DNA of 64,000 bases from a virus: positions 1-64,000 of the IMG/VR virus record IMGVR_UViG_3300031746_002125; one strand, written 5' to 3'. The notes under the pieces are model-generated. The model was not told where the DNA came from, searched no databases, and worked only from the letters and a program-made list of their open reading frames with translations. Positions within the stretch are counted from its first letter, which is position 1; every line of letters starts with the position of its first letter. Positions 1-64,000 of the stretch are shown here, piece by piece. The position numbers and the translations under genes are program-made.

Positions 1-110
1 GAATCTTTGCCGGATATAAATAAATCTACACTATCAGAGTTTGTCTCGAATCCTTTGATAAAAAGATCGAAAATATTCGCAACAAAATCTTTGCCAGACA
101 AGAAGAGATC
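1..110. repeat. Perfect ~110 bp direct repeat inside the adhesin gene, copy A
   Basis: The first 110 bases of the window recur without a mismatch at 3,257-3,366, about 3.26 kb away in the same reading frame. The identity covers several LFIxG units and both intervening linkers, so it is a recent duplication or conversion rather than convergent repeats. The copy may extend further left outside the window. Confidence 0.85.
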
Positions 111-3100
111 TGTATTAGCTATCTTTGTTTCATTTCCATGAACGAATAAATTTAATTCCTGCGACCCTATATTTTTACCAAATATTATTAAATCTATATT
201 TTTATTGTTTGCTTCGAAACCTTTTATAAATAGGTCTAGACTTTGGCTTTGTGAATCCTCTCCCGGTATAAATAAATCAATTAATTCGATTTGAGTATCT
301 TTGCCACGAACGAAGAGATTCAAATTATTAGTTTCTGAATCTTGCCCACCAACGAATAAATTTATATTATTATTAAAATTATTATGGCCAATAATTACCA
401 AATTCAAATTTTGAGAATTAGTATCTTTTCCATCTATAAAAAGATTACAATTATTATTAAAAGATTGATGTCCAAATACAAATAAGTCTATGTTGTCAGA
501 ATTCGTATCAAAACCAAGAATAATAAGATCTAGATTTTTATTTTCTGTATCTTTGCCGGAGATATACAAATTACAATTATTGTTTTGATTATCTTTGCCA
601 GAAATAAATAAATTAAGAAATGGATTTTCAGAATCATTGCCCAATATAAATAAACTTATATTATTTGTTTGCTGTTGATATCCATTGATAAATAGATCAA
701 TTAATACTGTTTGAGTATTTTTACCATTAATTATCAAGTCTATATTTTGATTATTTGTGTTAAAGCCTTCTATAAATAAGTCTAAGTTTTGATTTTGTGA
801 ATCCTTACCAAAAATTATTAGGTCAATATTTTGTGATTCAGAATTATGTCCATTAATAAATAGATCAATATCATTCGTAAATATTTCATGTCCAATAATC
901 GCTAGATCTAGATTTTCTGTATTTGAGTCTTTTCCTTGTATAAAAAGATCCAAAGATTCATTTGAGGATTCATATCCTGTAATTATTAAGTCAAGATTAT
1001 CAGTATTTATATCTCGCCCATTAATAAATAAATTTAATTGTTGTGATTCTGTCTCTTTCCCAGCAATAACCAGATCTATATTATCAGAATTTGTCTCAAA
1101 ACCTAAAATAAAGAGATCGAGAGACTGGCTGTTTGCTTGTTCTCCTATTATTATTAAATCTATTTGTTCAGATTGAGTCTCTTTTCCTTGAACAAACAAA
1201 TCGAGACCATTCGTTTGGCCATCAAAACTACTAACGAACAAGTCTATATTTTCATTTTTGGTATCGAAACCATTTATAAATAAATTTAAAATGGTATTAT
1301 CAATATCAATACCAAATGAACGTCTTATATTACTTGGATCAACGGATAAATTTATTTCATTAGAACCATCTAAATCATATCTCTTAAATATAGGAAATGA
1401 ATTTTGACCAAGGGGAAAAAATGTGCCAGTAAGATATAAATAATTTTGATGTTTATCTATAGTAAATGATATATCGGACAAAGATCCTAGCGGCGTACTC
1501 AAATCTATGATCGTTTCTATATTCGATCCATCTAGATTGGCTCTTTGAATTTTTTCACCAAAAGACCAATAAATTTTATTGTTTTCTGGATGTATTTTTA
1601 TTTGATTTATATAACAGTCTATTGAGGATAAAAATATTCCAGATGAAGAACCATCGAGATTACTTATTCCAATGTTTGTTGTGACATAGTCTTCAGTAAA
1701 AAATTGCCAATATAATTTATTGTTAATTTCATCAACCGCTGTAACACATGGGAAATTATCCGGCTGATTAATTATTGTTAATATATTATTGCCATCAAAA
1801 TCAGATCTAAAAATATTCTCAATTTCATCAGAATAGAATAAAAATCCACTACTATTATGTATACTGGGCCTATATCCCGACACTGGAATTATTGTTCTTA
1901 AAAATTTGCCGTCTATATTTGTGCTTTCTATTCCACTGGGATCACTAAAGAATATTTTATCATTAATTTTAGACACATTTAAATAATAAAAAATGTCAAA
2001 TTCGTTTAAAGACAATGAAAGGAATCGTAGATTTTTTCCATTAATTTTTGATTTATAAAGACTTGAATAATTATCTTTTTTATTTAAAAATGACCAATAC
2101 AACAAGGGTTCATTATTAATCTGTCTATGGCCATGAATGAAAAGATCTAATACACTTGTATTTGCCTGTTCACCAATTATGATTAAATCCAAATTATTAT
2201 TTTTAGATTCGTTTCCAATTATTATTAAATCAATGTTTTCGTTTTGCGCATCCTTGCCAAAAATAATAAGATCTAAGTTGTTTGTCTCGCTGTCTTTCCC
2301 GTGAACAAATAAATCTAATTCTTGATTTTTATTATCTTTTCCGTGTATAAATAGATTAATATCATTCGTAAATATTTCATGTCCAATAATCGCTAGATCT
2401 AGATTTTCTGTATTTGAGTCTTTTCCCTTAATAAATAGGTCTATGTTATTAGTTTTTGTATCTTTGCCAGACAAGAAAAGGTTTATGGTTTGGGTATTTG
2501 TTTCATTTCCCTTAATAAATAAATCAATTTGTTCAGTCTTATTATCTTTACCATGGATAAAGAGATCCAAACTATTAGTTTCGGAATCTTTTCCATCAAT
2601 AAATAAATCTACATCATTATTAAAATTATTATGACCAACAATTACTAAATTTAAATCTTGAGATGTTGTATCTTTTCCTCTTATAAAAAGATCTATATTA
2701 TTATTGAAATTATTATGGCCCGTAATTATTAAATCCAAATCCTGAGATACTATATTGTGTCCATGGATAAATAAATTTATGTCATTTGTAAATGTTTCAT
2801 GCCCAACAATATTAAGATCTATATTTTGAGTTTTTTGTTGATGCCCGTCTATAAATAAGTCAATTAAATTATTTTTATTATCTTTTCCAGGAATATATAG
2901 ATTAATATCCTGAACTTTTGTGTCTTGCCCCAAAATAAATAAGTTTAAATTACTGGATTGAGAATCTTTTCCATTAATAAAAAGATTAATATTTTGTGAT
3001 TCAGTCTCATTGCCTATAATAAAAAGATCAACATTATTTGTTGACGAACCCTTTCCATAAATAAATAAACCAAGTGATTCGGTTCGTATATCTTTACCAC

Positions 3101-4892
3101 GAATAGAAAGATCTATATTTTCAGAATTTATTTCAAAACCAAAAACAACAAGATCTAAATTTTTATTTTCTGTGTCTTTACCCGAAATATATAAATTACA
3201 AATATTGTTTTGATTATTTTTGCCATTTATGAATAAATTTATGTCATTATTTTTAGAATCTTTGCCGGATATAAATAAATCTACACTATCAGAGTTTGTC
3301 TCGAATCCTTTGATAAAAAGATCGAAAATATTCGCAACAAAATCTTTGCCAGACAAGAAGAGATCTATGGTTTGATTATTTGTCTCCAATCCCTTGATGA
3401 ATAGATCAATTTGTTCAGTCTGATTATTTTTCCCGGCAATAAAAAGGTCTATGTTATCAAAATTTATGTCAGAACCAAGAATAAATAAATCAAGAGATTG
3501 ATTGTTTGCTTGTTCCCCTCTTATTACTAAATCTATTTTTTCAGATTGGGTTTCTTTCCCGCGAACAAATAAATCGAGATCACTCGTTTGGCTGTCAAAA
3601 CTACTAACGAACAAGTCTATGTCATTGTTTTTTGTGTCGTACCCAACAATTATTAAGTTTAAATTATTATTTTCAGAAATTGGTCCTTTTATAAATAAAC
3701 CAAGAAAATTAGACGATGTATTTATGTTAGATATAAATAAAGTTAAACTATTGCTTTTGGAATCAAATCCATTTATAAAAAGATCTATATTATTATTGAA
3801 ATTATCTTTTCCAAAGACAAATAAATCTAAATTCTGTGATTTTGCATTTTTGCCCAAAATAATCAGGTCGATATCTCTGTTTTCAGAATTCTTTCCTGTT
3901 ATAAATAGATTTACGCTCTCGCTCTTTGTTTCATATCCCTTAATAGATAATAAAAGAATGGGGCTAGATAAGCCCATAGAATTAGTTCCGCCTGTTGTAA
4001 TAGCAACAAAACGGGTGTTTGGCGCAGGAATGCTGGTTTCACCGTCGTAATTACTTCCCCAGGCTACGATGGACCCGTCGCCCAGGAGACCCAGACTGTG
4101 GTACGCGCCCCCGGCGACGGCGATAAAACCACTGTTCGGCGCTGGGATGTCGGTTTGACCGTTCTCATTGTTTCCCCACGCCACGATGGACCCGTCGCCC
4201 AGGAGACCCAGACTGTGCCACAAGCCCGCCGCGACGGCGACGAAGCCCGTGTTGGGCGCGGGGACGTCGGTTTGACCGTAGAGATTCCATCCCCACGCCA
4301 CGATCGAGCCGTCGGTCTTGAGGCCCAGACCGTGCCACTTGCCCGCGGCTACGGCGATGAAACCCGCGTTGGGCGCGGGGACGTCGGTTTGACCGTAGAG
4401 ATTCCATCCCCACGCCACGATGGACCCGTCTGTCTTGATACCTAAACTATGAAAATAACCAGCGGCAATAGCAATAAAGCCGCTATTTGGCGATGGAATA
4501 TTGCATTGGCCATCTGTGTTTCTTCCCCACGCGACTATAGATCCATCGACCTTGAGACCCAGACTATGACTATAGCCTGCGGCGACGGCGACAAAGCCCG
4601 TATTGGGCGAAGGAACATTAAGTTGACCCCAATCGTTGCGACCCCATCCAACAACAGACCCATTATCTTTCAATCCTAGGCTATGGAAATATCCTTGGGC
4701 AATTGCGGCAAAATCAGAATTGGGAATAGGAACATTGGTTTGTCCGTAAGTATTATTTCCCCATGCTATAATTTTACTATTAATATTCGCGTGGCCGTGT
4801 ATGAAAAGATCTAAATTATTATTTATTGAAAGACTTGGTGTACCGACAGGATATCCTATAAAATCTAGGATACCTTTGAATCCTATAGCCAC
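1..4892 (-). CDS. Giant repeat adhesin / tail fibre (partial, C-terminus off the window)
   Basis: The frame is open from a GTG at 4892 (GGAG seven bases upstream) to the window edge, about 1,630 residues. Order: a short head containing LDFIGYPVG; about seven RCC1-like repeats of ~39 residues (VAWGxNxxGQT...HSLGL), residues ~35-300; dozens of ~20-residue repeats ending LDLFIxG; a non-repeat segment (1,296-2,118) with YWTD-propeller signatures such as NKIYWSFGEKI and RANLDGSN; then more LFIxG repeats to the edge. RCC1 and YWTD units form beta-propellers in known proteins, and a long surface fibre or receptor-binding protein fits the position after the fibre cluster. Function is inferred. The RCC1 section is much more GC-rich (~4,060-4,440) than its flanks. 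Confidence 0.85.
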   Translation of the reverse strand, partial: MAIGFKGILDFIGYPVGTPSLSINNNLDLFIHGHANINSKIIAWGNNTYGQTNVPIPNSDFAAIAQGYFHSLGLKDNGSVVGWGRNDWGQLNVPSPNTGFVAVAAGYSHSLGLKVDGSIVAWGRNTDGQCNIPSPNSGFIAIAAGYFHSLGIKTDGSIVAWGWNLYGQTDVPAPNAGFIAVAAGKWHGLGLKTDGSIVAWGWNLYGQTDVPAPNTGFVAVAAGLWHSLGLLGDGSIVAWGNNENGQTDIPAPNSGFIAVAGGAYHSLGLLGDGSIVAWGSNYDGETSIPAPNTRFVAITTGGTNSMGLSSPILLLSIKGYETKSESVNLFITGKNSENRDIDLIILGKNAKSQNLDLFVFGKDNFNNNIDLFINGFDSKSNSLTLFISNINTSSNFLGLFIKGPISENNNLNLIIVGYDTKNNDIDLFVSSFDSQTSDLDLFVRGKETQSEKIDLVIRGEQANNQSLDLFILGSDINFDNIDLFIAGKNNQTEQIDLFIKGLETNNQTIDLFLSGKDFVANIFDLFIKGFETNSDSVDLFISGKDSKNNDINLFINGKNNQNNICNLYISGKDTENKNLDLVVFGFEINSENIDLSIRGKDIRTESLGLFIYGKGSSTNNVDLFIIGNETESQNINLFINGKDSQSSNLNLFILGQDTKVQDINLYIPGKDNKNNLIDLFIDGHQQKTQNIDLNIVGHETFTNDINLFIHGHNIVSQDLDLIITGHNNFNNNIDLFIRGKDTTSQDLNLVIVGHNNFNNDVDLFIDGKDSETNSLDLFIHGKDNKTEQIDLFIKGNETNTQTINLFLSGKDTKTNNIDLFIKGKDSNTENLDLAIIGHEIFTNDINLFIHGKDNKNQELDLFVHGKDSETNNLDLIIFGKDAQNENIDLIIIGNESKNNNLDLIIIGEQANTSVLDLFIHGHRQINNEPLLYWSFLNKKDNYSSLYKSKINGKNLRFLSLSLNEFDIFYYLNVSKINDKIFFSDPSGIESTNIDGKFLRTIIPVSGYRPSIHNSSGFLFYSDEIENIFRSDFDGNNILTIINQPDNFPCVTAVDEINNKLYWQFFTEDYVTTNIGISNLDGSSSGIFLSSIDCYINQIKIHPENNKIYWSFGEKIQRANLDGSNIETIIDLSTPLGSLSDISFTIDKHQNYLYLTGTFFPLGQNSFPIFKRYDLDGSNEINLSVDPSNIRRSFGIDIDNTILNLFINGFDTKNENIDLFVSSFDGQTNGLDLFVQGKETQSEQIDLIIIGEQANSQSLDLFILGFETNSDNIDLVIAGKETESQQLNLFINGRDINTDNLDLIITGYESSNESLDLFIQGKDSNTENLDLAIIGHEIFTNDIDLFINGHNSESQNIDLIIFGKDSQNQNLDLFIEGFNTNNQNIDLIINGKNTQTVLIDLFINGYQQQTNNISLFILGNDSENPFLNLFISGKDNQNNNCNLYISGKDTENKNLDLIILGFDTNSDNIDLFVFGHQSFNNNCNLFIDGKDTNSQNLNLVIIGHNNFNNNINLFVGGQDSETNNLNLFVRGKDTQIELIDLFIPGEDSQSQSLDLFIKGFEANNKNIDLIIFGKNIGSQELNLFVHGNETKIANTDLFLSGKDFVANIFDLFIKGFETNSDSVDLFISGKD
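3257..3366. repeat. Perfect ~110 bp direct repeat inside the adhesin gene, copy B
   Basis: Second copy of the segment at 1-110. A further perfect repeat of about 65 bp links ~870-935 and ~2,362-2,429. Such blocks could let the array expand, contract or convert by homologous recombination. Confidence 0.85.
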
Positions 4893-4894
4893 TT

Positions 4895-5026
4895 TTATTC
4901 TCCGTCAGTGGCTATAATTATATCAATAATTGGATGATCTTCTCCGACAGGATATCCAATGAAATCTAATAATCCTATTAAACCTCCGCTTTTAGTAATT
5001 CCTGTAAGATATCCAATAAAATCCAT
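4895..5026 (-). CDS. Small 43-residue protein preceding the adhesin
   Basis: ATG at 5026, two bases after the stop of the upstream gene; its own stop lies three bases before the adhesin GTG, so the three genes are tightly linked. The peptide contains LDFIGYPVGEDHP, almost the same as the LDFIGYPVGTPS stretch at the adhesin N-terminus. It may be a paralogous attachment peptide or a remnant of an N-terminal duplication. No known domain recognised. Confidence 0.6.
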   Translation of the reverse strand: MDFIGYLTGITKSGGLIGLLDFIGYPVGEDHPIIDIIIATDGE

Positions 5027-5027
5027 A

Positions 5028-5804
5028 TTAATTTGTATCCAATCCAGTAATAGCATCCGCATTAGATGTAGAAGTTATATTTTGAGTATATGCTGTGGTT
5101 GAATCATCTTCTTTAGTAACTGTTAAAACTGTTCCAGAAATAGACCATTTATTCATGAGTTTTCTAATAGCATTTAAAAGTGATCGAGCAGATTCTCCGC
5201 TTACGGCACCCATATCCCTTTTAAGTATAGCATCAGCAATCTCGGTTACAGCATCCGCAGCAAGTTCACTTGCTCCAATTGCATCGGCAGCAATAATATC
5301 AGATGTAATTACATTATTTGCCATTGCTCCAACATGCGCAGGCACTCGTCCACCAATTAAAGTATTAGGCACTCCACCAAAATATAATAGAAGATTAACA
5401 TCAGGAAGTCCAGCATAAACAGGAGCATATAAATTTGTACCCAGCCATTGAACAGCATTTACATCAAGTACATCTCCTCCTCCAATAAATGAATCATAAA
5501 TATTGGCCGAAACTATTTGAAATTCATGCCATACAGGAAGAGCGCCCAGTTCTTGTACTGAAACAAGAAGAATACCAAGAGTATTTGTGTCTGTTGCATC
5601 AAGTGTAAGTTCATACCAACCATTTTCTTCGTGAGAAAGTGTTTGCGCAGCATTCTTCTGTGCCCAGTTTCCAGAATTTTTCTTCAAACGGATATCTGGT
5701 TGAGTAAGAGTAAGAGCAGTTTCCGCTGTAAATCCATCACTACTATCTAAAAATGGACCAATCCCTACATCTACTGATGTTGATTGTTTTAACCATAAAG
5801 CCAT
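5028..5804 (-). CDS. Putative tail-fibre-associated structural protein
   Basis: 258 residues. The N-terminal half has the pattern LKQSTSVDVGIGPF...TAETALTLTQPDIRLKKN and ALPVWHEF, which I recognise as a domain common in phage and prophage tail-side structural proteins of unknown exact role. The C-terminal half is Ala/Ile/Asp-rich with a helical look (SDIIAADAIGASELAADAV), typical of fibre trimerisation segments. It follows the 5,805 gene without a gap and precedes the adhesin. Structural role is inferred from family resemblance and position. Confidence 0.75.
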   Translation of the reverse strand: MALWLKQSTSVDVGIGPFLDSSDGFTAETALTLTQPDIRLKKNSGNWAQKNAAQTLSHEENGWYELTLDATDTNTLGILLVSVQELGALPVWHEFQIVSANIYDSFIGGGDVLDVNAVQWLGTNLYAPVYAGLPDVNLLLYFGGVPNTLIGGRVPAHVGAMANNVITSDIIAADAIGASELAADAVTEIADAILKRDMGAVSGESARSLLNAIRKLMNKWSISGTVLTVTKEDDSTTAYTQNITSTSNADAITGLDTN

Positions 5805-6047
5805 TTAAATTCTCCTTTGACGAAATTGATGCATCGAACGAGGGGCTTGGCTTTGACCCCCAAGAACTCGACTAGAATTATCCGTAATAGTAACTGTGTC
5901 AGAAAGAAATAGTGTAAGTATAAAACCAATATCAAGATCTATTTCTACCCACGGGTTACGATCATAAGTATATGTATCACCCGCGCGAAAATCTTCGGCG
6001 TCGGCGTCCCCCAATCTAATACTAGAATTGTGTCCGTCCCCAGCCAT
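5805..6047 (-). CDS. Hypothetical protein, fibre cluster (80 aa)
   Basis: Starts MAGDGHNSSIRLGD and has a central hydrophobic beta stretch (EIDLDIGFILTLFLSDTVTI). The stop is immediately next to the start of the 5,028 gene, so it is probably co-translated. Not recognised; a small virion accessory protein by context. Confidence 0.65.
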   Translation of the reverse strand: MAGDGHNSSIRLGDADAEDFRAGDTYTYDRNPWVEIDLDIGFILTLFLSDTVTITDNSSRVLGGQSQAPRSMHQFRQRRI

Positions 6048-6061
6048 TAGATAACTCCCTC

Positions 6062-6589
6062 TTAACCAACAGGGTCGCCCCCCATACCTATCTCAATAAC
6101 CAAACGATCACCAGCTTGGGTTGTATAAGAACCAGCACTACAAAAAACACCATCGGCATCATTAATAGCTCTACTCTGAAAAAGAGTATCGCTCGCTTCA
6201 AGATAATCTCTTGTTACATTTAAAAGTGTTCTTCTAACGGTCGTTCCATTGCTTGCGATTATTCTAATCCCAAGTGTAAAAAACATATTATTACTAGGGT
6301 TAGTTTGTATAACCCTACAAACCGCATTTATTTTTACTAAAGGTGTATCTACTTCTCCAAAATCCCACGTTATACCAGCAACAAGCGGGGGAGATATATA
6401 TTGACGAAATAATATATCTTTATTAGTAAGATTTGAATCAGAGAAAGAAACTGTAGTCATTGCTAATCCACGTTTTGAAGTTCCACACAAACATCTTGCT
6501 AAAATAGATATGTCTTCCCACCCCGAATCTGGGGCAGGAGAAATAGGAACCGTTTCAGCGGCGGCACTTAAATATAAACGAGTGGCCAT
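6062..6589 (-). CDS. Hypothetical virion protein (175 aa)
   Basis: Beta-rich sequence starting MATRLYLSAAAETVPISPAPDSGWED, a form seen in phage-particle surface proteins of unknown function. It sits between the 141-residue protein at 6,593 (3 bp gap) and the 80-residue gene, in the late operon. No catalytic motif is visible. Confidence 0.7.
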   Translation of the reverse strand: MATRLYLSAAAETVPISPAPDSGWEDISILARCLCGTSKRGLAMTTVSFSDSNLTNKDILFRQYISPPLVAGITWDFGEVDTPLVKINAVCRVIQTNPSNNMFFTLGIRIIASNGTTVRRTLLNVTRDYLEASDTLFQSRAINDADGVFCSAGSYTTQAGDRLVIEIGMGGDPVG

Positions 6590-6592
6590 TTA

Positions 6593-7018
6593 TTAACTCA
6601 CAGTAAGAGTCCAGGTAATTTGAAGAGTATCCGCAGCACCTTTAACAAGAGCAGAAAAAGATGCAGACATCCACATATTACCGTTAGACGAAGCGTCAAA
6701 TATACCAGCTTCAGTTAATGTTCCAGTCCCATCTCCCGCAGCCCAATCTCCAATCATTGTTACAATTGCACCAGATCGAGTTTTACTTGTAAGAGCATTA
6801 CGATCAATTTCCGCTCCCAAAAGAGTGGCCCCTGGCGAACCTGTTCCAATTGCCATCCATCCTGGTTTTGGTAGAGTCGGGGTAGTTAAAATTTGATCCG
6901 CAATTCCATTTTTGCCTGCTGTTGTAACAGTATTGTGAACACTTTCATGTTTTATCCTACCATCGGGACTACGAAGTATAATGTGTACATTAGCTTTTAA
7001 TTTTATTTCTTCTATCAT
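6593..7018 (-). CDS. Phage structural protein (fibre/neck-associated, 141 aa)
   Basis: Contains TTAGKNGIADQIL, PGWMAIGTG and TLTEAGIFD, motifs I recognise from a widespread family of small phage structural proteins often found among tail-fibre genes; their exact role is not established. The HNH gene at 7,034-7,966 has inserted just upstream of it, and its own ATG follows a short AT-rich spacer. Confidence 0.75.
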   Translation of the reverse strand: MIEEIKLKANVHIILRSPDGRIKHESVHNTVTTAGKNGIADQILTTPTLPKPGWMAIGTGSPGATLLGAEIDRNALTSKTRSGAIVTMIGDWAAGDGTGTLTEAGIFDASSNGNMWMSASFSALVKGAADTLQITWTLTVS

Positions 7019-7033
7019 ATAATCTCCATATAC

Positions 7034-7966
7034 TTATACACATTTATTCTCCATCCAAATTTTATAATCTGTGTCACTTTTTGATGAGTTGCATGATTTG
7101 CACATTAAATTCAAATTTTGTAAACAAAATAAATCTATAATTTCTCGTTCTGTCTTCGCTCTTTCTAGTGGAATAACATGATCTATTGATACGGTGCAAT
7201 TTTTATAATCGGTTTGACACATAGGACATTTATTTTCTTGCAGTTTTCTGGTATTTTCAAGATAATTATACAATTCTATTGGAGTATAATCTAAGTTTCT
7301 AAAACAGCCTTTTATTTTTATATTATTGTTTTTTGATATTTTATTGAAGGCGATCCAAATACGACTTCTCAAATTATCTGCAAATTTTTTAATAGGATTT
7401 TTACGATACTCTCTAATCCTTTTATTTTTATCTTTTCTTTGTTCTTCCTTCAGAGAATGTCTAATTGTTGAATCATTGCATTTTAAACAATGATGCATTT
7501 TGTCTTTATAATAATGTATTGTTTCTCCATGAATTTGGCACAAACTTAAAACCTTGCTGTTCGATATTTTTTTAATTATATTTTTTTGAGGCACTCCTTG
7601 AGAAGCTATTGCGGTTTTTAAACCCAGTTTCGATGCCGTTGAACTTATAGCCCTTTTCGTCCTATTAAGATTCTTCATACAAAATCTTGTGCCATGAAAC
7701 GGATAATTAATTTTTAAAAATTCCATTTCGTCTTTTGTCCAGCAATTTTTATTTAATCCCGCATTTGCTTTATTTCTTTGTATTGTTTTTTCATTTTTAA
7801 AACATCCGCAACTTTTGGAATGACCATTCTTTAAATGACCACTTGTTACTATTGTTTTATTGCCACAATCACACAAACAAAGCCATTTAGGAACCCCCCT
7901 TTTTGTTCTGCCAACATATTCAATTGGTGTTAATCTATTAAATTTTTGTCCAACTAAATTCTCCAT
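7034..7966 (-). CDS. HNH homing endonuclease with zinc-ribbon N-terminus
   Basis: 310 residues. Order: zinc-ribbon module (residues ~4-56: VGQKFNRLTP...WLCLCDCGN...SCGC); a SANT/Myb-like segment starting WTKDEMEFLKINY; a Cys/His knuckle (CQIHGETIHYY..HHCLKC); then a C-terminal HNH core (NKCPMCQTDY...SIDHVIPL...NLNLMCKSCNSSK). Two closely related copies lie at 19,612 and 22,971. Its ATG overlaps the upstream stop (TAGATG), so it uses translational coupling and leaves both neighbours intact. Confidence 0.92.
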   Translation of the reverse strand: MENLVGQKFNRLTPIEYVGRTKRGVPKWLCLCDCGNKTIVTSGHLKNGHSKSCGCFKNEKTIQRNKANAGLNKNCWTKDEMEFLKINYPFHGTRFCMKNLNRTKRAISSTASKLGLKTAIASQGVPQKNIIKKISNSKVLSLCQIHGETIHYYKDKMHHCLKCNDSTIRHSLKEEQRKDKNKRIREYRKNPIKKFADNLRSRIWIAFNKISKNNNIKIKGCFRNLDYTPIELYNYLENTRKLQENKCPMCQTDYKNCTVSIDHVIPLERAKTEREIIDLFCLQNLNLMCKSCNSSKSDTDYKIWMENKCV

Positions 7967-8557
7967 CTAGAGCGTCTCCCAAAAACTTATCGAGTAACGA
8001 TCTTCCCGAAGCCCCACAGGAATCGGTCCCTGAATCAATCTCACTCGAAGTTTCAAAATTTCCTCTATGTCGTGGTTAACTATGGCGTATTTACATCGCA
8101 CAAGATCTGGCACGTCTGTTAGGAAAGTTTTCAAACGAACTACTCCCTCGGTTTTTTGAACAGAAATTCCAAAATTTTTCATTTCTACAGGAGCCCATTT
8201 AATTAACGCTTTAATACATTTAGCATTTTCTCTTTCAAGGAAGCCAACAGATTTACAATATGGACACTTTTGTCCGCGAGAGAAGGAAACAGGTCCACCA
8301 ATCTTATAAATTCCTGTTGATCTATTTCCTACAACGTCAAAAGTACAATTTGTACATGGTTCTATAATAGGATCAAATATCAAATAGACATTCTTTCCTA
8401 GTTGATTAATTAAAGCATCTATGCGAGACTGATAAATTTGTATAAGGTCATCGCTTATTTGTATCGAGGCATTGGGATCAAGAGCGGGACAAGAAATTTC
8501 TGGGGCTGGTTGTGATCCACGTATGTTTAAATTTAAATTATTTGTTAGTATTGCCAT
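7967..8557 (-). CDS. Zinc-ribbon virion/neck protein (196 aa)
   Basis: Two CxxC pairs (CTNC and CPYC, residues ~68-98) flank a GGPVSFSRGQ stretch, a pattern seen in phage head-tail connector region proteins. The N-terminus NNLNLNIRG resembles the LFIxG repeats of the fibre proteins nearby. It lies directly after the 8,567 gene. A structural role is likely; the specific one is inferred. Confidence 0.7.
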   Translation of the reverse strand: MAILTNNLNLNIRGSQPAPEISCPALDPNASIQISDDLIQIYQSRIDALINQLGKNVYLIFDPIIEPCTNCTFDVVGNRSTGIYKIGGPVSFSRGQKCPYCKSVGFLERENAKCIKALIKWAPVEMKNFGISVQKTEGVVRLKTFLTDVPDLVRCKYAIVNHDIEEILKLRVRLIQGPIPVGLREDRYSISFWETL

Positions 8558-8566
8558 TAAACACGT

Positions 8567-9103
8567 TTAATATCTTCTATTTACTCTCTCAATTGGTAAT
8601 GCAAGTTGATCGTAGAACCACGCGACAGTAGAAATAGCACTATCACTAGGACCACGATATGCGCCCAAAACAGCTTTGCCAACTAATGCACTTGAGGCGG
8701 CGGTTAATTTATTAATTAATAATTCGTAGGATTTACATGGGCCTAATTTGAGGATGTCGGCGTAGCCTGCGAAACTCACAGACGTTGTAATTTGGGTATC
8801 TCCGTCGCGTATACTTACTCCTTGAGACAAAGCTATTCTAAAATCAGATTGATTTAAAAGACAACTTGCTTTTAGTGGCAACAATGCCTGAACTTGAATA
8901 TCCCCCAATATTATCGGATCTGGGACAATGGTAACGCCAGTAATATCAAACACATAATTATTACTTAAATCTATTTCATTAGAAACAAGAACTCCTGCCG
9001 TAATTAAAATTTTCTTGAGATAGATGTCAGTGTTCTTTTGTGGCAAATTTAAATCGCCGATCAATACTCTCAATATAGTTACCAAGTCTACGTCCCAACT
9101 CAT
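8567..9103 (-). CDS. Hypothetical neck/head-completion protein (178 aa)
   Basis: Start set at the ATG at 9103 (MSWDVDLVTILRVLIGDL), which overlaps the TGA of the homing gene above (ATGA). Mixed helix/strand protein with Ala-rich helices (INKLTAASSALVGKAVLGAY). Its size and place beside the 7,967 zinc-ribbon protein fit a head-completion or adaptor protein, but no diagnostic motif is seen. Confidence 0.65.
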   Translation of the reverse strand: MSWDVDLVTILRVLIGDLNLPQKNTDIYLKKILITAGVLVSNEIDLSNNYVFDITGVTIVPDPIILGDIQVQALLPLKASCLLNQSDFRIALSQGVSIRDGDTQITTSVSFAGYADILKLGPCKSYELLINKLTAASSALVGKAVLGAYRGPSDSAISTVAWFYDQLALPIERVNRRY

Positions 9104-9606
9104 TTTATATGTCTCCATATTTTATCATTTTTGATATCCCTAATATTACGAGCACTAACGCCAAATATTATTGCTATTTCTTTATGTGTCAAATAGTTAT
9201 CTTTTAATAATTTTTTAATTATACTTACTTGTAAGTCGTTCAATTTAGAGGTTCCACATTTAGATCCTCTGTTGTCTGGAATATGAAAAGTTCCATGTTT
9301 AATAGAATCTTGTGCATTTTCAGATCTTGTTCCCCATCGCAAATTATTGATATTATTATTTAATTTATTGCCATCCAAATGTCTACAAACACAATTAATT
9401 GGTCTCGGACCAATAAATGCTTCTAGCATCAAAACATGAATATTTTTAATCGTTCCCAATCCATTCTTAGACAACCTAACATACAGATATCCATTATGGG
9501 TAAGTCTTTGCTTCAAAATTTTACCAGTTTTTATATTTTTGACAAAAGTTTTATTCGATATTTGGTAGATATTTTCATATCCACGTACATTTCTCCAAGT
9601 TTCCAT
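9100..9606 (-). CDS. HNH homing endonuclease (NUMOD4-HNH-HTH)
   Basis: 168 residues. NUMOD4-like start WRNVRGYENIYQISN, HNH core with CVCRHLDGNKLNNNINNLRWGT, and C-terminal helix-turn-helix (TSKLNDLQVSIIKKLLKDNYLTHKEIAI..). This is the compact architecture shared with 33,161, 35,920, 40,244, 45,989, 55,179 and 59,927. It sits between two structural genes and its stop overlaps the downstream start by one base. Confidence 0.93.
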   Translation of the reverse strand: METWRNVRGYENIYQISNKTFVKNIKTGKILKQRLTHNGYLYVRLSKNGLGTIKNIHVLMLEAFIGPRPINCVCRHLDGNKLNNNINNLRWGTRSENAQDSIKHGTFHIPDNRGSKCGTSKLNDLQVSIIKKLLKDNYLTHKEIAIIFGVSARNIRDIKNDKIWRHIK

Positions 9607-9610
9607 CGTT

Positions 9611-9940
9611 TTAAATCCTTAAAATATAACTATCCTTATCTCTTGGGAATCCACCATCTTCTCCTTCTACCGATTGTAAAACAAAGTCTCCCTCAACAGA
9701 ATTACTAGAACCATCTTGCATTTTCCAGTGATATTGAACCTTACTCGCGGTCAATACGGCGATATTTCCAGTTGACCAGCCAAATTTTCCCGTCTCATCA
9801 ATCTCGGTACATCCACTGGAGGTGATAGTTTGTAAGATTCCGTCTTGCCACAACTCAATATTCACCGTCTCGCCAGTTGTAAAATCTCCAATAATTGAAA
9901 TCGGTTCTAATAATGAATATTCATATTCCACAAGAGCCAT
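9611..9940 (-). CDS. Hypothetical beta-sandwich fibre-cluster protein (109 aa)
   Basis: Starts MALVEYEYSLLEPISIIGDF; alternating hydrophobic strands (VNIELWQDG, KVQYHWKMQDG) suggest an Ig-like or beta-sandwich fold. The C-terminal half of the 9,942 protein carries a related layout (VTIEVWDVID...NQYVFKM...EGEFIL), so the two may share this domain. Role unknown. Confidence 0.65.
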   Translation of the reverse strand: MALVEYEYSLLEPISIIGDFTTGETVNIELWQDGILQTITSSGCTEIDETGKFGWSTGNIAVLTASKVQYHWKMQDGSSNSVEGDFVLQSVEGEDGGFPRDKDSYILRI

Positions 9941-9941
9941 A

Positions 9942-10505
9942 TTACCTTCTCCTTTTTCTTTCTTTACCCACTTTTTTAGTTTTTAATATAAACTCTCCTT
10001 CGAACACTTCCGCTGTATTCGCCGTCATTTTAAACACATATTGATTCACTCTTCTTGTCAATGGGGGTAAATTAATAGTAGAGAAAGCCCACCGATCTGT
10101 GTTTCCTATTTCATAACAGTCAACATCTGATAAAGAAACTATAGAATTATTATCTATTACATCCCATACTTCTATTGTCACGCTCGAAGGATTAGTTGTG
10201 AATCTACCAATAATTTGTGGATTAAAATCACCATTTTTGAACAATTGATCTAACGTTATTCCAAAATTATCATCTCCAACCGATGGGGTTCCACGAATAA
10301 ATAGGTTGATATTATCCGTTAATTGTCCCGATCCTGGACAAACAAAAGTTCCTAAAAATTCGGTCCCACTTGTACCAAACCCAATTCCATCAACTACTTG
10401 TTCGATTAAGGGAAGAGTAAAATTACCAGAACCTTCGTCCACTAGTGTCCCATCTCTAACATCATAAGAAGAAGGGATAACCATATTTCCTGTGAATTCA
10501 GACAT
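9942..10505 (-). CDS. EFTG-repeat fibre protein with beta-sandwich C-domain (187 aa)
   Basis: Residues 1-65 carry EFTGNMVIPSSYDVRDG and EFLGTFVCPGSG repeats; one LFIRG unit follows (DNINLFIRG); residues ~95-180 resemble the 9,611 protein. It ends with a basic tail (KKVGKERKRRR). The composite structure links the EFTG family, the LFIxG family and the sandwich domain in one polypeptide, which supports a common fibre assembly. Confidence 0.7.
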   Translation of the reverse strand: MSEFTGNMVIPSSYDVRDGTLVDEGSGNFTLPLIEQVVDGIGFGTSGTEFLGTFVCPGSGQLTDNINLFIRGTPSVGDDNFGITLDQLFKNGDFNPQIIGRFTTNPSSVTIEVWDVIDNNSIVSLSDVDCYEIGNTDRWAFSTINLPPLTRRVNQYVFKMTANTAEVFEGEFILKTKKVGKERKRRR

Positions 10506-10516
10506 ATTTTATCTTT

Positions 10517-10699
10517 TTAACAAGTAAAAGTTCCAGTAAATTCTGTTCCACTACCACCAAATTCAATTCCATCTATTACTTGAGATGAACTTGGGGGAAT
10601 CATATTTCCGGTAAATTCAATGCCACTAGTTCCATACATAGTGCCCGCCTCAACATCATTTTCTGGGGGTAATATAATTGTGCCATTAAATTCTGACAT
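10517..10699 (-). CDS. Short EFTG-repeat protein (60 aa)
   Basis: Made almost wholly of two to three copies of the ~23-residue unit EFTGxxxxPxxxxVxxGxxxG. It begins MSEFNGTIILPPENDV, as the neighbouring paralogues do (MSEFTG...), and ends FTGTFTC. Probably a tandem gene duplication product; function unknown. Confidence 0.65.
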   Translation of the reverse strand: MSEFNGTIILPPENDVEAGTMYGTSGIEFTGNMIPPSSSQVIDGIEFGGSGTEFTGTFTC

Positions 10700-10708
10700 T
10701 ATAAACTC

Positions 10709-10924
10709 CTACTGAGCACCAAACCCAACACCATCTCTAACATCATCTGGAGACGGAACGATAAACACCCCCGTGAATTCATTTCCACTTCCGCCAAATT
10801 GAACACCACTTTCCACATCCCCAGTTGATGGTGGTATAAAATTCCCGGTAAATTCTATACCAGTGACAGGACCAAATTGTACTCCAGATCGTACATCATA
10901 TTCACTAGGAAATATTGCTGGCAT
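10709..10924 (-). CDS. Short EFTG-repeat protein (71 aa)
   Basis: Three units of the same repeat: SEYDVRSGVQFGP, IEFTGNFIPPSTGDVESG and NEFTGVFIVPSPDDVRDG. It ends in VGFGAQ, close to the VAFGAP end of the 11,014 protein. Part of the four-gene paralogous array; likely structural. Confidence 0.65.
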   Translation of the reverse strand: MPAIFPSEYDVRSGVQFGPVTGIEFTGNFIPPSTGDVESGVQFGGSGNEFTGVFIVPSPDDVRDGVGFGAQ

Positions 10925-11013
10925 TATAATTACCTAATCAAGAGGGGATATTAAAATCTTTTACTATAATTAGATTCCCCCTTTATATTTCTTTTATATA
11001 AAACAACTTCCTA

Positions 11014-11391
11014 TTACGGCGCACCAAACGCTACACCAGATCGAACATCACCCTCCGTAGGTACAACGAACGTTCCTGTATACTGTGTGCCACTACCTCC
11101 GAAATCAACAGCCGCCTCAACATCTCCAACAGATGGAAGTGTTAAATTACCTGTTTCCGATGCGCCTTGATAGGTAACACCATCTCTAACATCATAATTC
11201 GATGGAAAATCAGTTGGTTCTGTTCCGGTAAATTCAGTTCCATCGGCACCATACTGAACACCGACAGCAACATTACCCGATGCAGGAAGAGTTACGGTTC
11301 CCGTAAACTCCGTCCCACTCTCTCCATAACCAACACCAAATTCCACATCATCATCTGATGGAACCACAAATGTACCTGTAAATTCTGACAT
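11014..11391 (-). CDS. EFTG-repeat fibre protein (125 aa)
   Basis: Five units of the EFTG/DVRxGV repeat from residue 1 (MSEFTGTFVVPSDDDVEFG) to the end (GDVRSGVAFGAP). Unit spacing is a regular ~24 residues, consistent with a small beta-solenoid or collagen-like stack. Follows the 11,416 gene, whose C-terminus has two degenerate units (PEEGDVRYGV, PEEGDVRFNV). Confidence 0.7.
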   Translation of the reverse strand: MSEFTGTFVVPSDDDVEFGVGYGESGTEFTGTVTLPASGNVAVGVQYGADGTEFTGTEPTDFPSNYDVRDGVTYQGASETGNLTLPSVGDVEAAVDFGGSGTQYTGTFVVPTEGDVRSGVAFGAP

Positions 11392-11415
11392 AACTTTTCT
11401 TCTTCTTAAAAAATA

Positions 11416-11991
11416 CTATAACACACCATAACCAACATTAAAACGCACATCGCCCTCTTCCGGAAGCACAAGAACTCCTGTTTGCGAACCATAATTATAT
11501 GTTACACCATATCGAACATCACCTTCTTCCGGGAAAATATCCCCATCTATAAATAAATTAATGTCATCAGTTATTAAACCCACACCAAAGACGAAAAGAT
11601 TTAAATTGTTATTTAACAGTTCGTTTCCTACTACGTTTAAATTAATACTGTCTGTAATAGAATTTCTACCATGTATGAAGAGATTTAAATTATCTGTTTC
11701 TGTAATGTGTCCGCTGATAAATAAATCTAAATTATTGTCTTGTGATTCTTTACCGTTTATAAATAATTCTACAGTATCATCACTGGCGCTAAAACCCCCA
11801 ATAAATAAATCAATACCCTGAACTTTTGTGTCATGCCCAAAAATAAATAGATCAATGATATCGGTTTGTGAGGTAAACCCATGAATAAATAATGTAATAT
11901 CACCACTTATTTGTGTTTCGACAGCAACACTAGATTGAACCCCTCCTATATCCATCCCTGGAACTTGTACTGCACCAATTTCCATTCCCAT
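11416..11991 (-). CDS. LFIxG-repeat fibre protein (191 aa)
   Basis: Roughly eight LFIxG units (DLFIFGHDT, DLFIGGFSA, ELFINGKES, DLFISGHIT) fill residues ~30-150, and two DVRxGV units end the protein. It is therefore a short version of the giant adhesin at the left edge joined to the EFTG-family repeat. Starts MGMEIGAVQVPGMDIGGVQS. A fibre or adhesin role is inferred from repeats and neighbourhood. Confidence 0.75.
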   Translation of the reverse strand: MGMEIGAVQVPGMDIGGVQSSVAVETQISGDITLFIHGFTSQTDIIDLFIFGHDTKVQGIDLFIGGFSASDDTVELFINGKESQDNNLDLFISGHITETDNLNLFIHGRNSITDSINLNVVGNELLNNNLNLFVFGVGLITDDINLFIDGDIFPEEGDVRYGVTYNYGSQTGVLVLPEEGDVRFNVGYGVL

Positions 11992-11995
11992 ATAT

Positions 11996-12940
11996 TTATC
12001 CGTTTAAACCAGCATTAATTAAAGGACTTCCGGCAGCAGGGGTATAATCTGCTCCGCCGACTTCGTTTGTAAATTGCGGGGCAGAAGTAACTTCCCCCGT
12101 AAATGTTTCCGCGTTCGAATAGGCGGTTGTGTTACCATTGACACAATTATTCCTAGATACTACCCTGTCGCCACGACCAGCAGCGCCATTAAATCCGGTA
12201 GCACAATCATAAAATACATTATTAACAACAGCAAGCAGAGAAGTAGGTTCGTACGCCGAAAGGCCAATAGTAGTGTCTTTGGCGTCTCCGTCAACAGTAC
12301 AATTTATAATTACACCATGGGTTCCTACAAATATACCACTATCCGCATTACTAAAAAAAGTACATCCAACACAAACAAGGACGTTATTACTGAAAGCCCC
12401 GTCTGTCCCGTTATTGTAAAATTTACACGCAATAAAGATACTCAAAGCTGCCGCAATCTGTGCCCCTCTCTCCGTATTTGATGAAAATTCACAAGCTTCA
12501 TACAGAGATAAACGCGCAGTAATCCCGTTCACACCATTTGTATCAAACTTACAGTTCTTAAATGTCAAATGATTACAGTCCGTATTAACTCCATCGGCTA
12601 TAGCTCCCGTAAAGCGAAAATTCTTAAAAACATAATATATGGCTGTGTTAACAGCTATGGAATCCGCAACACAATTTGCACGGGCACTACTTCCCGTTAT
12701 GGTAGCCCTCCCGCCGTCCCCCTTGGTTGTGGTATACCCTTCAAACACAATCGGGGCTGTTTCAGTTCCTACAGTGTCAATCGTGGCAAGTTCTGCGTAA
12801 TTCCCGTCGGCTTTAACCCAAACCTTGTCGCCCGCCGCTACCGTATTCATCCCCTTGTCCACGGTAGCCCAAGCAAGAGCTTCTGATAAACCACTATTTA
12901 CGTCACTTCCAGAAGCCGCACTAACGTAATATGTTGACAT
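11996..12940 (-). CDS. Right-handed beta-helix tail-spike-like protein
   Basis: 314 residues beginning MSTYYVSAASGSDVNSGLSEA, the standard opening of pectate-lyase-like phage beta-helix proteins. It continues with coil repeats rich in N/C/F ladders (FKNFRFTG, LTFKNCKFDTNG, YEACEFSSN, CVGCTFFSN, GVIINCTVDG) and ends YTPAAGSPLINAG, the usual last rung. Such spikes bind or degrade surface polysaccharide; no catalytic residues can be assigned here. Confidence 0.85.
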   Translation of the reverse strand: MSTYYVSAASGSDVNSGLSEALAWATVDKGMNTVAAGDKVWVKADGNYAELATIDTVGTETAPIVFEGYTTTKGDGGRATITGSSARANCVADSIAVNTAIYYVFKNFRFTGAIADGVNTDCNHLTFKNCKFDTNGVNGITARLSLYEACEFSSNTERGAQIAAALSIFIACKFYNNGTDGAFSNNVLVCVGCTFFSNADSGIFVGTHGVIINCTVDGDAKDTTIGLSAYEPTSLLAVVNNVFYDCATGFNGAAGRGDRVVSRNNCVNGNTTAYSNAETFTGEVTSAPQFTNEVGGADYTPAAGSPLINAGLNG

Positions 12941-12943
12941 ATT

Positions 12944-13336
12944 TTAATCTCTTTCTTTTATCAGTTCTTTAAATCTATCATTCATATAAAACTTTTTAAA
13001 TTCTTCTTTTGAATATCTTATACCCCTAGCTTGACAAGGAATTCTCGTGGGGAAGTCAATTAGTGTGAATCTTTTCGAGATGGTGGTTGCATCTATTCCT
13101 AGTATTTCGGCCATTTGGGATAAAGATAAACCGAGATTATACATAAATTTAAGTATTGCGTCGTCGAATATTTGGTTGGCTTCGGACTTATTTCTAAGTT
13201 TTACTTTATTTTTTAATAGAATTTTATAAATTGTACTTTCACTTCTTCCATCCTGTAAAGCTATATTGGCGCAACTTAATTTTTTGTTTATGTATGAATC
13301 AATGATATCTGTATTATTCATAAAAAGATCTTTCAA
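12944..13336 (-). CDS. Small HTH protein, homing-endonuclease DNA-binding relic
   Basis: 130 residues with two helix-turn-helix-like blocks (CANIALQDGRSESTIYKILLKN; LSLSQMAEILGIDATTISKR) like the N-terminal repeats of the 13,422 protein but with no HNH core. TTG start at 13336; a second Met lies five codons in. It may be a regulator or the DNA-binding half left after loss of a nuclease domain. Confidence 0.65.
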   Translation of the reverse strand: MKDLFMNNTDIIDSYINKKLSCANIALQDGRSESTIYKILLKNKVKLRNKSEANQIFDDAILKFMYNLGLSLSQMAEILGIDATTISKRFTLIDFPTRIPCQARGIRYSKEEFKKFYMNDRFKELIKERD

Positions 13337-13421
13337 TCCTTATATTATTACACAATTAAATAAAAGAACCGAAACTAGGGTCGGGGCGGGACAAATAAGT
13401 GGGTGGGATTAGTGATTTGTT

Positions 13422-15200
13422 TTAATACAAAGGATAGATATAACGGAATTTGGGAGAAATCGCAATTTTAATTAGATCTCTTTCTTCAGCAAGTTGTTTT
13501 TCTGATTTATCAACATTTTTTATTCTTCGGCAACATGATTTGTGTTTTAATTGATTATCAGACGGATCAAAATAAGAATAACTATTAGAAGTTTTACCGG
13601 CCTTTTGCCATCCAGACATTCTATAGATTCCACCATTATGACCAACGGATGTATCGGCATAAGAAACCAATGTTTTAATATCTTTCATATTATTTCTTAT
13701 ATAATTTATACAAAGATTTATAAATGTAGATCCATACGGTCTTATTACATAAAATGGGACGCACAATCTTGTTAATTCCAATATATTTTTATCAAGATTT
13801 TTATTTGCTCCTCTCCCAAATGTTGCAATTCCGGTGATAATATTGCCAATTCTTGCAACCAATATCGTTGAGGCATTTGGTATTGTTCCAAGATAGTGTT
13901 CATATCTGATTGTATTTTTAATTTCGTCTCTTTGGCCTTTAAATAAAATAGATTTCGACGCATCAATTTTGCCACCAGAATTAAATAATAACGTATCATT
14001 TTCTGTCAAGCTAGAATTATTTAAAGCGTATTCGGGGAAAGCTTTCCATATTCTCCACCATGGATGTCCATTTAAATCAAATTTTTCTATTTCTTTATGT
14101 TCAGATTCGAGAATTACTAAGCCATTATTTTCATCATAAAATCGTTCGTCATGGTATACGGCTAACTTTTGAATATGTCCCTCTAAAGGTTTGTGTTTTG
14201 TTTCAACAGTTTTTAATATTATAGAAAATGGAATAATGTGATGACAGTGTAAATGTCCACCCATTTTAGATATTTGGCTTTTATAGTCATATTTATTAAA
14301 TAAATTTGTTCTCCAGTTAATATAATTAGAACCATGTCTAACCATATCTGCTATTTCAGTAATTCCACCTTTCCAATTCCAGTTATTTTCTCCTATGTTT
14401 TTTCTTGTTTCCTTATTTATAGATTCAAATCTTTTCTGTGTAAACCCCCTATTTTTATTAAAATGTTTATCTATTAACTCCAGTGTCATACCAAGATCAT
14501 CATACATTTTAATTAATTCTTGATCTGTTATATGGCTTGTCCCCTTGTTTTTTCTACTAGTTTCTGATAAAGATCTTGTTCCTTTGCCAGATTCTATAAG
14601 CCTACTTTTAACAAATGTTACACTTTTATTAATAATTTTTGAAATTGCAAGAGCATCTAGTCCATTGTTCCAATATAGGTCTACGACTTGTTCTATTGAT
14701 ATATCCTTACATCTATTTTGTTCCCACGGTTTCCTTATTTTAATATTTAATTTTTTTAATTTTCTTTTTATGGTATTGCCTGATGTGTTAAATTTTTTGC
14801 CTATCTCTATTAAAGATTTTTGTTGATCAACATATAAATTTATTAATATATCGTTATTAATTAGATCTGTCTTATGGGACTTTTCTTGTGCCATGGAACA
14901 ACCTCTTGTATTCTTGTGGGAGTCTTTTAAAATTCTATTTATTAAACCAACACTCCTGCCTAATTTTTCTGCTGTTTGTTTTAAAGTTAAACCTTGTTTC
15001 CAATATAGTTCGATAACCTTTTCTTCTTCTGGAATATTTTTACGCTCAATAACAGGTTTAACATTTATGCCAAGTTTTTTTAATCTTCTGCTAACACAAG
15101 ATTCGCTAACTTTTAAAAATTTTGCACAATCTCTTCCAGATAGAGAATCTTCTACATACAATTTTAATAAAAGTTTTTCATCTACGTCAATGATTTTCAT
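13422..15200 (-). CDS. HTH-repeat / HNH / Mom-like acyltransferase fusion protein
   Basis: 592 residues. Residues ~5-265: four or five HTH repeats (e.g. LTLKQTAEKLGRSVGLINRIL, first 20 residues typical). Residues ~275-395: HNH region with LHCHHIIPF and NNGLVILESEHKEIE. Residues ~425-592: resembles the Mom DNA-modification family (LTRLCVPF, STFINLCINYI, LVSYADTSVGHNGGIY, C-terminal KFRYIYPLY). Mom converts adenine to N6-methylcarbamoyl adenine in phage Mu. The ATG follows TATAAT by five bases, just after the capsid terminator, so it has its own promoter. Whether the Mom part is active is unknown. Confidence 0.8.
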   Translation of the reverse strand: MKIIDVDEKLLLKLYVEDSLSGRDCAKFLKVSESCVSRRLKKLGINVKPVIERKNIPEEEKVIELYWKQGLTLKQTAEKLGRSVGLINRILKDSHKNTRGCSMAQEKSHKTDLINNDILINLYVDQQKSLIEIGKKFNTSGNTIKRKLKKLNIKIRKPWEQNRCKDISIEQVVDLYWNNGLDALAISKIINKSVTFVKSRLIESGKGTRSLSETSRKNKGTSHITDQELIKMYDDLGMTLELIDKHFNKNRGFTQKRFESINKETRKNIGENNWNWKGGITEIADMVRHGSNYINWRTNLFNKYDYKSQISKMGGHLHCHHIIPFSIILKTVETKHKPLEGHIQKLAVYHDERFYDENNGLVILESEHKEIEKFDLNGHPWWRIWKAFPEYALNNSSLTENDTLLFNSGGKIDASKSILFKGQRDEIKNTIRYEHYLGTIPNASTILVARIGNIITGIATFGRGANKNLDKNILELTRLCVPFYVIRPYGSTFINLCINYIRNNMKDIKTLVSYADTSVGHNGGIYRMSGWQKAGKTSNSYSYFDPSDNQLKHKSCCRRIKNVDKSEKQLAEERDLIKIAISPKFRYIYPLY

Positions 15201-15205
15201 ATTAT

Positions 15206-15216
15206 ATTATACACAC
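15206..15216 (-). promoter_or_regulatory. TATAAT box adjoining the Mom-fusion start codon
   Basis: On the minus strand TGTGTATAATATAATATG places TATAAT five bases before the ATG of the 13,422 gene. No Shine-Dalgarno site fits in that space. The same arrangement recurs at other homing genes in this genome, which suggests a leaderless transcript. Confidence 0.6.
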
Positions 15217-15252
15217 ATTGACAAAAAAATTTTGGTTATAATGAAAAAATTT

Positions 15253-15287
15253 TACAAAAAAAAGAAATGGGGACCGAAATCCCCATT
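15253..15287 (-). terminator. Intrinsic terminator after the major capsid gene
   Basis: Read on the minus strand: 8-bp stem AATGGGGA/TCCCCATT with a six-base loop, then a run of mostly T. It lies ~45 bases past the capsid stop codon. It would isolate the highly expressed capsid transcript from the downstream fusion gene. Confidence 0.8.
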
Positions 15288-15329
15288 CCTGATCTTTAAA
15301 AGGATTATAACCCTTTATTTAATAATAGG

Positions 15330-16364
15330 TTACAGCGATCCTAAAATAACTCGTCTTGGATCTAAGACTGCGAATCCGATATTTTGCCATGCGTAAACGC
15401 CCGCCTTCCCCCGCCTGTGGAGGAACGGATCATCAAATACAGTAATTGGTTCTTTGACTGGCATAACGAAAGAATCTGATTTGCTGAGGTCGAGACCTAC
15501 TACGATTTCTTCGTCGCTTGTACCCATTGTAACACCAATGCTATCGGCGAAAATTTGGAATTCCTGTCCAACACCCAACTCAAAGAGAGGATGAAGATTA
15601 ACGCCGTAGATTTTTGCCAGTGGACCGCTATCGTCGTTGGCCAAGAAAATTTCTCGACGAGTTACGTCGTCGATGTCGTCAAGATCCCATTCCCTAATAT
15701 CCTCGAGGGCTTCCTCGCTAACATATAGATCGGTTAGTCGTCCACGATTTGGTGATGTACTATTTCCACCAGCAAGACGAGCCATTGTGGTTTTCATCAA
15801 ACTAACTAGACGCTTTGTGAATTGACCAGCCGTGGCACCACTATCGAACACTATAGGTGCTCCACCCTGATAATCAGTTCGTCCAGCGGCGGCAGAAATA
15901 AGTGCTCGCCAACCATCCGTATTCATTTTACGAATAAATCCATTTTGTAGAACTTCCATCGCTCGTGAAACTACATTCCATCGTGCAGCCCTAGCATAAT
16001 CCAGCAACCAATCTATAGAATTACCCATCTTATAGGTTTGTACTGTTATACTATCGCTAACAACGGTTCTTGTAGGAATAGCGCCTTCGCTCGAAATAGT
16101 ATATGCAACATATTGACCATCGTTGTGTTGCTGATACAAATCTAGAGGATATTCCGCTGTGGCACCCGGATCTAACGGTTCGGGAGTAAAAATATTGTCT
16201 AGAATATCACCATTTAATAGACCTTCACGAAGAGGAACCTGCAAAGCAGCAGCCAATGCCTGCATAGCAACAGTTCGTTCTTTTTCATCGTTAGATGCAG
16301 TTCTCTTTAATAGTTCGACCATTGCTTCAGTCGGTTTTTGAATTTTTCTATCTTTTGCTTTCAT
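15330..16364 (-). CDS. Major capsid protein (HK97 fold)
   Basis: 344 residues, the usual size for this fold after a short N-arm. Recognisable pieces: LREGLLNGDILDNIF, GQYVAYTISSEGAIPTRTV, IDWLLDYARAARWNVVSRAMEVL (first 20 residues, a spine-helix-like stretch), the RLTDLYVSEEALEDIREW domain and the C-terminal AGVYAWQNIGFAVLDPRRV. The start has a strong AGGGGGTG ribosome site shared with the genes upstream. Its location after protease and decoration genes and its terminator fit the head cassette order. Confidence 0.88.
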   Translation of the reverse strand: MKAKDRKIQKPTEAMVELLKRTASNDEKERTVAMQALAAALQVPLREGLLNGDILDNIFTPEPLDPGATAEYPLDLYQQHNDGQYVAYTISSEGAIPTRTVVSDSITVQTYKMGNSIDWLLDYARAARWNVVSRAMEVLQNGFIRKMNTDGWRALISAAAGRTDYQGGAPIVFDSGATAGQFTKRLVSLMKTTMARLAGGNSTSPNRGRLTDLYVSEEALEDIREWDLDDIDDVTRREIFLANDDSGPLAKIYGVNLHPLFELGVGQEFQIFADSIGVTMGTSDEEIVVGLDLSKSDSFVMPVKEPITVFDDPFLHRRGKAGVYAWQNIGFAVLDPRRVILGSL

Positions 16365-16383
16365 CTGTATTCACCCCCTTTTC

Positions 16384-16854
16384 TTAAATATCAATGTAAA
16401 TTTTAGCGAATCCATCCGCATCAACTGTCGTTTCAAACCTACCGATTACAGCAGCGCCAGAGTCTTGTGTAGTCTTAATAAGTCCGCTAGGACCAACATA
16501 AGCCACTCCACCCGTAGCTGGTGTGCCACTAAGCATATCGGTAACAAGCCAACCTTTTCTTAACAGTGCAACCTTTTCTCCTGGACGAACTTCCATATTA
16601 GCATAATTCTTGAAATCTCTTGTAGCACTCATCGCAGGATTAACTGGATGTAATAGGATACCTTTTGGTACAGCGCCCGAAGCGCTTGCCGCATATCGAA
16701 CAACGTTTGTAATATCGTCTAATGCAACACCCGAACCCTGGGTTTCAACGCACGCAATTCCACCTTCTTCTTGCGTGGCCTGTGCAGCAGCAGTTGACCA
16801 ATATTGAGAAATATCAGTTACTTCAGCATAATCACGATCTGGTCTAAGAGCCAT
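16384..16854 (-). CDS. Capsid decoration / head-stabilising protein
   Basis: 156 residues starting MALRPDRDYAEVTDISQYW. Beta-rich with VRPGEKVALLRKGWLVTDM and GVAYVGPSGLI, a pattern seen in small phage proteins encoded immediately before the major capsid gene. It shares the AGGGGGTGAAT ribosome site with its neighbours. Decoration or capsid-fibre role is inferred from position and size. Confidence 0.75.
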   Translation of the reverse strand: MALRPDRDYAEVTDISQYWSTAAAQATQEEGGIACVETQGSGVALDDITNVVRYAASASGAVPKGILLHPVNPAMSATRDFKNYANMEVRPGEKVALLRKGWLVTDMLSGTPATGGVAYVGPSGLIKTTQDSGAAVIGRFETTVDADGFAKIYIDI

Positions 16855-16856
16855 TC

Positions 16857-17501
16857 TTATTCACCCCCTTCTTTAACTTCTTCTTTAACTCGAAGCAAAC
16901 ATCTGGCAGTTGCGAGAGCAACCGCAGCGTTATCATCTTCTATATTTTCTGTTCCACCCTGAGCATCAACATCTTTAACAACTTCAACATCTTTTAACGA
17001 AGCAACAACCTCTTCTACAACTTTTTTTGTCTCTGTTTTTGTCTCACCGGCATATTTACAAATAGTAGCAAAGGTTTCATCTGATAATTCAGCAAGTTCT
17101 TTTAACGTAGCTTCCTTATCCTTTTCCTCAATAGCCTTTAGTTGAGATAGTTTTAAAAACCTCTCATTCGCCTTTTCGCGTTTCTTGATCTCTAATAGTT
17201 CTTTGCCAAATTCAACAGCTTTTGCTTTTACGGTTTCTAGTTCTTTTGTTATAGTGGCTTTATCTGTTTCTAAAGTTTTAATAGTTTCTAGAGCAACAGT
17301 AAGTTTAGCAGTTAGATCAGTATTTATTTGATTTTGTTCTTTTGCTTTTGTCTCGAAAGCAACAATTGCTTTTTCTGCTTCTTGCTTGTTTAGTTCTTTA
17401 AAAGACTCCATTTCTTTTAAAAGATGTGCAATCTGCGCATCTCTAGCAGTAACAGTAGATAAAGCCTCGTCTAGCTTTTTCTTCATCTCTTCGATCTCCA
17501 T
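16857..17501 (-). CDS. Nested scaffold protein from an internal start
   Basis: In-frame ATG (MEIEEMKKKLDEALS) preceded by AAAGGGGGTG ten bases upstream, the same strong ribosome site that serves the capsid and decoration genes. It would give a 214-residue coiled-coil protein without the protease part, as with lambda C/Nu3. The internal site is seen directly; use in the cell is inferred. Confidence 0.6.
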   Translation of the reverse strand: MEIEEMKKKLDEALSTVTARDAQIAHLLKEMESFKELNKQEAEKAIVAFETKAKEQNQINTDLTAKLTVALETIKTLETDKATITKELETVKAKAVEFGKELLEIKKREKANERFLKLSQLKAIEEKDKEATLKELAELSDETFATICKYAGETKTETKKVVEEVVASLKDVEVVKDVDAQGGTENIEDDNAAVALATARCLLRVKEEVKEGGE

Positions 17502-18296
17502 AGTTTCAGCACCCCCTTTCAATTCAATTTTATCTGACACAGTTTTACTTGCAGCAATTCTTATAACTGAATCTGGATTAGCGGGATTTTCTACTAAACC
17601 CTGTCCACCAAATACAATATTTTTTAGAACTCTGCCCACCTTGTATCCTTTATATTCTCCAGAACCACCATATACTCGCAAATATTTAGTCAAAAACGAC
17701 GTACTTTCATCTCTTGCAACAATTCTCGATTCACCCTTAGCATCTTTAAAACTATAAGAAAAATCATTAAAGAAACATTCCATGGAAACAAACATTTGAC
17801 CAGAATTTGCTTTTTCAATTATGTCTTTAATTAAAATATCTATTACCGGCATTGATTTATAAAGAACGCCAGCAACTTCTATATCAAAATCTTTTGCTTC
17901 AACAGGAACATTAATTTCTTTTCCTGTTTTATCAACAAGACGACTTTTTATAATATGTCCCAATATAATTTTTGAATCATGTTGATAATCAATTGGCTTA
18001 TGAATCGGTGTATCTTTTGCGGTTATTAATTCTTCTGATAGAAAAACATCGTCATTTAAATTCCATCCAGTGCTTACCAAAACTGAAACTAACAAAGCTA
18101 AATCTGGCTGGTCCATGCCGGTCAAGTCTTTAAGTGAATCAAAATTAGCGTTACTTTTTAATGTTGCAATAAACTCATCAAATTCAATTTTGGTTAATTT
18201 TTTATCTGAGATAGAGCATGACGCAGACAGATTAATAACTGACTGATTTATTTTATCAGTTAGACCATCGGTTTTTTCGGTTTCATAGATTTTCAT
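16857..18296 (-). CDS. Prohead maturation protease fused to scaffold
   Basis: About 479 residues from MKIYETEK; an upstream in-frame ATG at 18353 would add a hydrophobic 19 residues with no ribosome site. N-terminal half: protease signature with a His in DYQHDSKIILGHI and Ser in GQMFVSMECFFND, the spacing of the phage-head serine protease group. C-terminal half: long Lys/Glu/Thr-rich coiled coil, typical of scaffold. An internal ribosome site and ATG at 17501 would make the scaffold alone. It processes the head before DNA packaging in such systems. Confidence 0.8.
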   Translation of the reverse strand: MKIYETEKTDGLTDKINQSVINLSASCSISDKKLTKIEFDEFIATLKSNANFDSLKDLTGMDQPDLALLVSVLVSTGWNLNDDVFLSEELITAKDTPIHKPIDYQHDSKIILGHIIKSRLVDKTGKEINVPVEAKDFDIEVAGVLYKSMPVIDILIKDIIEKANSGQMFVSMECFFNDFSYSFKDAKGESRIVARDESTSFLTKYLRVYGGSGEYKGYKVGRVLKNIVFGGQGLVENPANPDSVIRIAASKTVSDKIELKGGAETMEIEEMKKKLDEALSTVTARDAQIAHLLKEMESFKELNKQEAEKAIVAFETKAKEQNQINTDLTAKLTVALETIKTLETDKATITKELETVKAKAVEFGKELLEIKKREKANERFLKLSQLKAIEEKDKEATLKELAELSDETFATICKYAGETKTETKKVVEEVVASLKDVEVVKDVDAQGGTENIEDDNAAVALATARCLLRVKEEVKEGGE

Positions 18297-18408
18297 AGAA
18301 TATCCATTAATTGATACACAATAAATAAATAATAACTTTAAGAATAAAGACATTTCAACGATTTAATTAAAATTTATCTTTATTTTTTAATCATTTATTT
18401 AATTAAAA

Positions 18409-18942
18409 TTACCAATTATCCGGGAAACCCATTGACCCCGCAAAAATGGTGTGTAAATCGTTACGACTACTTTCTTTAGGAGTCCCTGTTTCGATGGTCC
18501 AATATGGTTTACGATCTGGTTCACAAGAATATAATCCACTTTGCCACGGAAAACCAATAATTCGCGTATGTCCTGCGATGCAACAACCTAATTGTTGTGA
18601 TATGTTTTTAGCAAATTTGTGCCCCTTTGTTCCAAAAAACGTTGCACATGATCTAAACCAAATAAGACTATTTTTATTAACAAGTGGTTTAAGCGTCTCT
18701 ATAAATGAATCCTGGATTGTCTGTTCCCCAATATAAACGTTGCCGGGAACCCCATGGCTCCATATTTGAATAACATCAATTAGATCTAAACCAAGTTTTT
18801 TCAATTCTATTTCGGCCTCAGTCCACGATTTCACACCAATAGATTTCCATCCAAATTGTATTTTCGAATAAATATTCCAAGATAGACCCTGGATTCCAGT
18901 ATCGCCCTTGTCGTATAAAATGATTTTTTGTTTACTTTTCAT
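18409..18942 (-). CDS. Caspase-like / DUF4347-type putative cysteine protease
   Basis: 177 residues. A His in IQIWSHGVPGNVYIG (His63) and a Cys in LIWFRSCATFFG (Cys99), followed by GHKFAKNISQQLGCCIAGHT, match the HG...C layout of the DUF4347/CHAT-like caspase fold. It lies between the portal-side gene and the prohead protease, so it could be a second processing enzyme, or a cargo or anti-host factor. Catalysis is an inference from two motif positions. Confidence 0.65.
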   Translation of the reverse strand: MKSKQKIILYDKGDTGIQGLSWNIYSKIQFGWKSIGVKSWTEAEIELKKLGLDLIDVIQIWSHGVPGNVYIGEQTIQDSFIETLKPLVNKNSLIWFRSCATFFGTKGHKFAKNISQQLGCCIAGHTRIIGFPWQSGLYSCEPDRKPYWTIETGTPKESSRNDLHTIFAGSMGFPDNW

Positions 18943-19148
18943 TTATAAAAACCTCCACCTCTTTATAAAACTTATCTTTAGTTTTTACTTCCTTACTTAC
19001 TAATCCACCATGAGAATCCGGATAATCCTTCGGGACCATCATATATTGAATCATTTGTTTCATACTATCTGGACCCACTGTTTCCACAGTATAACTAAAT
19101 CTTTTATATGGATTTCCATCATAATCGGTTCCTTTTAGAAAAACTCAC
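18932..19148 (-). pseudogene. Out-of-frame or start-less ORF, 5' part lost
   Basis: A protein-like frame (KGTDYDGNPYKRFSYTVE...SKEVKTKDKFYKEVEVF) ends at 18932 overlapping the next start, but the only upstream GTG with spacing for AGACGAGG is in another frame. The ORF is in frame with the 19,163 gene, separated by a TAG and a TGA. Possibly the original C-terminus of that gene, or a gene starting at the GTG near 19,090. Confidence 0.35.
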
Positions 19149-19162
19149 CTCGTCTGCTTGTA

Positions 19163-19639
19163 CTATGGTTTTTCTGTTGGCCCATTTTTTACAACTTTTG
19201 TGTTAGCGCCAGCGGCATCGGCTTCGTCCAATGTAATATTAAATTCTTTACAAATAGTTTCGATCTCTTTAAACTCTGCCGAGGATTTTTGGTAGGTTTT
19301 TAACAAATTTTTTGCATGTTTCTCCAGGTGCGATTTTGCCCTTGCGTGAAAACCGACACTATCCTCAACGAGAACTTTTACAAGAGGCTCACGAGCCAGC
19401 GCATTGCGTAGGTGCGGAATATCAACTGTGCTGTCGGAAAGACCATCCGTAGCCGTCTTTACGTGGTGGGGTAAATGACGGAAGCGGGTTTCTACCATGT
19501 GTTCTGTTTTGGGATTTGGTGATTTGGTTGCGCCCCGTTCGATCAAGAAACACGAATCGTTGAAGGAACTATCTCCCCACCCTGCTTCGGTATATCTTTC
19601 TGCGGCTTCCTTTATAGATTCATAGAATTTTTCTGACAT
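19163..19639 (-). CDS. Head-cassette hypothetical protein (158 aa)
   Basis: Contains ERGATKSPNPKTEHMVETRFRHLPHH in part and DIPHLRNALAREP, motifs that I associate with C-terminal segments of phage capsid maturation or portal-linked proteins (conserved HLRNAL). Charged helices fill residues 95-150. Found between the portal and the caspase-like gene; an HNH gene has inserted just upstream. Function not assigned. Confidence 0.65.
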   Translation of the reverse strand: MSEKFYESIKEAAERYTEAGWGDSSFNDSCFLIERGATKSPNPKTEHMVETRFRHLPHHVKTATDGLSDSTVDIPHLRNALAREPLVKVLVEDSVGFHARAKSHLEKHAKNLLKTYQKSSAEFKEIETICKEFNITLDEADAAGANTKVVKNGPTEKP

Positions 19640-20766
19640 AGATATTTTCCTTTCTTTTCAAACCATTCATTAAAATTACTAGTATGCTTAGACGAGTTAC
19701 AATTTCTACACATTAGATTTAAATTTTTTAAATCAAACAAAGATATAATTTCTTCCTTTGTTTTTGCTCTCTTTAATGGAATAACATGATCTATAGACAA
19801 TACACGTTCGTTATAGGAAATATGACAAATCGGGCATCTATTGTCCTGTAATTTTTTAATATTGTCCAAGTATTTATATAATTGTCTTCTGTTGTAAGGC
19901 AACAACTTCCACAAATTAGAATAACGATATTCTCTTTTAAAACACTTGCTAATAATTCCCCTTAATCTATTTTCAAGTTTATGCGAGAAAGAACAACAAC
20001 AAACCGAACAGACCAGGACATTATATTTGGTCTTATAATGTTTTGTATTGCCATGTTTTTTGCAAACAGCAATTATTTTACCATTTTGATCTATTCCTAC
20101 TATTTCTTTTGGACCATATTGATTTTTATATTTTGTCTTAAGCCCCAAAATATTGGCTTTTGATATAACAGATCTTATTCCCCTATTTAATTCATTACAG
20201 CAAAACTTAGATCCTTTTAAATAATAATTATTTTTTAAAAATTCTAATTCTTCATTGGTCCATGGATCTACAATATTTCTTATTGGTTCTATTTCTCTGC
20301 ACCAAGTAGACACAGATGCCCTACTAGCACCCAATTTTTTAGCTATATTCGCAAATGTTAATCCATGTTCTTTTCTTAATTTAATTGCTTCTATTTTTAG
20401 GTTATCATCAAAAGATTTTGCAGGATTGTTTTTATTTAGTTTAAATTTTTGCTCTTCGGTTAATACAACATCTCTGGTGTGTTTGCTAATTGATCCAACA
20501 TTTATTCCTGTGATATTTCTTATTTGATAATAAGATAATCCTTGCTGTCTCAATTCTCTAATTTGATTCCGCAAAGGTTCATTAATAATAATATTTTTTT
20601 TATTTTTAATATACATTTTATATCTTTGTTCATCTGTCATTTTTACATTTTTAGTATATCTAACAACAGTGGATCTATCTACTTTAACGATACTAGAAAT
20701 CTCTTGCTGAGATAATCCATCTTTCCTTAATTCAACAATTCTATCCCTAGCTTCCTGACTGATCAT
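19612..20766 (-). CDS. HNH homing endonuclease with triple HTH N-terminus
   Basis: 384 residues. Three Hin-like HTH repeats (LSQQEISSIVKVDRSTVVRY; LSYYQIRNITGINVGSISKH; LTFANIAKKLGASRASVSTW), then WTNEELEFLKNNY (SANT-like), a Cys/His knuckle and the HNH core (NRCPICHISY...SIDHVIPL...LMCRNCNSSK). The C-terminal half is a paralogue of 7,034 and 22,971. It overlaps the downstream gene start by 28 bases and uses GGAGG upstream, probably the ribosome site once used by that gene. Confidence 0.92.
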   Translation of the reverse strand: MISQEARDRIVELRKDGLSQQEISSIVKVDRSTVVRYTKNVKMTDEQRYKMYIKNKKNIIINEPLRNQIRELRQQGLSYYQIRNITGINVGSISKHTRDVVLTEEQKFKLNKNNPAKSFDDNLKIEAIKLRKEHGLTFANIAKKLGASRASVSTWCREIEPIRNIVDPWTNEELEFLKNNYYLKGSKFCCNELNRGIRSVISKANILGLKTKYKNQYGPKEIVGIDQNGKIIAVCKKHGNTKHYKTKYNVLVCSVCCCSFSHKLENRLRGIISKCFKREYRYSNLWKLLPYNRRQLYKYLDNIKKLQDNRCPICHISYNERVLSIDHVIPLKRAKTKEEIISLFDLKNLNLMCRNCNSSKHTSNFNEWFEKKGKYLCQKNSMNL

Positions 20767-20859
20767 CCCTTAAACCGCCTCCAAAAATTAAAAAAATGTC
20801 CATACGACGTATTTGCCATCGCACACCCCAACATAACCCCAAATATATAATAATATATT

Positions 20860-22938
20860 TTATTCCTCAGAATTCATCAACGCCCAAGCGCTCGCAGCCA
20901 ATGATCTAATTTCTTTAAATACCGGAACCCTATTTTTAATTGTAGTATAATCGTTTTTTAATTCTTTGAAAATATTATAAAAATCATTTACCTTGCTATT
21001 ATCTGTCTCGCCGATTATTTTATCAATCTCGTCCTTATTTAATATACTATTATGATTTAAATTAGATAAAACAATAAATTTGATATTATTAAGTTCTTCT
21101 TTTTGGTCTTTTCCGAGACTTCTTATATTTTTTATTTTATTTTTATTTAAGAATATAGGATCAACCAACTCGTCTAATTGGTCCATAAAATCTTCTGCGA
21201 CCGTCCTTAAAATCGAAAGAACTTTTGGCGTGCGGACCTTTCTTGTTTTCAAATCTTTTGTGTTCCGGGGTCTTCCGGGACTTGTTATTCCTTCTTTCCT
21301 TGGCTGGTCTCCTCCGAGATTCTCCCCTCCTCCTTTTAAGCCTTCTAATTCAATCTGAGTTTGTCGTTGATGTTCCATAAGGCTCACAGGGCGATAATAT
21401 GGATTTGCCTTCTCAAGCAGTCCAGGATCTTTCTCCCTAATTCCGTTTTCAAATCTCATATTTTCTAATTCTATTTCAAAATCTTTTCCAAACACTTTTT
21501 GAACCGTTTCAACAGATACTATATTTCTGTCAAGCAATTGAATAACAAGAGATTTTTCCGCTACTTCGTCACGAAGAGACATGGTTTGAAATATCACGCG
21601 AGGAATCTTTTTAAATTGCATCGCATCAGCAACTAACTGTAATTCATTTTCAATCCAGGTGATGCATTTTAATCTAACATATTCCAGTCTTTCTACTAGT
21701 GTTTTTAACTGTACAAAAATGGTTTGTGAACTTCCGCTATTTGAATCACCTCCACCTATTAGAGAATCCGGTATCCCCAGCCCTCTTATTATATCTTTGT
21801 TAACGGATTCGTATTTTGCTGATCCGAGAATTTTATCTATGGGAGGATAATCTATTTTAAAATCAATCATATCATCCCAAACAAGATCCAGCACGCCTCC
21901 TCCAACATTGTGTTGAAGAATATTTATTAATTTGTTTACGGCGGCGGGCGTAGGAAATATTTGTTTATCTGAGTTGCCAAGTTTCCATAATCTAACGGCA
22001 TTAACAACACCGTCTAAAGCCGCCATATCCGCTTGCTTCATTTTATCTTTTAATAGAACTTCTTCTATAATCCCCATTAAAAATGGAGTTCCCCAGTCTT
22101 CCCAATCATCTTTTTTATAATAATCAACATAAATTTTATCTGGATCAAGAGCTATTAATTTGGTTCCTTTTTTAACGGCTTGTATAATTTCTATTGGAAG
22201 CATTTTAATAAATTCTTTTTCGGATTTTGTTTTAGGATTATTAATTGATTGAGCCAGTTCTGTAGAAATTCTCATTGCTAAAGATTGATTTCCAAAATAT
22301 CTACCTACAGCACCACCAATTTTTTCAATCATGGTTGGAGATAAAAATACATAACTCCATGGGATTTCTCTTTTATTTATTTTTGTATTATCTGGACCTA
22401 TTACCTCTGGTTGTTCACTAAATTTTCTTTCATCAACGGGTTCAGTATTATAATAATCTGCTTTGCTCATATCTTTGACGAGTGATCTTTTAATAATTGC
22501 TGTTTTTCTTCGAATGATCACGTTTGCGTCTCGCATTAAATATTTCATAAAATCATTGGCGCGAGATTCGAGATTAACTTTTTTTGCCCATTCTTTGTAA
22601 AATCTCTCTTGGCTTTTTATTGGATGTCGAAGGTCTAAACCTTCCGAAGCAAAGTCGCTCATTAAATCAATAATGTTTCTTATTAACCCATTTTTCTTAT
22701 AGATAGCCTGAGTAAGTTGAATTATTTCAGAGTGCGTTGTCGGCACCCTGTCTTCAGGACGGAAACGGTCTGTGTCCCAACGATTAAAGCCTGCCTTTAA
22801 ATTGATCTCGCGGGTACTATTGCCTATACTTCTTCCGCCCCCGCGACTTAAAAAACACGCCTCCGGAAGACTATAGTTTTCTAATTTGCCATCTGTTTGA
22901 TAGAGATTTTCTGGCTTTTTTATTTCTTCTTTGTCCAT
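20860..22938 (-). CDS. Portal protein
   Basis: 692 residues, long for the family. Typical pieces: a YKKNGLIRNIIDLMSDF helix near residue 75, a KGTKLIALDPDKIYVDYYK crown strand, the IPDSLIGGGDSNSGSSQTIF tunnel-loop region and the long stem helix after it (VERLEYVRLKCITWIENEL). The C-terminal 160 residues are charged and may be a separate extension. Gene order TerL-portal-protease supports the call; an HNH gene lies between TerL and this gene. Confidence 0.88.
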   Translation of the reverse strand: MDKEEIKKPENLYQTDGKLENYSLPEACFLSRGGGRSIGNSTREINLKAGFNRWDTDRFRPEDRVPTTHSEIIQLTQAIYKKNGLIRNIIDLMSDFASEGLDLRHPIKSQERFYKEWAKKVNLESRANDFMKYLMRDANVIIRRKTAIIKRSLVKDMSKADYYNTEPVDERKFSEQPEVIGPDNTKINKREIPWSYVFLSPTMIEKIGGAVGRYFGNQSLAMRISTELAQSINNPKTKSEKEFIKMLPIEIIQAVKKGTKLIALDPDKIYVDYYKKDDWEDWGTPFLMGIIEEVLLKDKMKQADMAALDGVVNAVRLWKLGNSDKQIFPTPAAVNKLINILQHNVGGGVLDLVWDDMIDFKIDYPPIDKILGSAKYESVNKDIIRGLGIPDSLIGGGDSNSGSSQTIFVQLKTLVERLEYVRLKCITWIENELQLVADAMQFKKIPRVIFQTMSLRDEVAEKSLVIQLLDRNIVSVETVQKVFGKDFEIELENMRFENGIREKDPGLLEKANPYYRPVSLMEHQRQTQIELEGLKGGGENLGGDQPRKEGITSPGRPRNTKDLKTRKVRTPKVLSILRTVAEDFMDQLDELVDPIFLNKNKIKNIRSLGKDQKEELNNIKFIVLSNLNHNSILNKDEIDKIIGETDNSKVNDFYNIFKELKNDYTTIKNRVPVFKEIRSLAASAWALMNSEE

Positions 22939-22970
22939 AAATAATTCCTAATTCAATTGCAATGCAATCA

Positions 22971-23918
22971 CTATCCTATTGATACACAATTATTAAAATA
23001 TTCTTTCTTTTTATTCCATTCGTGTAAATTATTATCATTTTTACTAGAATTACAATTTTTACATAATAATGAAAGATTTTTTAAATCAAATAAATCTATA
23101 ATTTCTTTTTCGGTTTTGGCCGTTGCAAGAGGAATGATATGATCTATACTTATTTTACATTTATCGTAACAAACTTTGCACGATGGACATTTATTATTTT
23201 GTAATTTTTTAATATTTTCAAGATGATTAAATAAATCCTTAATGCCATAGCTCAGGTGACGAAAACACCCCTTGGTTTTTAAAGCATTGTTTTTTGATAT
23301 TCTTTTAAGGCCGTCTCCCATGCGATGCCTTAAATTGTGTGCAAATTTATTAATTGGATTTTCTAACCATTTTTTACGCCACTTTCTTTCCCTTTCTTTT
23401 CTTTTAATTCTTATTTCCTCTATTTCATCTCTTTTTTTAGCACAAAATTTTGCACACAATTGACATCTCAAACCATTATTCTTCTTATTTATTTGATGTT
23501 TACATATTCCGTGCTTAGGACAAGAGGCTAATGCGACCGTTTTACTGAGTAGATTGATTATTTCTCTGGGGCGTTTCCCATCTCTATATTTTGTATGCAA
23601 ACCAAGACGATTAATTTTATGCCTAGTTCTATATATAGATTTTTTTAATTTATTGGCACACCAAGTTGCGCCCTTTTCCGGATAAAATTCTGTTAGAATA
23701 TTCACCTCGGCTTTTGTCCAACTGGTTTTTTGTTCTATGTTAAAACATCCACAACTTTTTGTATTTCCATTTTGTAAACAATATCCTAAAATTACTTTTT
23801 CGTTTCCGCAATCGCACCTACATAACCATAGATATTGTCCATGACTATTTTTCCCACAACATTTAATCGGAGTCAATCTTCCAAATTTTTTCCCTGTTAA
23901 ATCAATTAATTTACCCAC
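22971..23918 (-). CDS. HNH homing endonuclease at the terminase/portal junction
   Basis: Start set at the GTG at 23918 (VGKLIDLTGKKFGRLTP), two bases after the TerL stop with AAGGAG upstream; a longer frame would overlap TerL. About 315 residues: zinc ribbon (WLCRCDCGNEKVI...KSCGC), WTKAEVNILTEFYPEKG, Cys/His knuckle (CPKHGICKH), HNH core (NKCPSCKVCY...SIDHIIPL...LLCKNCNSSK). TerL and portal remain intact. Confidence 0.92.
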   Translation of the reverse strand: MGKLIDLTGKKFGRLTPIKCCGKNSHGQYLWLCRCDCGNEKVILGYCLQNGNTKSCGCFNIEQKTSWTKAEVNILTEFYPEKGATWCANKLKKSIYRTRHKINRLGLHTKYRDGKRPREIINLLSKTVALASCPKHGICKHQINKKNNGLRCQLCAKFCAKKRDEIEEIRIKRKERERKWRKKWLENPINKFAHNLRHRMGDGLKRISKNNALKTKGCFRHLSYGIKDLFNHLENIKKLQNNKCPSCKVCYDKCKISIDHIIPLATAKTEKEIIDLFDLKNLSLLCKNCNSSKNDNNLHEWNKKKEYFNNCVSIG

Positions 23919-23919
23919 T

Positions 23920-26031
23920 TTAAATTTTTTCTCCTTGTTTAATCCCCCCCAGCGCGTCGGAATATTTCTTTTTGTTCGTATTCTCCATTGCTCCACAACC
24001 TGCTCCTCGATAAAGTCCGTGGTTTGGGTTTGTCTTTATGAGTTGGAAGTTGCCCGGAACATCATCATAGCTTATCGGCATTGTTGGTGCAGCATCTATG
24101 GTGTAAACGTACTTGTGGGCGATCAATAGTGACGTGTACCTATCTTTCCTCAATCTACCCTTCTTCTGCCTGCCCTCCATAATCGCTCCTGTTATGACGC
24201 TAGGGGTCGAGAAATGTTCTTTCCCACTTGGGGTCTCGCTACGTTGGATGGTGCAAATTTCATTCTTTAATTCCTCAATATTATAAATATTTTCTTCGTA
24301 TGTGTCATTAGTAATATTAAGAGCCTTTTCAGCAATTAAAGAAGATTGCATGATAGTGACATCAAAGGCCGGAAACAATAATCTTTTTGTCTCAAATGAT
24401 TTGTGAAGAGCAGCGTTTGCATAAGCATTGAATTCCGAAGTAGGTTGAACGAGATGTAAAATATGCGGCCCATCCGTTTCACCATCGGTAGGTTTCAAAT
24501 GATCCACATCAATAATCTCGTAAACGGGAACCTCCCCCTTTTCTTTGTCGAGTCCCTTTTTTGATCGTAGCATTTCAGAAATTGGATATCCGCATCCCTG
24601 ACTATCCATTTCAATTCTAATTGGTTCAAATAATCTAATCAATTCTCTAATTTTTGAACAACAATAATCATAATAATCTATTTTTTCATCTATTAAACCA
24701 CCCTTTTTCTTTTTATTAAATTCTGGTTTATTTATAGCCCAACAATAAACAACCCTGTAATGATTAGGCCATGCTTCTAAAATGGTGATACCAAATCTGT
24801 CGCTTTCTGCTCCGGGGTCTATTCCAAAAATATATTTTCTTCCTCTAATTCCTCGCATCATTGGCGTAAAGATAACTTCGCCATCCGGTGTCATTATAGA
24901 TTTATTCGGAGTTGTGGTGCATGATTCAATTAAACTTCTACAAAAATAACCGTCCGAATCTTTAACAAATAATCCTTCGTACTCCATTAAATAGATATTC
25001 TTTGGAAGTGTAGCCTTCGCATTAGCCAACATTCTTTTGTCAAGCAAACCTTCTGGCAAAAAAGAACTGGGTATTCTAATTATTGCATAATCTTTATAAT
25101 TAAAATTCTTGGGAATATTATTAAATCCACCAAATATTTCTGATATTTTGTTAATGTCTCCTTTGCTTTCTATTATTTTTTTCCACATATCAAATTTTTG
25201 TGCGAAATGATTAAATTGATAATATGCGGTTCCAGCACATATTATTTGATTTCCATCTTTTTGTGGTTCAATAATTTGTTGTTTTATATCATCGTTTATA
25301 TTCAATGCTTTTAATCTTTTTTCTATAGCTAAATGTTTTGCGGTATCAACAGGAGTTTTAGTTGTCGAAGCAAACCCCTGAACCACAGTGTTAAAAATCT
25401 CCTCTGGAATTGATGAATATTCATCGGCTATAATTGTTGAAGCTCTAAATCCCCTAATTTTTTCTCCCGTTCCTAGTGGCAATGCAGTTATTATAGATTG
25501 CCCAATACGAAAATAACAGAGATCAACATTTTGGCGCGGACCAGCAGTTTTTCCTCCACCGATAATACTACGTAAAACGGGAGCGTTGCTCCATATTGTT
25601 TCTATATAACTAAATACAATCCTTGCTTGGCGCAAGCCTGCTCCAATAATTACAACTTTACTTCCTTGGTCAAGAAGTGCTCTTAAAATTGCATATGTAG
25701 CAAGACAAAAGCTTTTTGCGCCACCTCTCGCCGCAACAAGCAAAGGAAGTGGTGTTTTCCAAAGTATTTGAAGAATTGCAATCTGATAAGGAAAAAGCTC
25801 GATGTTAAGAATATATTTTGCAGTCCACGCTATATTGTCTATATTAAGCATTTCTTTAACGATATATTTATCTAAACGTTCACCAGAAGTTTTTAGGTCA
25901 GAAAAAATATGCTCGTCGATTATCGGGGTAGTTTCTCTGTATGGAAAAAGATAAGAAAATTCACCCTGATACCCAGTAAGAATATCTTGTATTTCAGCAG
26001 AAATTTCTTGTTTTATTCCGATATTATCCAT
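23920..26031 (-). CDS. Terminase large subunit
   Basis: 703 residues. ATPase: Walker A AARGGAKS at residues ~100-107, Walker B STIIADEYS at ~199-206, coupling motif ICAGTAYY. Nuclease: YIFGIDPGAESDRFG with Asp at ~405 and the second acidic motif IRIEMDSQGCG. It pumps DNA into the prohead through the portal and cuts concatemers. The start overlaps the ERCC4-type nuclease gene by 19 bases. All expected catalytic residues are present. Confidence 0.95.
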   Translation of the reverse strand: MDNIGIKQEISAEIQDILTGYQGEFSYLFPYRETTPIIDEHIFSDLKTSGERLDKYIVKEMLNIDNIAWTAKYILNIELFPYQIAILQILWKTPLPLLVAARGGAKSFCLATYAILRALLDQGSKVVIIGAGLRQARIVFSYIETIWSNAPVLRSIIGGGKTAGPRQNVDLCYFRIGQSIITALPLGTGEKIRGFRASTIIADEYSSIPEEIFNTVVQGFASTTKTPVDTAKHLAIEKRLKALNINDDIKQQIIEPQKDGNQIICAGTAYYQFNHFAQKFDMWKKIIESKGDINKISEIFGGFNNIPKNFNYKDYAIIRIPSSFLPEGLLDKRMLANAKATLPKNIYLMEYEGLFVKDSDGYFCRSLIESCTTTPNKSIMTPDGEVIFTPMMRGIRGRKYIFGIDPGAESDRFGITILEAWPNHYRVVYCWAINKPEFNKKKKGGLIDEKIDYYDYCCSKIRELIRLFEPIRIEMDSQGCGYPISEMLRSKKGLDKEKGEVPVYEIIDVDHLKPTDGETDGPHILHLVQPTSEFNAYANAALHKSFETKRLLFPAFDVTIMQSSLIAEKALNITNDTYEENIYNIEELKNEICTIQRSETPSGKEHFSTPSVITGAIMEGRQKKGRLRKDRYTSLLIAHKYVYTIDAAPTMPISYDDVPGNFQLIKTNPNHGLYRGAGCGAMENTNKKKYSDALGGIKQGEKI

Positions 26032-26516
26032 CTATCCTTTTCTTTTCTTACAACAGACTCAAAAATACTTTGTGCATATTGTCTTCCTGTATTCCCAACA
26101 GGAACAATATGAACATCATATTCAACACCAAGAGATGTAAGCCACTGAACGATTGCTTTTCCCGGTACTCCACGGGTAAATTGAGGTGGACTAAGATTGA
26201 AAATATCGGTTGTTAATTGTCCCTCTATTAGAATATATTTATATTTTATTCCTCTCATTCGTTCCATTTCTTCTTCAAACAAATCTCTTTTCCCATAATT
26301 TACCCAGATCTCGCTAAAATCTGCTTTTCTTTCAATAGCTAAAATATCGGTGTAACCTTTCAGAGAATAGTCTCCCGTCTTTAATGTTGCAATTTCCATT
26401 CCGAGACAACGAGGTGGACGCCTTTCTGGTTTGTGGGCCTTAAATTCCCAACCAAAGCCCTCTTTATCACGCGAATCCCTCATAACCATATATTCTGGCA
26501 ACACCAATCTACCCAT
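26013..26516 (-). CDS. ERCC4/XPF-type nuclease
   Basis: 167 residues. Carries VMRDSRDKEG near residue 12, GDYSL at 48 and the family active-site block AIERKADFSEIW (ERK at 62-64), the V/IERKxxxD signature of the XPF nuclease fold. It overlaps both TerL and the 26,509 gene, so it is translated with the packaging genes. It may resolve branched DNA before packaging or process ends; its pairing with TerL is the reason for that inference. Confidence 0.82.
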   Translation of the reverse strand: MGRLVLPEYMVMRDSRDKEGFGWEFKAHKPERRPPRCLGMEIATLKTGDYSLKGYTDILAIERKADFSEIWVNYGKRDLFEEEMERMRGIKYKYILIEGQLTTDIFNLSPPQFTRGVPGKAIVQWLTSLGVEYDVHIVPVGNTGRQYAQSIFESVVRKEKDRWIISE

Positions 26517-27417
26517 TATCCGACTCCTCTTCTATAATATCTTCTCCGTCTAATATAAGTGGTTCGAACGATCCGTCAGACAATTCTTGCGGTTTGCGCC
26601 AATTTTCTTTTATATCATCCGACGCTATCTTTGTCAAACTTGCGTAACGGCCCTGCTTTGTTCTCTCGGCCTCGGAAGATTGGAGAATCGCAACAAGATT
26701 AAAAAACGATTCTTTTCCACCTCTTAATTCATCAATCCTGTCTTTTCTGGTTGCCGCCAAATTTGAATATATTTTATCGCGCCCCGTAACAAGTTTATCA
26801 TATCTTTCACTTACTTTTGCAAAATCGGATCTTTTCTGGTCAAGTAATCTATATTGTTGAATCCTTAATTGTTTTACATCCTTGTCTTCATCCTCTTTAA
26901 TTGGATTATTAGCAGACCATCCGGTCAATTCTGTTATTTCTTCTTGAAAAGATTTCATTAAAATAAGTTGTCTGTTTATAAGAATTCTATGTTTCAAAAA
27001 TTCATCGAGTTGAAAATATTCGCTCATTACTAAATCAGAAAATTGAACGCACAAATTACCATATTCTTCTATATACACGTCTATCTCATCATCAGTAAAT
27101 TGGCTTTTTAAAATAATATAGAGATGACTTTCTTTGAAGCGTTTTCTAAACCATTCCGCCTGTTCTGAATCTCCCAGACCTGGGGGAGGAATGGAGAATG
27201 CTTTTGTTATTTCTTTTGTAGGGGAAACGGATTCTATTTTTTTATTAATTCCAAGTTTTCTTCTAGTTCTTCTTATTGTCTCCAAATTCCACTTATAATT
27301 ATAGTGATGTAAAAGTTCTTCTTGTATTTTTTTGTCTGGAACACCATCTTTACATAACTTAATACATAATTCAAGTGCTTTCGGGTTATTACTTAGTTTT
27401 TGAAAAATTTCAGGCAT
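26509..27417 (-). CDS. Putative terminase small subunit
   Basis: 302 residues. N-terminal HTH-like region (KALELCIKLCKDGVPDKKIQEEL...LETIRRTRRKLGI) suits DNA recognition; a long central coiled coil (residues ~120-230) suits ring assembly. The gene immediately precedes the ERCC4 nuclease and TerL, the usual place. No signature proves it; it could be another packaging accessory factor. Confidence 0.6.
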   Translation of the reverse strand: MPEIFQKLSNNPKALELCIKLCKDGVPDKKIQEELLHHYNYKWNLETIRRTRRKLGINKKIESVSPTKEITKAFSIPPPGLGDSEQAEWFRKRFKESHLYIILKSQFTDDEIDVYIEEYGNLCVQFSDLVMSEYFQLDEFLKHRILINRQLILMKSFQEEITELTGWSANNPIKEDEDKDVKQLRIQQYRLLDQKRSDFAKVSERYDKLVTGRDKIYSNLAATRKDRIDELRGGKESFFNLVAILQSSEAERTKQGRYASLTKIASDDIKENWRKPQELSDGSFEPLILDGEDIIEEESDNG

Positions 27418-27952
27418 TGAGATATTCCCATAATGAACTAGTATTTTTTATTGGAAATGATAGCCGACTATTTCTTTTGTTGTTGTTCTGCTCTTTTTTA
27501 GTTCTCCATTGACAATTTTTTGGAGAATATCCTTCTTTTAATTTATAATTATCTATTCTATCTAAAGATTTTCCAATTGGTCTTTCTCCCATGTCGGAAA
27601 GAAAATTTATAAACCCATTGTTTTTTGGCAACCATCTATTGCAAACAGTAATTCCACGTCCACCATAATCTTTATAATTTGGGCATTTTGAATCTGTACA
27701 CCTTTGAACCATTTGACTCCACGAAATATGCGTAGGAGATTTAAGCCCGGTTCTTGCATGACCATGTTTTATTTTTTCTTTATATAGACACCCACAACTT
27801 CTTGTGCCTCCGTCCTTTAAATGATTGCTACTAACTATCTTTTCATTACCACAATCACACTTGCACAACCAAGTTGCGTTTCTACTAGAATCTGTTCCCA
27901 CTCTTTTTCTAGCTACTAATTTTCCGAATCTTTTCCCAGTCAAATCATTCAT
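27410..27952 (-). CDS. DLTG zinc-ribbon homing-type DNA-binding/nuclease protein
   Basis: 180 residues. N-terminal zinc ribbon (DLTGKRFGKLVARKR...WLCKCDCGN...SCGC), then the common phage block ISWSQMVQRCTD...YGGRGITVCNRW...SLDRIDN...NCQWRT. Same family as 34,824 and the C-terminal part of 31,668. Start ATGAATGA overlaps the sigma-like gene stop and its own stop overlaps the TerS candidate, a neat insertion at a junction. Confidence 0.85.
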   Translation of the reverse strand: MNDLTGKRFGKLVARKRVGTDSSRNATWLCKCDCGNEKIVSSNHLKDGGTRSCGCLYKEKIKHGHARTGLKSPTHISWSQMVQRCTDSKCPNYKDYGGRGITVCNRWLPKNNGFINFLSDMGERPIGKSLDRIDNYKLKEGYSPKNCQWRTKKEQNNNKRNSRLSFPIKNTSSLWEYLNA

Positions 27953-28487
27953 TATTGATCTCTTTTAAAATCAACGATATATAATCTCGAACCTCTTGTA
28001 ATAGACTTTTTTTAATTTTTTTGCCATCTAAAAGATCCTTAAATGGTTCGACAAGATGCGAAGGTAAATTATTAAGAATAAGTTCTTTAGTATCTTCTGC
28101 TTCAAGACTAAGAAATGGATCTGCCTCTGGAGATGACGAAGCTAAAAATTTAGTTTTATCTGAAACACGAACATTATCTATAGAGACTGCGTTCACAAGA
28201 TTAATTCGGTTTTGCGTAAGATGCTGGTTATTTATATCTGGTCTAAAATATTTATCTCTTTTAAGATTTTTAAGTCTATTTGTAACATGAGAATTGAGAT
28301 AGTGTTCCAGTTCTCCGCATTCGGGTCTGTATCTAGAAAGTGCGTCTAAACATAAAACCCATATTTCTTGATATATGTCTGAAGGATCAAAATATGCAAA
28401 TTTATGTTTTTGTTTTCTGGATTTCGCTATTTTATTTATTATCGGTTGGGCTTTTGTTAACAATTCTTGTGATATTTTCGTCTTCAT
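27945..28487 (-). CDS. Sigma-70-like factor (region 2) for phage transcription
   Basis: 180 residues. Residues ~30-80 match sigma region 2: DPSDIYQEIWVLCLDALSRY, then a Gly-Glu-Leu..YLNSHVTNRLKNLKRD helix pair. The C-terminus is shorter than a usual region 4 (IKKSLLQEVRDYISLIL). Being the second gene of the leftward late operon, it could direct late transcription. Recognition is by pattern; region 4 is doubtful. Confidence 0.7.
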   Translation of the reverse strand: MKTKISQELLTKAQPIINKIAKSRKQKHKFAYFDPSDIYQEIWVLCLDALSRYRPECGELEHYLNSHVTNRLKNLKRDKYFRPDINNQHLTQNRINLVNAVSIDNVRVSDKTKFLASSSPEADPFLSLEAEDTKELILNNLPSHLVEPFKDLLDGKKIKKSLLQEVRDYISLILKEINNE

Positions 28488-28623
28488 CTTTTTTTAGCGC
28501 CTTGTCCTCAAACACCTCTTCAATATTAAAATTTTTGTCATCCTCTTGTTTTAAATCATCCAATACCTTGGCGCTTGCTGATTGCGTTTCTTTTACAGTT
28601 AGATTGCATTTCAATTTGGTCAT
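28432..28623 (-). CDS. Small acidic protein at the head of the leftward operon (63 aa)
   Basis: Highly charged peptide (LDDLKQEDDKNFNIEEVFED..) overlapping the sigma-like gene by 56 bases in another frame. The ATG follows TATAAC by five bases (GTATAACTTTATATG), the same spacing as the leaderless homing genes. Perhaps a partner or anti-factor of the sigma-like protein; function unknown. Confidence 0.55.
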   Translation of the reverse strand: MTKLKCNLTVKETQSASAKVLDDLKQEDDKNFNIEEVFEDKALKKDEDENITRIVNKSPTDNK

Positions 28624-28781
28624 ATAAAGTTATACACCAAGATAGTCCTATAATATAGTAGTTCATTTCTATAATTTTGTTTCATAAAAATTCGAGAATT
28701 GCGTATAATGCAAAGGAATAATGTATGTAAACAGGAAAGTTAAAGATATGCTTTATTATTTGTTCTTATTAAGAAATACTT
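28624..28781. promoter_or_regulatory. Divergent promoter region between leftward and rightward operons
   Basis: Contains TATAAC next to the leftward start and, rightward, TTGCGTATAATG at about 28,701-28,711 upstream of AAAGGA. Other AT-rich TATAAT-like boxes are present at 28,650 and 28,670. The direction of transcription changes here. Confidence 0.55.
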
Positions 28782-28798
28782 ATGAATCCTATTTTTGA
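28721..28798 (+). CDS. Possible 25-residue leader peptide
   Basis: ATG after AAAGGAATA encodes MYVNRKVKDMLYYLFLLRNTY..., stopping inside the start of the 28,782 gene. Size and coupling suggest a leader peptide, but it may be chance. Confidence 0.3.
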   Translation: MYVNRKVKDMLYYLFLLRNTYESYF

Positions 28799-29180
28799 AC
28801 TTATTTTAGTCAAGAATACTTTACCGTACCTTTTTCCATACTCTATAATAGCAAAGACTATAACAGGGAATAATGGTCTTTATGTAGAACGATCACGAAT
28901 TATTGGAAATTATAAAAATCAAGTAATAGCTGAAAAGGCCAAGAAAAATTTCGAACACCTTTTAATAAACGAAATTTTGCCTCCAGAATTCGAAGATTAT
29001 AAACAGTGGCAAAATTGTAAAAGAACTCCTTATGATAGTTTTTCGGACAATTTATCGCACATTAAACATCCAGAATGGTATAATCCAATAAAAGCCCTAG
29101 AAAAAAGAATGAAAAGTGGTAAAGAGGGGGATTTGCCACCAAAATTACCGCCATCAAAAAAAAGAAAGATTATATTATAA
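28782..29180 (+). CDS. Hypothetical protein, first gene of rightward operon (132 aa)
   Basis: Starts MNPIFELILVKNTLPYLFPY. No known motif; the C-terminus is basic and Pro-rich (PPKLPPSKKRKIIL). Its stop lies two bases before the methyltransferase-like ATG, so the two are probably co-translated and may act together. Confidence 0.65.
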   Translation: MNPIFELILVKNTLPYLFPYSIIAKTITGNNGLYVERSRIIGNYKNQVIAEKAKKNFEHLLINEILPPEFEDYKQWQNCKRTPYDSFSDNLSHIKHPEWYNPIKALEKRMKSGKEGDLPPKLPPSKKRKIIL

Positions 29181-29181
29181 A

Positions 29182-29880
29182 ATGATAAATTTAATTTGTG
29201 GAAAATTTGAAGAAATAGAAATTAAAGATAAAATCAATTTGTCTTTCCATGATTTTCCCGATAATGAAAAAGTTAAATATGAAAATTATGACGACAATTT
29301 AAAAATTGATGATTATATTAATTTATTAAATACATGGATAAAAAAAGCTTGTTTAATTACTTCTGGACCCGTATTCATAAGTTTTTCACAAAAATATACA
29401 TATTTTATAGAACAAATAATTGTTAATAATAATATTTCATTAATACAAAGAATTTACTGGCACTTCACCTTCGGCCAAGCTAATAAAAGACGCTATACAC
29501 CAAGTTTACGTCCGATATACTGGCTTAACTCCAATATAATTTATGAAGATAAAATAAAAATTGCCTCTATGCGTATAATCAAATATAAAGATAAGAGGGC
29601 TAATCCTTTAGGAAAGCTTCCAGATAATATGTGGGAATTCCCAAGAGTGTGCGGGACTTTTAAACAGAAAAGAAAGTGGCATAAAAATCAATTCCCAGAA
29701 GAATTAATGGAAAGAATAATATTGGGGCATAGTAAAGAAAATGAAGTCGTATGTGACGGCTTTGTTGGGAGCGGAACCACGGCAATAGTTTGTAAAAGAT
29801 TAAATAGGAACTGTATAGGAATAGACTGTAGCCAATTCTACTTAGATAAAGTAAAAGAAGAATTACAAAAAATAAAATAA
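29182..29880 (+). CDS. DNA methyltransferase-like protein (beta-class order)
   Basis: Start at ATG 29182 (MINLICGKFEEIEIKD), 232 residues. The C-terminal motif I is clear: CDGFVGSGTTAIVCKRLNRN, then CIGIDCSQFYLDKVKEEL. The motif IV position, normally DPPY, reads FHDFPDNEKVKY, followed by the expected YDDNLKIDDYINLL helix. So the fold is that of N6A/N4C methyltransferases, but the catalytic motif is altered; it may be inactive or work on an unusual substrate. Confidence 0.75.
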   Translation: MINLICGKFEEIEIKDKINLSFHDFPDNEKVKYENYDDNLKIDDYINLLNTWIKKACLITSGPVFISFSQKYTYFIEQIIVNNNISLIQRIYWHFTFGQANKRRYTPSLRPIYWLNSNIIYEDKIKIASMRIIKYKDKRANPLGKLPDNMWEFPRVCGTFKQKRKWHKNQFPEELMERIILGHSKENEVVCDGFVGSGTTAIVCKRLNRNCIGIDCSQFYLDKVKEELQKIK

Positions 29881-29895
29881 AAGAAATATTAATTT

Positions 29896-30413
29896 ATGGG
29901 TACATATAAAAATACTCAAATTGAATCTCGGCATTTAATAGAATATAAAAATAAGTTCTGGTCAAAGGTTAATAAAAAAACAGAAAAAGATTGTTGGGAA
30001 TGGATAAGCTGGAAGACTAGGGGAAAATGGAGATATGGAATATTTCAAATACATACAAAAAATCAAAAAATGCAAATTAGGGCACATCGTGCTTCTTGGT
30101 ATTATTTTTATGGAGTTCTTCCTTCTTCGGATATATTTGTGTGTCATAGTTGCGATAACCCATCTTGTGTGAATCCATCACATTTATTTTTAGGAACGCC
30201 CAAAGATAATACACAGGATATGGTAAATAAAAAACGAAGTCCTCTTGGCATTAAAAACGGTAAAACTAAACTAAACGAATTACAAATTAAAATAATAAAA
30301 TATTTATTAAAAGATGGATATTTGACACAAAGAGAAATTGGAGAAATATTTGATGTATCTCAAAGTACAATCTGGCAAATAGCTAATCGTGTAACATGGA
30401 AGGATGTAGAATA
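29896..30413 (+). CDS. HNH homing endonuclease (CWEW type)
   Basis: 172 residues. DCWEWISWKTRGKWRYG, AHRASWYYFYG, FVCHSCDNPSCVNPSHLF and GTPKDNTQDM form the common phage HNH core. C-terminal HTH (TKLNELQIKIIKYLLKDGYL) as in the NUMOD4 group. Its stop TAA shares a base with the next ATG (TAATG). No promoter box was found directly before it; expression probably comes from the operon. Confidence 0.9.
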
Positions 30414-30785
30414 ATGGATAAAAAAACTTTTGAAATAATTGAAAAACTCCTTGAGCAATGGCAAAAATTATTAAAGTTAAATGCTAGGGCTTCGCTTGAG
30501 AAAGCATCCTTATTAAAAGGTGGTCTTAAAAAGAGAGTAAAATTAGAGGGTAAAGCTATTACTTTTGATTACAACACAACAAAAATACAAACCCAAATTC
30601 AAAAACAATTAATAGAACTATTACCAGAACATGAAATTTTAATTTTAAGCGAACCAACTGAAATTTTAGACTTTGACTGGAAGGTAGAAGACTATCTTGA
30701 ATTATACGCGAACCATTATAATCTCGTTGTTGTAAAGTTATTAGAGACAGTAGAAAGATTAAAATGTCAATTAAACAATGTTTAA
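30414..30785 (+). CDS. Hypothetical helical protein (123 aa)
   Basis: MDKKTFEIIEKLLEQWQKLL onward; mainly helices with KIQTQIQKQLIELLPEHEILIL. Couples to the HNH gene before it (TAATG) and overlaps the zinc-ribbon gene after it. Not recognised. Confidence 0.65.
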   Translation: MDKKTFEIIEKLLEQWQKLLKLNARASLEKASLLKGGLKKRVKLEGKAITFDYNTTKIQTQIQKQLIELLPEHEILILSEPTEILDFDWKVEDYLELYANHYNLVVVKLLETVERLKCQLNNV

Positions 30786-31012
30786 AGTTAAAATGTGCAA
30801 TTTGTGGAGATCAAATAAAAAAAGAAAAGATAACTCTATTTAAAAAAATAAATATTTGCAAAAATTGCGTTTATAGAATATTGACATTGTATGTTCATTT
30901 GAATCCAATAAATTTATTATGTCCTTTTTGTAATGGTAAAAAGAAAAAAACAAAATGTAGTTATTGTGATATATCCAAAAAAATGGAATTGTTTAAATAT
31001 GAAAATATATAG
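30764..31012 (+). CDS. Small zinc-ribbon protein (82 aa)
   Basis: Four Cys pairs: CAICG, CKNC, CPFCNG and CSYC, two zinc-ribbon units separated by a hydrophobic helix. Basic overall. Probably binds nucleic acid or a partner protein; function unknown. Precedes the ClpP-like gene by eight bases. Confidence 0.7.
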   Translation: MSIKQCLKLKCAICGDQIKKEKITLFKKINICKNCVYRILTLYVHLNPINLLCPFCNGKKKKTKCSYCDISKKMELFKYENI

Positions 31013-31020
31013 GAAATAAA

Positions 31021-31638
31021 ATGCCAAGATATTCTAAAGAAAGTATTGATCATTTTTTCGATTATGGTTTATTTCCATCCAAGAGAATAATGTACATTGG
31101 ATCGGCAAAAGAAGATTTAGATGGATCCGAATCTGGCATAGACTATTTAATGACAGAAAAAACTATAAAAGGTGTAACATATCTTAATACAGTATCAGAA
31201 AAACCAATAATTATAATAATGGATAGTCCTGGCGGGGACTGGTATCACAGTCTTGCAATATACGATATAATAAAATCAACCAGGTGCCACATAACAATAA
31301 TTGCCGTGGGATATTGTTGTAGTGCTGGATCTGTTGTTTTGCAGGCCGCTGATTTACGAGTAATATCCCCTAGCTGTATGTTCTTAATACATGACGGAAC
31401 AACAGAATTATCAGACCATACCAGAAATGTAGAATCGCAAGCACAACAATCTAAATTGGACAGAAAGAGGATGTACGAGATATATGAGGGAAAAATGAAA
31501 GAAAAAAATCCCAAGATAACAATTAAACAAATTGAAAAGTTGTGTACAATCGACAAAATATATTCCCCCCAAGAAGCAATAGATGTTGGTTTGGCCGACG
31601 AACTTTTGGGAGATATTAATCTTTATATAAAGGAATAA
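31021..31638 (+). CDS. ClpP-like serine protease
   Basis: 205 residues, normal ClpP length. MDSPGG (oxyanion strand) near residue 68, catalytic Ser101 in GYCCSAGSVV, His124 in CMFLIHDG, and the LADELLG C-terminus. Phages use such proteins for head maturation or host control; here it lies away from the head genes in the rightward operon, suggesting host protein turnover or a partner to a host Clp ATPase. Fold assignment is secure, role is inferred. Confidence 0.88.
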   Translation: MPRYSKESIDHFFDYGLFPSKRIMYIGSAKEDLDGSESGIDYLMTEKTIKGVTYLNTVSEKPIIIIMDSPGGDWYHSLAIYDIIKSTRCHITIIAVGYCCSAGSVVLQAADLRVISPSCMFLIHDGTTELSDHTRNVESQAQQSKLDRKRMYEIYEGKMKEKNPKITIKQIEKLCTIDKIYSPQEAIDVGLADELLGDINLYIKE

Positions 31639-31667
31639 TTAAGTGGAACATATTAATTCAATCAGTT

Positions 31668-32624
31668 GTGATAAATAAAAATATGAACGCGACTGATACG
31701 TATGATATTTATAAAATAATATGTCTCATAAATAATAAATTTTATATAGGAAGTAGTATAAATATAAATAAAAGATTAAAAGCACATGTGAATTTATTAA
31801 AACGCAATAAACATCCAAATAAACGACTACAAAATGCTTGGGACGAATGTGGCGAGAAAAATTTTAAATTTGAGATTATTGAAACTGTCTATGACATAAA
31901 TCAATTGTTGATAAGAGAAAAATGGTGGATTGACACTACCAATTGCTGTAATAGAAAGATAGGATTTAATATTTCTCATGATCCTCATAAAATCAATAAT
32001 GGAAGATTTATTGATTTAACTGGACAGAAATTTGGGGAACTGACTGTTGATAAATATATGGGACAAAGCAAATGGTTGTGTAGGTGCGATTGTGGTAAAG
32101 AAAAGATAGTTCTTTGCTGTAATTTAAGAAATGGTAATACTAAAAGTTGCGGGTGTAAAGAAGGAAATTTAAAACATGGCCATAGTCAAACAAAGATTTA
32201 TAATATATGGAGAGACATGAATCAGAGATGTAATAATAAAAATAATAAAGGTTATAAAAATTATGGGAAAAGAAAGATTAAGGTATGTTATAGGTGGTCT
32301 AATAAAAATCCCAGAGGATTTGAAAATTTTTATAAAGATGTTGGCGATCCACCAAAAGGAAAATCAATAAATAGAATAAATAATAGTGTAGGGTATTTCT
32401 CAAGTAATTGGCGATGGGCAACAAGTGCTCAGATAAATAGAAACATGAGAAGCAATAGAAATTATTTTTTAAACAATAAAAAACAGTGTCTAGTAGATAT
32501 AGCAAAGGAATACGATATTCATATAAATACATTAAGGCATAGATTAGATAAACTTGGCTTATCTATAGAAGAAGCAATAACAAGACCAATAGACAAAAGA
32601 TATTCTCACGGGAAAAGGGGGTGA
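31668..32624 (+). CDS. GIY-YIG nuclease fused to DLTG zinc-ribbon module
   Basis: GTG start at 31668, with an alternative ATG at 31683. Residues ~8-95 are GIY-YIG (DIYKIICLINNKFYIGSS, NKRLKAHV, KNFKFEIIE...LLIREKWWI). Residues ~115-165 are the zinc ribbon (DLTGQKFGEL...WLCRCDCGK...KSCGC), followed by the YGKRKIKVCYRW block and a NUMOD1-like end (QCLVDIAKEYDIHINTLRHR). The downstream parts match 27,410 and 34,824, which lack the GIY-YIG domain. Confidence 0.9.
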   Translation: MINKNMNATDTYDIYKIICLINNKFYIGSSININKRLKAHVNLLKRNKHPNKRLQNAWDECGEKNFKFEIIETVYDINQLLIREKWWIDTTNCCNRKIGFNISHDPHKINNGRFIDLTGQKFGELTVDKYMGQSKWLCRCDCGKEKIVLCCNLRNGNTKSCGCKEGNLKHGHSQTKIYNIWRDMNQRCNNKNNKGYKNYGKRKIKVCYRWSNKNPRGFENFYKDVGDPPKGKSINRINNSVGYFSSNWRWATSAQINRNMRSNRNYFLNNKKQCLVDIAKEYDIHINTLRHRLDKLGLSIEEAITRPIDKRYSHGKRG

Positions 32625-32627
32625 CTG

Positions 32628-33161
32628 GTGGATTTTAAGACTTTTCAGGAAGAATCTCGAAGGACGGCAACTTATCCTGGTTTAAATGAGTCTATTGAAT
32701 ATCCATTGATGGGGTTAATTGGGGAAATGGGTGAGCTTTCTGAGAAATTTAAAAAAGTTTTGCGTGACAACAATGGTGCGATGTCTCAAGATAGAATTGA
32801 TGGAATAATTGGTGAATTGGGCGACCTTTGTTGGTATCTGTTCCAAATATATTCTGAATTAAAGATTGATCTTCAAAATAATTATACAGAGATGTCCATT
32901 GATAAAAATAAATTAAATTCTACACTAAGTGTTCTTGTGGCCATAAATTGCTGCGTGTCAGATATAGCCATATATTGTTTGTCTAGCAATAAAACATTAA
33001 TTGGTGAATTAACAAATAATGCAAATACTTTAATTTCTCTTATAAAAGAAGTATGTAGGTTATGTAATGTATCAATAGAAGAAGTTATGGATTATAATAT
33101 TAAAAAATTACAGGATAGATTAAAAAGAGGAGTAATAAAAGGGGATGGGGATAAAAGGTAG
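32628..33161 (+). CDS. MazG-like nucleotide pyrophosphohydrolase
   Basis: GTG start after AAAGGGGG. Residues ~28-75 have the MazG metal-binding pattern: GLIGEMGELSEKFKK and IIGELGDLCWYLFQ (ExxE...ExxD). Such phage enzymes hydrolyse NTPs or (p)ppGpp and can keep the host active. The C-terminal half repeats a MazG-like helix set (LIKEVCRLCNVSIEEVM). Stop overlaps the next GTG. Confidence 0.82.
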   Translation: MDFKTFQEESRRTATYPGLNESIEYPLMGLIGEMGELSEKFKKVLRDNNGAMSQDRIDGIIGELGDLCWYLFQIYSELKIDLQNNYTEMSIDKNKLNSTLSVLVAINCCVSDIAIYCLSSNKTLIGELTNNANTLISLIKEVCRLCNVSIEEVMDYNIKKLQDRLKRGVIKGDGDKR

Positions 33162-33658
33162 TGTGGAGAGATATAATAAATTTTAAAAATAAGTACGAGA
33201 TATCTAATGCGGGCGAAATTCGTAATAAAAATACTGGAAGAATTTTATGCCCAAGCAAAGACGGTAGTGGATATTTAAGAATTGGTTTGTGTAAAAACGG
33301 AAAGATGAAATCCTTTTCGGTTCATAGGTTGGTTTTGGAATCATTTATCGGTCCTTGTCCACCGGGAATGGAATCTTGCCATAACGATGGAAATATATAC
33401 AATAATGATGTAAATAATTTAAGGTTCGATACTCATCAAAATAATAATAGAGACAAAATCAAACATAATACAATTTTTAGACCAAAGGGATCTAGACATC
33501 CTCGTTCAAAATTAAATGAGTTACAGGTTAGAATAATAAAATATTTACTTAAAGATAATAAATTAACATTAATGGAAATAAGTAGAATATTCTTTGTTTC
33601 TAAAAGAACTATTGAACATATTAAATATGGAACAGCATGGAAACATGTAGGAATATAG
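33161..33658 (+). CDS. HNH homing endonuclease (NUMOD4-HNH-HTH)
   Basis: GTG start at 33161. WRDIINFKNKYEISNAGEI, SVHRLVLESFIGPCPPGMESCHNDGN (split here for length) and the DTHQNNNRDK end of the HNH core; C-terminal HTH with SKLNELQVRIIKYLLKDNKL. It overlaps both neighbours by one base, in the same reading direction as the operon. Confidence 0.92.
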   Translation: MWRDIINFKNKYEISNAGEIRNKNTGRILCPSKDGSGYLRIGLCKNGKMKSFSVHRLVLESFIGPCPPGMESCHNDGNIYNNDVNNLRFDTHQNNNRDKIKHNTIFRPKGSRHPRSKLNELQVRIIKYLLKDNKLTLMEISRIFFVSKRTIEHIKYGTAWKHVGI

Positions 33659-33948
33659 TGTATAAACAAAATATGGGAACAGAAATAGAAAATGAAAAAT
33701 CTTATCCGGAATTGATTCGTACATTCTTAAATTATTTCTGGGTATCTCTTCCAAAAGAGTGGGTCGTCGAAACTAAATTTGAAGGATACTTTTTAAATGT
33801 CAAAATTGTCTCCGACAAAGTTGTTGCCGGAAAACAATTTTATTTAAGACGACGATACTCACACGATATAATGAAAAAGTTTCAAGATACCGTAGACGAT
33901 CTGGCTTGCGACTGTGCGCAAGAAGTGATTTCCGCAATGAAAAAATAG
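33658..33948 (+). CDS. Hypothetical protein (96 aa)
   Basis: GTG at 33658 overlapping the HNH stop; ATG at 33673 (MGTEIENEKSYPE) is an alternative. Aromatic N-half (LIRTFLNYFWVSLPKEW) and acidic C-helix (FQDTVDDLACDCAQEVISAM). Not recognised; separated from the next ATG by one base. Confidence 0.6.
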   Translation: MYKQNMGTEIENEKSYPELIRTFLNYFWVSLPKEWVVETKFEGYFLNVKIVSDKVVAGKQFYLRRRYSHDIMKKFQDTVDDLACDCAQEVISAMKK

Positions 33949-33949
33949 T

Positions 33950-34267
33950 ATGAACAAGCAACTAGTGAAACTTTTATTGTTTAAATGGAAGCAACTTGTT
34001 CCATATGCCTCAATACAAAGAACATTTATAGAGAATATTAAAATAAATTCGGAAACATCGTCGCCATTTGATATGCGTTGTTTTGATCCCTTGTTAGAAA
34101 TTAGTGTTTTACAAGATAAAATTATAGAACAATGTCCAAAATTTTTATGGATTAAAACCGAATGTGATCTACCACAAAACCTATGCGACGACGATTGGAC
34201 AGAAATATATGCAAGATTCAATTATATGCTAATAGAAAAGGTTAAAAAAATTGTGTATAAACATTGA
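33950..34267 (+). CDS. Hypothetical protein (105 aa)
   Basis: MNKQLVKLLLFKWKQLVPYA onward; mixed composition with LPQNLCDDDWTEIYARFNY (first 19 residues). No family recognised. Same operon as the ClpP and YiiX-like genes. Confidence 0.6.
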   Translation: MNKQLVKLLLFKWKQLVPYASIQRTFIENIKINSETSSPFDMRCFDPLLEISVLQDKIIEQCPKFLWIKTECDLPQNLCDDDWTEIYARFNYMLIEKVKKIVYKH

Positions 34268-34286
34268 TAGGGATTAGTGATGATAT

Positions 34287-34874
34287 TTGAGAACATTTCT
34301 ATACCACCTGTGGTCTAAATTTATAACCTTTATAGGCGATATAAAATTCTTTGGATGGAAACAACCATTCTGGTTCGTTTTTAACGCTTCGGGGTATAAA
34401 TTAAAAGGAGAACATTATAGAGAAGTAATCAAATTAATCAAGGACGGTGATATTCTATTATCTAGATCGTTACAATATATAGATACATATCTTATCCCTG
34501 GTTATTGGACTCACGCCGGGCTGTTCTACGGAGGAGACAAAAAACAAGTAATTCACGCAATAAGTGATGGAGTTCTAGTAGAGGATATAATTAATTTTAT
34601 GAGAACGGACGAATTATTGATATTAAGGGCTCCACAAGAGCATGTTGAAAGAGCATTGGCCTTAGCCAAATCGGTGGTTGGAAAAGAATACGATTTTATT
34701 TTTGACTTTAATAATTCTAATAGGTTTAGTTGTTCCGAACTTATTTATTTCTGCTACCCCAAATTAATAAAACCGCGAAAAAAATTCGGAAAAACAATAG
34801 TGGTTGCAGACGACATATTGTATTCAAGAAATTTTGATATTATTTGGGATTCTAGATTTAATGGGGGTCAATAG
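34287..34874 (+). CDS. YiiX/YebB-like NlpC/P60 superfamily hydrolase
   Basis: TTG start. 195 residues. The permuted papain-like signature is visible: DGDILLSRS near 53, His76 in [11 protein letters not shown], and Cys149 in [12 protein letters not shown]. These proteins cleave peptide or lipid-linked amide bonds; for a phage, wall degradation or remodelling is a plausible role. Its 3' end faces and overlaps the 34,824 homing gene on the opposite strand by 51 bases. Confidence 0.78.
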
Positions 34875-35486
34875 CGCCTTTTCTATTGACCACCCAAGTA
34901 TATCAATCCTACTTGCCAAAGTTCCTGTGGGGAGGCCATGTTCTTCTTCAAAGGCCGACCTGCATTGTGTTTTGTCATTAAATGTTTCTAAACGATTACT
35001 TCGTTGATTTCTAGCCTGCTCTTTTCTTGTAGCCCAGCGGCAATTTTCTTTGCAATAATCTCCATTATTATCTATTCTATCAAGGGACATTCCTTCTGGT
35101 GGGTCTCCCATATCTGTGTAAAAGTTTGCAAATCCATTCTTTGTATTAGACCATCGCTCACAAACCTTAATACCTCTTGCTCCCCAAGATTTCTTTCTAG
35201 GATTTTTACATCTGTTCTTCATTCCTGACCATACTCTATATGCTCTTGATATTTTATAGTCTATTGTGTGTCCGTGTTTTAAGTTGTTTGTTTTATATTT
35301 CTCTATTCTTAAGCACCCACAGCTTTTGGTTGTTCCTCTTTTTAAATCGACTCCAGTTGCAGAAGTTTCTTTACCACAATCACATTTACACAACCAAATA
35401 ACATCCCTGCTTTTACTTCGTCCATTTTGCTTAAGAACAACTAGCCGAGTAAATCTCTGTCCTGTCAAATCAATTATTTTTCTCAT
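34824..35486 (-). CDS. DLTG zinc-ribbon homing-type protein
   Basis: 220 residues. [38 protein letters not shown], then [41 protein letters not shown] and a C-terminal NUMOD1-like end ([20 protein letters not shown]). A longer relative of 27,410. It is convergent with the YiiX-like gene and overlaps its end. Confidence 0.85.
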
Positions 35487-35494
35487 TATAAACC

Positions 35495-35902
35495 TTAAAA
35501 CACATTGTAAGGAAGTAGATAGTGGTCTAGATTAATTTCATTATAAACTAATTCGTAACCATCTTTCATATTTTTATTTTTAAAAATCATCAATTCTCTT
35601 ATGGTTTTTCCACACCCAAAAGCAGCGAATGTTTCAATATTGGCCCCTAAAGATTTCTTCCATCCATTTAACAGTAAAATTCCTTTGCAAAGATTCACGA
35701 CCGAATTCAGGTCTTTCTTCATGCAAGTATTAAAAGTAAGGTGAGTATCATTTTCTTCCGCAGGGCTCCAAATTTTATACCCCCTGTTTCTTAATAACTT
35801 AGCCGCAAGACGGAAGGCCGGATAATTAAATTCTGGGAGCCCACTCATTGGTCCGGCTAAGTACCACTCGAACTTATAATCTTTCTTTTTAAACCACTTC
35901 AT
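35495..35902 (-). CDS. DUF4406 nucleoside 2-deoxyribosyltransferase-like protein
   Basis: 135 residues. [20 protein letters not shown] is the DUF4406 signature; [12 protein letters not shown] and [15 protein letters not shown] follow as usual in this deoxyribosyltransferase-like fold. May act on modified nucleotides. It is the first of the leftward metabolic genes and ends nine bases before the homing gene. Confidence 0.83.
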
Positions 35903-35919
35903 AAAAATATCCTAATCCA

Positions 35920-36450
35920 TTAAATATGACCTGTATATTTATTATTTTTTATATCGGAGACTATTCTTTGAGAAATACTATATAGTCTTCCAATTTCTTT
36001 TTGGGTCAATAAACGTTCTTTTAATAATTTTGTGATCTCTAAAAATTTTATTCTATTTATTTTTGCCCATTTGCATTTTGATCCAAGACGACTTGGAGGA
36101 AGTTTAAATGTCCCATGACCCTTGCTATCTTGCGAATTTTCTTTTTGTGTTCCCCACCGCAAATTGTTCAGTTTATTATTATTTGGATTACCGTCCAAGT
36201 GTCTACAAACAGCACCAATAAATGGTTTTGGTCCAACAAAAGTTGCGAGAACCAACTTGTGAATTCTAAAAGTTTTTGATATACTATTTTTAGAAAGACT
36301 AAGATATAAATATCCGTTTTTGTCTTCTGTTGGTTTTAAAATTCTTTCATTATCACACTTTACACTTATTAATCTTTTAATTAACCCAAGATTAGAAGCT
36401 TGGTATAATCCAATATAATCTGGAATATCTTTCCATACTTCCTTGATCAC
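35920..36450 (-). CDS. HNH homing endonuclease (NUMOD4-HNH-HTH)
   Basis: GTG start at 36450. VWKDIPDYIGLYQASNLG, RIHKLVLATFVGPKPF, AVCRHLDGNPNNNKLNNL and C-terminal HTH (LKERLLTQKEIGRLYSIS). Located between DUF4406 and a 28-residue ORF. A weak TAGAAT stands three bases before the GTG. Confidence 0.92.
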   Translation of the reverse strand: MIKEVWKDIPDYIGLYQASNLGLIKRLISVKCDNERILKPTEDKNGYLYLSLSKNSISKTFRIHKLVLATFVGPKPFIGAVCRHLDGNPNNNKLNNLRWGTQKENSQDSKGHGTFKLPPSRLGSKCKWAKINRIKFLEITKLLKERLLTQKEIGRLYSISQRIVSDIKNNKYTGHI

Positions 36451-36456
36451 CTTATT

Positions 36457-36543
36457 CTATCCACCAATCTTTTTGTGTTTATTGTCAATTACACCAAAAA
36501 CAAAAATTTTATAAAATAAACACCAGCCATACCAAAATATCAT
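36457..36543 (-). CDS. Small hydrophobic peptide (28 aa)
   Basis: ATG with AGGAGAAG eight bases upstream encodes MIFWYGWCLFYKIFVFGV..., a single hydrophobic segment with a basic tail. Probably a membrane peptide; too short for certainty. Confidence 0.45.
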   Translation of the reverse strand: MIFWYGWCLFYKIFVFGVIDNKHKKIGG

Positions 36544-36552
36544 AATCTTCTC

Positions 36553-36954
36553 CTAATCCTCTATTCCAAAAATTTCTTTAACATTTTTCAATGTTTCTTC
36601 ATAATTTTCGGGGGTGGGATTTTCTGGAACCCTAAATCCTTTGTCGTCTATAAAAATATCTGCATTAGGTTTTCCATTTTCAAACCACACAGTATCATAA
36701 ATAAGATTATTCGTATTTAACCAATCCTTTACCATGTTTGCTAATAAAAACGGCGCAGTATTTTTGGAAACCACACTTGGTGAACAACGACAACTATGTA
36801 TAATTATATCCCCAAATTTATGTAGCTCTTCAAGAAATTCTTTGGCTCCTGGTAGTGGGTCGCCAAACTGGTAAATGTCTTTCCATTGGTCGTATGTGGC
36901 AATAGTTTTATCTAGGTCTACTGCAATTACTAACCTTCTATTATATTTACGCAT
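36553..36954 (-). CDS. HAD-superfamily phosphatase
   Basis: 133 residues. VIAVDLDKTIATYD (Asp13, Asp15) is HAD motif I; IIIHSCRC takes the motif II place, and ADIFIDDKGFR the motif IV place. The small size and GDPLPGAKEFLEEL resemble phage 5'-deoxynucleotidase-like HADs. Start overlaps the stop of the ATPase gene (TAATG). Nucleotide or nucleic-acid-end dephosphorylation is inferred. Confidence 0.82.
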   Translation of the reverse strand: MRKYNRRLVIAVDLDKTIATYDQWKDIYQFGDPLPGAKEFLEELHKFGDIIIHSCRCSPSVVSKNTAPFLLANMVKDWLNTNNLIYDTVWFENGKPNADIFIDDKGFRVPENPTPENYEETLKNVKEIFGIED

Positions 36955-38173
36955 TAACCGTTTCTTTTACTATTTCACCGTCGCTGATAATAACCTGACA
37001 CTCTTTGCCCTTGCCGACTCGTTCTATCCAGACCTGCGCATCCATTTTCGAGGCCATCTTGGAAACCATCGCCAGATTCTTCTCGTCAAGCAAAGATCCG
37101 TCTCGGATTAGAAGGATTTTCAATTTAGGATTCATGACCAAACCCATCGCAACCGAAACTTTAATCCTTTCACCCTGAGATATTTGATCGAACGGTATCC
37201 CATTAAACGTCACGGCCTCTTCGTCAAAAGCCAATCCCTTTATTGGGAAATTAGCCTTTTCCAACATCTGTTGTTTAGTAGCGTCTATATTTATCAGAGC
37301 AAGAGATGCCGCTTCCGATTTTCCTCTTAGTTCCTGTAGAGCTATTTCTAAAAGCTTTTTAGCATCGTTAGCCCTTATCGACTTGTTAACTTCTTCGGCT
37401 GAATTAATTTGAGACTGTATATTAGATACATCTATCTTTTGGAAATCTTTTATGGTCGTTTCATCTTTTATCATATAGGTTTCTATCTTGGTTTTTTCTC
37501 CTGTTATTTGTTTAATTTGTTCATCTAGTTTTGCGATCCTTAGTTTATTATGTTCCAAAGATCTTTTTGCATCATCTAATTTTTGATTTTCCGCAAGAGC
37601 AGACATTAATTTATTAGAAAGCGCCACAACAGACACTTCTTTATCTGGAACATCCTTGCAATAAGAAATACTTTCATATTGTGCCTTGAGTTCTTTGCCC
37701 CTTCTATTAATATCTGTTCTGGAATCAAACGCCTCTTTGCGGCTCTTGTTCAATTCTGTAAAATCAAGTCCAACCAACTTTTTAAGAGTTTCAATCCTTT
37801 TCTTGTCATCCATTCTAAAAAATTCAGACGGATCGAAAGATAGATTCCCCACTATCTTGTCAAGCATAGCTTGTGGAGTAGGGAACGTAGCCCCTTCCTT
37901 ACTCTTGACCACGAGACTGGTTCCATTTTTTGTAAATGTTCTTATTACCTGTATATCACCAAGGTCAAGAACAATCCTGGCCTTTTCTTGTCCATTCCTT
38001 ATTGGTTGACCAGGAATATGCTTTGAACCACCAAGGGCGTATTCGATAGAATCGAGAATGCTTGACTTGCCATTCCCGTTATCTCCCCCTATCACGACCA
38101 TGTTACCATCGGGCTTGATTTCAATAGCCTTAAGACATTTTATATTTTCTGCTTCTAACGATACGATTTTCAT
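36947..38173 (-). CDS. RecF/SbcC-like ATPase
   Basis: Start at MKIVSLEAENIKCLKAIEI (38173), 408 residues. Walker A GGDNGNGKSS at ~29-38; coiled-coil region ~165-285; ABC signature SQGERIKVSVAMGL; Walker B-like KLKILLIRDGSLLDE, in which the usual acidic pair is replaced by RDG, as in several phage relatives. It probably works with a nuclease in recombination or end processing. The DUF-type gene before it ends five bases away. Confidence 0.85.
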   Translation of the reverse strand: MKIVSLEAENIKCLKAIEIKPDGNMVVIGGDNGNGKSSILDSIEYALGGSKHIPGQPIRNGQEKARIVLDLGDIQVIRTFTKNGTSLVVKSKEGATFPTPQAMLDKIVGNLSFDPSEFFRMDDKKRIETLKKLVGLDFTELNKSRKEAFDSRTDINRRGKELKAQYESISYCKDVPDKEVSVVALSNKLMSALAENQKLDDAKRSLEHNKLRIAKLDEQIKQITGEKTKIETYMIKDETTIKDFQKIDVSNIQSQINSAEEVNKSIRANDAKKLLEIALQELRGKSEAASLALINIDATKQQMLEKANFPIKGLAFDEEAVTFNGIPFDQISQGERIKVSVAMGLVMNPKLKILLIRDGSLLDEKNLAMVSKMASKMDAQVWIERVGKGKECQVIISDGEIVKETVNA

Positions 38174-38177
38174 TGTT

Positions 38178-38468
38178 CTACACCAATTCTTTCTCAACCG
38201 TTTCCATTAAATCTTTTGTAATTTCTGCTCTTTTGTTCATATCCCAGGTTTCTTTATTAATTTGTTTATTTTCATAAAAAACTTTATCAATTTGAATATT
38301 ATTGATTATCATTGTTCTACCCACGTTTATCAGGGCGTCTTCTAGCGAATCATTTGAACCACCTATTCTATAGATTGGAGGATCGTAATTTTTACCGGCT
38401 TCAAAATCATCTGTCCACCAATAATAACTATTTTCTCTTTTGTCTTCTTTAAAAATATATACATTCAT
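38178..38468 (-). CDS. Hypothetical protein (96 aa)
   Basis: MNVYIFKEDKRENSYYWWTD onward; contains GGSNDSLEDALINVG. Not recognised. Adjacent to and upstream of the ATPase gene in the same direction. Confidence 0.65.
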   Translation of the reverse strand: MNVYIFKEDKRENSYYWWTDDFEAGKNYDPPIYRIGGSNDSLEDALINVGRTMIINNIQIDKVFYENKQINKETWDMNKRAEITKDLMETVEKELV

Positions 38469-38481
38469 TCCTTGTATTCCT

Positions 38482-38709
38482 TTATACGGATTTCCCTATT
38501 TTCTTAATACAAGATTCATTAAATTCTTCTTGAGGTTCTTCGTCTAGAAATTCAAAGACTTTGGCTTTATTTGGTCGTTTAAAACGAGATTTTAGAATTT
38601 TTAAATAATTTCTTTTTAAATAAAGATAAACATATTTTTTATAAAGATAGATTAAAATATTAGATAAAATATAAATTGTATTAAATATACAAAGTATTTC
38701 AATTAACAT
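38482..38709 (-). CDS. Small single-span membrane protein (75 aa)
   Basis: N-terminal hydrophobic segment (LIEILCIFNTIYILSNILIY) followed by a strongly basic region and an acidic tail (FEFLDEEPQEEF). Function unknown. Confidence 0.6.
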   Translation of the reverse strand: MLIEILCIFNTIYILSNILIYLYKKYVYLYLKRNYLKILKSRFKRPNKAKVFEFLDEEPQEEFNESCIKKIGKSV

Positions 38710-38721
38710 TACTATTACCCT

Positions 38722-39036
38722 TTAATTTTTCTTGAGTGGTCCAACGCCCGCATCATATGGAGACTTGCCGTGATCAATATATTCGTCGCCCTTCTTTTGT
38801 TCCTGTACCATCGCATAATCTATTGCTTCTCGAACCGTAGCAAAAGTTGGTTCCATTCTCGGTCCACCACTAGTTTCAAGCAATCTCCACCCTCTTCCGG
38901 TAACAGACCATCTAAAATTACATCTTCCGGTATAACTTTTCTTGGTATTTTGGGCTTCGAGCCATTCCAGTCTTTGGTGGTCATTTTCAAGCATAAGATC
39001 ATAACTATTTCTTGGATCTAAAGTATCATCACCCAT
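38722..39036 (-). CDS. Hypothetical protein (104 aa)
   Basis: Contains RNSYDLMLENDHQRLEWLEA and TGRGWRLLETSGGPRMEPTF, followed by VREAIDYAM, a layout typical of small phage proteins with an RRRP-like strand pair. Stop/start contact with the zinc-ribbon gene at 39,036 (one-base overlap). Confidence 0.65.
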   Translation of the reverse strand: MGDDTLDPRNSYDLMLENDHQRLEWLEAQNTKKSYTGRCNFRWSVTGRGWRLLETSGGPRMEPTFATVREAIDYAMVQEQKKGDEYIDHGKSPYDAGVGPLKKN

Positions 39037-39311
39037 TACTTCATTCTCCTATCATCTTTATCTGCAAACAACACATGGTCACAGTTATCTAATTTTTCTT
39101 TTTTGTCATTTTTATCATTGATTATATTTTCCGGCCAACTAAAATGACATCTCAAACATTCTCTGCGAAGATGTTCTTTCAACACAGGATCTCCATCCTC
39201 CTTATATTCTCTAAGATAATCTGATGAAAATCGCACCTTTTCCATATGATAAACTTTAACTTCTTCGTGCCCACACTTTGGACACTTAATATTTGGATTA
39301 AAATCTTTCAT
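39036..39311 (-). CDS. Zinc-ribbon protein (91 aa)
   Basis: Start at ATG 39311 (MKDFNPNIKCPKCGHEEVKV), overlapping the previous stop. Cys pairs CPKCG and CLRC frame a charged loop, followed by FSWPENI. It looks like an Ogr/Lar-type small zinc protein, role unknown. Confidence 0.68.
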   Translation of the reverse strand: MKDFNPNIKCPKCGHEEVKVYHMEKVRFSSDYLREYKEDGDPVLKEHLRRECLRCHFSWPENIINDKNDKKEKLDNCDHVLFADKDDRRMK

Positions 39312-39445
39312 GCCCAAGTATCCTTCCCGCATCGTTTACAATTTTTGCGCCAAGGCTTTTGTACTTCTCCAATACCATTAGAAGCAAGACACGTTAGATA
39401 TCTAATTGTCCATTTGTGGCCTAAAACAAGGCACCAAAATTTCAT
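39308..39445 (-). CDS. Small Cys-rich protein (45 aa)
   Basis: ATG inside the stop of the 39,442 gene (ATGA) and its own stop inside the next ATG: MKFWCLVLGHKWTIRYLTC..., with a terminal CKRCGK. The reciprocal overlaps on both ends strongly support translation. Function unknown. Confidence 0.6.
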   Translation of the reverse strand: MKFWCLVLGHKWTIRYLTCLASNGIGEVQKPWRKNCKRCGKDTWA

Positions 39446-39732
39446 CCAACATCCCCATTTTCTTTAATTTTTTGATCTTCGTAAGGGGCGATTAATTTTC
39501 TGGAAATTTCTGTCTTGCAACATTCGAGTGCCCCAATAATCGAATTAAACCGAGCATAAGATTTTTCTCCTCCGATATTTGTGTTCGTTAATCTTTTCGC
39601 TATCTTAAAAATTATATAATTTAATTTGCCACAAAGCACATCATTGCCACGATATTCATCCAATAGTCGTAATGTCAATTCATCTATCAATGGATCTAAT
39701 TCTTTTCTTGCAGACTTTAATATATAAGGCAT
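39442..39732 (-). CDS. Hypothetical protein (96 aa)
   Basis: MPYILKSARKELDPLIDELT onward; contains KLNYIIFKIAKRLT and RFNSIIGALECCKTEISRKL, a fully helical protein I recognise as a common small phage protein of unknown function. Directly contiguous with 39,733. Confidence 0.7.
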   Translation of the reverse strand: MPYILKSARKELDPLIDELTLRLLDEYRGNDVLCGKLNYIIFKIAKRLTNTNIGGEKSYARFNSIIGALECCKTEISRKLIAPYEDQKIKENGDVG

Positions 39733-40026
39733 CTATTTCCCCAAGATAAACGATTTAAATACTACAAAAAGATCTACAAACCACATCCCTAGTTTTCCAA
39801 ACGGCCCCCTAGTACATTTGTCACAAAAGTAGAATTCACGAAGAGAAAGATTGGTTGCTTGAATAGGCTCGTTACATATTCCACATTTAAATACATCTTT
39901 TGTTACTGTTCTATTTTTTCTTTTCTTCGGTTTTGGTGGTGGAAACGGTCTATCTGGATTAACCTTCAACCAACCGTCCTCTGTCGCCGATTTCTTTCGT
40001 TTTTGTGAGATTTTCTTTTTAGCCAT
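39733..40026 (-). CDS. Basic zinc-ribbon protein (97 aa)
   Basis: Lys/Pro-rich N-terminus (KKKISQKRKKSATEDG, PFPPPKPKKRKNRT) then a zinc ribbon with CGIC and CDKC, and a hydrophobic tail (LGMWFVDLFVVFKSFILG). May bind nucleic acid at the membrane; unknown. Confidence 0.62.
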   Translation of the reverse strand: MAKKKISQKRKKSATEDGWLKVNPDRPFPPPKPKKRKNRTVTKDVFKCGICNEPIQATNLSLREFYFCDKCTRGPFGKLGMWFVDLFVVFKSFILGK

Positions 40027-40234
40027 TGCTAACTTCCACCTCCTTAGTAACTAGAGCAAGATCGCCGACCGGAAAATATTCAGGGCGATTTCTTTGCGGC
40101 CTACCCTTTCCTAGACTAAGAGAAACAGAAGAACCATCTTCTGATAGACTCTTAATTCTACCCGCTTTACCAACTACACCAGAACATACGTCACACCGAA
40201 CAACTCGAACAACTTCACCCACTTTAAAACCCAT
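40019..40234 (-). CDS. KOW/SH3-like small protein (71 aa)
   Basis: GFKVGEVVRVVRCDVCSGVVG and KAGRIKSLSEDGSSVSLSL suggest a KOW/SH3-type barrel; CDVC adds one Cys pair. Overlaps the 39,733 gene by eight bases. Role unknown. Confidence 0.6.
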   Translation of the reverse strand: MGFKVGEVVRVVRCDVCSGVVGKAGRIKSLSEDGSSVSLSLGKGRPQRNRPEYFPVGDLALVTKEVEVSNG

Positions 40235-40243
40235 AAATTTCTC

Positions 40244-40882
40244 CTAAACAACACTCTTGTATATCTTCTTATTTTTGACATTAGAAATTGTAGTCTCTGA
40301 AACACCAAATTGTTTTCCTATTTCTTTTAAAGTTAATTTTCCTTCTTCTGTTAATTTTCTAATTTCTCTTATTTGGTCATCTTTTAGTTTTGATAAATAG
40401 TGTTTTGATCCCATTTGAAATGTTCCATGATTTATTGCGTCTCGACAATTTTCTTTTCCTGTTCCTAATTTTAAATTACATAATCTATTATCTGTCCTAA
40501 CTCCATTCAAATGTCTACATTCCAGTCCTGGAAAATATAAATTACCGAAAGCCTCTAAAACCAATTTATGAATTTTAAAATATTTTGCCTTTCCATTTTT
40601 ACACAAACTAATTCTTAGGTATCCATGAGATTCTTTTCTTGGTTTCAAAATTTTTTCTTGATTTAAATATTTTTGTGGATCTTTTAATACTCTTCTAATG
40701 CTTGTTCTATTAATTTTTGTTTGTCTAGATATTTCAGATTGCGACAAATTATTATTGTTTAATAATAAGATATTATTTATTTGATCGTCTGTAAATTTTT
40801 TAACAAGTCTCTTTATTCTACCAAGATCAGAAACTTGATATAATCCTTCATACCCAACCACATCTTTCCAAATCTCTATCAT
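40244..40882 (-). CDS. HNH homing endonuclease with two HTH modules
   Basis: 212 residues. NUMOD4 (EIWKDVVGYEGLYQVSDLGR), an inserted HTH (LSQSEISRQTKINRTSIRRV), HNH (LECRHLNGVRTDNRLCNLKL) and a final HTH (LTLKEIGKQFGVSETTISNV). The same four-part order is found at 59,927. TATAAT lies six bases before the ATG (CGTATAATATTGAGATG), a leaderless arrangement. Confidence 0.93.
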   Translation of the reverse strand: MIEIWKDVVGYEGLYQVSDLGRIKRLVKKFTDDQINNILLLNNNNLSQSEISRQTKINRTSIRRVLKDPQKYLNQEKILKPRKESHGYLRISLCKNGKAKYFKIHKLVLEAFGNLYFPGLECRHLNGVRTDNRLCNLKLGTGKENCRDAINHGTFQMGSKHYLSKLKDDQIREIRKLTEEGKLTLKEIGKQFGVSETTISNVKNKKIYKSVV

Positions 40883-40901
40883 CTCAATATTATACGAAAA
40901 A

Positions 40902-41144
40902 CTACCACCCTTTTATTTTTTTAATTTCTTTTATTATTGAAATCAAATGATCGCAAACTATTGATTTTTTACTAGCTTCAACACCATACCCAACAATATT
41001 TCCAGGAATCTTGCTTATTGGCAAGTTAGCCTTACACACAAAATTGAGTTCTTCAAGTGAAAGTTGTACTTGTTCTAATAGATCATTAAGAATCTCTGGT
41101 TGATGGTTTTGTGTTTTATAAATTGGAGCTTTAGCTTTCGTCAT
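40902..41144 (-). CDS. Hypothetical protein (80 aa)
   Basis: MTKAKAPIYKTQNHQPEILN onward; helical with LLEQVQLSLEELNFVCKANL. Not recognised. Its stop lies 20 bases before the homing gene's TATAAT region. Confidence 0.62.
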   Translation of the reverse strand: MTKAKAPIYKTQNHQPEILNDLLEQVQLSLEELNFVCKANLPISKIPGNIVGYGVEASKKSIVCDHLISIIKEIKKIKGW

Positions 41145-41161
41145 AAATTAATCTCACTTTC

Positions 41162-41512
41162 TTATGTTAATAACAGACTTTTCTTGGGGGTTAAAATATG
41201 TCGTTCGCCCAAAGCCTTTTCAGAAATTTGTTTCCACGCATCGTTGTCGGTATCAACCACACCAAAAGATTTAATATGTTTTGTATTAATAAATTCTTTT
41301 TGACAAACCAAATAAAGGGGATTCATATCTTTTAATTGAGCAGCCGCCAAACCATCTTTACCACCTTCTCCTTTATGGGGGAATAAAACTAAAGATCTTT
41401 CTACGGGAATTATAGCATCGACAGTTATTAATTCTCTAAAATCATCCGGAGATTTATCAATCTCAAAAAATTTACTATCACCATCTTTGAAATCTACCCT
41501 ATACCAACTCAT
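41162..41512 (-). CDS. Hypothetical protein (116 aa)
   Basis: Start at MSWYRVDFKDGDSKFF (41512), after GGAAA. Contains VERSLVLFPHKGEGGKDG and LVCQKEFINTKHIKSFGVVD. No known family. An alternative GTG/ATG upstream would overlap the C39-like gene. Confidence 0.6.
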   Translation of the reverse strand: MSWYRVDFKDGDSKFFEIDKSPDDFRELITVDAIIPVERSLVLFPHKGEGGKDGLAAAQLKDMNPLYLVCQKEFINTKHIKSFGVVDTDNDAWKQISEKALGERHILTPKKSLLLT

Positions 41513-41526
41513 ATTTTTCCTTTCTA

Positions 41527-41913
41527 TTATTTCACTATTTCCAAACACTGAACCACATTATGACCAGACAAATCTTTTATATCACTCGTGTCGGGATCTA
41601 AAATCTTTTTTTTCTTTGCGTCATATACGATTGCATGAACATTACATTTTGGTCCTAAATTAAGATCTATTTTCGCAACAATTAAAATAGAATTATTTTT
41701 TAAATCTTTAAGCCTATTAAATTTTATAAATCTTGATTTAATATTAAATTCGTCATCTAAAAATCTTTTTATTGAATGTGATTCGTTTCTAAAATTAGGT
41801 GAACCTATTGTAAAACGAGCCATTTCCTTTACGTGTTCATAACATGTTCCGCCGACCATAGCCACACAAGCAACACTACACCCGTCTCCGTCCAATTGTT
41901 TAACTAAATTCAT
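41527..41913 (-). CDS. C39-like papain-fold peptidase
   Basis: 128 residues, the size of a C39 domain. QLDGDGCSVACVAMV gives Cys12 in the usual Q..x(n)C opening; VHAIVYDAKKKKILDPD gives His93 and the Asp after it, the normal catalytic triad order. C39 peptidases cut double-Gly leaders or act as stand-alone lysis-type hydrolases. Substrate unknown. Confidence 0.75.
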   Translation of the reverse strand: MNLVKQLDGDGCSVACVAMVGGTCYEHVKEMARFTIGSPNFRNESHSIKRFLDDEFNIKSRFIKFNRLKDLKNNSILIVAKIDLNLGPKCNVHAIVYDAKKKKILDPDTSDIKDLSGHNVVQCLEIVK

Positions 41914-42121
41914 AGAAAAATCTCTCTATCTTAAACAAACATATCTTATCAACAAACCGACATATTCGAACTTTTTTAATTTTATCTTGCCGAAACAATA
42001 ATTTATACGCTGTCCAGAAAGCCATAAAAAGAAAATAATGTTCAGATAAAATTACGTAATCCCGTAACGGTTCTCCATAAGAACAACCTTCTATTGGATA
42101 TTGTACATTATATTTTTTCAT
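41900..42121 (-). CDS. Hypothetical protein (73 aa)
   Basis: MKKYNVQYPIEGCSYGEPLRD onward (first 20 shown as a start). Aromatic middle (SEHYFLFMAFWTAYKLLF) may be a membrane or packing helix. Overlaps the C39-like gene by 14 bases. Confidence 0.58.
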   Translation of the reverse strand: MKKYNVQYPIEGCSYGEPLRDYVILSEHYFLFMAFWTAYKLLFRQDKIKKVRICRFVDKICLFKIERFFYEFS

Positions 42122-42331
42122 TTATGCATCCCTAATTTTTTGAGTATCCATATCTTCCCATATATCTGGATATTGCCAATCTATTATTTGGTTCTGCCAA
42201 TCACGAGCAAATTTAGCAGCCAACGCATAATGTTGTCCATCGTCTAAATATATGTCTCCTGATTTGGGATCTGTTTCAAAACCACACAGAGCAACAGTTT
42301 TATCATTAACTTTACGAATCCTTATACTCAT
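42122..42331 (-). CDS. Hypothetical protein (69 aa)
   Basis: MSIRIRKVNDKTVALCGFET onward; contains GDIYLDDGQHYALAAKFARDW, a short phage protein pattern with DGxHYALAxKF. Function unknown; contiguous with both neighbours. Confidence 0.65.
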   Translation of the reverse strand: MSIRIRKVNDKTVALCGFETDPKSGDIYLDDGQHYALAAKFARDWQNQIIDWQYPDIWEDMDTQKIRDA

Positions 42332-42619
42332 TTATTTATTGTCCATTAAAAATCTATGTACACCAACGGCACGGTCTAGATTAGTATTGTGTTCATCTAA
42401 AATTCCACATATTTGTCCAGCGGTTGGAATTTGTTTTTCAATAAAATCAGCAGCTTCATTCATTAATTTTTGAGTAGCTGTTTGATAAAATTCTAAATCT
42501 CCACCCTGAAAAGTAACATTAGACCAACGACGAAGCCTTTGGGACAAAGCTAACTTTTGTCCCTTTTTATTATCAAAGTCATCCTCTTTTACGTTAGCTA
42601 TAAATATTCCTTTATCCAC
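42332..42619 (-). CDS. Hypothetical protein (95 aa)
   Basis: Contains QRLRRWSNVTFQGGDLEFYQ and TAGQICGILDEHNTNLDRAV. Mostly helical. Not recognised; overlaps the 42,612 gene by eight bases. Confidence 0.62.
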   Translation of the reverse strand: MDKGIFIANVKEDDFDNKKGQKLALSQRLRRWSNVTFQGGDLEFYQTATQKLMNEAADFIEKQIPTAGQICGILDEHNTNLDRAVGVHRFLMDNK

Positions 42620-42797
42620 GACCAGTACACCCTGGACAACAACAAGTAGGTTTTTCTGCTTGCATTTCTTCTATTAATTCTTTTAAAGACGATCTTACTT
42701 TTCCATTATAGGATTTGTCTGCTACTGATTCTAATACTTTAATAATACCATATTCTCCGATTATTGTTGACAATAATCTATCACACAAATCATCCAT
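42612..42797 (-). CDS. Small protein with Cys-rich tail (61 aa)
   Basis: Helical N-part (LCDRLLSTIIGEYGIIKVLE) and CCCPGCTGRG end, probably a metal site. Overlaps genes on both sides. Confidence 0.6.
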   Translation of the reverse strand: MDDLCDRLLSTIIGEYGIIKVLESVADKSYNGKVRSSLKELIEEMQAEKPTCCCPGCTGRG

Positions 42798-43167
42798 TCA
42801 TCTTCTCCATAAATTGTTGTGCAAATTCTTCCGATGCGGTGTCCGCATCAAATTTATCAAATGGTTTTTCGAAAAAATTGTTGTCTAATAAATAGCTTGT
42901 TAAATATTCTTTTAATTGTGTCTGCAATTCCTCTTGTGAAAAGAAGGTCATAACATCTGTCTTGGCTATAGTTATACGTAAACAATCCTTATAAATATGA
43001 AATTCTGGATGACTTTCTGGTAATTCGAAGAACATTATTCCACACGGAGTAGAACAATTTTTACAGCCGGGATATTTTTGAACAATATACCATCTTTTTT
43101 CAGTTCCAATATTTGGAGCGCGTAATTTAAAAAATTCACCACTTAATAAACAACCACATTCACACAT
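42790..43167 (-). CDS. Zinc-binding hypothetical protein (125 aa)
   Basis: N-terminal CECGC and CKNCSTPC pairs, then a beta region (CGIMFFELPESHPEFHIYK) and a C-terminal helix. Not recognised beyond metal binding. Overlaps the next gene start by one base. Confidence 0.62.
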   Translation of the reverse strand: MCECGCLLSGEFFKLRAPNIGTEKRWYIVQKYPGCKNCSTPCGIMFFELPESHPEFHIYKDCLRITIAKTDVMTFFSQEELQTQLKEYLTSYLLDNNFFEKPFDKFDADTASEEFAQQFMEKMNG

Positions 43168-43382
43168 TATAATACCTCGGACGGACGAAAAATCCCGGTG
43201 TTTCCTGGGGTTATCATCTTAAACCAACGCCCAGGGTAAATCCTATTATCTATATCCACATCTCCAACTATACAACCACAATTTTTGCACCATCTTACTG
43301 TATAGTCTTCGTCATAGCTCTGACGAAAACGAGCTATAACTATTAAATCATGATTTTTTGAATTACACATTTTCAACTCCAC
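43167..43382 (-). CDS. Zinc-ribbon protein (71 aa)
   Basis: HDLIVIARFRQSYDEDYTVR followed by WCKNCGCIVGDVDIDNR, one Cys-pair ribbon with an aromatic WFKMITPG end. Overlaps the cupin gene by 20 bases. Confidence 0.62.
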   Translation of the reverse strand: MELKMCNSKNHDLIVIARFRQSYDEDYTVRWCKNCGCIVGDVDIDNRIYPGRWFKMITPGNTGIFRPSEVL

Positions 43383-43734
43383 TTTTCATTACCCTGTAGG
43401 TATCTTCGTCTTTGTGGGTAGTTGAAACTTCTAAAAACACAACATTTAAACAATTTGGATTATAAAAACTATGAGCCTGACAAGGAAGTATCGTCACCGA
43501 CTCTCCCTTAATTAAAATATCCGTTACTTTAGTTCCATCTTTCTCGAACCTATCGAGATGAAGTTCGCCACTTAAAATAAAGAATGTTTCTTGTTTATCT
43601 CTGTGCCATTGAAGTGACAACCTACTTTCTGGAACAAGTGTCATTATCTTGGCACAATATTTATCATTGTTAACGATGATTTCTTCTGTTCCCCAGTTCT
43701 TTTTAACAAGAATAGTTTTTTCAATTTTGTTCAT
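43363..43734 (-). CDS. Cupin, mannose-6-phosphate isomerase type
   Basis: Start at MNKIEKTILVKKNWGTEEII (43734), 123 residues. Cupin motif 1 SLQWHRDKQETFFILSGEL (His-x-His replaced by His-x-Asp-Lys...E) and motif 2 LPCQAHSFYNP. Resembles the C-terminal domain of GDP-mannose pyrophosphorylase/isomerase fusions. It may modify sugars or simply bind a metabolite. Confidence 0.8.
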   Translation of the reverse strand: MNKIEKTILVKKNWGTEEIIVNNDKYCAKIMTLVPESRLSLQWHRDKQETFFILSGELHLDRFEKDGTKVTDILIKGESVTILPCQAHSFYNPNCLNVVFLEVSTTHKDEDTYRVMKSGVENV

Positions 43735-43972
43735 TTCTACTCGATTCAAGAACCGCGACATCGGGTTCCATTAAAACCATAGAGCCACTTATAAAATCGA
43801 ACAACAATCCGTCGCGTAGTCTTACTGCATAAATTGTCGAACGAGACTTTAAAACATCATAAAACGAAGTATTTATTCTGATATACAATTCGTTATTAAG
43901 CCAAAAGCATTCTCCTCGCTTGATACTACTTAATAATAATTCATTATGATTTTTAGGAACATAAACTTTCAT
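43721..43972 (-). CDS. Hypothetical protein, paralogue of 61,223 (83 aa)
   Basis: SIKRGECFWLNNELYIRINT and IYAVRLRDGLLFDF line up with SIMIGQCFLHGDEVYMRTDG and YSIRIVRLLDGAEDG of the plus-strand protein at 61,223, so two distant copies of one small family exist in this phage. Function unknown. Confidence 0.65.
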   Translation of the reverse strand: MKVYVPKNHNELLLSSIKRGECFWLNNELYIRINTSFYDVLKSRSTIYAVRLRDGLLFDFISGSMVLMEPDVAVLESSRNEQN

Positions 43973-44576
43973 TTAAAATATTCTCCAAATCTTTTAATTC
44001 TTGGCTATAGTTTGGGCCAGTATAAATAAAACCGTGAGAGGCGGCAATACTCCATATAGTCGCGTATCGTGGATCATTTTCAACCAATTTTAATTTATCA
44101 ACCAAAGCCTTCGCCGCATCTTTTAATTTCATGCTATACTCTGTTATCATAACACCTCTTTTCATTCGTCTTACATCGTTCCAGGCCGCATCGGAAGGTA
44201 CTTCTACGGGAGGAGTAACGTGTTGAAAATAAAATTTAGTTTCTTTTGGAGGAACAACGCCAACAGTATTTTTGGGACCACAATTTGGACGTGGTTTAAC
44301 ATTCTCTGTTTGCATTTTTTGCTCGGCTTTATCCATAGCTTTTCCAAGAGTCTCTCTAAATGAACATCGTACACAATGTTTCGAAGACCACGCTTTCCCA
44401 CATTTGGAGCATGGAAGATTATCTTCGACTGGAATTCTTAAAGCCCAATATCCATTTGGCCGACACACCCATTCACCAAAATCAATTGATTTCCCTTTAC
44501 TATCTTCTACTTCTAAAAATCGTCCACTTTGATGAGAGGGGGGACCATCGAAAACAATATCTATATAATCACTCAT
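43953..44576 (-). CDS. Zinc-ribbon hypothetical protein (207 aa)
   Basis: CSKCGKAWSSKHCVRC at ~56-71, a single zinc ribbon, in the middle of a YIDIVFDGPPSHQSGRFLEV beta N-domain and a helical C-domain. GPPSHQSGRFVEVE-type openings are frequent in phage small proteins of unknown role. Overlaps the 43,721 start by 20 bases. Confidence 0.7.
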   Translation of the reverse strand: MSDYIDIVFDGPPSHQSGRFLEVEDSKGKSIDFGEWVCRPNGYWALRIPVEDNLPCSKCGKAWSSKHCVRCSFRETLGKAMDKAEQKMQTENVKPRPNCGPKNTVGVVPPKETKFYFQHVTPPVEVPSDAAWNDVRRMKRGVMITEYSMKLKDAAKALVDKLKLVENDPRYATIWSIAASHGFIYTGPNYSQELKDLENILNESLCS

Positions 44577-44578
44577 TT

Positions 44579-44752
44579 TTATCTCTCTAAAAAATCAATC
44601 CATATTGCCACCAACAAAGCCAATGGCCCCCAAAACAAAAATTCAAACCAAGAAATATATCTACCTTTTGGAAAACATTTTATTTGTATTAAACCACCAC
44701 AAACCCCACATAAAATCCATGTAATAAGAAACAAACAAAAATAGATAAACAT
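44579..44752 (-). CDS. Two-span membrane peptide (57 aa)
   Basis: ATG after GGAGAATAA. Two hydrophobic segments (FIYFCLFLITWILCGVCGG; FEFLFWGPLALLVAIWIDFL) around a basic loop KCFPKGR. Ends two bases before the 44,576 start. Possibly a holin-like or envelope protein; size and two spans fit, but nothing else does. Confidence 0.6.
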   Translation of the reverse strand: MFIYFCLFLITWILCGVCGGLIQIKCFPKGRYISWFEFLFWGPLALLVAIWIDFLER

Positions 44753-45259
44753 TTATTCTCCCCTAATAACTCCTTGGTCCCATATCAACCACGCCTCGTC
44801 CAGAGTTTTCGCTTTTACAAACACACTAATAACCTCACAACAACCACCAAGGTTTTCACAAATGAGAAACCAACCATCTCTACAATTAATATTCTTATTT
44901 GAAAACTCTACTTTTTCAAGCCTAAATTGACTTCCACAAGGGCACGGTCGATGTAACATTTTAGGTTTTTTATATTCTACGGTTTTACCTATTGACCCAA
45001 ATATCTTCCTGTTATTATTAAAAACAGCCAAAATTGCATCAGCGGCTTTGATAGGCCAAATAGTTCCTTCTTTTGGGGGTATGACAGAATTTATAATTTT
45101 TATCAATCTTTCTCTATTTGGCAATTTAACAGATTTTATAATATCGTCAGCAAACTCGTTTAATAAATAGTCTTCTATATCAGAAACAACACGAGGAAGT
45201 TCTTTTAATTGAACTTTTCTCCATGTTCGTTGAATACTCTTCACTATTGCGTCACGCAT
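44753..45259 (-). CDS. Hypothetical with Lar-type zinc motif (168 aa)
   Basis: C-terminal part HRPCPCGSQFRLEKVEF...WFLICENLGGCCEV and the end TLDEAWLIWDQG match the CPxCG...W arrangement of restriction-alleviation (Lar) proteins. The N-terminal 100 residues are helical and unassigned. Restriction alleviation is a guess from that motif. Confidence 0.6.
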   Translation of the reverse strand: MRDAIVKSIQRTWRKVQLKELPRVVSDIEDYLLNEFADDIIKSVKLPNRERLIKIINSVIPPKEGTIWPIKAADAILAVFNNNRKIFGSIGKTVEYKKPKMLHRPCPCGSQFRLEKVEFSNKNINCRDGWFLICENLGGCCEVISVFVKAKTLDEAWLIWDQGVIRGE

Positions 45260-45473
45260 TTTTCTTTTCCCTTTTTATGAATTCTTTTATATCTGTTATA
45301 CCAAACCATCTCCCACCCTTTTCGTCAGAAATAAATGGCATACGATATAAATCCTTCGTGAACAATGGACAAATAATAAATTTAATTTGAGTATCTGGAA
45401 TATTTTTAATCATTTCTTCAGCGATTAAATTATTAGAATCGTTTGGAATACAATACATAGTAATTTTTTTCAT
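45252..45473 (-). CDS. Hypothetical protein (73 aa)
   Basis: MKKITMYCIPNDSNNLIAEE and MPFISDEKGGRWFGITDIKE: a compact thioredoxin/glutaredoxin-like length with a single Cys at 8; IKEFI at the end. A glutaredoxin-like fold is possible but unproven. Confidence 0.6.
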   Translation of the reverse strand: MKKITMYCIPNDSNNLIAEEMIKNIPDTQIKFIICPLFTKDLYRMPFISDEKGGRWFGITDIKEFIKREKKNA

Positions 45474-45688
45474 TATTTCCTCTTCTTTCCACTTGTTTCC
45501 CTGACCATTAAAACGAGCCGATCTTTAATTAATTCTTTTACATCCTCTTCTGTTGCATCAATCAATAGTCTACAATGGGTAAAATTTAATTCCACTAAAT
45601 CTGGGGAAATATTATATTTTACAAGAAGTTCTTGTGCATATTTTTCGAATTTAATTTTATTTAAATACTTAAAACTTATTTCTACCAT
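45473..45688 (-). CDS. Hypothetical protein (71 aa)
   Basis: MVEISFKYLNKIKFEKYAQE and CRLLIDATEEDVKELIKDRL. Helical, no known motif. Contiguous with 45,252. Confidence 0.58.
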   Translation of the reverse strand: MVEISFKYLNKIKFEKYAQELLVKYNISPDLVELNFTHCRLLIDATEEDVKELIKDRLVLMVRETSGKKRK

Positions 45689-45734
45689 TTATTTACTCAC
45701 AACTAAACTAAATTAGCCCGACACAAAAGTATTT

Positions 45735-46013
45735 TCATATTAAATCTTTATAAATAAAATTTACAACGAATCTGTCGTTTTTGCTTCTACACATAGCTAA
45801 TGCGGCGTCCTTTTCGTATCCAAATGTTTTCTGGCCAACATTTCCCACGGAGTAATAGACTCTGCAAGGGCGTAAATCTTTTGTAGCTCTTTTACTCTTT
45901 CCTTTATTTTTTCTTCGGCTTTCATAATCAATTATACGATTAATTGGGTGATTATTTTTATATTTATTGAAATAGTAGATATCGGACCTTAATTTATTGA
46001 AACGTGTTTCCAT
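45735..46013 (-). CDS. Hypothetical basic protein (92 aa)
   Basis: YESRRKNKGKSKRATKDLRP stretch and FGYEKDAALAMCRSK. Its ATG is inside the 3' end of the homing gene at 45,989 in another frame. No family recognised; it may be a passenger of that insertion. Confidence 0.5.
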   Translation of the reverse strand: METRFNKLRSDIYYFNKYKNNHPINRIIDYESRRKNKGKSKRATKDLRPCRVYYSVGNVGQKTFGYEKDAALAMCRSKNDRFVVNFIYKDLI

Positions 46014-46522
46014 CTTTCTCTGTTTTTGATTTTTGAAATTGTTTGGGGTACTACTTTAAAAATATTACTAATTTCTTTTTGGGTTAAATATCCGTCTTCT
46101 AACAATCTATTAATTACTCTAATTTTCCAATCATTTAATTTTGCTCCGGGATTTTCTTCTCCAATTTTATAAAGCCAAATAGGGTCTTGAATACATCTCC
46201 CGTGCTTAACCATGTCCTTTTGATTGTTCTTATGGGTATCACATCTTAGATTTTCAATTAAATTATTTTTAGGGTTTCCATCGTTGTGACATATTTCCAT
46301 TCCTTGCGGGCAAGGATCGAAAAAGGATTCAAACATCAATCTATGTAGAAGAAAATTTCTTCCCCTATCATTATTATATAATCTGACATATAAATACCCG
46401 CCGCTTCCTATATATGGTTTAATAATTCTTTTTCTTGGGCTTTTCTTCCCTGCTATTCCTTTTACAAGAGAAGTCTCTGAAATTTGATATAGTCCTTCGT
46501 AGCCTGGAATATCTTTCCACAT
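45989..46522 (-). CDS. HNH homing endonuclease (NUMOD4-HNH-HTH)
   Basis: WKDIPGYEGLYQISETSLVK, LLHRLMFESFFDPCPQGMEI, CHNDGNPKNNLIENLRCD and HTH end (LEDGYLTQKEISNIFKVVPQ). TATAAT five bases before the ATG (CGTATAATTAGATATGTGG). It is the last leftward gene before the motif module. Confidence 0.93.
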   Translation of the reverse strand: MWKDIPGYEGLYQISETSLVKGIAGKKSPRKRIIKPYIGSGGYLYVRLYNNDRGRNFLLHRLMFESFFDPCPQGMEICHNDGNPKNNLIENLRCDTHKNNQKDMVKHGRCIQDPIWLYKIGEENPGAKLNDWKIRVINRLLEDGYLTQKEISNIFKVVPQTISKIKNRERWKHVSIN

Positions 46523-46813
46523 ATCTAATTATACGAATAAACGAGTAATTATTTTGAGAAAAGAGGGTGAATAGTGTGGTTCAAAGAATCTTGATTTATA
46601 CTTTGAAGACGATTTGATATCCGGCTTAGTCTTCGCCCCCAGCAGTTTTCGGACCATAGGCTTCGAATTATCGGACGGCATATAACTACCACACCCTTAT
46701 CGGACCTAATTGGCCAGACGCCAATTATAGGACCGCCCATTATCGGACGAGCATATAGAGAAGGTTATCGGGCTTATACTTATAGGACGTGGACGCGGGG
46801 AGGGAAAAAGATT

Positions 46814-46960
46814 ATGGGAGCACGGGATATAGGACTATACATTATGGGACGATGTGCCGCTCGTGCCGATGCCAAAAACATGCTCGGTTATCGGACGATA
46901 AAAATTTTTTATTTTCGTTTGCTTACCTGCGATTCTATTCTACAATTAGGTTGGCAATAG
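46814..46960 (+). CDS. Small ORF in motif module (48 aa)
   Basis: ATG after GGGGAGGGAAAAAG encodes MGARDIGLYIMGRCAARADA... The ribosome site is good, the product unremarkable. Motif copies fall in three frames across it, so codons follow the DNA motif rather than the reverse. Confidence 0.4.
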   Translation: MGARDIGLYIMGRCAARADAKNMLGYRTIKIFYFRLLTCDSILQLGWQ

Positions 46961-46979
46961 GGCCGACAAGGAGAAGAAA

Positions 46980-47126
46980 ATGGTACTAGGAATAACAATC
47001 GGAACGGGCGCGGTGGTGATGATGGTGATTATGATGATTAAGACCAGCTTAGAAAATGCTGGCAACACCTACGGGCGGCGGAGCGTTTGCGGACGTTCGG
47101 CTCGGTGGAACAGGAGGGTGCGATAA
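46980..47126 (+). CDS. Small membrane protein (48 aa)
   Basis: AAGGAGAAGAAA before the ATG; hydrophobic segment VLGITIGTGAVVMMVIMMI then a basic tail (RRSVCGRSARWNRRVR). Stop overlaps the next ATG (TAATG). Confidence 0.55.
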   Translation: MVLGITIGTGAVVMMVIMMIKTSLENAGNTYGRRSVCGRSARWNRRVR

Positions 47127-47203
47127 TGTTTACAATGATCGGACTAGGATTTCTCATGGTGGTTATCGGAGCGGTGAAGGTGTGGTGGGAATTATCGGAA
47201 TAA
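47126..47203 (+). CDS. Tiny membrane peptide (25 aa)
   Basis: ATG with AGGAGGGT upstream; MFTMIGLGFLMVVIGAVKVW... one hydrophobic span. Coupled to the preceding ORF by TAATG. Confidence 0.5.
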   Translation: MFTMIGLGFLMVVIGAVKVWWELSE

Positions 47204-47214
47204 AGGAGAGCTTT

Positions 47215-47370
47215 ATGTGGACGCTAGTTATCTGGACATCGCCGAACGACAGCGCATCCTACGATTATCGGACGAGAATGGAAGCGTTGGCTATCGGACG
47301 TAATTGCATCGACGCCTATGCAGTTGAATTATACGGACCTGACGGCGAGTATGAAGGATTTTCGGACTAG
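47215..47370 (+). CDS. Small soluble protein (51 aa)
   Basis: ATG after AAAGGAGAGCTTT; MWTLVIWTSPNDSASYDYRT... with EALAIGRNCIDAYAVELYG. Two motif copies code YRT and IGR. Function unknown. Confidence 0.55.
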   Translation: MWTLVIWTSPNDSASYDYRTRMEALAIGRNCIDAYAVELYGPDGEYEGFSD

Positions 47371-47381
47371 GAGGTGCTGTG

Positions 47382-47621
47382 ATGATGAAAGCAACACTTG
47401 AAGTTTTCTGGCCAAGCGACCCAACATTTTCGGACGCTGACAAGGTTTCGCGGTACGATAATCTTTGGGACGATTGTGTGATGATAGACGCGAGAATAGC
47501 AGCCCTTTGTGGTGGACACGCCATCGCGACACTATCGGACGGCTACCGGGTCGAATACATCTCGGACGATTGCGAGCCGACTGGTTATCGGACTAAAGGC
47601 GTACCATGTGAAACGGTCTGA
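47382..47621 (+). CDS. Hypothetical protein (79 aa)
   Basis: Start set at ATG 47382 (eight bases after AGGAGG). MMKATLEVFWPSDPTFSDAD... then YISDDCEPTGYRTKGVP. Not recognised. A terminator follows ten bases after its stop. Confidence 0.6.
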   Translation: MMKATLEVFWPSDPTFSDADKVSRYDNLWDDCVMIDARIAALCGGHAIATLSDGYRVEYISDDCEPTGYRTKGVPCETV

Positions 47622-47630
47622 TTATCGGAC

Positions 47631-47663
47631 GAAGGACCGGGCCGAATTATCGGCCCTTCTTTT
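47631..47663 (+). terminator. Intrinsic terminator in motif module
   Basis: GGGCCGA/TCGGCCC stem (7 bp) with loop ATTA, flanked by GAAGG/CTTC, then TTTT. One stem arm is part of a TTATCGG motif. Ends the first small-ORF operon. Confidence 0.75.
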
Positions 47664-47676
47664 GCGCTGATCGGTT

Positions 47677-47873
47677 TGGTCCTATAAAAATCACTGCTTG
47701 TAAAATCGTAACTTAACTGCGAATTATGGGACCAGGCATATATTACTTCGTTTATGTGCGTTTCCTGCGGGATGTTATCGAATCATGCAAATAATATCGA
47801 AGAATTCCTATAATAATTGAGACATTATCATTAAAAATCAACATTTTATTGGCCTATCCTCGTATAATATATT
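47677..47873 (+). repeat. ~200 bp module repeat, copy 1 (upstream of HNH gene)
   Basis: Shares with the copies at 49,073 and 49,823 an ordered set: GGTCCTATAA start, ATCGTAA..TAACTGC, TTATNGGACNNGG, ATATTACTTCG, GCG..TTCC, then TCATGC/AATAAT. This copy leads directly into the TATAAT box and start of the 47,874 homing gene. Confidence 0.7.
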
Positions 47874-48389
47874 ATGGGAACTATCCGGGAAATAAAGGTT
47901 ACAGGACGTAATTATGAATTATCGGTCCTTGTCGATGAAGAAGATTATCAGACGTTAAGGTTATGGGAATATGGTTTGTCCAGAATTATAGGACTTGATA
48001 CAACCTACATACAGACTTATAAAAAGGGCAAAAGGGGTTATCTCCATCGTCTTATTATGGGGGTTTCGGACGCGACAACGTCCATTTTCGTAGATCATAT
48101 TGACCATAATGGGCTTAATAATTCTAGGACCAACCTACGTATTACCAATAATAAGGGTAATCAGCGCAATTCGCGCAAACGATTATCGACAAAACGAACA
48201 AGCTCCTATAAAGGAGTTTATTTTTCTCACAATAATAAGATGAACCCCTGGTTAGCATCCATTCATCTATCGGACAGTAGAACACATCTGGGATATTATA
48301 GGACCGAAATAGAAGCGGCTCACGCCTATAATAAGGCCGCTATCGAGCATTTCGGCGACATGGCCAACCCGAACATTCTCGGACCATAA
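47874..48389 (+). CDS. HNH homing endonuclease with AP2 domain
   Basis: 171 residues. IREIKVTGRNYELSVLVDEE, HRLIMGVSDATTSIFVDHID plus HNGLNNSRTNLRI (HNH core) and an AP2-type DNA-binding end (SSYKGVYFSHNNKMNPWLAS, LGYYRTEIEAAHAYNKAAIE). Same family as 52,351 and 53,333. The DNA is full of TATNGGAC motifs that the relatives lack. TATAAT is five bases before the ATG (CGTATAATATATTATGGG). Confidence 0.93.
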   Translation: MGTIREIKVTGRNYELSVLVDEEDYQTLRLWEYGLSRIIGLDTTYIQTYKKGKRGYLHRLIMGVSDATTSIFVDHIDHNGLNNSRTNLRITNNKGNQRNSRKRLSTKRTSSYKGVYFSHNNKMNPWLASIHLSDSRTHLGYYRTEIEAAHAYNKAAIEHFGDMANPNILGP

Positions 48390-48417
48390 AATTTTTCAGA
48401 TTTTTATTATTTGGACC

Positions 48418-48446
48418 TTGACTTTTGTATGGTTCCCGCCTATACT
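48418..48446 (+). promoter_or_regulatory. Sigma-70 consensus-type promoter
   Basis: TTGACT, 17-base spacer, TATACT. It lies 29 bases past the homing-gene stop and serves the 48,502 gene. Confidence 0.75.
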
Positions 48447-48501
48447 CCTACAGTAGTACGGGACAACGAAATGATGTTTTTTTCGGACGGGGGAAAGGGC
48501 G

Positions 48502-48807
48502 ATGAAAAGGCCGCTATTATCAGACGACATGGTGGATATGAAGTTAGCTAGTCTGGAAAAATTGCAGTATCGCTTGGAATTAACGGGGCCGATAATGTTC
48601 TGGAAAGCAGAAGTGATCGGACCATTCGGCTCGGAGTTTTTCGGACGGTCCAGTAACGGGCCAACGACCGATAAAGCTATCGAGCGACTTAAATTGCAGC
48701 TTGAACGAATCGGGTTTATCGGACTACTGATTGAAAGCCCGATAATCGGAAAAGATTATTCGGACGACGATCTGTTATCGGACGAAGAAGTCCCTGACGA
48801 GTTATAG
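48502..48807 (+). CDS. Hypothetical protein of motif module (101 aa)
   Basis: GGGGGAAAGGGCG before ATG. MKRPLLSDDMVDMKLASLEK, then AEVIGPFGSEFFGRSSNGPT and an acidic end (DYSDDDLLSDEEVPDEL). The middle resembles the KALALAIAE-type small proteins that phages carry, but I cannot name a family. Confidence 0.65.
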   Translation: MKRPLLSDDMVDMKLASLEKLQYRLELTGPIMFWKAEVIGPFGSEFFGRSSNGPTTDKAIERLKLQLERIGFIGLLIESPIIGKDYSDDDLLSDEEVPDEL

Positions 48808-48826
48808 GACGATAAGGGGGTGTAAA

Positions 48827-49027
48827 GTGTTGCTGAAAAAAAGAACGTATTTCTTGACGAATGTTATCGGCGAATCTTGTTTGGTCCGAGTATTCGTTGC
48901 GACGGCAAACGCAAACATCGTCTTTATGGGACGCCAGAATTTCCTTCCGATAAGACGTGCCTTTTCCGAGCAAGGGGAAACGACATTAGCGGACGATGAC
49001 GAGGGCGAAGAGTGGAAAGACCGATAA
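48827..49027 (+). CDS. Hypothetical protein (66 aa)
   Basis: GTG start eight bases after AAGGGGG. MLLKKRTYFLTNVIGESCLV, then a charged end (DDDEGEEWKDR). Not recognised. Confidence 0.5.
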   Translation: MLLKKRTYFLTNVIGESCLVRVFVATANANIVFMGRQNFLPIRRAFSEQGETTLADDDEGEEWKDR

Positions 49028-49402
49028 ACTAGCGGGACAAAGAAGTTATAGGACTAGGGAACCGATCGGCCTTGGTCCTATAATTTGCGCCTACGGCACA
49101 GTTATAGGACTCCCTTATAATGTTAAAATCGTAATTAAACTGCTTTTTATAGGACGTGGCATATATTACTTCGCCTGCGAGCGTTTCCTTCGGGACATTC
49201 TAGGATCATGCCAATAATAACGAAACTGCCCATAATAATAAAGACATGCCGATTGAAAAACGATATATTATCAGACTAAAAGATTTTCTTGTCGGGCGAC
49301 TTGACTTCGGCGGTCGGCTTGCATATAATTCAATATGACCGAACGCGATAGCCTATAGTGTTATGGGCGAGCGTAAAGTCGATCCATTATAGGAGCTCCA
49401 AT
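49028..49402 (+). other. Intergenic stretch: repeat copy 2 and promoter
   Basis: No convincing gene. Holds the second copy of the ~200 bp repeat (from ~49,073 to ~49,268) and the TTGACT-17-TATAAT promoter at 49,301. No HNH sequence follows this copy, unlike copies 1 and 3. Confidence 0.7.
49301..49329 (+). promoter_or_regulatory. Sigma-70 consensus promoter
   Basis: TTGACT, 17 bases, TATAAT, 74 bases before the ATG at 49,403. The last bases of the spacer (CTTGCA/AGCA) are shared with the promoter at 50,156. Confidence 0.8.
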
Positions 49403-49735
49403 ATGTCGGCAACCGCAGTAGTTTCAAGCCCAGTAACCACCAGCAAAGTTCACGAAAAGGAATTTTTGACGACCGCGCAGGACTACGCGCGTGACCGCAA
49501 GGGCATAGATTGGCTATCGTCCCAACCCAACCCAGACGAGGCTATCGACCGCGTTATGAAGGTTATTGGCCGCCTTCAGAATATGGTTGCCAACGGTTCG
49601 GACTATACTCCAGCCGCGCAGCTCGGCTTCGGGTCCGCTAACGCCTCAACCATCGCGTCCGGTATTCTCGGCGCAGGCTTGACGGGTTCGCAGATTCGCA
49701 AGCTGTTCGCAACCGTAGGCAAGCCGAAGGCATAA
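49403..49735 (+). CDS. Hypothetical protein of motif module (110 aa)
   Basis: Start MSATAVVSSPVTTSKVHEKE at 49403 after AGGAGCTCCAAT; the frame is open further up but without a ribosome site. Contains DYARDRKGIDWLSSQPNPDE, LQNMVANGSDYTPAAQLG and GILGAGLTGSQIRKLFATVG. Ala/Gly-rich, less motif-dense than neighbours (only one TTCGGAC), with GC-rich codons. Expressed from the promoter at 49,301. Function unknown. Confidence 0.7.
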   Translation: MSATAVVSSPVTTSKVHEKEFLTTAQDYARDRKGIDWLSSQPNPDEAIDRVMKVIGRLQNMVANGSDYTPAAQLGFGSANASTIASGILGAGLTGSQIRKLFATVGKPKA

Positions 49736-49769
49736 TTTTCGGACCTCGACGACTTATCGAGGAACGAAT

Positions 49770-49808
49770 TATCGGACGGGAGACGCGGGTTTCTCGTCCG
49801 ATATTTTT
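49770..49808 (+). terminator. Terminator whose stem is made from the module motif
   Basis: TATCGGACG (49,770-49,778) pairs perfectly with CGTCCGATA (49,795-49,803), followed by TTTTT. The inner GAGA/TCTC extends the stem. So the motif in inverted orientation forms a transcription stop. Confidence 0.8.
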
Positions 49809-49822
49809 GCGCGGATTTATAT

Positions 49823-50000
49823 GGTCCTATAATTTTCACTGCATGGTAAATCGTAAAATAACTGCAATTATAGGACGTGGATTATATTAACTTCGTTTGT
49901 GCAAGATTTTCTAAGACATTCTCGGATAATACCAATAATATCAACTATGCCTATAATAAAGAGAACATATCGATTGAATAAATAGATATTATAGGAATCC
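49823..50000 (+). repeat. ~200 bp module repeat, copy 3
   Basis: Starts GGTCCTATAATTTTCACTGC and keeps ATCGTAAAATAACTGC, ATTATAGGACGTGG and ATTATATTAACTTCG in the same order as copies 1 and 2. Followed by a relic of the same HNH family that follows copy 1. Confidence 0.65.
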
Positions 50001-50129
50001 CATAATTTTTATTGGGTTCGGACGTATAATTATAGGACCGAAGAAGAAGCGGCAACAGCCTATAATAAAGCAGCTATCGAATTATTCGGACCTATTGCCT
50101 TCCTCAATATATTACCGGACCAAAAATAA
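49990..50129 (+). pseudogene. 3' relic of an HNH/AP2 homing gene
   Basis: Only the last ~32 codons remain readable: YRTEEEAATAYNKAAIELFG then PIAFLNILPDQK and a stop. This matches the end of the 47,874 protein (YRTEIEAAHAYNKAAIEHFG). The NUMOD and HNH parts are gone. The deletion joins repeat copy 3 to the relic. Confidence 0.75.
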
Positions 50130-50155
50130 TTTTTTTGATTTCTGGTTATAAGACC

Positions 50156-50184
50156 TTGACATTTCGGTTCTGCAAGCATATAAT
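50156..50184 (+). promoter_or_regulatory. Perfect sigma-70 consensus promoter
   Basis: TTGACA, 17 bases, TATAAT, an exact match to the E. coli consensus at all twelve positions. Drives the 50,212 ORF or the RNA beyond. Confidence 0.85.
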
Positions 50185-50211
50185 ATAATAGTATTTTCGG
50201 ACAAAAGAAGG

Positions 50212-50427
50212 TTGATCTGGACGAGTTTTCGGACGACGGGAAGATGGGCGATATGCGCACTTTTTCTTCTTATAGGACTAATTATTAGGACTACGATTTT
50301 ATCGGAGGTTCCATATAATTTCTGTCTTGGCATCGTATTATTCAAAGACTTATCGGGTGGTGCCAATAATCATTTTATTTTACCCAAAGGCTTGACTATC
50401 GTTGACTACGAGCATATAATTAGATAG
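50212..50427 (+). CDS. Putative membrane protein (71 aa)
   Basis: TTG start after AAAAGAAGG. One clear span (WAICALFLLIGLIIRTTILS) then KDLSGGANNHFILPKGLTIV. Its end overlaps the RNA promoter. Start codon and reality are uncertain. Confidence 0.45.
   Translation: MIWTSFRTTGRWAICALFLLIGLIIRTTILSEVPYNFCLGIVLFKDLSGGANNHFILPKGLTIVDYEHIIR
50392..50420 (+). promoter_or_regulatory. Dedicated promoter of the large structured RNA
   Basis: TTGACT, 17 bases, TATAAT, with a predicted start near 50,427 at the first helix of the RNA. No ORF with a ribosome site follows for more than 900 bases. Confidence 0.8.
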
Positions 50428-51160
50428 CCGAATGCGCAGCGACCCGATAACTTCGGGAACGGTCGATAATTCGACCCGATATAGGCTTATTATATGCCAT
50501 AAGCCCGCACGGTTCGGTTAGTCTGATAAGGGCGAGTAGCGCAAGGTAAAGTAGTTCTTTACTTGAAGCGCCAGCGAAGGGTTTTGTTATCGGCCCTGAC
50601 TTCGGGCAATGCCCGATAAAAGGTTCTCATTCGGACGGGAGCGTCCGATAAGGACGGAAGCCCGATAATAAGTCCGCGCTATCTAGGGCGCACTCCCTAG
50701 TGAGAGTCCGATAAGTTGTTCGGACAAGGGCGCAAGTCCCCTAGTCAGTCCCATAATCAATTCATGGAAGTCTCCCGACAAGAGCAGAATTAAAGTGGGG
50801 TCTCAACTGGTTATCGGCGGCGCGTCTGTCAACCCGAATAACTTGGGCGATAACTAAGTTCTTATCGGTCCAACGGATTCTCGAAGTATTATTGAAGCGA
50901 TACTCCTTCCATTGAAGCTATGGTCAAGTCTTGTGCAACGATTCGCTCGCGTAATTATCGGGTCTTGTAAGCAAGTCAAAGCTTACTTCGGTCTATTGTC
51001 GAGCGATAGTGTGAGACTTCAATCGCTGGTGGATGCCGCTTTCGGCTAAGGTCGATTGTTCGGGTTCGATAACTGGTCAATAATACTCAAACCAACTTTC
51101 AATTCAAAGGGCATGATTATCGGATGAAGTTTTGGTCCGAAAAGATTCTGCCCTTCTCGT
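50427..51160 (+). ncRNA. Large highly structured non-coding RNA
   Basis: About 700 nt without a convincing gene, beginning at its own sigma-70 promoter and ending just upstream of tRNA genes. Strong hairpins include GGCTTAT/ATAAGCC (~50,484), GTAAAG/CTTTAC, GCCC/GGGC with a TTCG-type loop, TCGGACG-GGAG-CGTCCGA, CTAGGG/CCCTAG, GGGCGCAAGTCCC with a GCAA loop, CAATCG/CGATTG and a final AAGGGCA/TGCCCTT (~51,107-51,157). Size, phage origin and tRNA neighbourhood fit the GOLLD and ROOL classes of giant phage RNAs, but I could not match a consensus, so it may be new. Bases 51,161-51,360 hold no gene I can support. Confidence 0.72.
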
Positions 51161-51360
51161 CCAATAACTCTCCAGTCCAAAAGCTACGACCCATAAATAA
51201 GGGCAAAAACACGGGAAAAGGTCAAAGTCCAAATAAAGAAAAACTGCCTGCAATTTTTTCGCAGAGTCAGAATCTTTTTTGGATCAATGAGATTTCCGGG
51301 GTCCGGCTCTTTTTAGAGCTCCTTGGGTTTGCGCCAGGATTCGCGGTATTATTGGATGTT

Positions 51361-51434
51361 TTCCGTATAAGTGTAATGGTAGCACACTTCTGGGCATACC
51401 GGAAGAAGTCTAGGTTCGACCCCTAGTACGGAAA
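51361..51434 (+). tRNA. tRNA with unusual anticodon loop
   Basis: Acceptor TTCCGTA/TACGGAA, D-arm around TAATGGTAG, T-arm CTAGG-TTCGACC-CCTAG, discriminator A, no CCA. The anticodon arm reads TTCTG-GGCATAC-CGGAA, which puts CAT in the anticodon place but G at 33 instead of U. Either a Met/Ile2-like tRNA with a strange loop or a decayed gene. Confidence 0.7.
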
Positions 51435-51465
51435 ATTATTATTGGGCTTCGTCGTATAATGGTTC

Positions 51466-51918
51466 ATGGGATCGGTCTGTCTAAAACACAACAAAGAAAG
51501 AGACGCTTCAAGGCATTGTCCAGAATGTCGCAAAGATTATACCCTTAGTGAAAAGGGACGTAAGGCGATTACGGAGTACGAAAATTCCAAAAAGAGAAAA
51601 GAGTCCAAAAAAAGAAACAGGTCAACCGATAAAACAAAGTACTCGGACGGACAAAGACAAAGGGAATACCTCAATACACCAGAAGGAAGGTTGAAGTACG
51701 GAGCAAGAAACTCTGTACATTACGCAATCAAAAGGGGTAACTTAACCAAGCTCCCCTGTCAAATATGTGGGAACCCAAAGTCCGAGGCCCATCACTATCT
51801 AGGTCATTCCAAGGAACATAGATTACATGTAGTGTTCCTCTGCAAAAAGCATCATTACCAAGCCGACCACGATCCGGCCTTTAACGAAACTCTCAAACCA
51901 GACGGCCTCATCGTCTAA
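51466..51918 (+). CDS. HNH endonuclease between tRNA genes
   Basis: 150 residues. CLKHNKERDASRHCPECRKD (zinc knuckle), a basic linker, and CQICGNPKSEAHHYLGHSKE with HVVFLCKKHHYQAD, an HNH-type core. TATAAT sits five bases before the ATG (CGTATAATGGTTCATGGG). Its start region begins immediately after the first tRNA (TTATTATTGG) and its last five codons and stop lie inside the tRNA-Glu gene. Confidence 0.85.
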   Translation: MGSVCLKHNKERDASRHCPECRKDYTLSEKGRKAITEYENSKKRKESKKRNRSTDKTKYSDGQRQREYLNTPEGRLKYGARNSVHYAIKRGNLTKLPCQICGNPKSEAHHYLGHSKEHRLHVVFLCKKHHYQADHDPAFNETLKPDGLIV

Positions 51919-51976
51919 TTGGCTAGGATAGTACCCTTTCAAGGTACAGATACGAGTTCGAGTCTCGTTGAGGCTA
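51904..51976 (+). tRNA. tRNA-Glu (anticodon TTC)
   Basis: Acceptor GGCCTCA/TGAGGCT (G-U at the end), D-loop TAATTGGCTAGGA, anticodon arm GTACC-CTTTCAA-GGTAC with TTC, T-arm ACGAG-TTCGAGT-CTCGT, discriminator A, CCA not encoded. The first 15 bases are shared with the 3' end of the HNH gene. Confidence 0.9.
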
Positions 51977-52015
51977 TAAACCAATGTTCATTTTTTAAGA
52001 GGAGGTCTGCGCAAA

Positions 52016-52183
52016 ATGAAAGTAGTTATGTCAGTGAATGTAGGAAAATACGGAGAGGGCAAGGTAGTTGAAATTGTCCAAGCGGCTTCGGACTGGGTAA
52101 GGACCAAGAAAGGAACGTATCTGCAAAAGGACTTCGTTCGAGAAATTGGAGGAAATTCGATAGGGAAGGAAGTTGTGATCTAG
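52016..52183 (+). CDS. Small hypothetical protein (55 aa)
   Basis: AAGAGGAGG before the ATG. MKVVMSVNVGKYGEGKVVEI, then LQKDFVREIGGNSIGKEVVI. Compact beta-type protein, not recognised; lies between two tRNA-like genes. Confidence 0.6.
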   Translation: MKVVMSVNVGKYGEGKVVEIVQAASDWVRTKKGTYLQKDFVREIGGNSIGKEVVI

Positions 52184-52206
52184 AGTCGCGTTCCGTCCGC
52201 GATTCG

Positions 52207-52320
52207 TTTGCTGTGAGTGTGTGTCGGAGTCATAATTTAGATTCCGGAAGGATAGACACGTCACGCGGTCGGGCTCCGTACCGACCAGTGAAATTAGTTG
52301 TTCGATTCAACTACAGCAAA
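52207..52320 (+). tRNA. tRNA-like cloverleaf with expanded D-arm
   Basis: 8-bp acceptor TTTGCTGT/ACAGCAAA and a T-arm AGTTG-TTCGATT-CAACT are clear. A hairpin GGTCGG/CCGACC with loop GCTCCGTA could be the anticodon arm (CCG, Arg). The D-arm place holds an ~50-base nested hairpin (GTGTGTC...GACAC enclosing GGAGTC/GATTCC). Total 114 bases. Either an unusual tRNA or a tRNA-mimic RNA. Confidence 0.5.
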
Positions 52321-52350
52321 TTATTATTGGACAAGTTAGTATAATGTCTC

Positions 52351-52914
52351 ATGGAAGAGGTATGTCCGGTCAAAACAAGGGAAATCAAGTTGGGCGGAAG
52401 CAAGGGTCTGTCTACAATAGTCGATGAATCGGACTTTGTTTCCCTCAATCTTGGTTCATACCGATGGTGCCCAACGGTAAGTCCCACCTTGACGTATGCG
52501 GTAGCCAATAACGGAAAACGTCAAGTAATCTATCTCCATCGTCTGATAATGGGACTTATAAGTGGTCCTCGGTCTGTGTGCGTAGACCACATCGACCACA
52601 ACGGTCTCAATAATTCCAGAAGCAATCTGCGCATAACAAACCAAAGCGGGAATATGAGAAACGTGCGCAAAAAATATGCAAACAAAAGCGCTTCTCCTTA
52701 TAAGGGAGTTACACGGAGATTAAAAGCCAAATCAAATCCGTGGAAAGCGAAGATTCGACAAGGAAACAAAACCAAACACCTTGGAGTCTATCCAACAGAA
52801 ATCGAAGCGGCACAAGCATATAACAAGGCGGCGATCGAACTTTTCGGCGAGTTCGCGTGTCTAAATAAACTCCCCTGGTTGAAAAGGAGAAGCCATGAGT
52901 CGTGTCTACAATAA
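52351..52914 (+). CDS. HNH homing endonuclease with AP2 domain
   Basis: 187 residues. REIKLGGSKGLSTIVDESDF, LHRLIMGLISGPRSVCVDHI plus DHNGLNNSRSNLRI, and an AP2-type end (ASPYKGVTRRLKAKSNPWKA; LGVYPTEIEAAQAYNKAAIE). Close relative of 47,874 but without the module motifs. TATAAT five bases before the ATG (AGTATAATGTCTCATGG); the promoter begins at the last base of the tRNA-like gene. Confidence 0.93.
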   Translation: MEEVCPVKTREIKLGGSKGLSTIVDESDFVSLNLGSYRWCPTVSPTLTYAVANNGKRQVIYLHRLIMGLISGPRSVCVDHIDHNGLNNSRSNLRITNQSGNMRNVRKKYANKSASPYKGVTRRLKAKSNPWKAKIRQGNKTKHLGVYPTEIEAAQAYNKAAIELFGEFACLNKLPWLKRRSHESCLQ

Positions 52915-53356
52915 GTTAGAGAATCCGGCTTTACAGTTCTCTCTTTTACATAGAGTGGGGAGAGAATTTTGTGAAAGGGTAGTAAAAGGAAAAAGATTCA
53001 AGGAAGATAGTCTGACCGAGATTGCTGGTAACGGCGTGTATGGGTTTCAAAGCAGAAGACAAAAACGAGAGGTATCCTCGATGGTTCAAACAATTGACGG
53101 AACCGGACTCAAGAAGGCGAAGAAAACTGCTTGTAAACCAAGGAAAGAGGTTTGCAAATTAGTAACCAGTTTTCAGGCATATTGGGCAAGTCTCGATCCC
53201 GAAGAGAAGAAGCGGAGAAAAGACGAGCAGGACAAAAGAATTAGGGCTAGGAACAGAAACAGAAGGGCGATATACGGGCGTCGAAAAGTTGTTGTATTCA
53301 CGACCAACCAAACCAGAGGAAAGAGAGGTGGATTAACAACTACTCCCAGGACTTAA
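52895..53356 (+). CDS. Basic hypothetical protein (153 aa)
   Basis: Starts MSRVYNKLENPALQFSLLHR after AAAAGGAGAAGCC, overlapping the homing gene by 20 bases. Strong basic C-terminus (EEKKRRKDEQDKRIRARNRN). Perhaps nucleic-acid binding; not recognised. Its 3' end overlaps the convergent HNH gene by 24 bases. Confidence 0.6.
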   Translation: MSRVYNKLENPALQFSLLHRVGREFCERVVKGKRFKEDSLTEIAGNGVYGFQSRRQKREVSSMVQTIDGTGLKKAKKTACKPRKEVCKLVTSFQAYWASLDPEEKKRRKDEQDKRIRARNRNRRAIYGRRKVVVFTTNQTRGKRGGLTTTPRT

Positions 53357-53857
53357 ATCATTAAGAATACCGAAATCACACAATTCTATAACAGCTTCGT
53401 TATAGGCTTTCGCCGCTTCTTTCTCTGTCCGAAAACTTCCTAGATATTTATTTTTTCCATCTATCCTAATACACGCCTGCCAGGGTTTTAATTTGCTATG
53501 AATGGTGTGTCGGGAAACACCCTTGTATCTCGAAGAAGTTTTCAATAATGTTTTATGACAATTGCGAGAGTTGCCGCTATTATTAGTGATTCGCAAATTG
53601 TTCTTTGAATTATTGAGACCATTATGGTCTATATGATCGACATAAACAAAACAGGGCGAATTTACAACTCCCATGATAAGACGATGTAAATACACATTTT
53701 TGTCCTTTTTATAGGTTATAATATATGTCGTCTTATATCCCGGTATCCTACTCCACGAGTATTCCCACAGCCGAAGTCTCCAATAGTCCTCTTCGTCCAC
53801 GAAGGTAGTCACTTCATAATCACGTCCATACACCTTCATTTCCCGAATTTGTTCCAT
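53333..53857 (-). CDS. HNH homing endonuclease with AP2 domain, opposite strand
   Basis: 174 residues. IREMKVYGRDYEVTTFVDEE, YLHRLIMGVVNSPCFVYVDH plus IDHNGLNNSKNNLRI, AP2 end (SSRYKGVSRHTIHSKLKPWQ; LGSFRTEKEAAKAYNEAVIE). It is the only leftward gene in the rightward tRNA region. TATAAT lies six bases before the ATG (GGTATAATTGGATTATGG). Confidence 0.93.
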   Translation of the reverse strand: MEQIREMKVYGRDYEVTTFVDEEDYWRLRLWEYSWSRIPGYKTTYIITYKKDKNVYLHRLIMGVVNSPCFVYVDHIDHNGLNNSKNNLRITNNSGNSRNCHKTLLKTSSRYKGVSRHTIHSKLKPWQACIRIDGKNKYLGSFRTEKEAAKAYNEAVIELCDFGILNDLSPGSSC

Positions 53858-53929
53858 AATCCAATTATACCAACAACCGCAATTATTCTTTTGTCAAGCA
53901 TAAAACCGAGAAGTAGGATTTATTGAAAC

Positions 53930-54002
53930 GGCCCGTTAGTTTAATAGCTTAAAACCGCTACCTTATAAGTAGCAGAACACGGAGCGTAACCGTGACGGGC
54001 CA
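53930..54002 (+). tRNA. tRNA-Ile (anticodon TAT)
   Basis: Acceptor GGCCCGT/ACGGGCC, anticodon arm GCTAC-CTTATAA-GTAGC, stem CACGG/CCGTG with an atypical T-loop AGCGTAA. Discriminator A. TAT reads AUA, a codon frequent in AT-rich phage genes. The odd T-loop lowers confidence a little. Confidence 0.78.
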
Positions 54003-54021
54003 TTGTTTAAGGAGAATTAAA

Positions 54022-54087
54022 ATGAAGATTTTTTGTTTGACGTTTTTAATTACCTTGAGTCTGTGGTTTGGGGGAGGCTGTTTATGA
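54022..54087 (+). CDS. Tiny hydrophobic peptide (21 aa)
   Basis: AAGGAGAATTAA before ATG; MKIFCLTFLITLSLWFGGGC... A signal-peptide or lipoprotein-like stub. Stop overlaps the next ATG (ATGA), a coupled pair. Confidence 0.5.
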   Translation: MKIFCLTFLITLSLWFGGGCL

Positions 54088-54278
54088 GAACTATCAAATT
54101 AAGAACAGAAGAAGGTATGACCGACCAAGAAATCAGAGAAACAGCTAGGAAGTCTCCTAACGGGGAATACGCGACTGAAATATGTAAGGGTTGCGGTTCT
54201 TACAAAGTAGACCCAGAAGGAAATCTGACAAAAGCAAAAATTGTTGGCACTTGTCGAGAATGTGTAGTTCTAGTCTAA
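54084..54278 (+). CDS. Small zinc-ribbon protein (64 aa)
   Basis: Start at ATG 54084 (MRTIKLRTEEGMTDQEIRET). CKGCGSYKVDPEGN and CREC form one zinc ribbon. Not recognised. Confidence 0.65.
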   Translation: MRTIKLRTEEGMTDQEIRETARKSPNGEYATEICKGCGSYKVDPEGNLTKAKIVGTCRECVVLV

Positions 54279-54352
54279 AACTCCTCAAGAAGAATCAGAC
54301 GTTTTCTTGGGGTTCGTTTTTGGGCTAAAAACCCATATAAAAGGAGAAGAGA

Positions 54353-54517
54353 ATGATCGTATCCGCAATTAAGACCATTGAAAAGGTCGCAAATGGCATC
54401 CCTCTCCAGTTTTTGTCAAAAGAAGAGAGAGGATGTGTCCATTATTTCTTTGGCGATGATTTTGTTTATGTTAAGGCTTCTCTTTTTATGAAACGACTCA
54501 TAAGTCTTTGCGCGTAA
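54353..54517 (+). CDS. Small hypothetical protein (54 aa)
   Basis: AAAAGGAGAAGAG before ATG. MIVSAIKTIEKVANGIPLQF, then CVHYFFGDDFVYVKASLFMK. Not recognised. Confidence 0.55.
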   Translation: MIVSAIKTIEKVANGIPLQFLSKEERGCVHYFFGDDFVYVKASLFMKRLISLCA

Positions 54518-54544
54518 ACGACTTACAGAAGAAAGGTAAGAAAA

Positions 54545-54640
54545 ATGACAAACTTTTGGGCCTATTTCATCCTCGGACTATGTGTGGGAATCGGAATTGA
54601 ACTAATCTTCCGTCCAATAGAGCGAATTTTCAGGAAGTAA
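54545..54640 (+). CDS. Tiny membrane peptide (31 aa)
   Basis: MTNFWAYFILGLCVGIGIEL... one hydrophobic segment and a basic end (ERIFRK). GAAAGGTAAG upstream. Confidence 0.5.
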   Translation: MTNFWAYFILGLCVGIGIELIFRPIERIFRK

Positions 54641-54740
54641 GCTTAAGTCGGCCAATCACTAGAATCTTTTGTCCCGCTTAGGGCCTTTTTCTCATAAAGT
54701 GGCATTTCCAGGTCAAAAACGGACATCTCAGAGGGAAAAT

Positions 54741-54833
54741 ATGAGTAATGACCAGATATTATCATGGCTTTTCTTCTTTTTCTTAATGTTTATTGTTTAT
54801 TGGCATTGGTTTTTGGAGGAAAAGAAGCAATAA
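54741..54833 (+). CDS. Tiny membrane peptide (30 aa)
   Basis: MSNDQILSWLFFFFLMFIVY... one span, charged tail (EEKKQ). GAGGGAAA upstream. Confidence 0.5.
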   Translation: MSNDQILSWLFFFFLMFIVYWHWFLEEKKQ

Positions 54834-55178
54834 TGTAGTTCCAGAAGATAATCCGTAACTATATTTCAGCCTTTTAAGTAAAAAAAGAGATAAATAAAGC
54901 CATTATTCAAGTCTTTTAGGGCATTTTTTCGGACCCTTTTTGTGTATAAAAACGTTGTTCCCAGCCTCAGAACGCCATTTTTCGGACCATCATAAAGCAT
55001 TAGCGGTCCTTCAAAGAGTATTCGGGCAATAGCAAAGTGATATCAAAAAGATACAGAGTCCGGCTCTTTGTCTGGTACACCACCGAGACCCATTTTTCAC
55101 CACTTCAAACCACTAAACCCGTATTTCTTAGAACACACTTCTTCGACAAAAGTATGGGTGCTAGACGTATAATATAGG
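54834..55178 (+). other. Gene-free stretch with hairpins
   Basis: 345 bases without a supported gene. Contains two TTTTTCGGACC words (~54,928, ~54,988) outside the module, and AGAGTCCGGCTCTTTG (~55,066), a short hairpin with T-rich end; the same GTCCGGCTCTTT word occurs at ~51,300. The end carries the TATAAT box of the 55,179 gene. Confidence 0.55.
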
Positions 55179-55670
55179 ATGGAGGAGAAGTGGGCAAACG
55201 TGGTTTCGGCTAACGATTATTACATTATTTCTACTAACGGAGTGGTAGAAAATATCAATACCGGAAGAACTATCAAAGTCAAAATAGGCACCAACGGTTA
55301 TCCCGATGTCCAGTTAATGAAAGATGGAAAACGTAAAGATTTCAGACTTCATCGTCTAGTGTTGGAAGCCTTTGTTAGTCCTCGTCCTCCAGGAATGGAA
55401 TGCCGTCATTTGGACGGAAACCGCCTTAATTATTCCCTTGATAACCTAAAGTGGGATACAAGATCAGAAAACATGCGAAACAAAACTGGGCATGGAACAA
55501 CCAATAAAGGATCAAAACACTGGAAAGCTAAATTAAATGAGAAACAGGTCATAGAAATACAAGAACTATTAAAGATGGGAGTATCTTGTATTGAAATTGC
55601 CAAAAGATTCAACGTTAGTAGACAATGTGTTTCTAATATAAAGTTTAATAGAATATGGAAACACCTCTAG
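55179..55670 (+). CDS. HNH homing endonuclease (NUMOD4-HNH-HTH)
   Basis: 163 residues. EEKWANVVSANDYYIISTNG, FRLHRLVLEAFVSPRPPGME plus CRHLDGNRLNYSLDNLKW, HTH end (LLKMGVSCIEIAKRFNVSRQ). TATAAT five bases before the ATG (CGTATAATATAGGATGG). Confidence 0.93.
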   Translation: MEEKWANVVSANDYYIISTNGVVENINTGRTIKVKIGTNGYPDVQLMKDGKRKDFRLHRLVLEAFVSPRPPGMECRHLDGNRLNYSLDNLKWDTRSENMRNKTGHGTTNKGSKHWKAKLNEKQVIEIQELLKMGVSCIEIAKRFNVSRQCVSNIKFNRIWKHL

Positions 55671-55794
55671 AATAATCCCTAAATCATAGTAGTACACATC
55701 TATTTGTATAGGTCTACAACAGAATCTATCGTTTTGCGCCTACCCTTTTGTTTAGACGTTAAACGATTGGTTTTGTCAAAAGGAGATAGAAGAC

Positions 55795-56086
55795 ATGAAC
55801 AGAATAATGGTAGTCACTGGGATGATTGTAGCCATGTTCTTGGCTATCGTAGGTTGCACGGAACAAGAGCGGGCAAAGAATTTTGGAGGTTCAACAACCG
55901 TCGAATTGCCTGAAGGCAAAAAAACTCGTGATGGTTACGTGGAAAAACTCGGAAATCTGGTTTCTGACGCGGGATATGAAAGAAGGCGACTTGGTTGAGA
56001 CCTACAATTTCGCCGAGAAAAGTGCGTGGGGCATTTTGGAAGGCAGCGTCACCATCAAGGAACACCCGTCGTCGAGACCGTGGTAA
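55795..56086 (+). pseudogene. Phage lipoprotein gene with frameshift at A7
   Basis: Frame 0 gives a signal peptide and lipobox (VAMFLAIVGCTEQERAKNFG, then GGSTTVELPEGKK); after seven A's the sense continues in the +1 frame (VMVTWKNSEIWFLTRDMKEG, ETYNFAEKSAWGILEGSVTI). With six A's the gene would be one 96-residue lipoprotein of a type common in phages. Either a real indel, a sequencing error in the A run, or programmed shifting. Confidence 0.7.
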
Positions 56087-56138
56087 ATCTCCGGCTGGAG
56101 TATGTGGCGAAGAATCCGAAACCACACAGGAGAAAAGC

Positions 56139-56408
56139 ATGAGTACAACAATTTCACTTGAACCGTTCAAGCCGTCAAAACCAACGGAACATTGGTGTGC
56201 GGAATGCGATTGCAAAATCGTCAACAGTGAGGATGGCAAAAGCGGCTCATTTTTCACCGTTTTTGGACATGTCTTTTCGAAGGAATCTCGGCAGTACGAC
56301 GGGGAATATGTTGGTGTCATGTTCGCCGTATGTAGCGATTGTATAAACGAAAGAACCCGGAAACACACCTCTCAAGTCGAGTGTACGACAAAGAACCCGA
56401 AGCCGTAG
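56139..56408 (+). CDS. Zinc-binding protein (89 aa)
   Basis: Start MSTTISLEPFKPSKPTEHWC after AGGAGAAAAGC. CAECDC and CSDC pairs with a GHVFSKESRQYDGEYVGVMF beta core. Function unknown. Confidence 0.62.
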   Translation: MSTTISLEPFKPSKPTEHWCAECDCKIVNSEDGKSGSFFTVFGHVFSKESRQYDGEYVGVMFAVCSDCINERTRKHTSQVECTTKNPKP

Positions 56409-56418
56409 AGGAGATAAA

Positions 56419-56610
56419 ATGTTGACACGATTCCAGATTAAACAACGGGAAAAAAGAGCATATATCAAGTTGCTCAACCGGCTGCGAAAACCCAACGGCC
56501 TTTATAGGCCAGAAGATGTCTGGATTGTTTCAGTTATAGGAACAGCCCTTGGATTTTCTTCAGACCACATAATGGTCCTGGAAAGAGCGGCTGTGACTCA
56601 AAGTCGATAA
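56419..56610 (+). CDS. Hypothetical protein (63 aa)
   Basis: GAGGAGATAAA before ATG. MLTRFQIKQREKRAYIKLLN, then DVWIVSVIGTALGFSSDHIM. Basic N-helix; not recognised. Confidence 0.58.
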   Translation: MLTRFQIKQREKRAYIKLLNRLRKPNGLYRPEDVWIVSVIGTALGFSSDHIMVLERAAVTQSR

Positions 56611-56786
56611 CTGCAAATCGTAGTCGGCTGTATTTTAATTTCACTTCTAAAGAAAATGAAACATATCACATCATCATCTACGGTACGGCCCTAAACCTCG
56701 ATTCCAGCCTCTTGAGACTTTTCTGTCTGGCGTGGTTGAAGGGTAGGAATTCCTGGAAATAGGGTTTCTTTTAAGGAGATCACAAC

Positions 56787-57023
56787 GTGGTTTACAATAT
56801 CGTTACCGTTCCTGTCCCTGAAGAATTGTGTCAAAAAATGGTTAGGGGCATTGAAACGATGAGTGATGTGTGGGACGCTTATGATATCCTCAAGAATCAG
56901 GTCAAGAAAGATGAGGCAAATGTTGCCCTTGCTCGTCCTTTGCATATGGAACTAGAGCGTCCAAGTCTGGATGAATCTATGATCGACGCCGACGCTCACG
57001 ATTATCGTTCGCCCGGTTGTTAG
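56787..57023 (+). CDS. Hypothetical protein (78 aa)
   Basis: GTG start after AAGGAGATCACAAC. MVYNIVTVPVPEELCQKMVR, VWDAYDILKNQVKKDEANVA. Ends four bases before the tRNA-Ile gene. Not recognised. Confidence 0.58.
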   Translation: MVYNIVTVPVPEELCQKMVRGIETMSDVWDAYDILKNQVKKDEANVALARPLHMELERPSLDESMIDADAHDYRSPGC

Positions 57024-57027
57024 TAAA

Positions 57028-57124
57028 TGGCCGTTAGCTTAAAGCTTCCGAATGGTACGCCCATCGGACGGTAAAGCCTCGGATGATTACCGGGAGATTA
57101 TGGGTTCAAATCCCATACGGCCAA
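57028..57124 (+). tRNA. tRNA-Ile (GAT) with inserted D-loop
   Basis: Acceptor TGGCCGT/ACGGCCA, D-stem GCTT/AAGC, anticodon arm CTCGG-ATGATTA-CCGGG giving GAT with U33, variable AGATT, T-arm ATGGG-TTCAAAT-CCCAT. The D-loop is about 33 bases instead of ~10, holding a small hairpin CCGAATGG/CCCATCGG. Otherwise fully paired. Confidence 0.7.
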
Positions 57125-57168
57125 TTTCCATGTTCACTGAATTACACTTTGTTCAAAAGGGAGAAAGT

Positions 57169-57303
57169 ATGCCAATAAGCGAAAGTCGTGCGGTTATGGT
57201 TCGAAGCGTAAAATCACGCATAACCTTGTGTTCCGATCACCAATGCGAGACAAAAGAATGTGGCTGTGATTCTGGTGTCTGTCCGGCTGCAACTGGAGAA
57301 TAA
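57169..57303 (+). CDS. Cys-rich small protein (44 aa)
   Basis: AAGGGAGAAAGT before ATG. MPISESRAVMVRSVKSRITL, then CSDHQCETKECGCDSGVC, six Cys in 20 residues, likely a metal site. Confidence 0.55.
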   Translation: MPISESRAVMVRSVKSRITLCSDHQCETKECGCDSGVCPAATGE

Positions 57304-57307
57304 AAAT

Positions 57308-57586
57308 ATGAAAATAACAGAAATAGAAAAAGGGTGTTGTGGAGGAGGATGGACTCCTGTTTACGCGAACTGGAAAGATGGAATGATTGTGGCTACATCC
57401 AAATATCTACCGAATGAAATCCAGATATGGAGATTTAGTTATCCGGATTTAGCCAAAGAAAATTGGTCAAGGGGTCAACATTGGTTTCTAGATTATTGCG
57501 GATCAGATAAAGCTTTTTGGGCCACAGGAAGAGCCGCAAAAGCTATGTCTATGCAAATTTCTGATTTCAAAAGAGAAGAAAAATGA
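57308..57586 (+). CDS. Hypothetical protein (92 aa)
   Basis: Start MKITEIEKGCCGGGWTPVYA (57308). W-rich with GQHWFLDYCGSDKAFWATG. Stop overlaps the next ATG. Confidence 0.6.
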   Translation: MKITEIEKGCCGGGWTPVYANWKDGMIVATSKYLPNEIQIWRFSYPDLAKENWSRGQHWFLDYCGSDKAFWATGRAAKAMSMQISDFKREEK

Positions 57587-57651
57587 TTAGAAAACAACGC
57601 AAAGCACTCATAAAAGAAATCCAGGACATTCTACGTTCCCAGGAAAAGTAA
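57583..57651 (+). CDS. Tiny basic peptide (22 aa)
   Basis: MIRKQRKALIKEIQDILRSQ... ATGA overlap with the preceding gene and TAATG overlap with the next, which supports translation. Confidence 0.5.
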   Translation: MIRKQRKALIKEIQDILRSQEK

Positions 57652-57896
57652 TGTCAAGATGCAATGCTTGGCACAATGGTCGTTTTAACGATGGTATACG
57701 GGAGATTTTATCTCCAGATGGTGAATATATTGACTTAAACCCGTACAATCGCTGTAGCGACCCGTTTGTCTTTAACACTTTCCGTTTGAGGGAAGGAAAA
57801 GAAACAAGAGGGGTAGGAAAACCAAGTAAAAAACACAAGGAGAATAAAAAGAATTCGACATCCGTGACGAAAAAAAACGAGCTTGTTCAATACTAA
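57651..57896 (+). CDS. Hypothetical protein (81 aa)
   Basis: MSRCNAWHNGRFNDGIREIL, then a Lys/Asn-rich C-terminus. The first part looks structured (DGEYIDLNPYNRCSDPFVF). Its 3' end reaches to the TnpB relic. Confidence 0.55.
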   Translation: MSRCNAWHNGRFNDGIREILSPDGEYIDLNPYNRCSDPFVFNTFRLREGKETRGVGKPSKKHKENKKNSTSVTKKNELVQY

Positions 57897-57924
57897 GTGA
57901 GTAAACCATGAAACTTTATCATTG

Positions 57925-58225
57925 TGAGCTACCACCTTAAGGTCGTGTGGTTTCTTGCTTCAACGAGTCGCTAACGCAACTCTCCACAAGCGTAAATTCC
58001 CCTCGCTCCGAGGGATATGTATTTTGGGTACAAAACGCAAATCTCTTTATATTTTTCGCAGCCAGTATATCTCTATCGTGATTTTCATTACAAAGCGGAC
58101 ACTTCCAATTACGATCAGACAGCCGTAGATTCTTGTTGTGGTGTCCGCAGGGACACAGCCGACTAGACGGATCGAATCTTCCAATGATTAAAAGATTTTT
58201 TCCATACCAATCGCATTTGTACGAT
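57925..58225 (-). mobile_element. IS200/IS605-type TnpB 3' relic with right-end / omega-RNA region
   Basis: The minus strand reads the C-terminal zinc ribbon of TnpB: YKCDWYGKNLLIIGRFDPSS, CPCG, RNWKCPLC, NHDRDILAAKNI (RuvC-III Asp), then the usual variable tail. Past it come GTGGAGAG, GTTGAAGCAAGAAACCAC and the palindromic ACCTTAAGGT hairpin of the family's right end. Only ~90 of ~400 residues remain; RuvC I and II are lost, so no nuclease. The retained end is what makes the guide RNA in intact TnpB. Confidence 0.8.
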
Positions 58226-58239
58226 AAAGGAGAACAAAA

Positions 58240-58521
58240 ATGGCTACCATCGAGGAAACAGCAACGGGATGTATTGGAGCACATTCATATAGAGACTTTG
58301 CCAAAAAACATGGGTATAGTCATATAGAAGTCCTCAATTGGTGTAGTTCGGCTGGAGATTGGCAATTTATAATAAGTAAAAATGGGAAACGGTGGAGGAT
58401 TCTTTACCAAGAAAATAATTTTCCTAGACCGGGTTTTTCTCATACTGTTGGTGACGAAATATACGAAGGCACCCCAGAAGAAGTCTTTCAGACTATTTAT
58501 GGACTAGAAAGGAAAACATAA
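58240..58521 (+). CDS. Hypothetical protein (93 aa)
   Basis: AAAGGAGAACAAAA before ATG. MATIEETATGCIGAHSYRDF, then W-rich GDWQFIISKNGKRWRILYQE. Not recognised. Divides the TnpB relic from its missing 5' part. Confidence 0.6.
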   Translation: MATIEETATGCIGAHSYRDFAKKHGYSHIEVLNWCSSAGDWQFIISKNGKRWRILYQENNFPRPGFSHTVGDEIYEGTPEEVFQTIYGLERKT

Positions 58522-58724
58522 TGTTCCCCAACACCAAAACAAATGAATCACAAGACAAATTTAAGAAATTGGCCGACGATTTTCAAGAGATTGTCGATGA
58601 CTTATTTCTTAATATCAAATATTTGATGTTCGATCTGGAAGCTACCCGTCGAGAAAATATGGAACTTAAACAAAGACTTTTAGATCAAGAAAAAGGATTA
58701 AACCGTGAAACTCTATCGTTGTAG
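58521..58724 (+). CDS. Coiled-coil protein (67 aa)
   Basis: QEIVDDLFLNIKYLMFDLEA and TRRENMELKQRLLDQEKGLN form a heptad-rich helix. Overlaps the previous stop by one base. Confidence 0.58.
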   Translation: MFPNTKTNESQDKFKKLADDFQEIVDDLFLNIKYLMFDLEATRRENMELKQRLLDQEKGLNRETLSL

Positions 58725-58956
58725 AAAATGCGGCCAGTCATTTAACACAACCTTCGAAGGTAACTTGTGCCTCGCCTGTTTGTCAAACAAAGTTGAACTT
58801 GAGTCCGATCTTTCCTGGCATCCATTAAAACAAATAAAATTATGGTTGTATGATCTATTAACATGGGAACTACAAAATAAAATTTCCATGCTAGAGTCAC
58901 AAATGGTTAATAGAACAGAAAGAATAGAAGCCCTAGAAAATAGGATTAAAAAATGA
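58705..58956 (+). CDS. Zinc-knuckle coiled-coil protein (83 aa)
   Basis: GTG start after AAAAGGA. CRKCGQSFNTTFEGNLCLAC then a C-terminal coiled coil (LQNKISMLESQMVNRTERIE). Probably an oligomeric DNA/RNA-binding protein. Confidence 0.6.
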   Translation: MKLYRCRKCGQSFNTTFEGNLCLACLSNKVELESDLSWHPLKQIKLWLYDLLTWELQNKISMLESQMVNRTERIEALENRIKK

Positions 58957-59186
58957 TTAAAGTTCATTGTAGAACAAATTTGGACGGATACGAAAGAGCA
59001 GAATGGCCAACGGAGATGTGTTGTAGGCCAGTGGTTGGCGATAGAGTAGCTTCTAATAATAACAAAGGAAATTTACATATCGTGTCTGTGATTCATCACC
59101 AGACTATTAAGGGTGAATTCGTAGGTGGTTTGAGTGGATCATCGGATTATTGTTATCTTGAAGTTGAACTTAACAGGGGTTATTAA
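58953..59186 (+). CDS. Hypothetical protein (77 aa)
   Basis: MIKVHCRTNLDGYERAEWPT and VVGDRVASNNNKGNLHIVSV. This RVxS...L.IvsVxH pattern is common to small phage proteins of unknown function. ATGA overlap upstream. Confidence 0.62.
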   Translation: MIKVHCRTNLDGYERAEWPTEMCCRPVVGDRVASNNNKGNLHIVSVIHHQTIKGEFVGGLSGSSDYCYLEVELNRGY

Positions 59187-59420
59187 ATGAAATTACAAAT
59201 AGTATTTAAAATGCCCGACTGGGATGAACAACTTAAAAATCAACTTCCCATACCAGACGAAGTTGAAATAAGGGAAATGGGAACAACACTAGAAGATGAA
59301 ATGGAATTTAGGATCTCAAGTATCAAAAAAATAATAAGTGAAAAATGGCTTAAGTATAGTGAATGCGTTACCATTGACTTTGATATAGAAAAAGGAACGG
59401 CTACGGTTGTCGAAAGGTAA
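59187..59420 (+). CDS. Hypothetical protein (77 aa)
   Basis: MKLQIVFKMPDWDEQLKNQL; KKIISEKWLKYSECVTIDFD. Phage-type small protein with alternating strands; immediately after the 58,953 stop. Confidence 0.62.
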   Translation: MKLQIVFKMPDWDEQLKNQLPIPDEVEIREMGTTLEDEMEFRISSIKKIISEKWLKYSECVTIDFDIEKGTATVVER

Positions 59421-59424
59421 AAAA

Positions 59425-59937
59425 ATGGAAATCGTAGTTTCTTCTCGCCAAGCCGTCTGCGGAGTAATACAAAAAATCCAAAAAGACAAGCCAGACATCA
59501 AAGTGATTTGTGTGTCGATAACCGATCCGAAGTCAGAACCAGTTAATCTTCCTTTATTGGATCTCGACATACTCCGACTTCAATTCCATGATTTGGACCA
59601 AACATACCCAATTTCTGGTCCCGCAATTGTTTTATTTAATACTGATATGGCTCACGAGATCAAGGGTTTTATGGAGGAGAGAATTGACTGGGTAGAAAAT
59701 TCCAGTTTCGGGGTTGATGATTTAATTATTGTAGTACATTGTGAAGCTGGAATTTCTAGAAGCGCGGGTGTCGCGGGAGCTTTGGCAAAACATTTCTTTG
59801 GGAATGACGATATTTTCTTCAGAAGTCCATATTTACCCAATAGATTGACGTATAGTATATTATTAAATCTTTTGAGTGGAAAGGAAAATCAAATTCCAAA
59901 TGTAATTATATGCAATGAGGATTCTAATGTTTTTTAA
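59425..59937 (+). CDS. Dual-specificity protein phosphatase
   Basis: Start MEIVVSSRQAVCGVIQKIQK (59425), 170 residues. VVHCEAGISRSAGVAGAL gives the HCxxGxxRS P-loop with Cys106 and Arg112; the general acid may be in the FHDLDQT region near 55. Dephosphorylates Tyr/Ser/Thr or RNA 5'-ends in relatives. The next homing gene overlaps its last four codons. Confidence 0.85.
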   Translation: MEIVVSSRQAVCGVIQKIQKDKPDIKVICVSITDPKSEPVNLPLLDLDILRLQFHDLDQTYPISGPAIVLFNTDMAHEIKGFMEERIDWVENSSFGVDDLIIVVHCEAGISRSAGVAGALAKHFFGNDDIFFRSPYLPNRLTYSILLNLLSGKENQIPNVIICNEDSNVF

Positions 59938-60577
59938 TAAAGAGATTTGGAAGTATATTCCTGGATACAGAGAATTACACCAAGCCTCTAATTTTGGTCG
60001 AATAAAATCTTTTAGAACAAAATTCAATAATAAACAAATGTTAATAACAGTATCACTAATTGATCAAAACTTTTCAACTTCAGAAATAGCCAAGGTAACT
60101 GGCATTAGTAAAACTCACATATTAAGAATACGAAATAATCCCAAAGAACATTTAAATAATGGAAAAATTTTAAAAGCAACTTTAGGATCGCATGGTTATT
60201 TGTATGTTACGTTGCGTAGTAATAAAAAATATTTGGTCCATAGATTAGTGTTAGAAACTTTTGTTGGTCCATGTCCTGCGGAAATGGAATGTAGGCACTT
60301 GAACGGTATCAAAACTGATAATAGGCTAGATAATTTATGTTGGGGAACACGTTCAGAGAATATGCAAGATAAAAATAGGCACGGTACAAACATCTCTGGA
60401 GACCATAAAGGAATTAAAAATGGAATGTCTAAATTAAACGAAGAAAAAGTTAAAAAAATCAAGAAATTATTAAAAGAAGATAAATTAACACAAAAAGAAA
60501 TTGCAAAATTATTTAATGTGAGTGCATGTACAATATCCGCTATTAAAAATGGTAGAGTTTGGAAATATGTGGATTGA
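59927..60577 (+). CDS. HNH homing endonuclease with two HTH modules
   Basis: Start MFFNKEIWKYIPGYRELHQA (59927). NUMOD4, an inserted HTH (FSTSEIAKVTGISKTHILRI), HNH (MECRHLNGIKTDNRLDNLCW), final HTH (LTQKEIAKLFNVSACTISAI). Same order as 40,244. No TATAAT before the start, so expressed from the operon. Confidence 0.92.
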   Translation: MFFNKEIWKYIPGYRELHQASNFGRIKSFRTKFNNKQMLITVSLIDQNFSTSEIAKVTGISKTHILRIRNNPKEHLNNGKILKATLGSHGYLYVTLRSNKKYLVHRLVLETFVGPCPAEMECRHLNGIKTDNRLDNLCWGTRSENMQDKNRHGTNISGDHKGIKNGMSKLNEEKVKKIKKLLKEDKLTQKEIAKLFNVSACTISAIKNGRVWKYVD

Positions 60578-60623
60578 TAATAATTTTGTAAATGCAATAA
60601 TCCATAAGGGGAAAAGGAGTTCG

Positions 60624-60809
60624 ATGTTTATGTCCCAGAATAAACCAGTTCTTGTAGATCATAAAGAACACGGTAAGGGGCTCGTGATAACCACAAATCA
60701 AGCGGAAGACAAAAGCACAAGAATATTTATTGTGTGGCAAGATGTGGAACAGTCATCCGCTTTGTGTGGGTGGTATATCTTTAATGAAACAGATTTCATA
60801 AAGGATTAA
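60624..60809 (+). CDS. Hypothetical protein (61 aa)
   Basis: Start chosen at MFMSQNKPVLVDHKEHGKGL after AAAGGAGTTCG. FIVWQDVEQSSALCGWYIFN end. Not recognised. Confidence 0.58.
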   Translation: MFMSQNKPVLVDHKEHGKGLVITTNQAEDKSTRIFIVWQDVEQSSALCGWYIFNETDFIKD

Positions 60810-60811
60810 AA

Positions 60812-61021
60812 ATGTATTTCTTAATTTGGATTTTTGAAACTTGTGAACCGGGTCGATGTTATGGGCCGATGGAGTTAATGGAATGCGATAATAAACTTCG
60901 TCAATATGCTCAAGAAGAAATTAAAAATGGAAATCTATTGGATGAATACGCAGAAGAATATCGGTATATCAATTCTAACAATGGAGAAGGATGGTACATC
61001 ATTAAATCAGAGGAGATATAA
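60812..61021 (+). CDS. Hypothetical protein (69 aa)
   Basis: MYFLIWIFETCEPGRCYGPM and EIKNGNLLDEYAEEYRYINS. Aromatic N-terminus; unknown. Confidence 0.58.
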   Translation: MYFLIWIFETCEPGRCYGPMELMECDNKLRQYAQEEIKNGNLLDEYAEEYRYINSNNGEGWYIIKSEEI

Positions 61022-61022
61022 T

Positions 61023-61226
61023 ATGAATTCTGGTGAAATAGCAAAAAGAAACGCATACAGAGAAGGAGATACCATTGCCATTTATGGAAATGCGTATCGT
61101 ATAACCAAAATTTTTGAAACAGAAGTTTTTGGAATCCAAGTAGTTGAAAATGGTGGGTGTGTGTTAAGTAGTACGAATTATTTGTTAGATTTAAGGTTAG
61201 ATGGGTGGAGGCTTGTTATATCATGA
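61023..61226 (+). CDS. Hypothetical protein (67 aa)
   Basis: Start MNSGEIAKRNAYREGDTIAI. ITKIFETEVFGIQVVENGGC looks like a small SH3-type barrel. Stop overlaps the next gene. Confidence 0.58.
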   Translation: MNSGEIAKRNAYREGDTIAIYGNAYRITKIFETEVFGIQVVENGGCVLSSTNYLLDLRLDGWRLVIS

Positions 61227-61453
61227 AAATAGAAATGCCCAATACTGCAAAAAAAGTTCCCGTAGATTCAATTATGATTGGACAGTGTTTTCTTCATGGC
61301 GACGAAGTTTATATGAGAACTGATGGATCGTTCTCTGGCGGTGATGGTTGTTATTCTATTAGAATAGTTAGACTTTTAGACGGAGCAGAAGATGGCCTGC
61401 AAGCAGATGCCCAAGTAGTGCCAATAAAAATGAAATGCGTAAAAGATTGTTAA
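61223..61453 (+). CDS. Hypothetical protein, paralogue of 43,721 (76 aa)
   Basis: Start MKIEMPNTAKKVPVDSIMIG. GQCFLHGDEVYMRTDG and SIRIVRLLDGAEDGLQADAQ line up with the minus-strand protein at 43,721. Its last codons and stop overlap the tRNA-like gene at 61,448. Confidence 0.65.
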   Translation: MKIEMPNTAKKVPVDSIMIGQCFLHGDEVYMRTDGSFSGGDGCYSIRIVRLLDGAEDGLQADAQVVPIKMKCVKDC

Positions 61454-61522
61454 TTAGCTTAGTCTGGTTAAAGCGCGATTCTTATAAAATCGAGACCAAT
61501 GGTTCAAATCCATTACGGCCTA
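61448..61522 (+). tRNA. tRNA-Ile (TAT) with unpaired 5' acceptor strand
   Basis: D-stem GCTT/AAGC with loop AGTCTGGTTA, anticodon arm CGATT-CTTATAA-AATCG (TAT), variable AGACC, T-arm AATGG-TTCAAAT-CCATT and 3' strand ACGGCCT are perfect. The 5' strand TGTTAAT does not pair; it encodes the end of the 61,223 gene. A decayed gene, or a tRNA repaired or edited after transcription. Confidence 0.6.
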
Positions 61523-61594
61523 TTTTAATAACTCATCTTCTATTTCCATATGACAATTAGAACAAAGTAAATCACACTAAAAAGGAGATATTTC

Positions 61595-61810
61595 ATGTTT
61601 GAAGTCTACGACAACGGAAAATTGGCTAGTCATTTGTACCAGGACGTTGATAACAGTTGGGAGCATCCTGAATGTGAAACCTTTGAAGAAGCCCAAAGAT
61701 ATTGTAAAGAATGGTTGGGAAACTATTCTTCATTGTGTCCAACCGAACCCAACAAAGTAGTTGACTATTCGGGATGTGGAGATACAATAGAAATAAGGAA
61801 AATAAAATGA
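61595..61810 (+). CDS. Hypothetical protein (71 aa)
   Basis: AAAGGAGATATTTC before ATG. MFEVYDNGKLASHLYQDVDN and CETFEEAQRYCKEWLGNYSS; a small phage protein of the EVYDNGKLxShxY type. Unknown role. Confidence 0.62.
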   Translation: MFEVYDNGKLASHLYQDVDNSWEHPECETFEEAQRYCKEWLGNYSSLCPTEPNKVVDYSGCGDTIEIRKIK

Positions 61811-62010
61811 TAGATGAACAATTGGAAGTTGGTACATTAGTTAAAACAATGTCAACGGATGGTAAAATATGTTTGTATGGTAGAATTAAAGAAATAAAAG
61901 AAGATTTCTATTATATCAGAGTTAATCCTGAGTACCACTATCATGCCGAAGTTATTGTAAGATATGTAAATGAAATAATCTTTTGTCGTGGACCTAATTA
62001 TCTTCTTTGA
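61807..62010 (+). CDS. Hypothetical protein (67 aa)
   Basis: Start MIDEQLEVGTLVKTMSTDGK; GRIKEIKEDFYYIRVNPEYH. SH3/KOW-like small protein. ATGA overlap upstream. Confidence 0.6.
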   Translation: MIDEQLEVGTLVKTMSTDGKICLYGRIKEIKEDFYYIRVNPEYHYHAEVIVRYVNEIIFCRGPNYLL

Positions 62011-62044
62011 ACAAAAAGGATTTCCGGGAATACGAGAATATAAA

Positions 62045-62224
62045 ATGATCCTACCAACATATGCAAATAAAGACCACCCGGTTTTTATGACAAAGACGGC
62101 GAGGCGGCTTTTGTAGGTGTGGAAGATGAATCAGGATTTTATGTTTATTCTCTGTCTGGAAAGTTGCTGGCAAGTAATCCGTCGAGAGAAGTCTTCGAGA
62201 AAATCGTTGACATTTACATATAGG
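62045..62224 (+). pseudogene. Small gene with -1 frameshift at T5
   Basis: Frame 0 MILPTYANKDHPVF continues in the -1 frame as YDKDGEAAFVGVEDESGFYV and LSGKLLASNPSREVFEKIVD. One more T in the TTTTT run at 62,082-62,086 would restore a ~59-residue protein. Indel, sequencing error or recoding cannot be told apart. Confidence 0.55.
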
Positions 62225-62232
62225 AAAATAAA

Positions 62233-62430
62233 ATGATAGCATTTACATTAACCAAAGAAAGTCTTATTTTACACGAGGACAATCGTTACATTCCCGGTCT
62301 ACGAAGATTCGTGGAAGATGTAATAGGTCTTAGGGCACCGGGTCCAGTCTTTAATCATTTTTTTATAAACACAAAAGAAGATTATCTTCGCATCAAAGCG
62401 TGGTTAGTAGCAATGGGGGAAATAAAATGA
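62233..62430 (+). CDS. Hypothetical protein (65 aa)
   Basis: MIAFTLTKESLILHEDNRYI; VEDVIGLRAPGPVFNHFFIN. Not recognised. Stop overlaps the phosphoesterase ATG. Confidence 0.58.
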   Translation: MIAFTLTKESLILHEDNRYIPGLRRFVEDVIGLRAPGPVFNHFFINTKEDYLRIKAWLVAMGEIK

Positions 62431-63023
62431 TCTTCGTAGGAGATGTTCACGGGAGGTCGGATGAATATCTTAAAATAATAGCTCGACACAAAAGTTCGGT
62501 ACAAGTCGGCGACATGGGGTTTTCGTATAATCATTTTAGAGACCTTGATCCAATTGGGAAAAATCATGTATTTATAGGTGGTAATCACGACAATTATGAT
62601 ATGATTGATTCTTGCCCCAATTATCTTGGGAGATTTGGCCAAGGATATAACAAGGAGATAGGCGGATTTTTCTATGTGTCTGGGGCTTATAGTATAGATC
62701 AGCATCTAAGAACAGAAGGAAGATCATGGTGGAGGAATGAAGAACTTTCATATGATGAATCCTCTCGTTGCCTTAGCAAATACATTGCCCACCAACCAGA
62801 TGTAGTTGTATCACATGATTGTCCTGGCATAGTAGCCTCATCAATGTTTGGTAAAACCGATAGAACTAGAACCAGACAATTATTAAGCGAGATGTTTGCT
62901 ATATGGAAGCCAAGATACCATTTCTTCGGTCATTGGCACGAATCAAAAAGAATGGAAATCAATGGTACTAAATTTATTTGTCTGGCAGAGTTAGAAACAT
63001 TTGATTCAAAGGAACTAAAATGA
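62427..63023 (+). CDS. Calcineurin-like metallophosphoesterase
   Basis: Start MIFVGDVHGRSDEYLKIIAR (62427), 198 residues. Motifs in order: GDVHGR, VGDMGFSY, GGNHDN, VVVSHDCPG, FGHWHE, the standard metal-binding set. Relatives act on phosphodiesters of protein, RNA or nucleotides. ATGA overlap with the gene before. Confidence 0.87.
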   Translation: MIFVGDVHGRSDEYLKIIARHKSSVQVGDMGFSYNHFRDLDPIGKNHVFIGGNHDNYDMIDSCPNYLGRFGQGYNKEIGGFFYVSGAYSIDQHLRTEGRSWWRNEELSYDESSRCLSKYIAHQPDVVVSHDCPGIVASSMFGKTDRTRTRQLLSEMFAIWKPRYHFFGHWHESKRMEINGTKFICLAELETFDSKELK

Positions 63024-63199
63024 AATACAGAGAAGCCTTAGAAATGATGAAAACATTCACAGAAGAACAATTAGATTGTGACGTAACAATAGAACTTGAA
63101 TATGCCGATGAGTGCCTATCTGCTGAACTACGTATCTGTGGCGAAAATCACACGATGTTGGATGAAGGTCATCCCGTAATTTTTACGGTTCATGCCTAA
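63020..63199 (+). CDS. Hypothetical protein (59 aa)
   Basis: MKYREALEMMKTFTEEQLDC; LDCDVTIELEYADECLSAEL then EGHPVIFTVHA. Small phage protein with an HVIFTVHA-like end; overlaps the phosphoesterase stop (ATGA). Confidence 0.62.
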   Translation: MKYREALEMMKTFTEEQLDCDVTIELEYADECLSAELRICGENHTMLDEGHPVIFTVHA

Positions 63200-63213
63200 G
63201 AAGGAGAAAGACA

Positions 63214-63399
63214 ATGTTAATAAAACAAGATTTGTTGGAAGTAAGGGAACAGATTCAAGAAGATTTGGATTGTATTCTCGGAAACTACGGATCAAAAAGA
63301 TATAACGATCTTTTAACAGATATGGATCAAGCCGTCGTAGATAGATTTGAAGTATTGTTTTCTAAATTGATAGACGCTACGGTTGATGTTGAGGAATAA
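63214..63399 (+). CDS. Hypothetical helical protein (61 aa)
   Basis: AAGGAGAAAGACA before ATG. LEVREQIQEDLDCILGNYGS and DRFEVLFSKLIDATVDVEE. Unknown. Confidence 0.58.
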   Translation: MLIKQDLLEVREQIQEDLDCILGNYGSKRYNDLLTDMDQAVVDRFEVLFSKLIDATVDVEE

Positions 63400-63401
63400 A
63401 A

Positions 63402-63587
63402 ATGGAAATGACATATCTCCAAAAACAAATTCTATCAGCGGTTGGTTTATTGACCGCTATTGGAATTCCTGCAACCCAAGAGATGATAGAAAGAGTAATA
63501 AAAACTGCGGGAGAGGCTTTGGAAGATGAACTATTGTGTGAATGGGTTATTAAATATGCGCCGATCGTTTCCCCAGAGGAAAAATAA
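63402..63587 (+). CDS. Hypothetical protein (61 aa)
   Basis: MEMTYLQKQILSAVGLLTAI; GIPATQEMIERVIKTAGEAL. Helical; unknown. Confidence 0.56.
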   Translation: MEMTYLQKQILSAVGLLTAIGIPATQEMIERVIKTAGEALEDELLCEWVIKYAPIVSPEEK

Positions 63588-63589
63588 AA

Positions 63590-63934
63590 ATGAAAAATTC
63601 AAATGTAGTCGAAATAGCCTTTGCTTTGTGCGCTTGTTTTATATTTGTTGTAATAGGATACTTTTTAAGCAATTTTGTACTCATTAAATTATGGGCTTGG
63701 TTCGTAGTTCCCGTATTCGCTGTTACACAAATATCTATGGTTCAAAGTATGGGACTAACTTTGATAATTGGATATGTACTAAGATCAAGTTTGATGGTAG
63801 ATGGAAAGAAAAAACTCAAGAAAGAATTCGAAGATAAAAGCCCGTTTGAAATATCGGGTATTCTATTTGGATATGCTATTCTTGCCCCTTTATTTGTGTG
63901 GTTTATGGGTTATGTCATAACTCTGTTTTTATAA
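63590..63934 (+). CDS. Multi-span membrane protein (114 aa)
   Basis: Three hydrophobic segments: EIAFALCACFIFVVIGYFLS, FVVPVFAVTQISMVQSMGLT-type region, and GILFGYAILAPLFVWFMGYV. A Lys/Glu-rich loop (DGKKKLKKEFEDK) lies between the second and third. Phages use such small proteins as holins or envelope factors; not assigned. Confidence 0.62.
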   Translation: MKNSNVVEIAFALCACFIFVVIGYFLSNFVLIKLWAWFVVPVFAVTQISMVQSMGLTLIIGYVLRSSLMVDGKKKLKKEFEDKSPFEISGILFGYAILAPLFVWFMGYVITLFL

Positions 63935-63945
63935 AGGAGAATAAA

Positions 63946-64000
63946 ATGAAGTTCGAAACTGTAAATCAAGATCAGGTAATGTTTGTGTCACGCAAAGGTA
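63946..64000 (+). CDS. Hypothetical protein, partial at right edge
   Basis: AAAGGAGAATAAA before ATG; MKFETVNQDQVMFVSRKG then the window ends. Too little for a family. Confidence 0.45.
   Translation, partial: MKFETVNQDQVMFVSRKG

What the first reader, a model, noticed from the sequence alone, without database searches (positions are those of the whole stretch)
50392..51160. Promoter-driven ~700 nt structured RNA next to tRNAs, possibly a new giant phage RNA
A TTGACT-17-TATAAT promoter at 50,392-50,420 leads into about 700 bases with no supported ORF but many strong hairpins, several capped by GNRA- or UUCG-type loops, and a multistem closing at ~51,157. Giant phage RNAs GOLLD and ROOL are similar in size and also lie near tRNAs, but no consensus could be matched here. 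Several stems contain the module motif as an inverted pair (TCGGACG/CGTCCGA).
Basis: partly seen in the sequence, partly recalled or inferred. Interest (0 to 1): 0.88.

Follow-up and report, generated by a model that had tools for sequence, protein, structure and literature searches.

The report
New large structured phage RNA family
Next to its tRNA genes this uncultivated phage carries a roughly 750-base RNA gene that codes for no protein; related phages carry at the same spot RNAs of about 1,000 bases whose folds are clearly kept by evolution and match no catalogued RNA family, so it appears to be a new kind of very large phage RNA of unknown function.

Summary
A TTGACT-17-TATAAT promoter (50392-50420) leads into about 750 nt with no convincing ORF and a strong fold (MFE z -3.7 to -5.2), closed by GGGCGAG/CUCGUCC at 50530/51156 (p 0.99). 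The GNRA/UUCG caps do not appear in the best fold.

A conserved 110-aa gene just upstream (49403-49735) led to 16 further loci in IMG/VR phages, with a noncoding stretch of about 0.75-1.1 kb downstream on the same strand. Eight diverged RNAs align over about 1 kb: 223 pairs, 102 with both-side changes (43.5 expected), 12% of gaps multiples of three. In the syntenic relative G005 and its near-twin L141, 18 compensatory changes occur against 2.5 expected. Rfam gives only tRNAs. Covariance models link G005, L141, G022 and G028 to the main group; an nhmmer profile links G012 and G032.

The window's own copy gives no significant CM hit. It is placed by synteny, fold, tRNA neighbours and shared short motifs.

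Unexpectedly, in all 14 phages tested the 3 kb upstream of the gene carry 4-35 sense copies of RTTATNGGAC; the RNAs are rich in its complement. Function is inferred, not shown.

The parts
50425..51180 (+). Large structured noncoding RNA. The 5' end is inferred from the promoter and the first paired base; the 3' end is approximate (last closing helix ends at 51162)
   Evidence: MFE z -5.2 and -3.7; helices and probabilities; no ORF over 45 aa; positional homologues with covariation
50392..50420 (+). sigma-70-type promoter TTGACT-17-TATAAT of the RNA
   Evidence: the first helix of the predicted fold starts at 50425, right after it
50156..50184 (+). Perfect sigma-70 consensus promoter TTGACA-17-TATAAT, second possible start upstream of the RNA
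50530..51162 (+). Long-range helix GGGCGAG (50530-50536) / CTCGTCC (51156-51162) closing the central and 3' domains
   Evidence: p 0.99
50425..50520 (+). 5' domain: closing stem with three hairpins (50443-50457, 50461-50476, 50484-50505)
   Evidence: p 0.91-0.99
49403..49735 (+). 110-aa gene always found just upstream of the RNA in relatives; unknown family, predicted all-helical
   Evidence: homologues in 13 of 43 related phages at E 7e-58 to 3e-10, alignment; no Pfam, PHROG, PDB or fold match; model pLDDT 81.5
49301..49329 (+). Promoter TTGACT-17-TATAAT of the 110-aa gene
   Evidence: sequence; a TTGAC-type promoter with 17-18 nt spacer lies 245-400 nt upstream of the matched start of the gene in 12 of 13 homologues
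49770..49803 (+). Terminator-like hairpin after the 110-aa gene (15 pairs, then T-run), so that in this phage the RNA is probably a separate transcription unit
49805..50130 (.). Relic of an HNH/AP2 endonuclease unit inserted between gene and RNA
   Evidence: 49805-49983 matches 47660-47838 at 74%, 50029-50080 matches the intact HNH gene at 48295-48346 at 87%
46660..50390 (+). Field of the sense-strand 9-mer RTTATNGGAC across small ORFs; it stops at the RNA
   Evidence: 6.2 per kb on + against 0.77 on -; 0.04 per kb in the first 46.5 kb of the record
51360..51435 (+). tRNA-Met directly downstream of the RNA
51904..51976 (+). tRNA-Glu

Best explanation
The feature is a gene for a large, independently folding noncoding RNA, and belongs to a previously uncatalogued family of about 0.75-1.1-kb RNAs in a lineage of uncultivated tailed phages. 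SHOWN by comparison: a fixed order (motif-rich block of small genes, 110-aa gene, RNA, often a tRNA), all on one strand; selection on RNA secondary structure in the relatives; no coding of protein. SHOWN in the window: the sigma-70-type promoters, the stable fold, the place in that order. INFERRED: host RNA polymerase transcribes the RNA, alone in this phage (own promoter, terminator after the gene) and together with the 110-aa gene in relatives, where only about 25-60 nt separate them; the 3' end may be set by tRNA processing. INFERRED, mechanism committed to at about 0.4: it works as a stable architectural RNA in the infected cell, as GOLLD and ROOL are thought to, presenting many copies of the short RTTATNGGAC element and its complement in its helices and junctions.
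For: Gene linkage: the 110-aa gene occurs in 13 of 43 related phages, plus H126, H130 and L141. The covariance model finds the RNA in 10 of 25 records, all carrying the gene; the records of that set without the gene have no hit. Structure: alignment A5 of eight RNAs, 223 pairs in 35 helices, 93% of cells paired, 102 pairs with both-side changes (shuffled 43.5 sd 4.3; slid structures 18-33). Closest syntenic relative: the single-sequence fold of G005 tested on its 87%-identical twin L141 gives 18 compensatory pairs against 2.5 expected and 29 broken against 54; five neighbouring ORFs, the 110-aa gene among them, are shared with the window block. Non-coding: 12% of pairwise gaps are multiples of three, no shared open frame. 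Family coherence: CM R1 finds G005 (E 9.5e-5), L141 (0.0015), G022 (0.0025); R2 finds G028 (1.8e-7); nhmmer finds the 3' domain in G022, G012 and G032 (7.7e-16 to 2e-11). Window copy: fold, promoters, tRNAs, motif signature (5 TTATNGG, 7 CCNATAA, 4 GTCCNATA against 0.1-0.2 expected each). Not in Rfam 15 and no DNA match in annotated phages or plasmids.
Against: The window copy itself has no close homologue, so its own pairs cannot be tested for covariation. CM hits to it are weak and not consistent in place (3.1 bits at 50674-50872 with R1, 6.2 bits at 50437-50667 with R2, only 4.7 bits and E 8.5 over the whole window with R3), and nhmmer gives none. The same holds for G041. Other windows nearby and the opposite strand fold almost as well. 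No expression data exist for any member. Nothing here tests the mechanism; no oligomerisation or protein partner is shown. Several members are fragments, so absence is uncertain.
Confidence: 0.78

Rival explanations
1. The window copy is a different noncoding RNA, or a decayed one, that merely occupies the same slot between the 110-aa gene and the tRNAs; only the relatives carry the new RNA family.
For: No significant CM or profile score for the window copy; an HNH relic lies between gene and RNA; RNA shorter (about 750 against about 1,000 nt).
Against: The 110-aa gene and four flanking ORFs are shared with G005, whose RNA the CM does join to the family; strong fold with its own promoters; the same short sense and antisense motifs at about 20-50 times expectation; other true members are equally diverged, as G012 and G032 fail the central-domain CM and are caught only through the 3' domain.
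Confidence: 0.2
2. The stretch is the structured 3' untranslated region or leader of neighbouring mRNAs (cis-acting), not a separate RNA gene.
For: In relatives the RNA starts only about 25-60 nt after the 110-aa stop codon and the promoter lies upstream of the gene, so the primary transcript probably includes the gene.
Against: A 1-kb element with 35 helices exceeds any cis-regulatory leader known to me; in the window the gene is followed by a terminator-like hairpin and the RNA has its own promoters.
Confidence: 0.15
3. It is a mobile-element RNA: group I/II intron, HEARO/omega-type RNA of an HNH nuclease, or part of a homing-endonuclease unit.
For: HNH/AP2 endonuclease genes and relics surround it.
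Against: No Rfam hit to introns, HEARO or other ribozymes at E<=5 on the window copy or E<=1 on the relatives; the relatives keep the RNA at the same site beside the same non-nuclease gene; the nearby nucleases are HNH_3/AP2 or a phrog_2340-type endonuclease.
Confidence: 0.04
4. The structure is a by-product of the short motif and its complement repeated in this block, without an RNA function.
For: TTATNGG and CCNATAA are strongly over-represented in the block and can pair with each other.
Against: The field itself, with as many motifs, does not fold unusually (z -1.7 to +0.7 for windows starting at 46400-49100); helices of the relatives covary far beyond these motifs.
Confidence: 0.04

Closest known systems
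GOLLD RNA (Rfam RF02032)
   Same: Phage or prophage RNA, often over 800 nt, elaborate secondary structure, often near tRNA islands, function unknown (PMC12286853)
   Different: No GOLLD match at the cut-off in 25 of these phages, best chance hit 7.5 bits against a cut-off of 150, and none by cmscan at the RNA loci; here the RNA is tied to a specific 110-aa gene and a motif field
ROOL RNA
   Same: Large ornate phage RNA near tRNA islands, no known protein partner, function unknown (PMC12286853)
   Different: No match by cmscan; most relatives here are longer than the 659-nt ROOL of that paper
OLE RNA
   Same: Large ornate RNA that works with small proteins (PMC12286853, PMC12054373)
   Different: Bacterial, not phage; no match
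HEARO RNA
   Same: Large RNA near HNH genes (own knowledge)
   Different: No match; nearby HNH proteins match HNH_3/AP2 and phrog_2340

Membership tests
GOLLD | Score above the gathering cut-off of RF02032 | tested here: not met
   (25 phage records, G000 included)
GOLLD | Large ornate RNA in a phage near tRNAs | tested here: met
ROOL | Match to the Rfam ROOL model | tested here: not met
   cmscan against all 4227 families: none at E<=5 (window copy) or E<=1 (13 relatives)
ROOL | Homo-oligomeric RNA-only nanocage | not testable with these tools
   needs native gels or cryo-EM
New family (110-aa-gene-linked RNA) | Directly downstream of the 110-aa gene on the same strand | tested here: met
   window 49403-49735 then 50425-51180 with an HNH relic between
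New family (110-aa-gene-linked RNA) | Sequence-structure similarity to the central domain of the family | tested here: inconclusive
   window copy: 3.1, 6.2 and 4.7 bits with R1, R2, R3; met for G005, L141, G022, G028
New family (110-aa-gene-linked RNA) | Preceded by the RTTATNGGAC field | tested here: met
New family (110-aa-gene-linked RNA) | Compensatory base changes in the window copy | not testable with these tools
   no close homologue of the window copy was found; the feature is met for relatives
HEARO / group I and II introns | Rfam match | tested here: not met

The most novel reading that the evidence does not exclude
The giant RNA and the upstream field of RTTATNGGAC sites form one system: the RNA carries the complement GUCCNAUAA, near-invariant in the group-1 RNAs and lying partly in a helix without covariation support, together with copies of the motif itself. 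It acts in trans on the motif-bearing transcripts or genome segment, by pairing with them or by competing for a factor that reads the motif, and so controls this block of the phage. No such pairing of a giant RNA with a repeated-motif gene field is known to me.
Probability: 0.25. Interest if true: 0.93.

Novelty: new variant of a known kind. Interest (0 to 1): 0.84.

Why it matters
Very large structured RNAs of phages are few (GOLLD and ROOL are the main ones), their functions are unknown, and both form RNA-only cages (PMC12286853). A further unrelated family of up to about 1.1 kb, with over 100 covarying pairs, a fixed protein-gene neighbour and a repeated-motif block beside it, adds an independent case. 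The linked gene and motif give concrete handles on what such RNAs do, which the known families lack.

Tried and rejected
Blastn of the window RNA against annotated phages, plasmids and 43 related phage records gave only chance hits of 11-28 nt. Alignment A3 had three sequences on the wrong strand and was discarded; A5 replaced it. The first protein alignment A1 used a wrong frame and was replaced by A2. Two degenerate patterns matched many contigs; 160 loci screened by profile and gene held no new member. A window-specific hairpin pattern found nothing. No member of the gene family or RNA was found in the 84,980-species genome collection. The 110-aa protein gave no function: no Pfam or PHROG match worth the name, no PDB sequence match, no fold match. 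GOLLD was tested directly and rejected. I considered a DnaA-box reading of the motif (TTATNCACA, own knowledge, shares only the first half) and set it aside. A literature search for the motif strings listed only unrelated papers among its best hits.

Full report
WHAT WAS CHECKED. The window is part of a 72,449-base IMG/VR phage record. The promoter TTGACT-17-TATAAT is at 50392-50420 and a perfect one at 50156-50184. The following 750 nt hold no ORF over 45 aa and fold to -263 kcal/mol, z -5.2 with 20 shuffles and -3.7 with 25. A long-range helix GGGCGAG/CUCGUCC (50530/51156) with p 0.99 closes most of the molecule, and a 5' domain with three hairpins precedes it. The structure claim alone is not decisive: the minus strand has z -4.9 and a few other windows nearby reach -3 to -4.

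RFAM. The whole window at gathering scores gives tRNAs only. The RNA region at E<=5 gives one sub-threshold chance hit upstream of it. GOLLD searched directly in 25 related records: nothing near its cut-off.

FINDING RELATIVES. DNA similarity found none. The terminase led to 52 related loci in IMG/VR. One record, G005, showed the same block: small ORFs dense in TTATCGGAC, a homologue of the 110-aa gene, then a 1.06-kb noncoding stretch with a very stable fold. The 110-aa gene family was then found in 13 of 43 records, and pattern and alignment scans added H126, H130 and L141. In these loci the gene is followed on the same strand by roughly 1 kb of GC-richer sequence without a shared ORF.

COVARIATION. 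Eight diverged members (G026, G020, G037, G039, G043, G007, G016, H130) align over about 1 kb. The consensus has 223 pairs in 35 helices, 93% of cells paired, 102 pairs with changes on both sides against 43.5 (sd 4.3) in shuffles and 18-33 in slid structures. Only 12% of pairwise gaps are multiples of three and no open frame is shared. This is a structured RNA, not a coding region. Cmscan on 13 loci gives tRNAs and one sub-threshold hit.

TYING IN THE DIVERGED MEMBERS. A covariance model of the central domain (R1, 210 positions) finds G005 at E 9.5e-5, L141 at 0.0015 and G022 at 0.0025. The iterated model R2 finds G028 at 1.8e-7. A plain profile finds the 3' domain in G022, G012 and G032 at 7.7e-16 to 2e-11. 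In 25 records R3 finds the RNA in 10, all with the gene; records without the gene have none. G005 and L141 are about 87% identical: the fold predicted from G005 alone shows 18 compensatory changes in L141 against 2.5 expected from random placement, and 29 broken pairs against 54.

THE WINDOW COPY. It shares with G005 the 110-aa gene and four further ORFs of the block, the place between that gene and tRNAs, a strong fold, and promoters of the type found upstream of the gene in 12 of 13 homologues. It also has the family's short elements: TTATNGG 5, CCNATAA 7, GTCCNATA 4, against 0.1-0.2 expected each. But its CM scores are not significant (3.1, 6.2 and 4.7 bits). Membership is therefore likely, not proven. 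In this phage a terminator-like hairpin (49770-49803) and an HNH relic separate gene and RNA, so the RNA is probably its own transcription unit; in group 1 it begins about 25-60 nt after the gene.

THE MOTIF FIELD. In all 14 phages tested the 3 kb upstream of the gene hold 4-35 copies of RTTATNGGAC on the sense strand and 0-4 on the other; in the stretch beyond the RNA there is one copy in the window phage and none in the others, although that stretch is short or absent in a few records. In the window phage the density is 6.2 per kb in 46.5-50.39 kb against 0.04 in the first 46.5 kb. The motif lies across ORFs in different frames (YRT, LSD, IGP), so the nucleotides are selected. The RNAs are rich in the complement: GTCCNATA 29 against 1.2 expected, CCNATAA 35 against 2.9, and in the sense form TTATNGG 57 against 6.3, at recurrent alignment columns. 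This link is new to me and unexplained.

MECHANISM. Shown: conserved structure in the relatives, conserved neighbourhood, promoters, no coding. Inferred: a stable folded RNA made from host-type promoters. I commit, at about 0.4, to an architectural RNA comparable in manner to GOLLD and ROOL, which are also large phage RNAs near tRNA islands of unknown function and form RNA-only cages (PMC12286853). The alternative that it acts on the motif-bearing block is given 0.25. The linked 110-aa protein is all-helical with pLDDT 81.5 and matches no known family or fold; it may be a partner, untested.

NOVELTY. No Rfam family, no annotated phage or plasmid, and no prokaryote genome searched was found to contain it. 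It is a new family within the known kind of large ornate phage RNAs.

Noticed in passing
46660-50390; also the 3 kb upstream of the 110-aa gene in 13 related phages: Field of a sense-strand 9-mer RTTATNGGAC, 4-35 copies per 3 kb, crossing ORFs in different reading frames, about 150 times denser than in the first 46.5 kb of the window phage. Function unknown.
   Followed up: partly
47660-47838, 49124-49247, 49805-49983: Three copies of a leader of up to about 180 nt at 74-78% identity; the first precedes an intact HNH/AP2 gene (47874-48389), the third a relic of one (50029-50127): a mobile nuclease unit with its own leader.
   Followed up: partly
52183-52350: Structured noncoding stretch (z -3.3 for the 400-nt window starting at 52100) that ends like a tRNA (TTTGCTG...CAGCAAA with a T-arm-like hairpin) but is not called by ARAGORN or cmscan.
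   Followed up: no
57028-57124 and 61454-61515: tRNA matches by cmscan that ARAGORN does not call; possibly atypical or interrupted tRNAs.
   Followed up: no
L100 518-591 (G041); L141 about 3818-3930 and G005 about 41245-41345: Unusual tRNA-like genes right after the RNA: one with a four-base anticodon (acaa), others not recognised by ARAGORN although acceptor ends and T-arm are visible.
   Followed up: no
1-4600: AT-rich stretch of many diverged repeats of itself (for example 1-111 identical to 3256-3366; 4016-4321 83% identical to 4133-4438).
   Followed up: no
51145-51153 with 51267-51275: AAGATTCTG in the last hairpin of the RNA is perfectly complementary to CAGAATCTT just before a T-run downstream; could be an alternative 3' fold or attenuator (seen by eye).
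   Followed up: no
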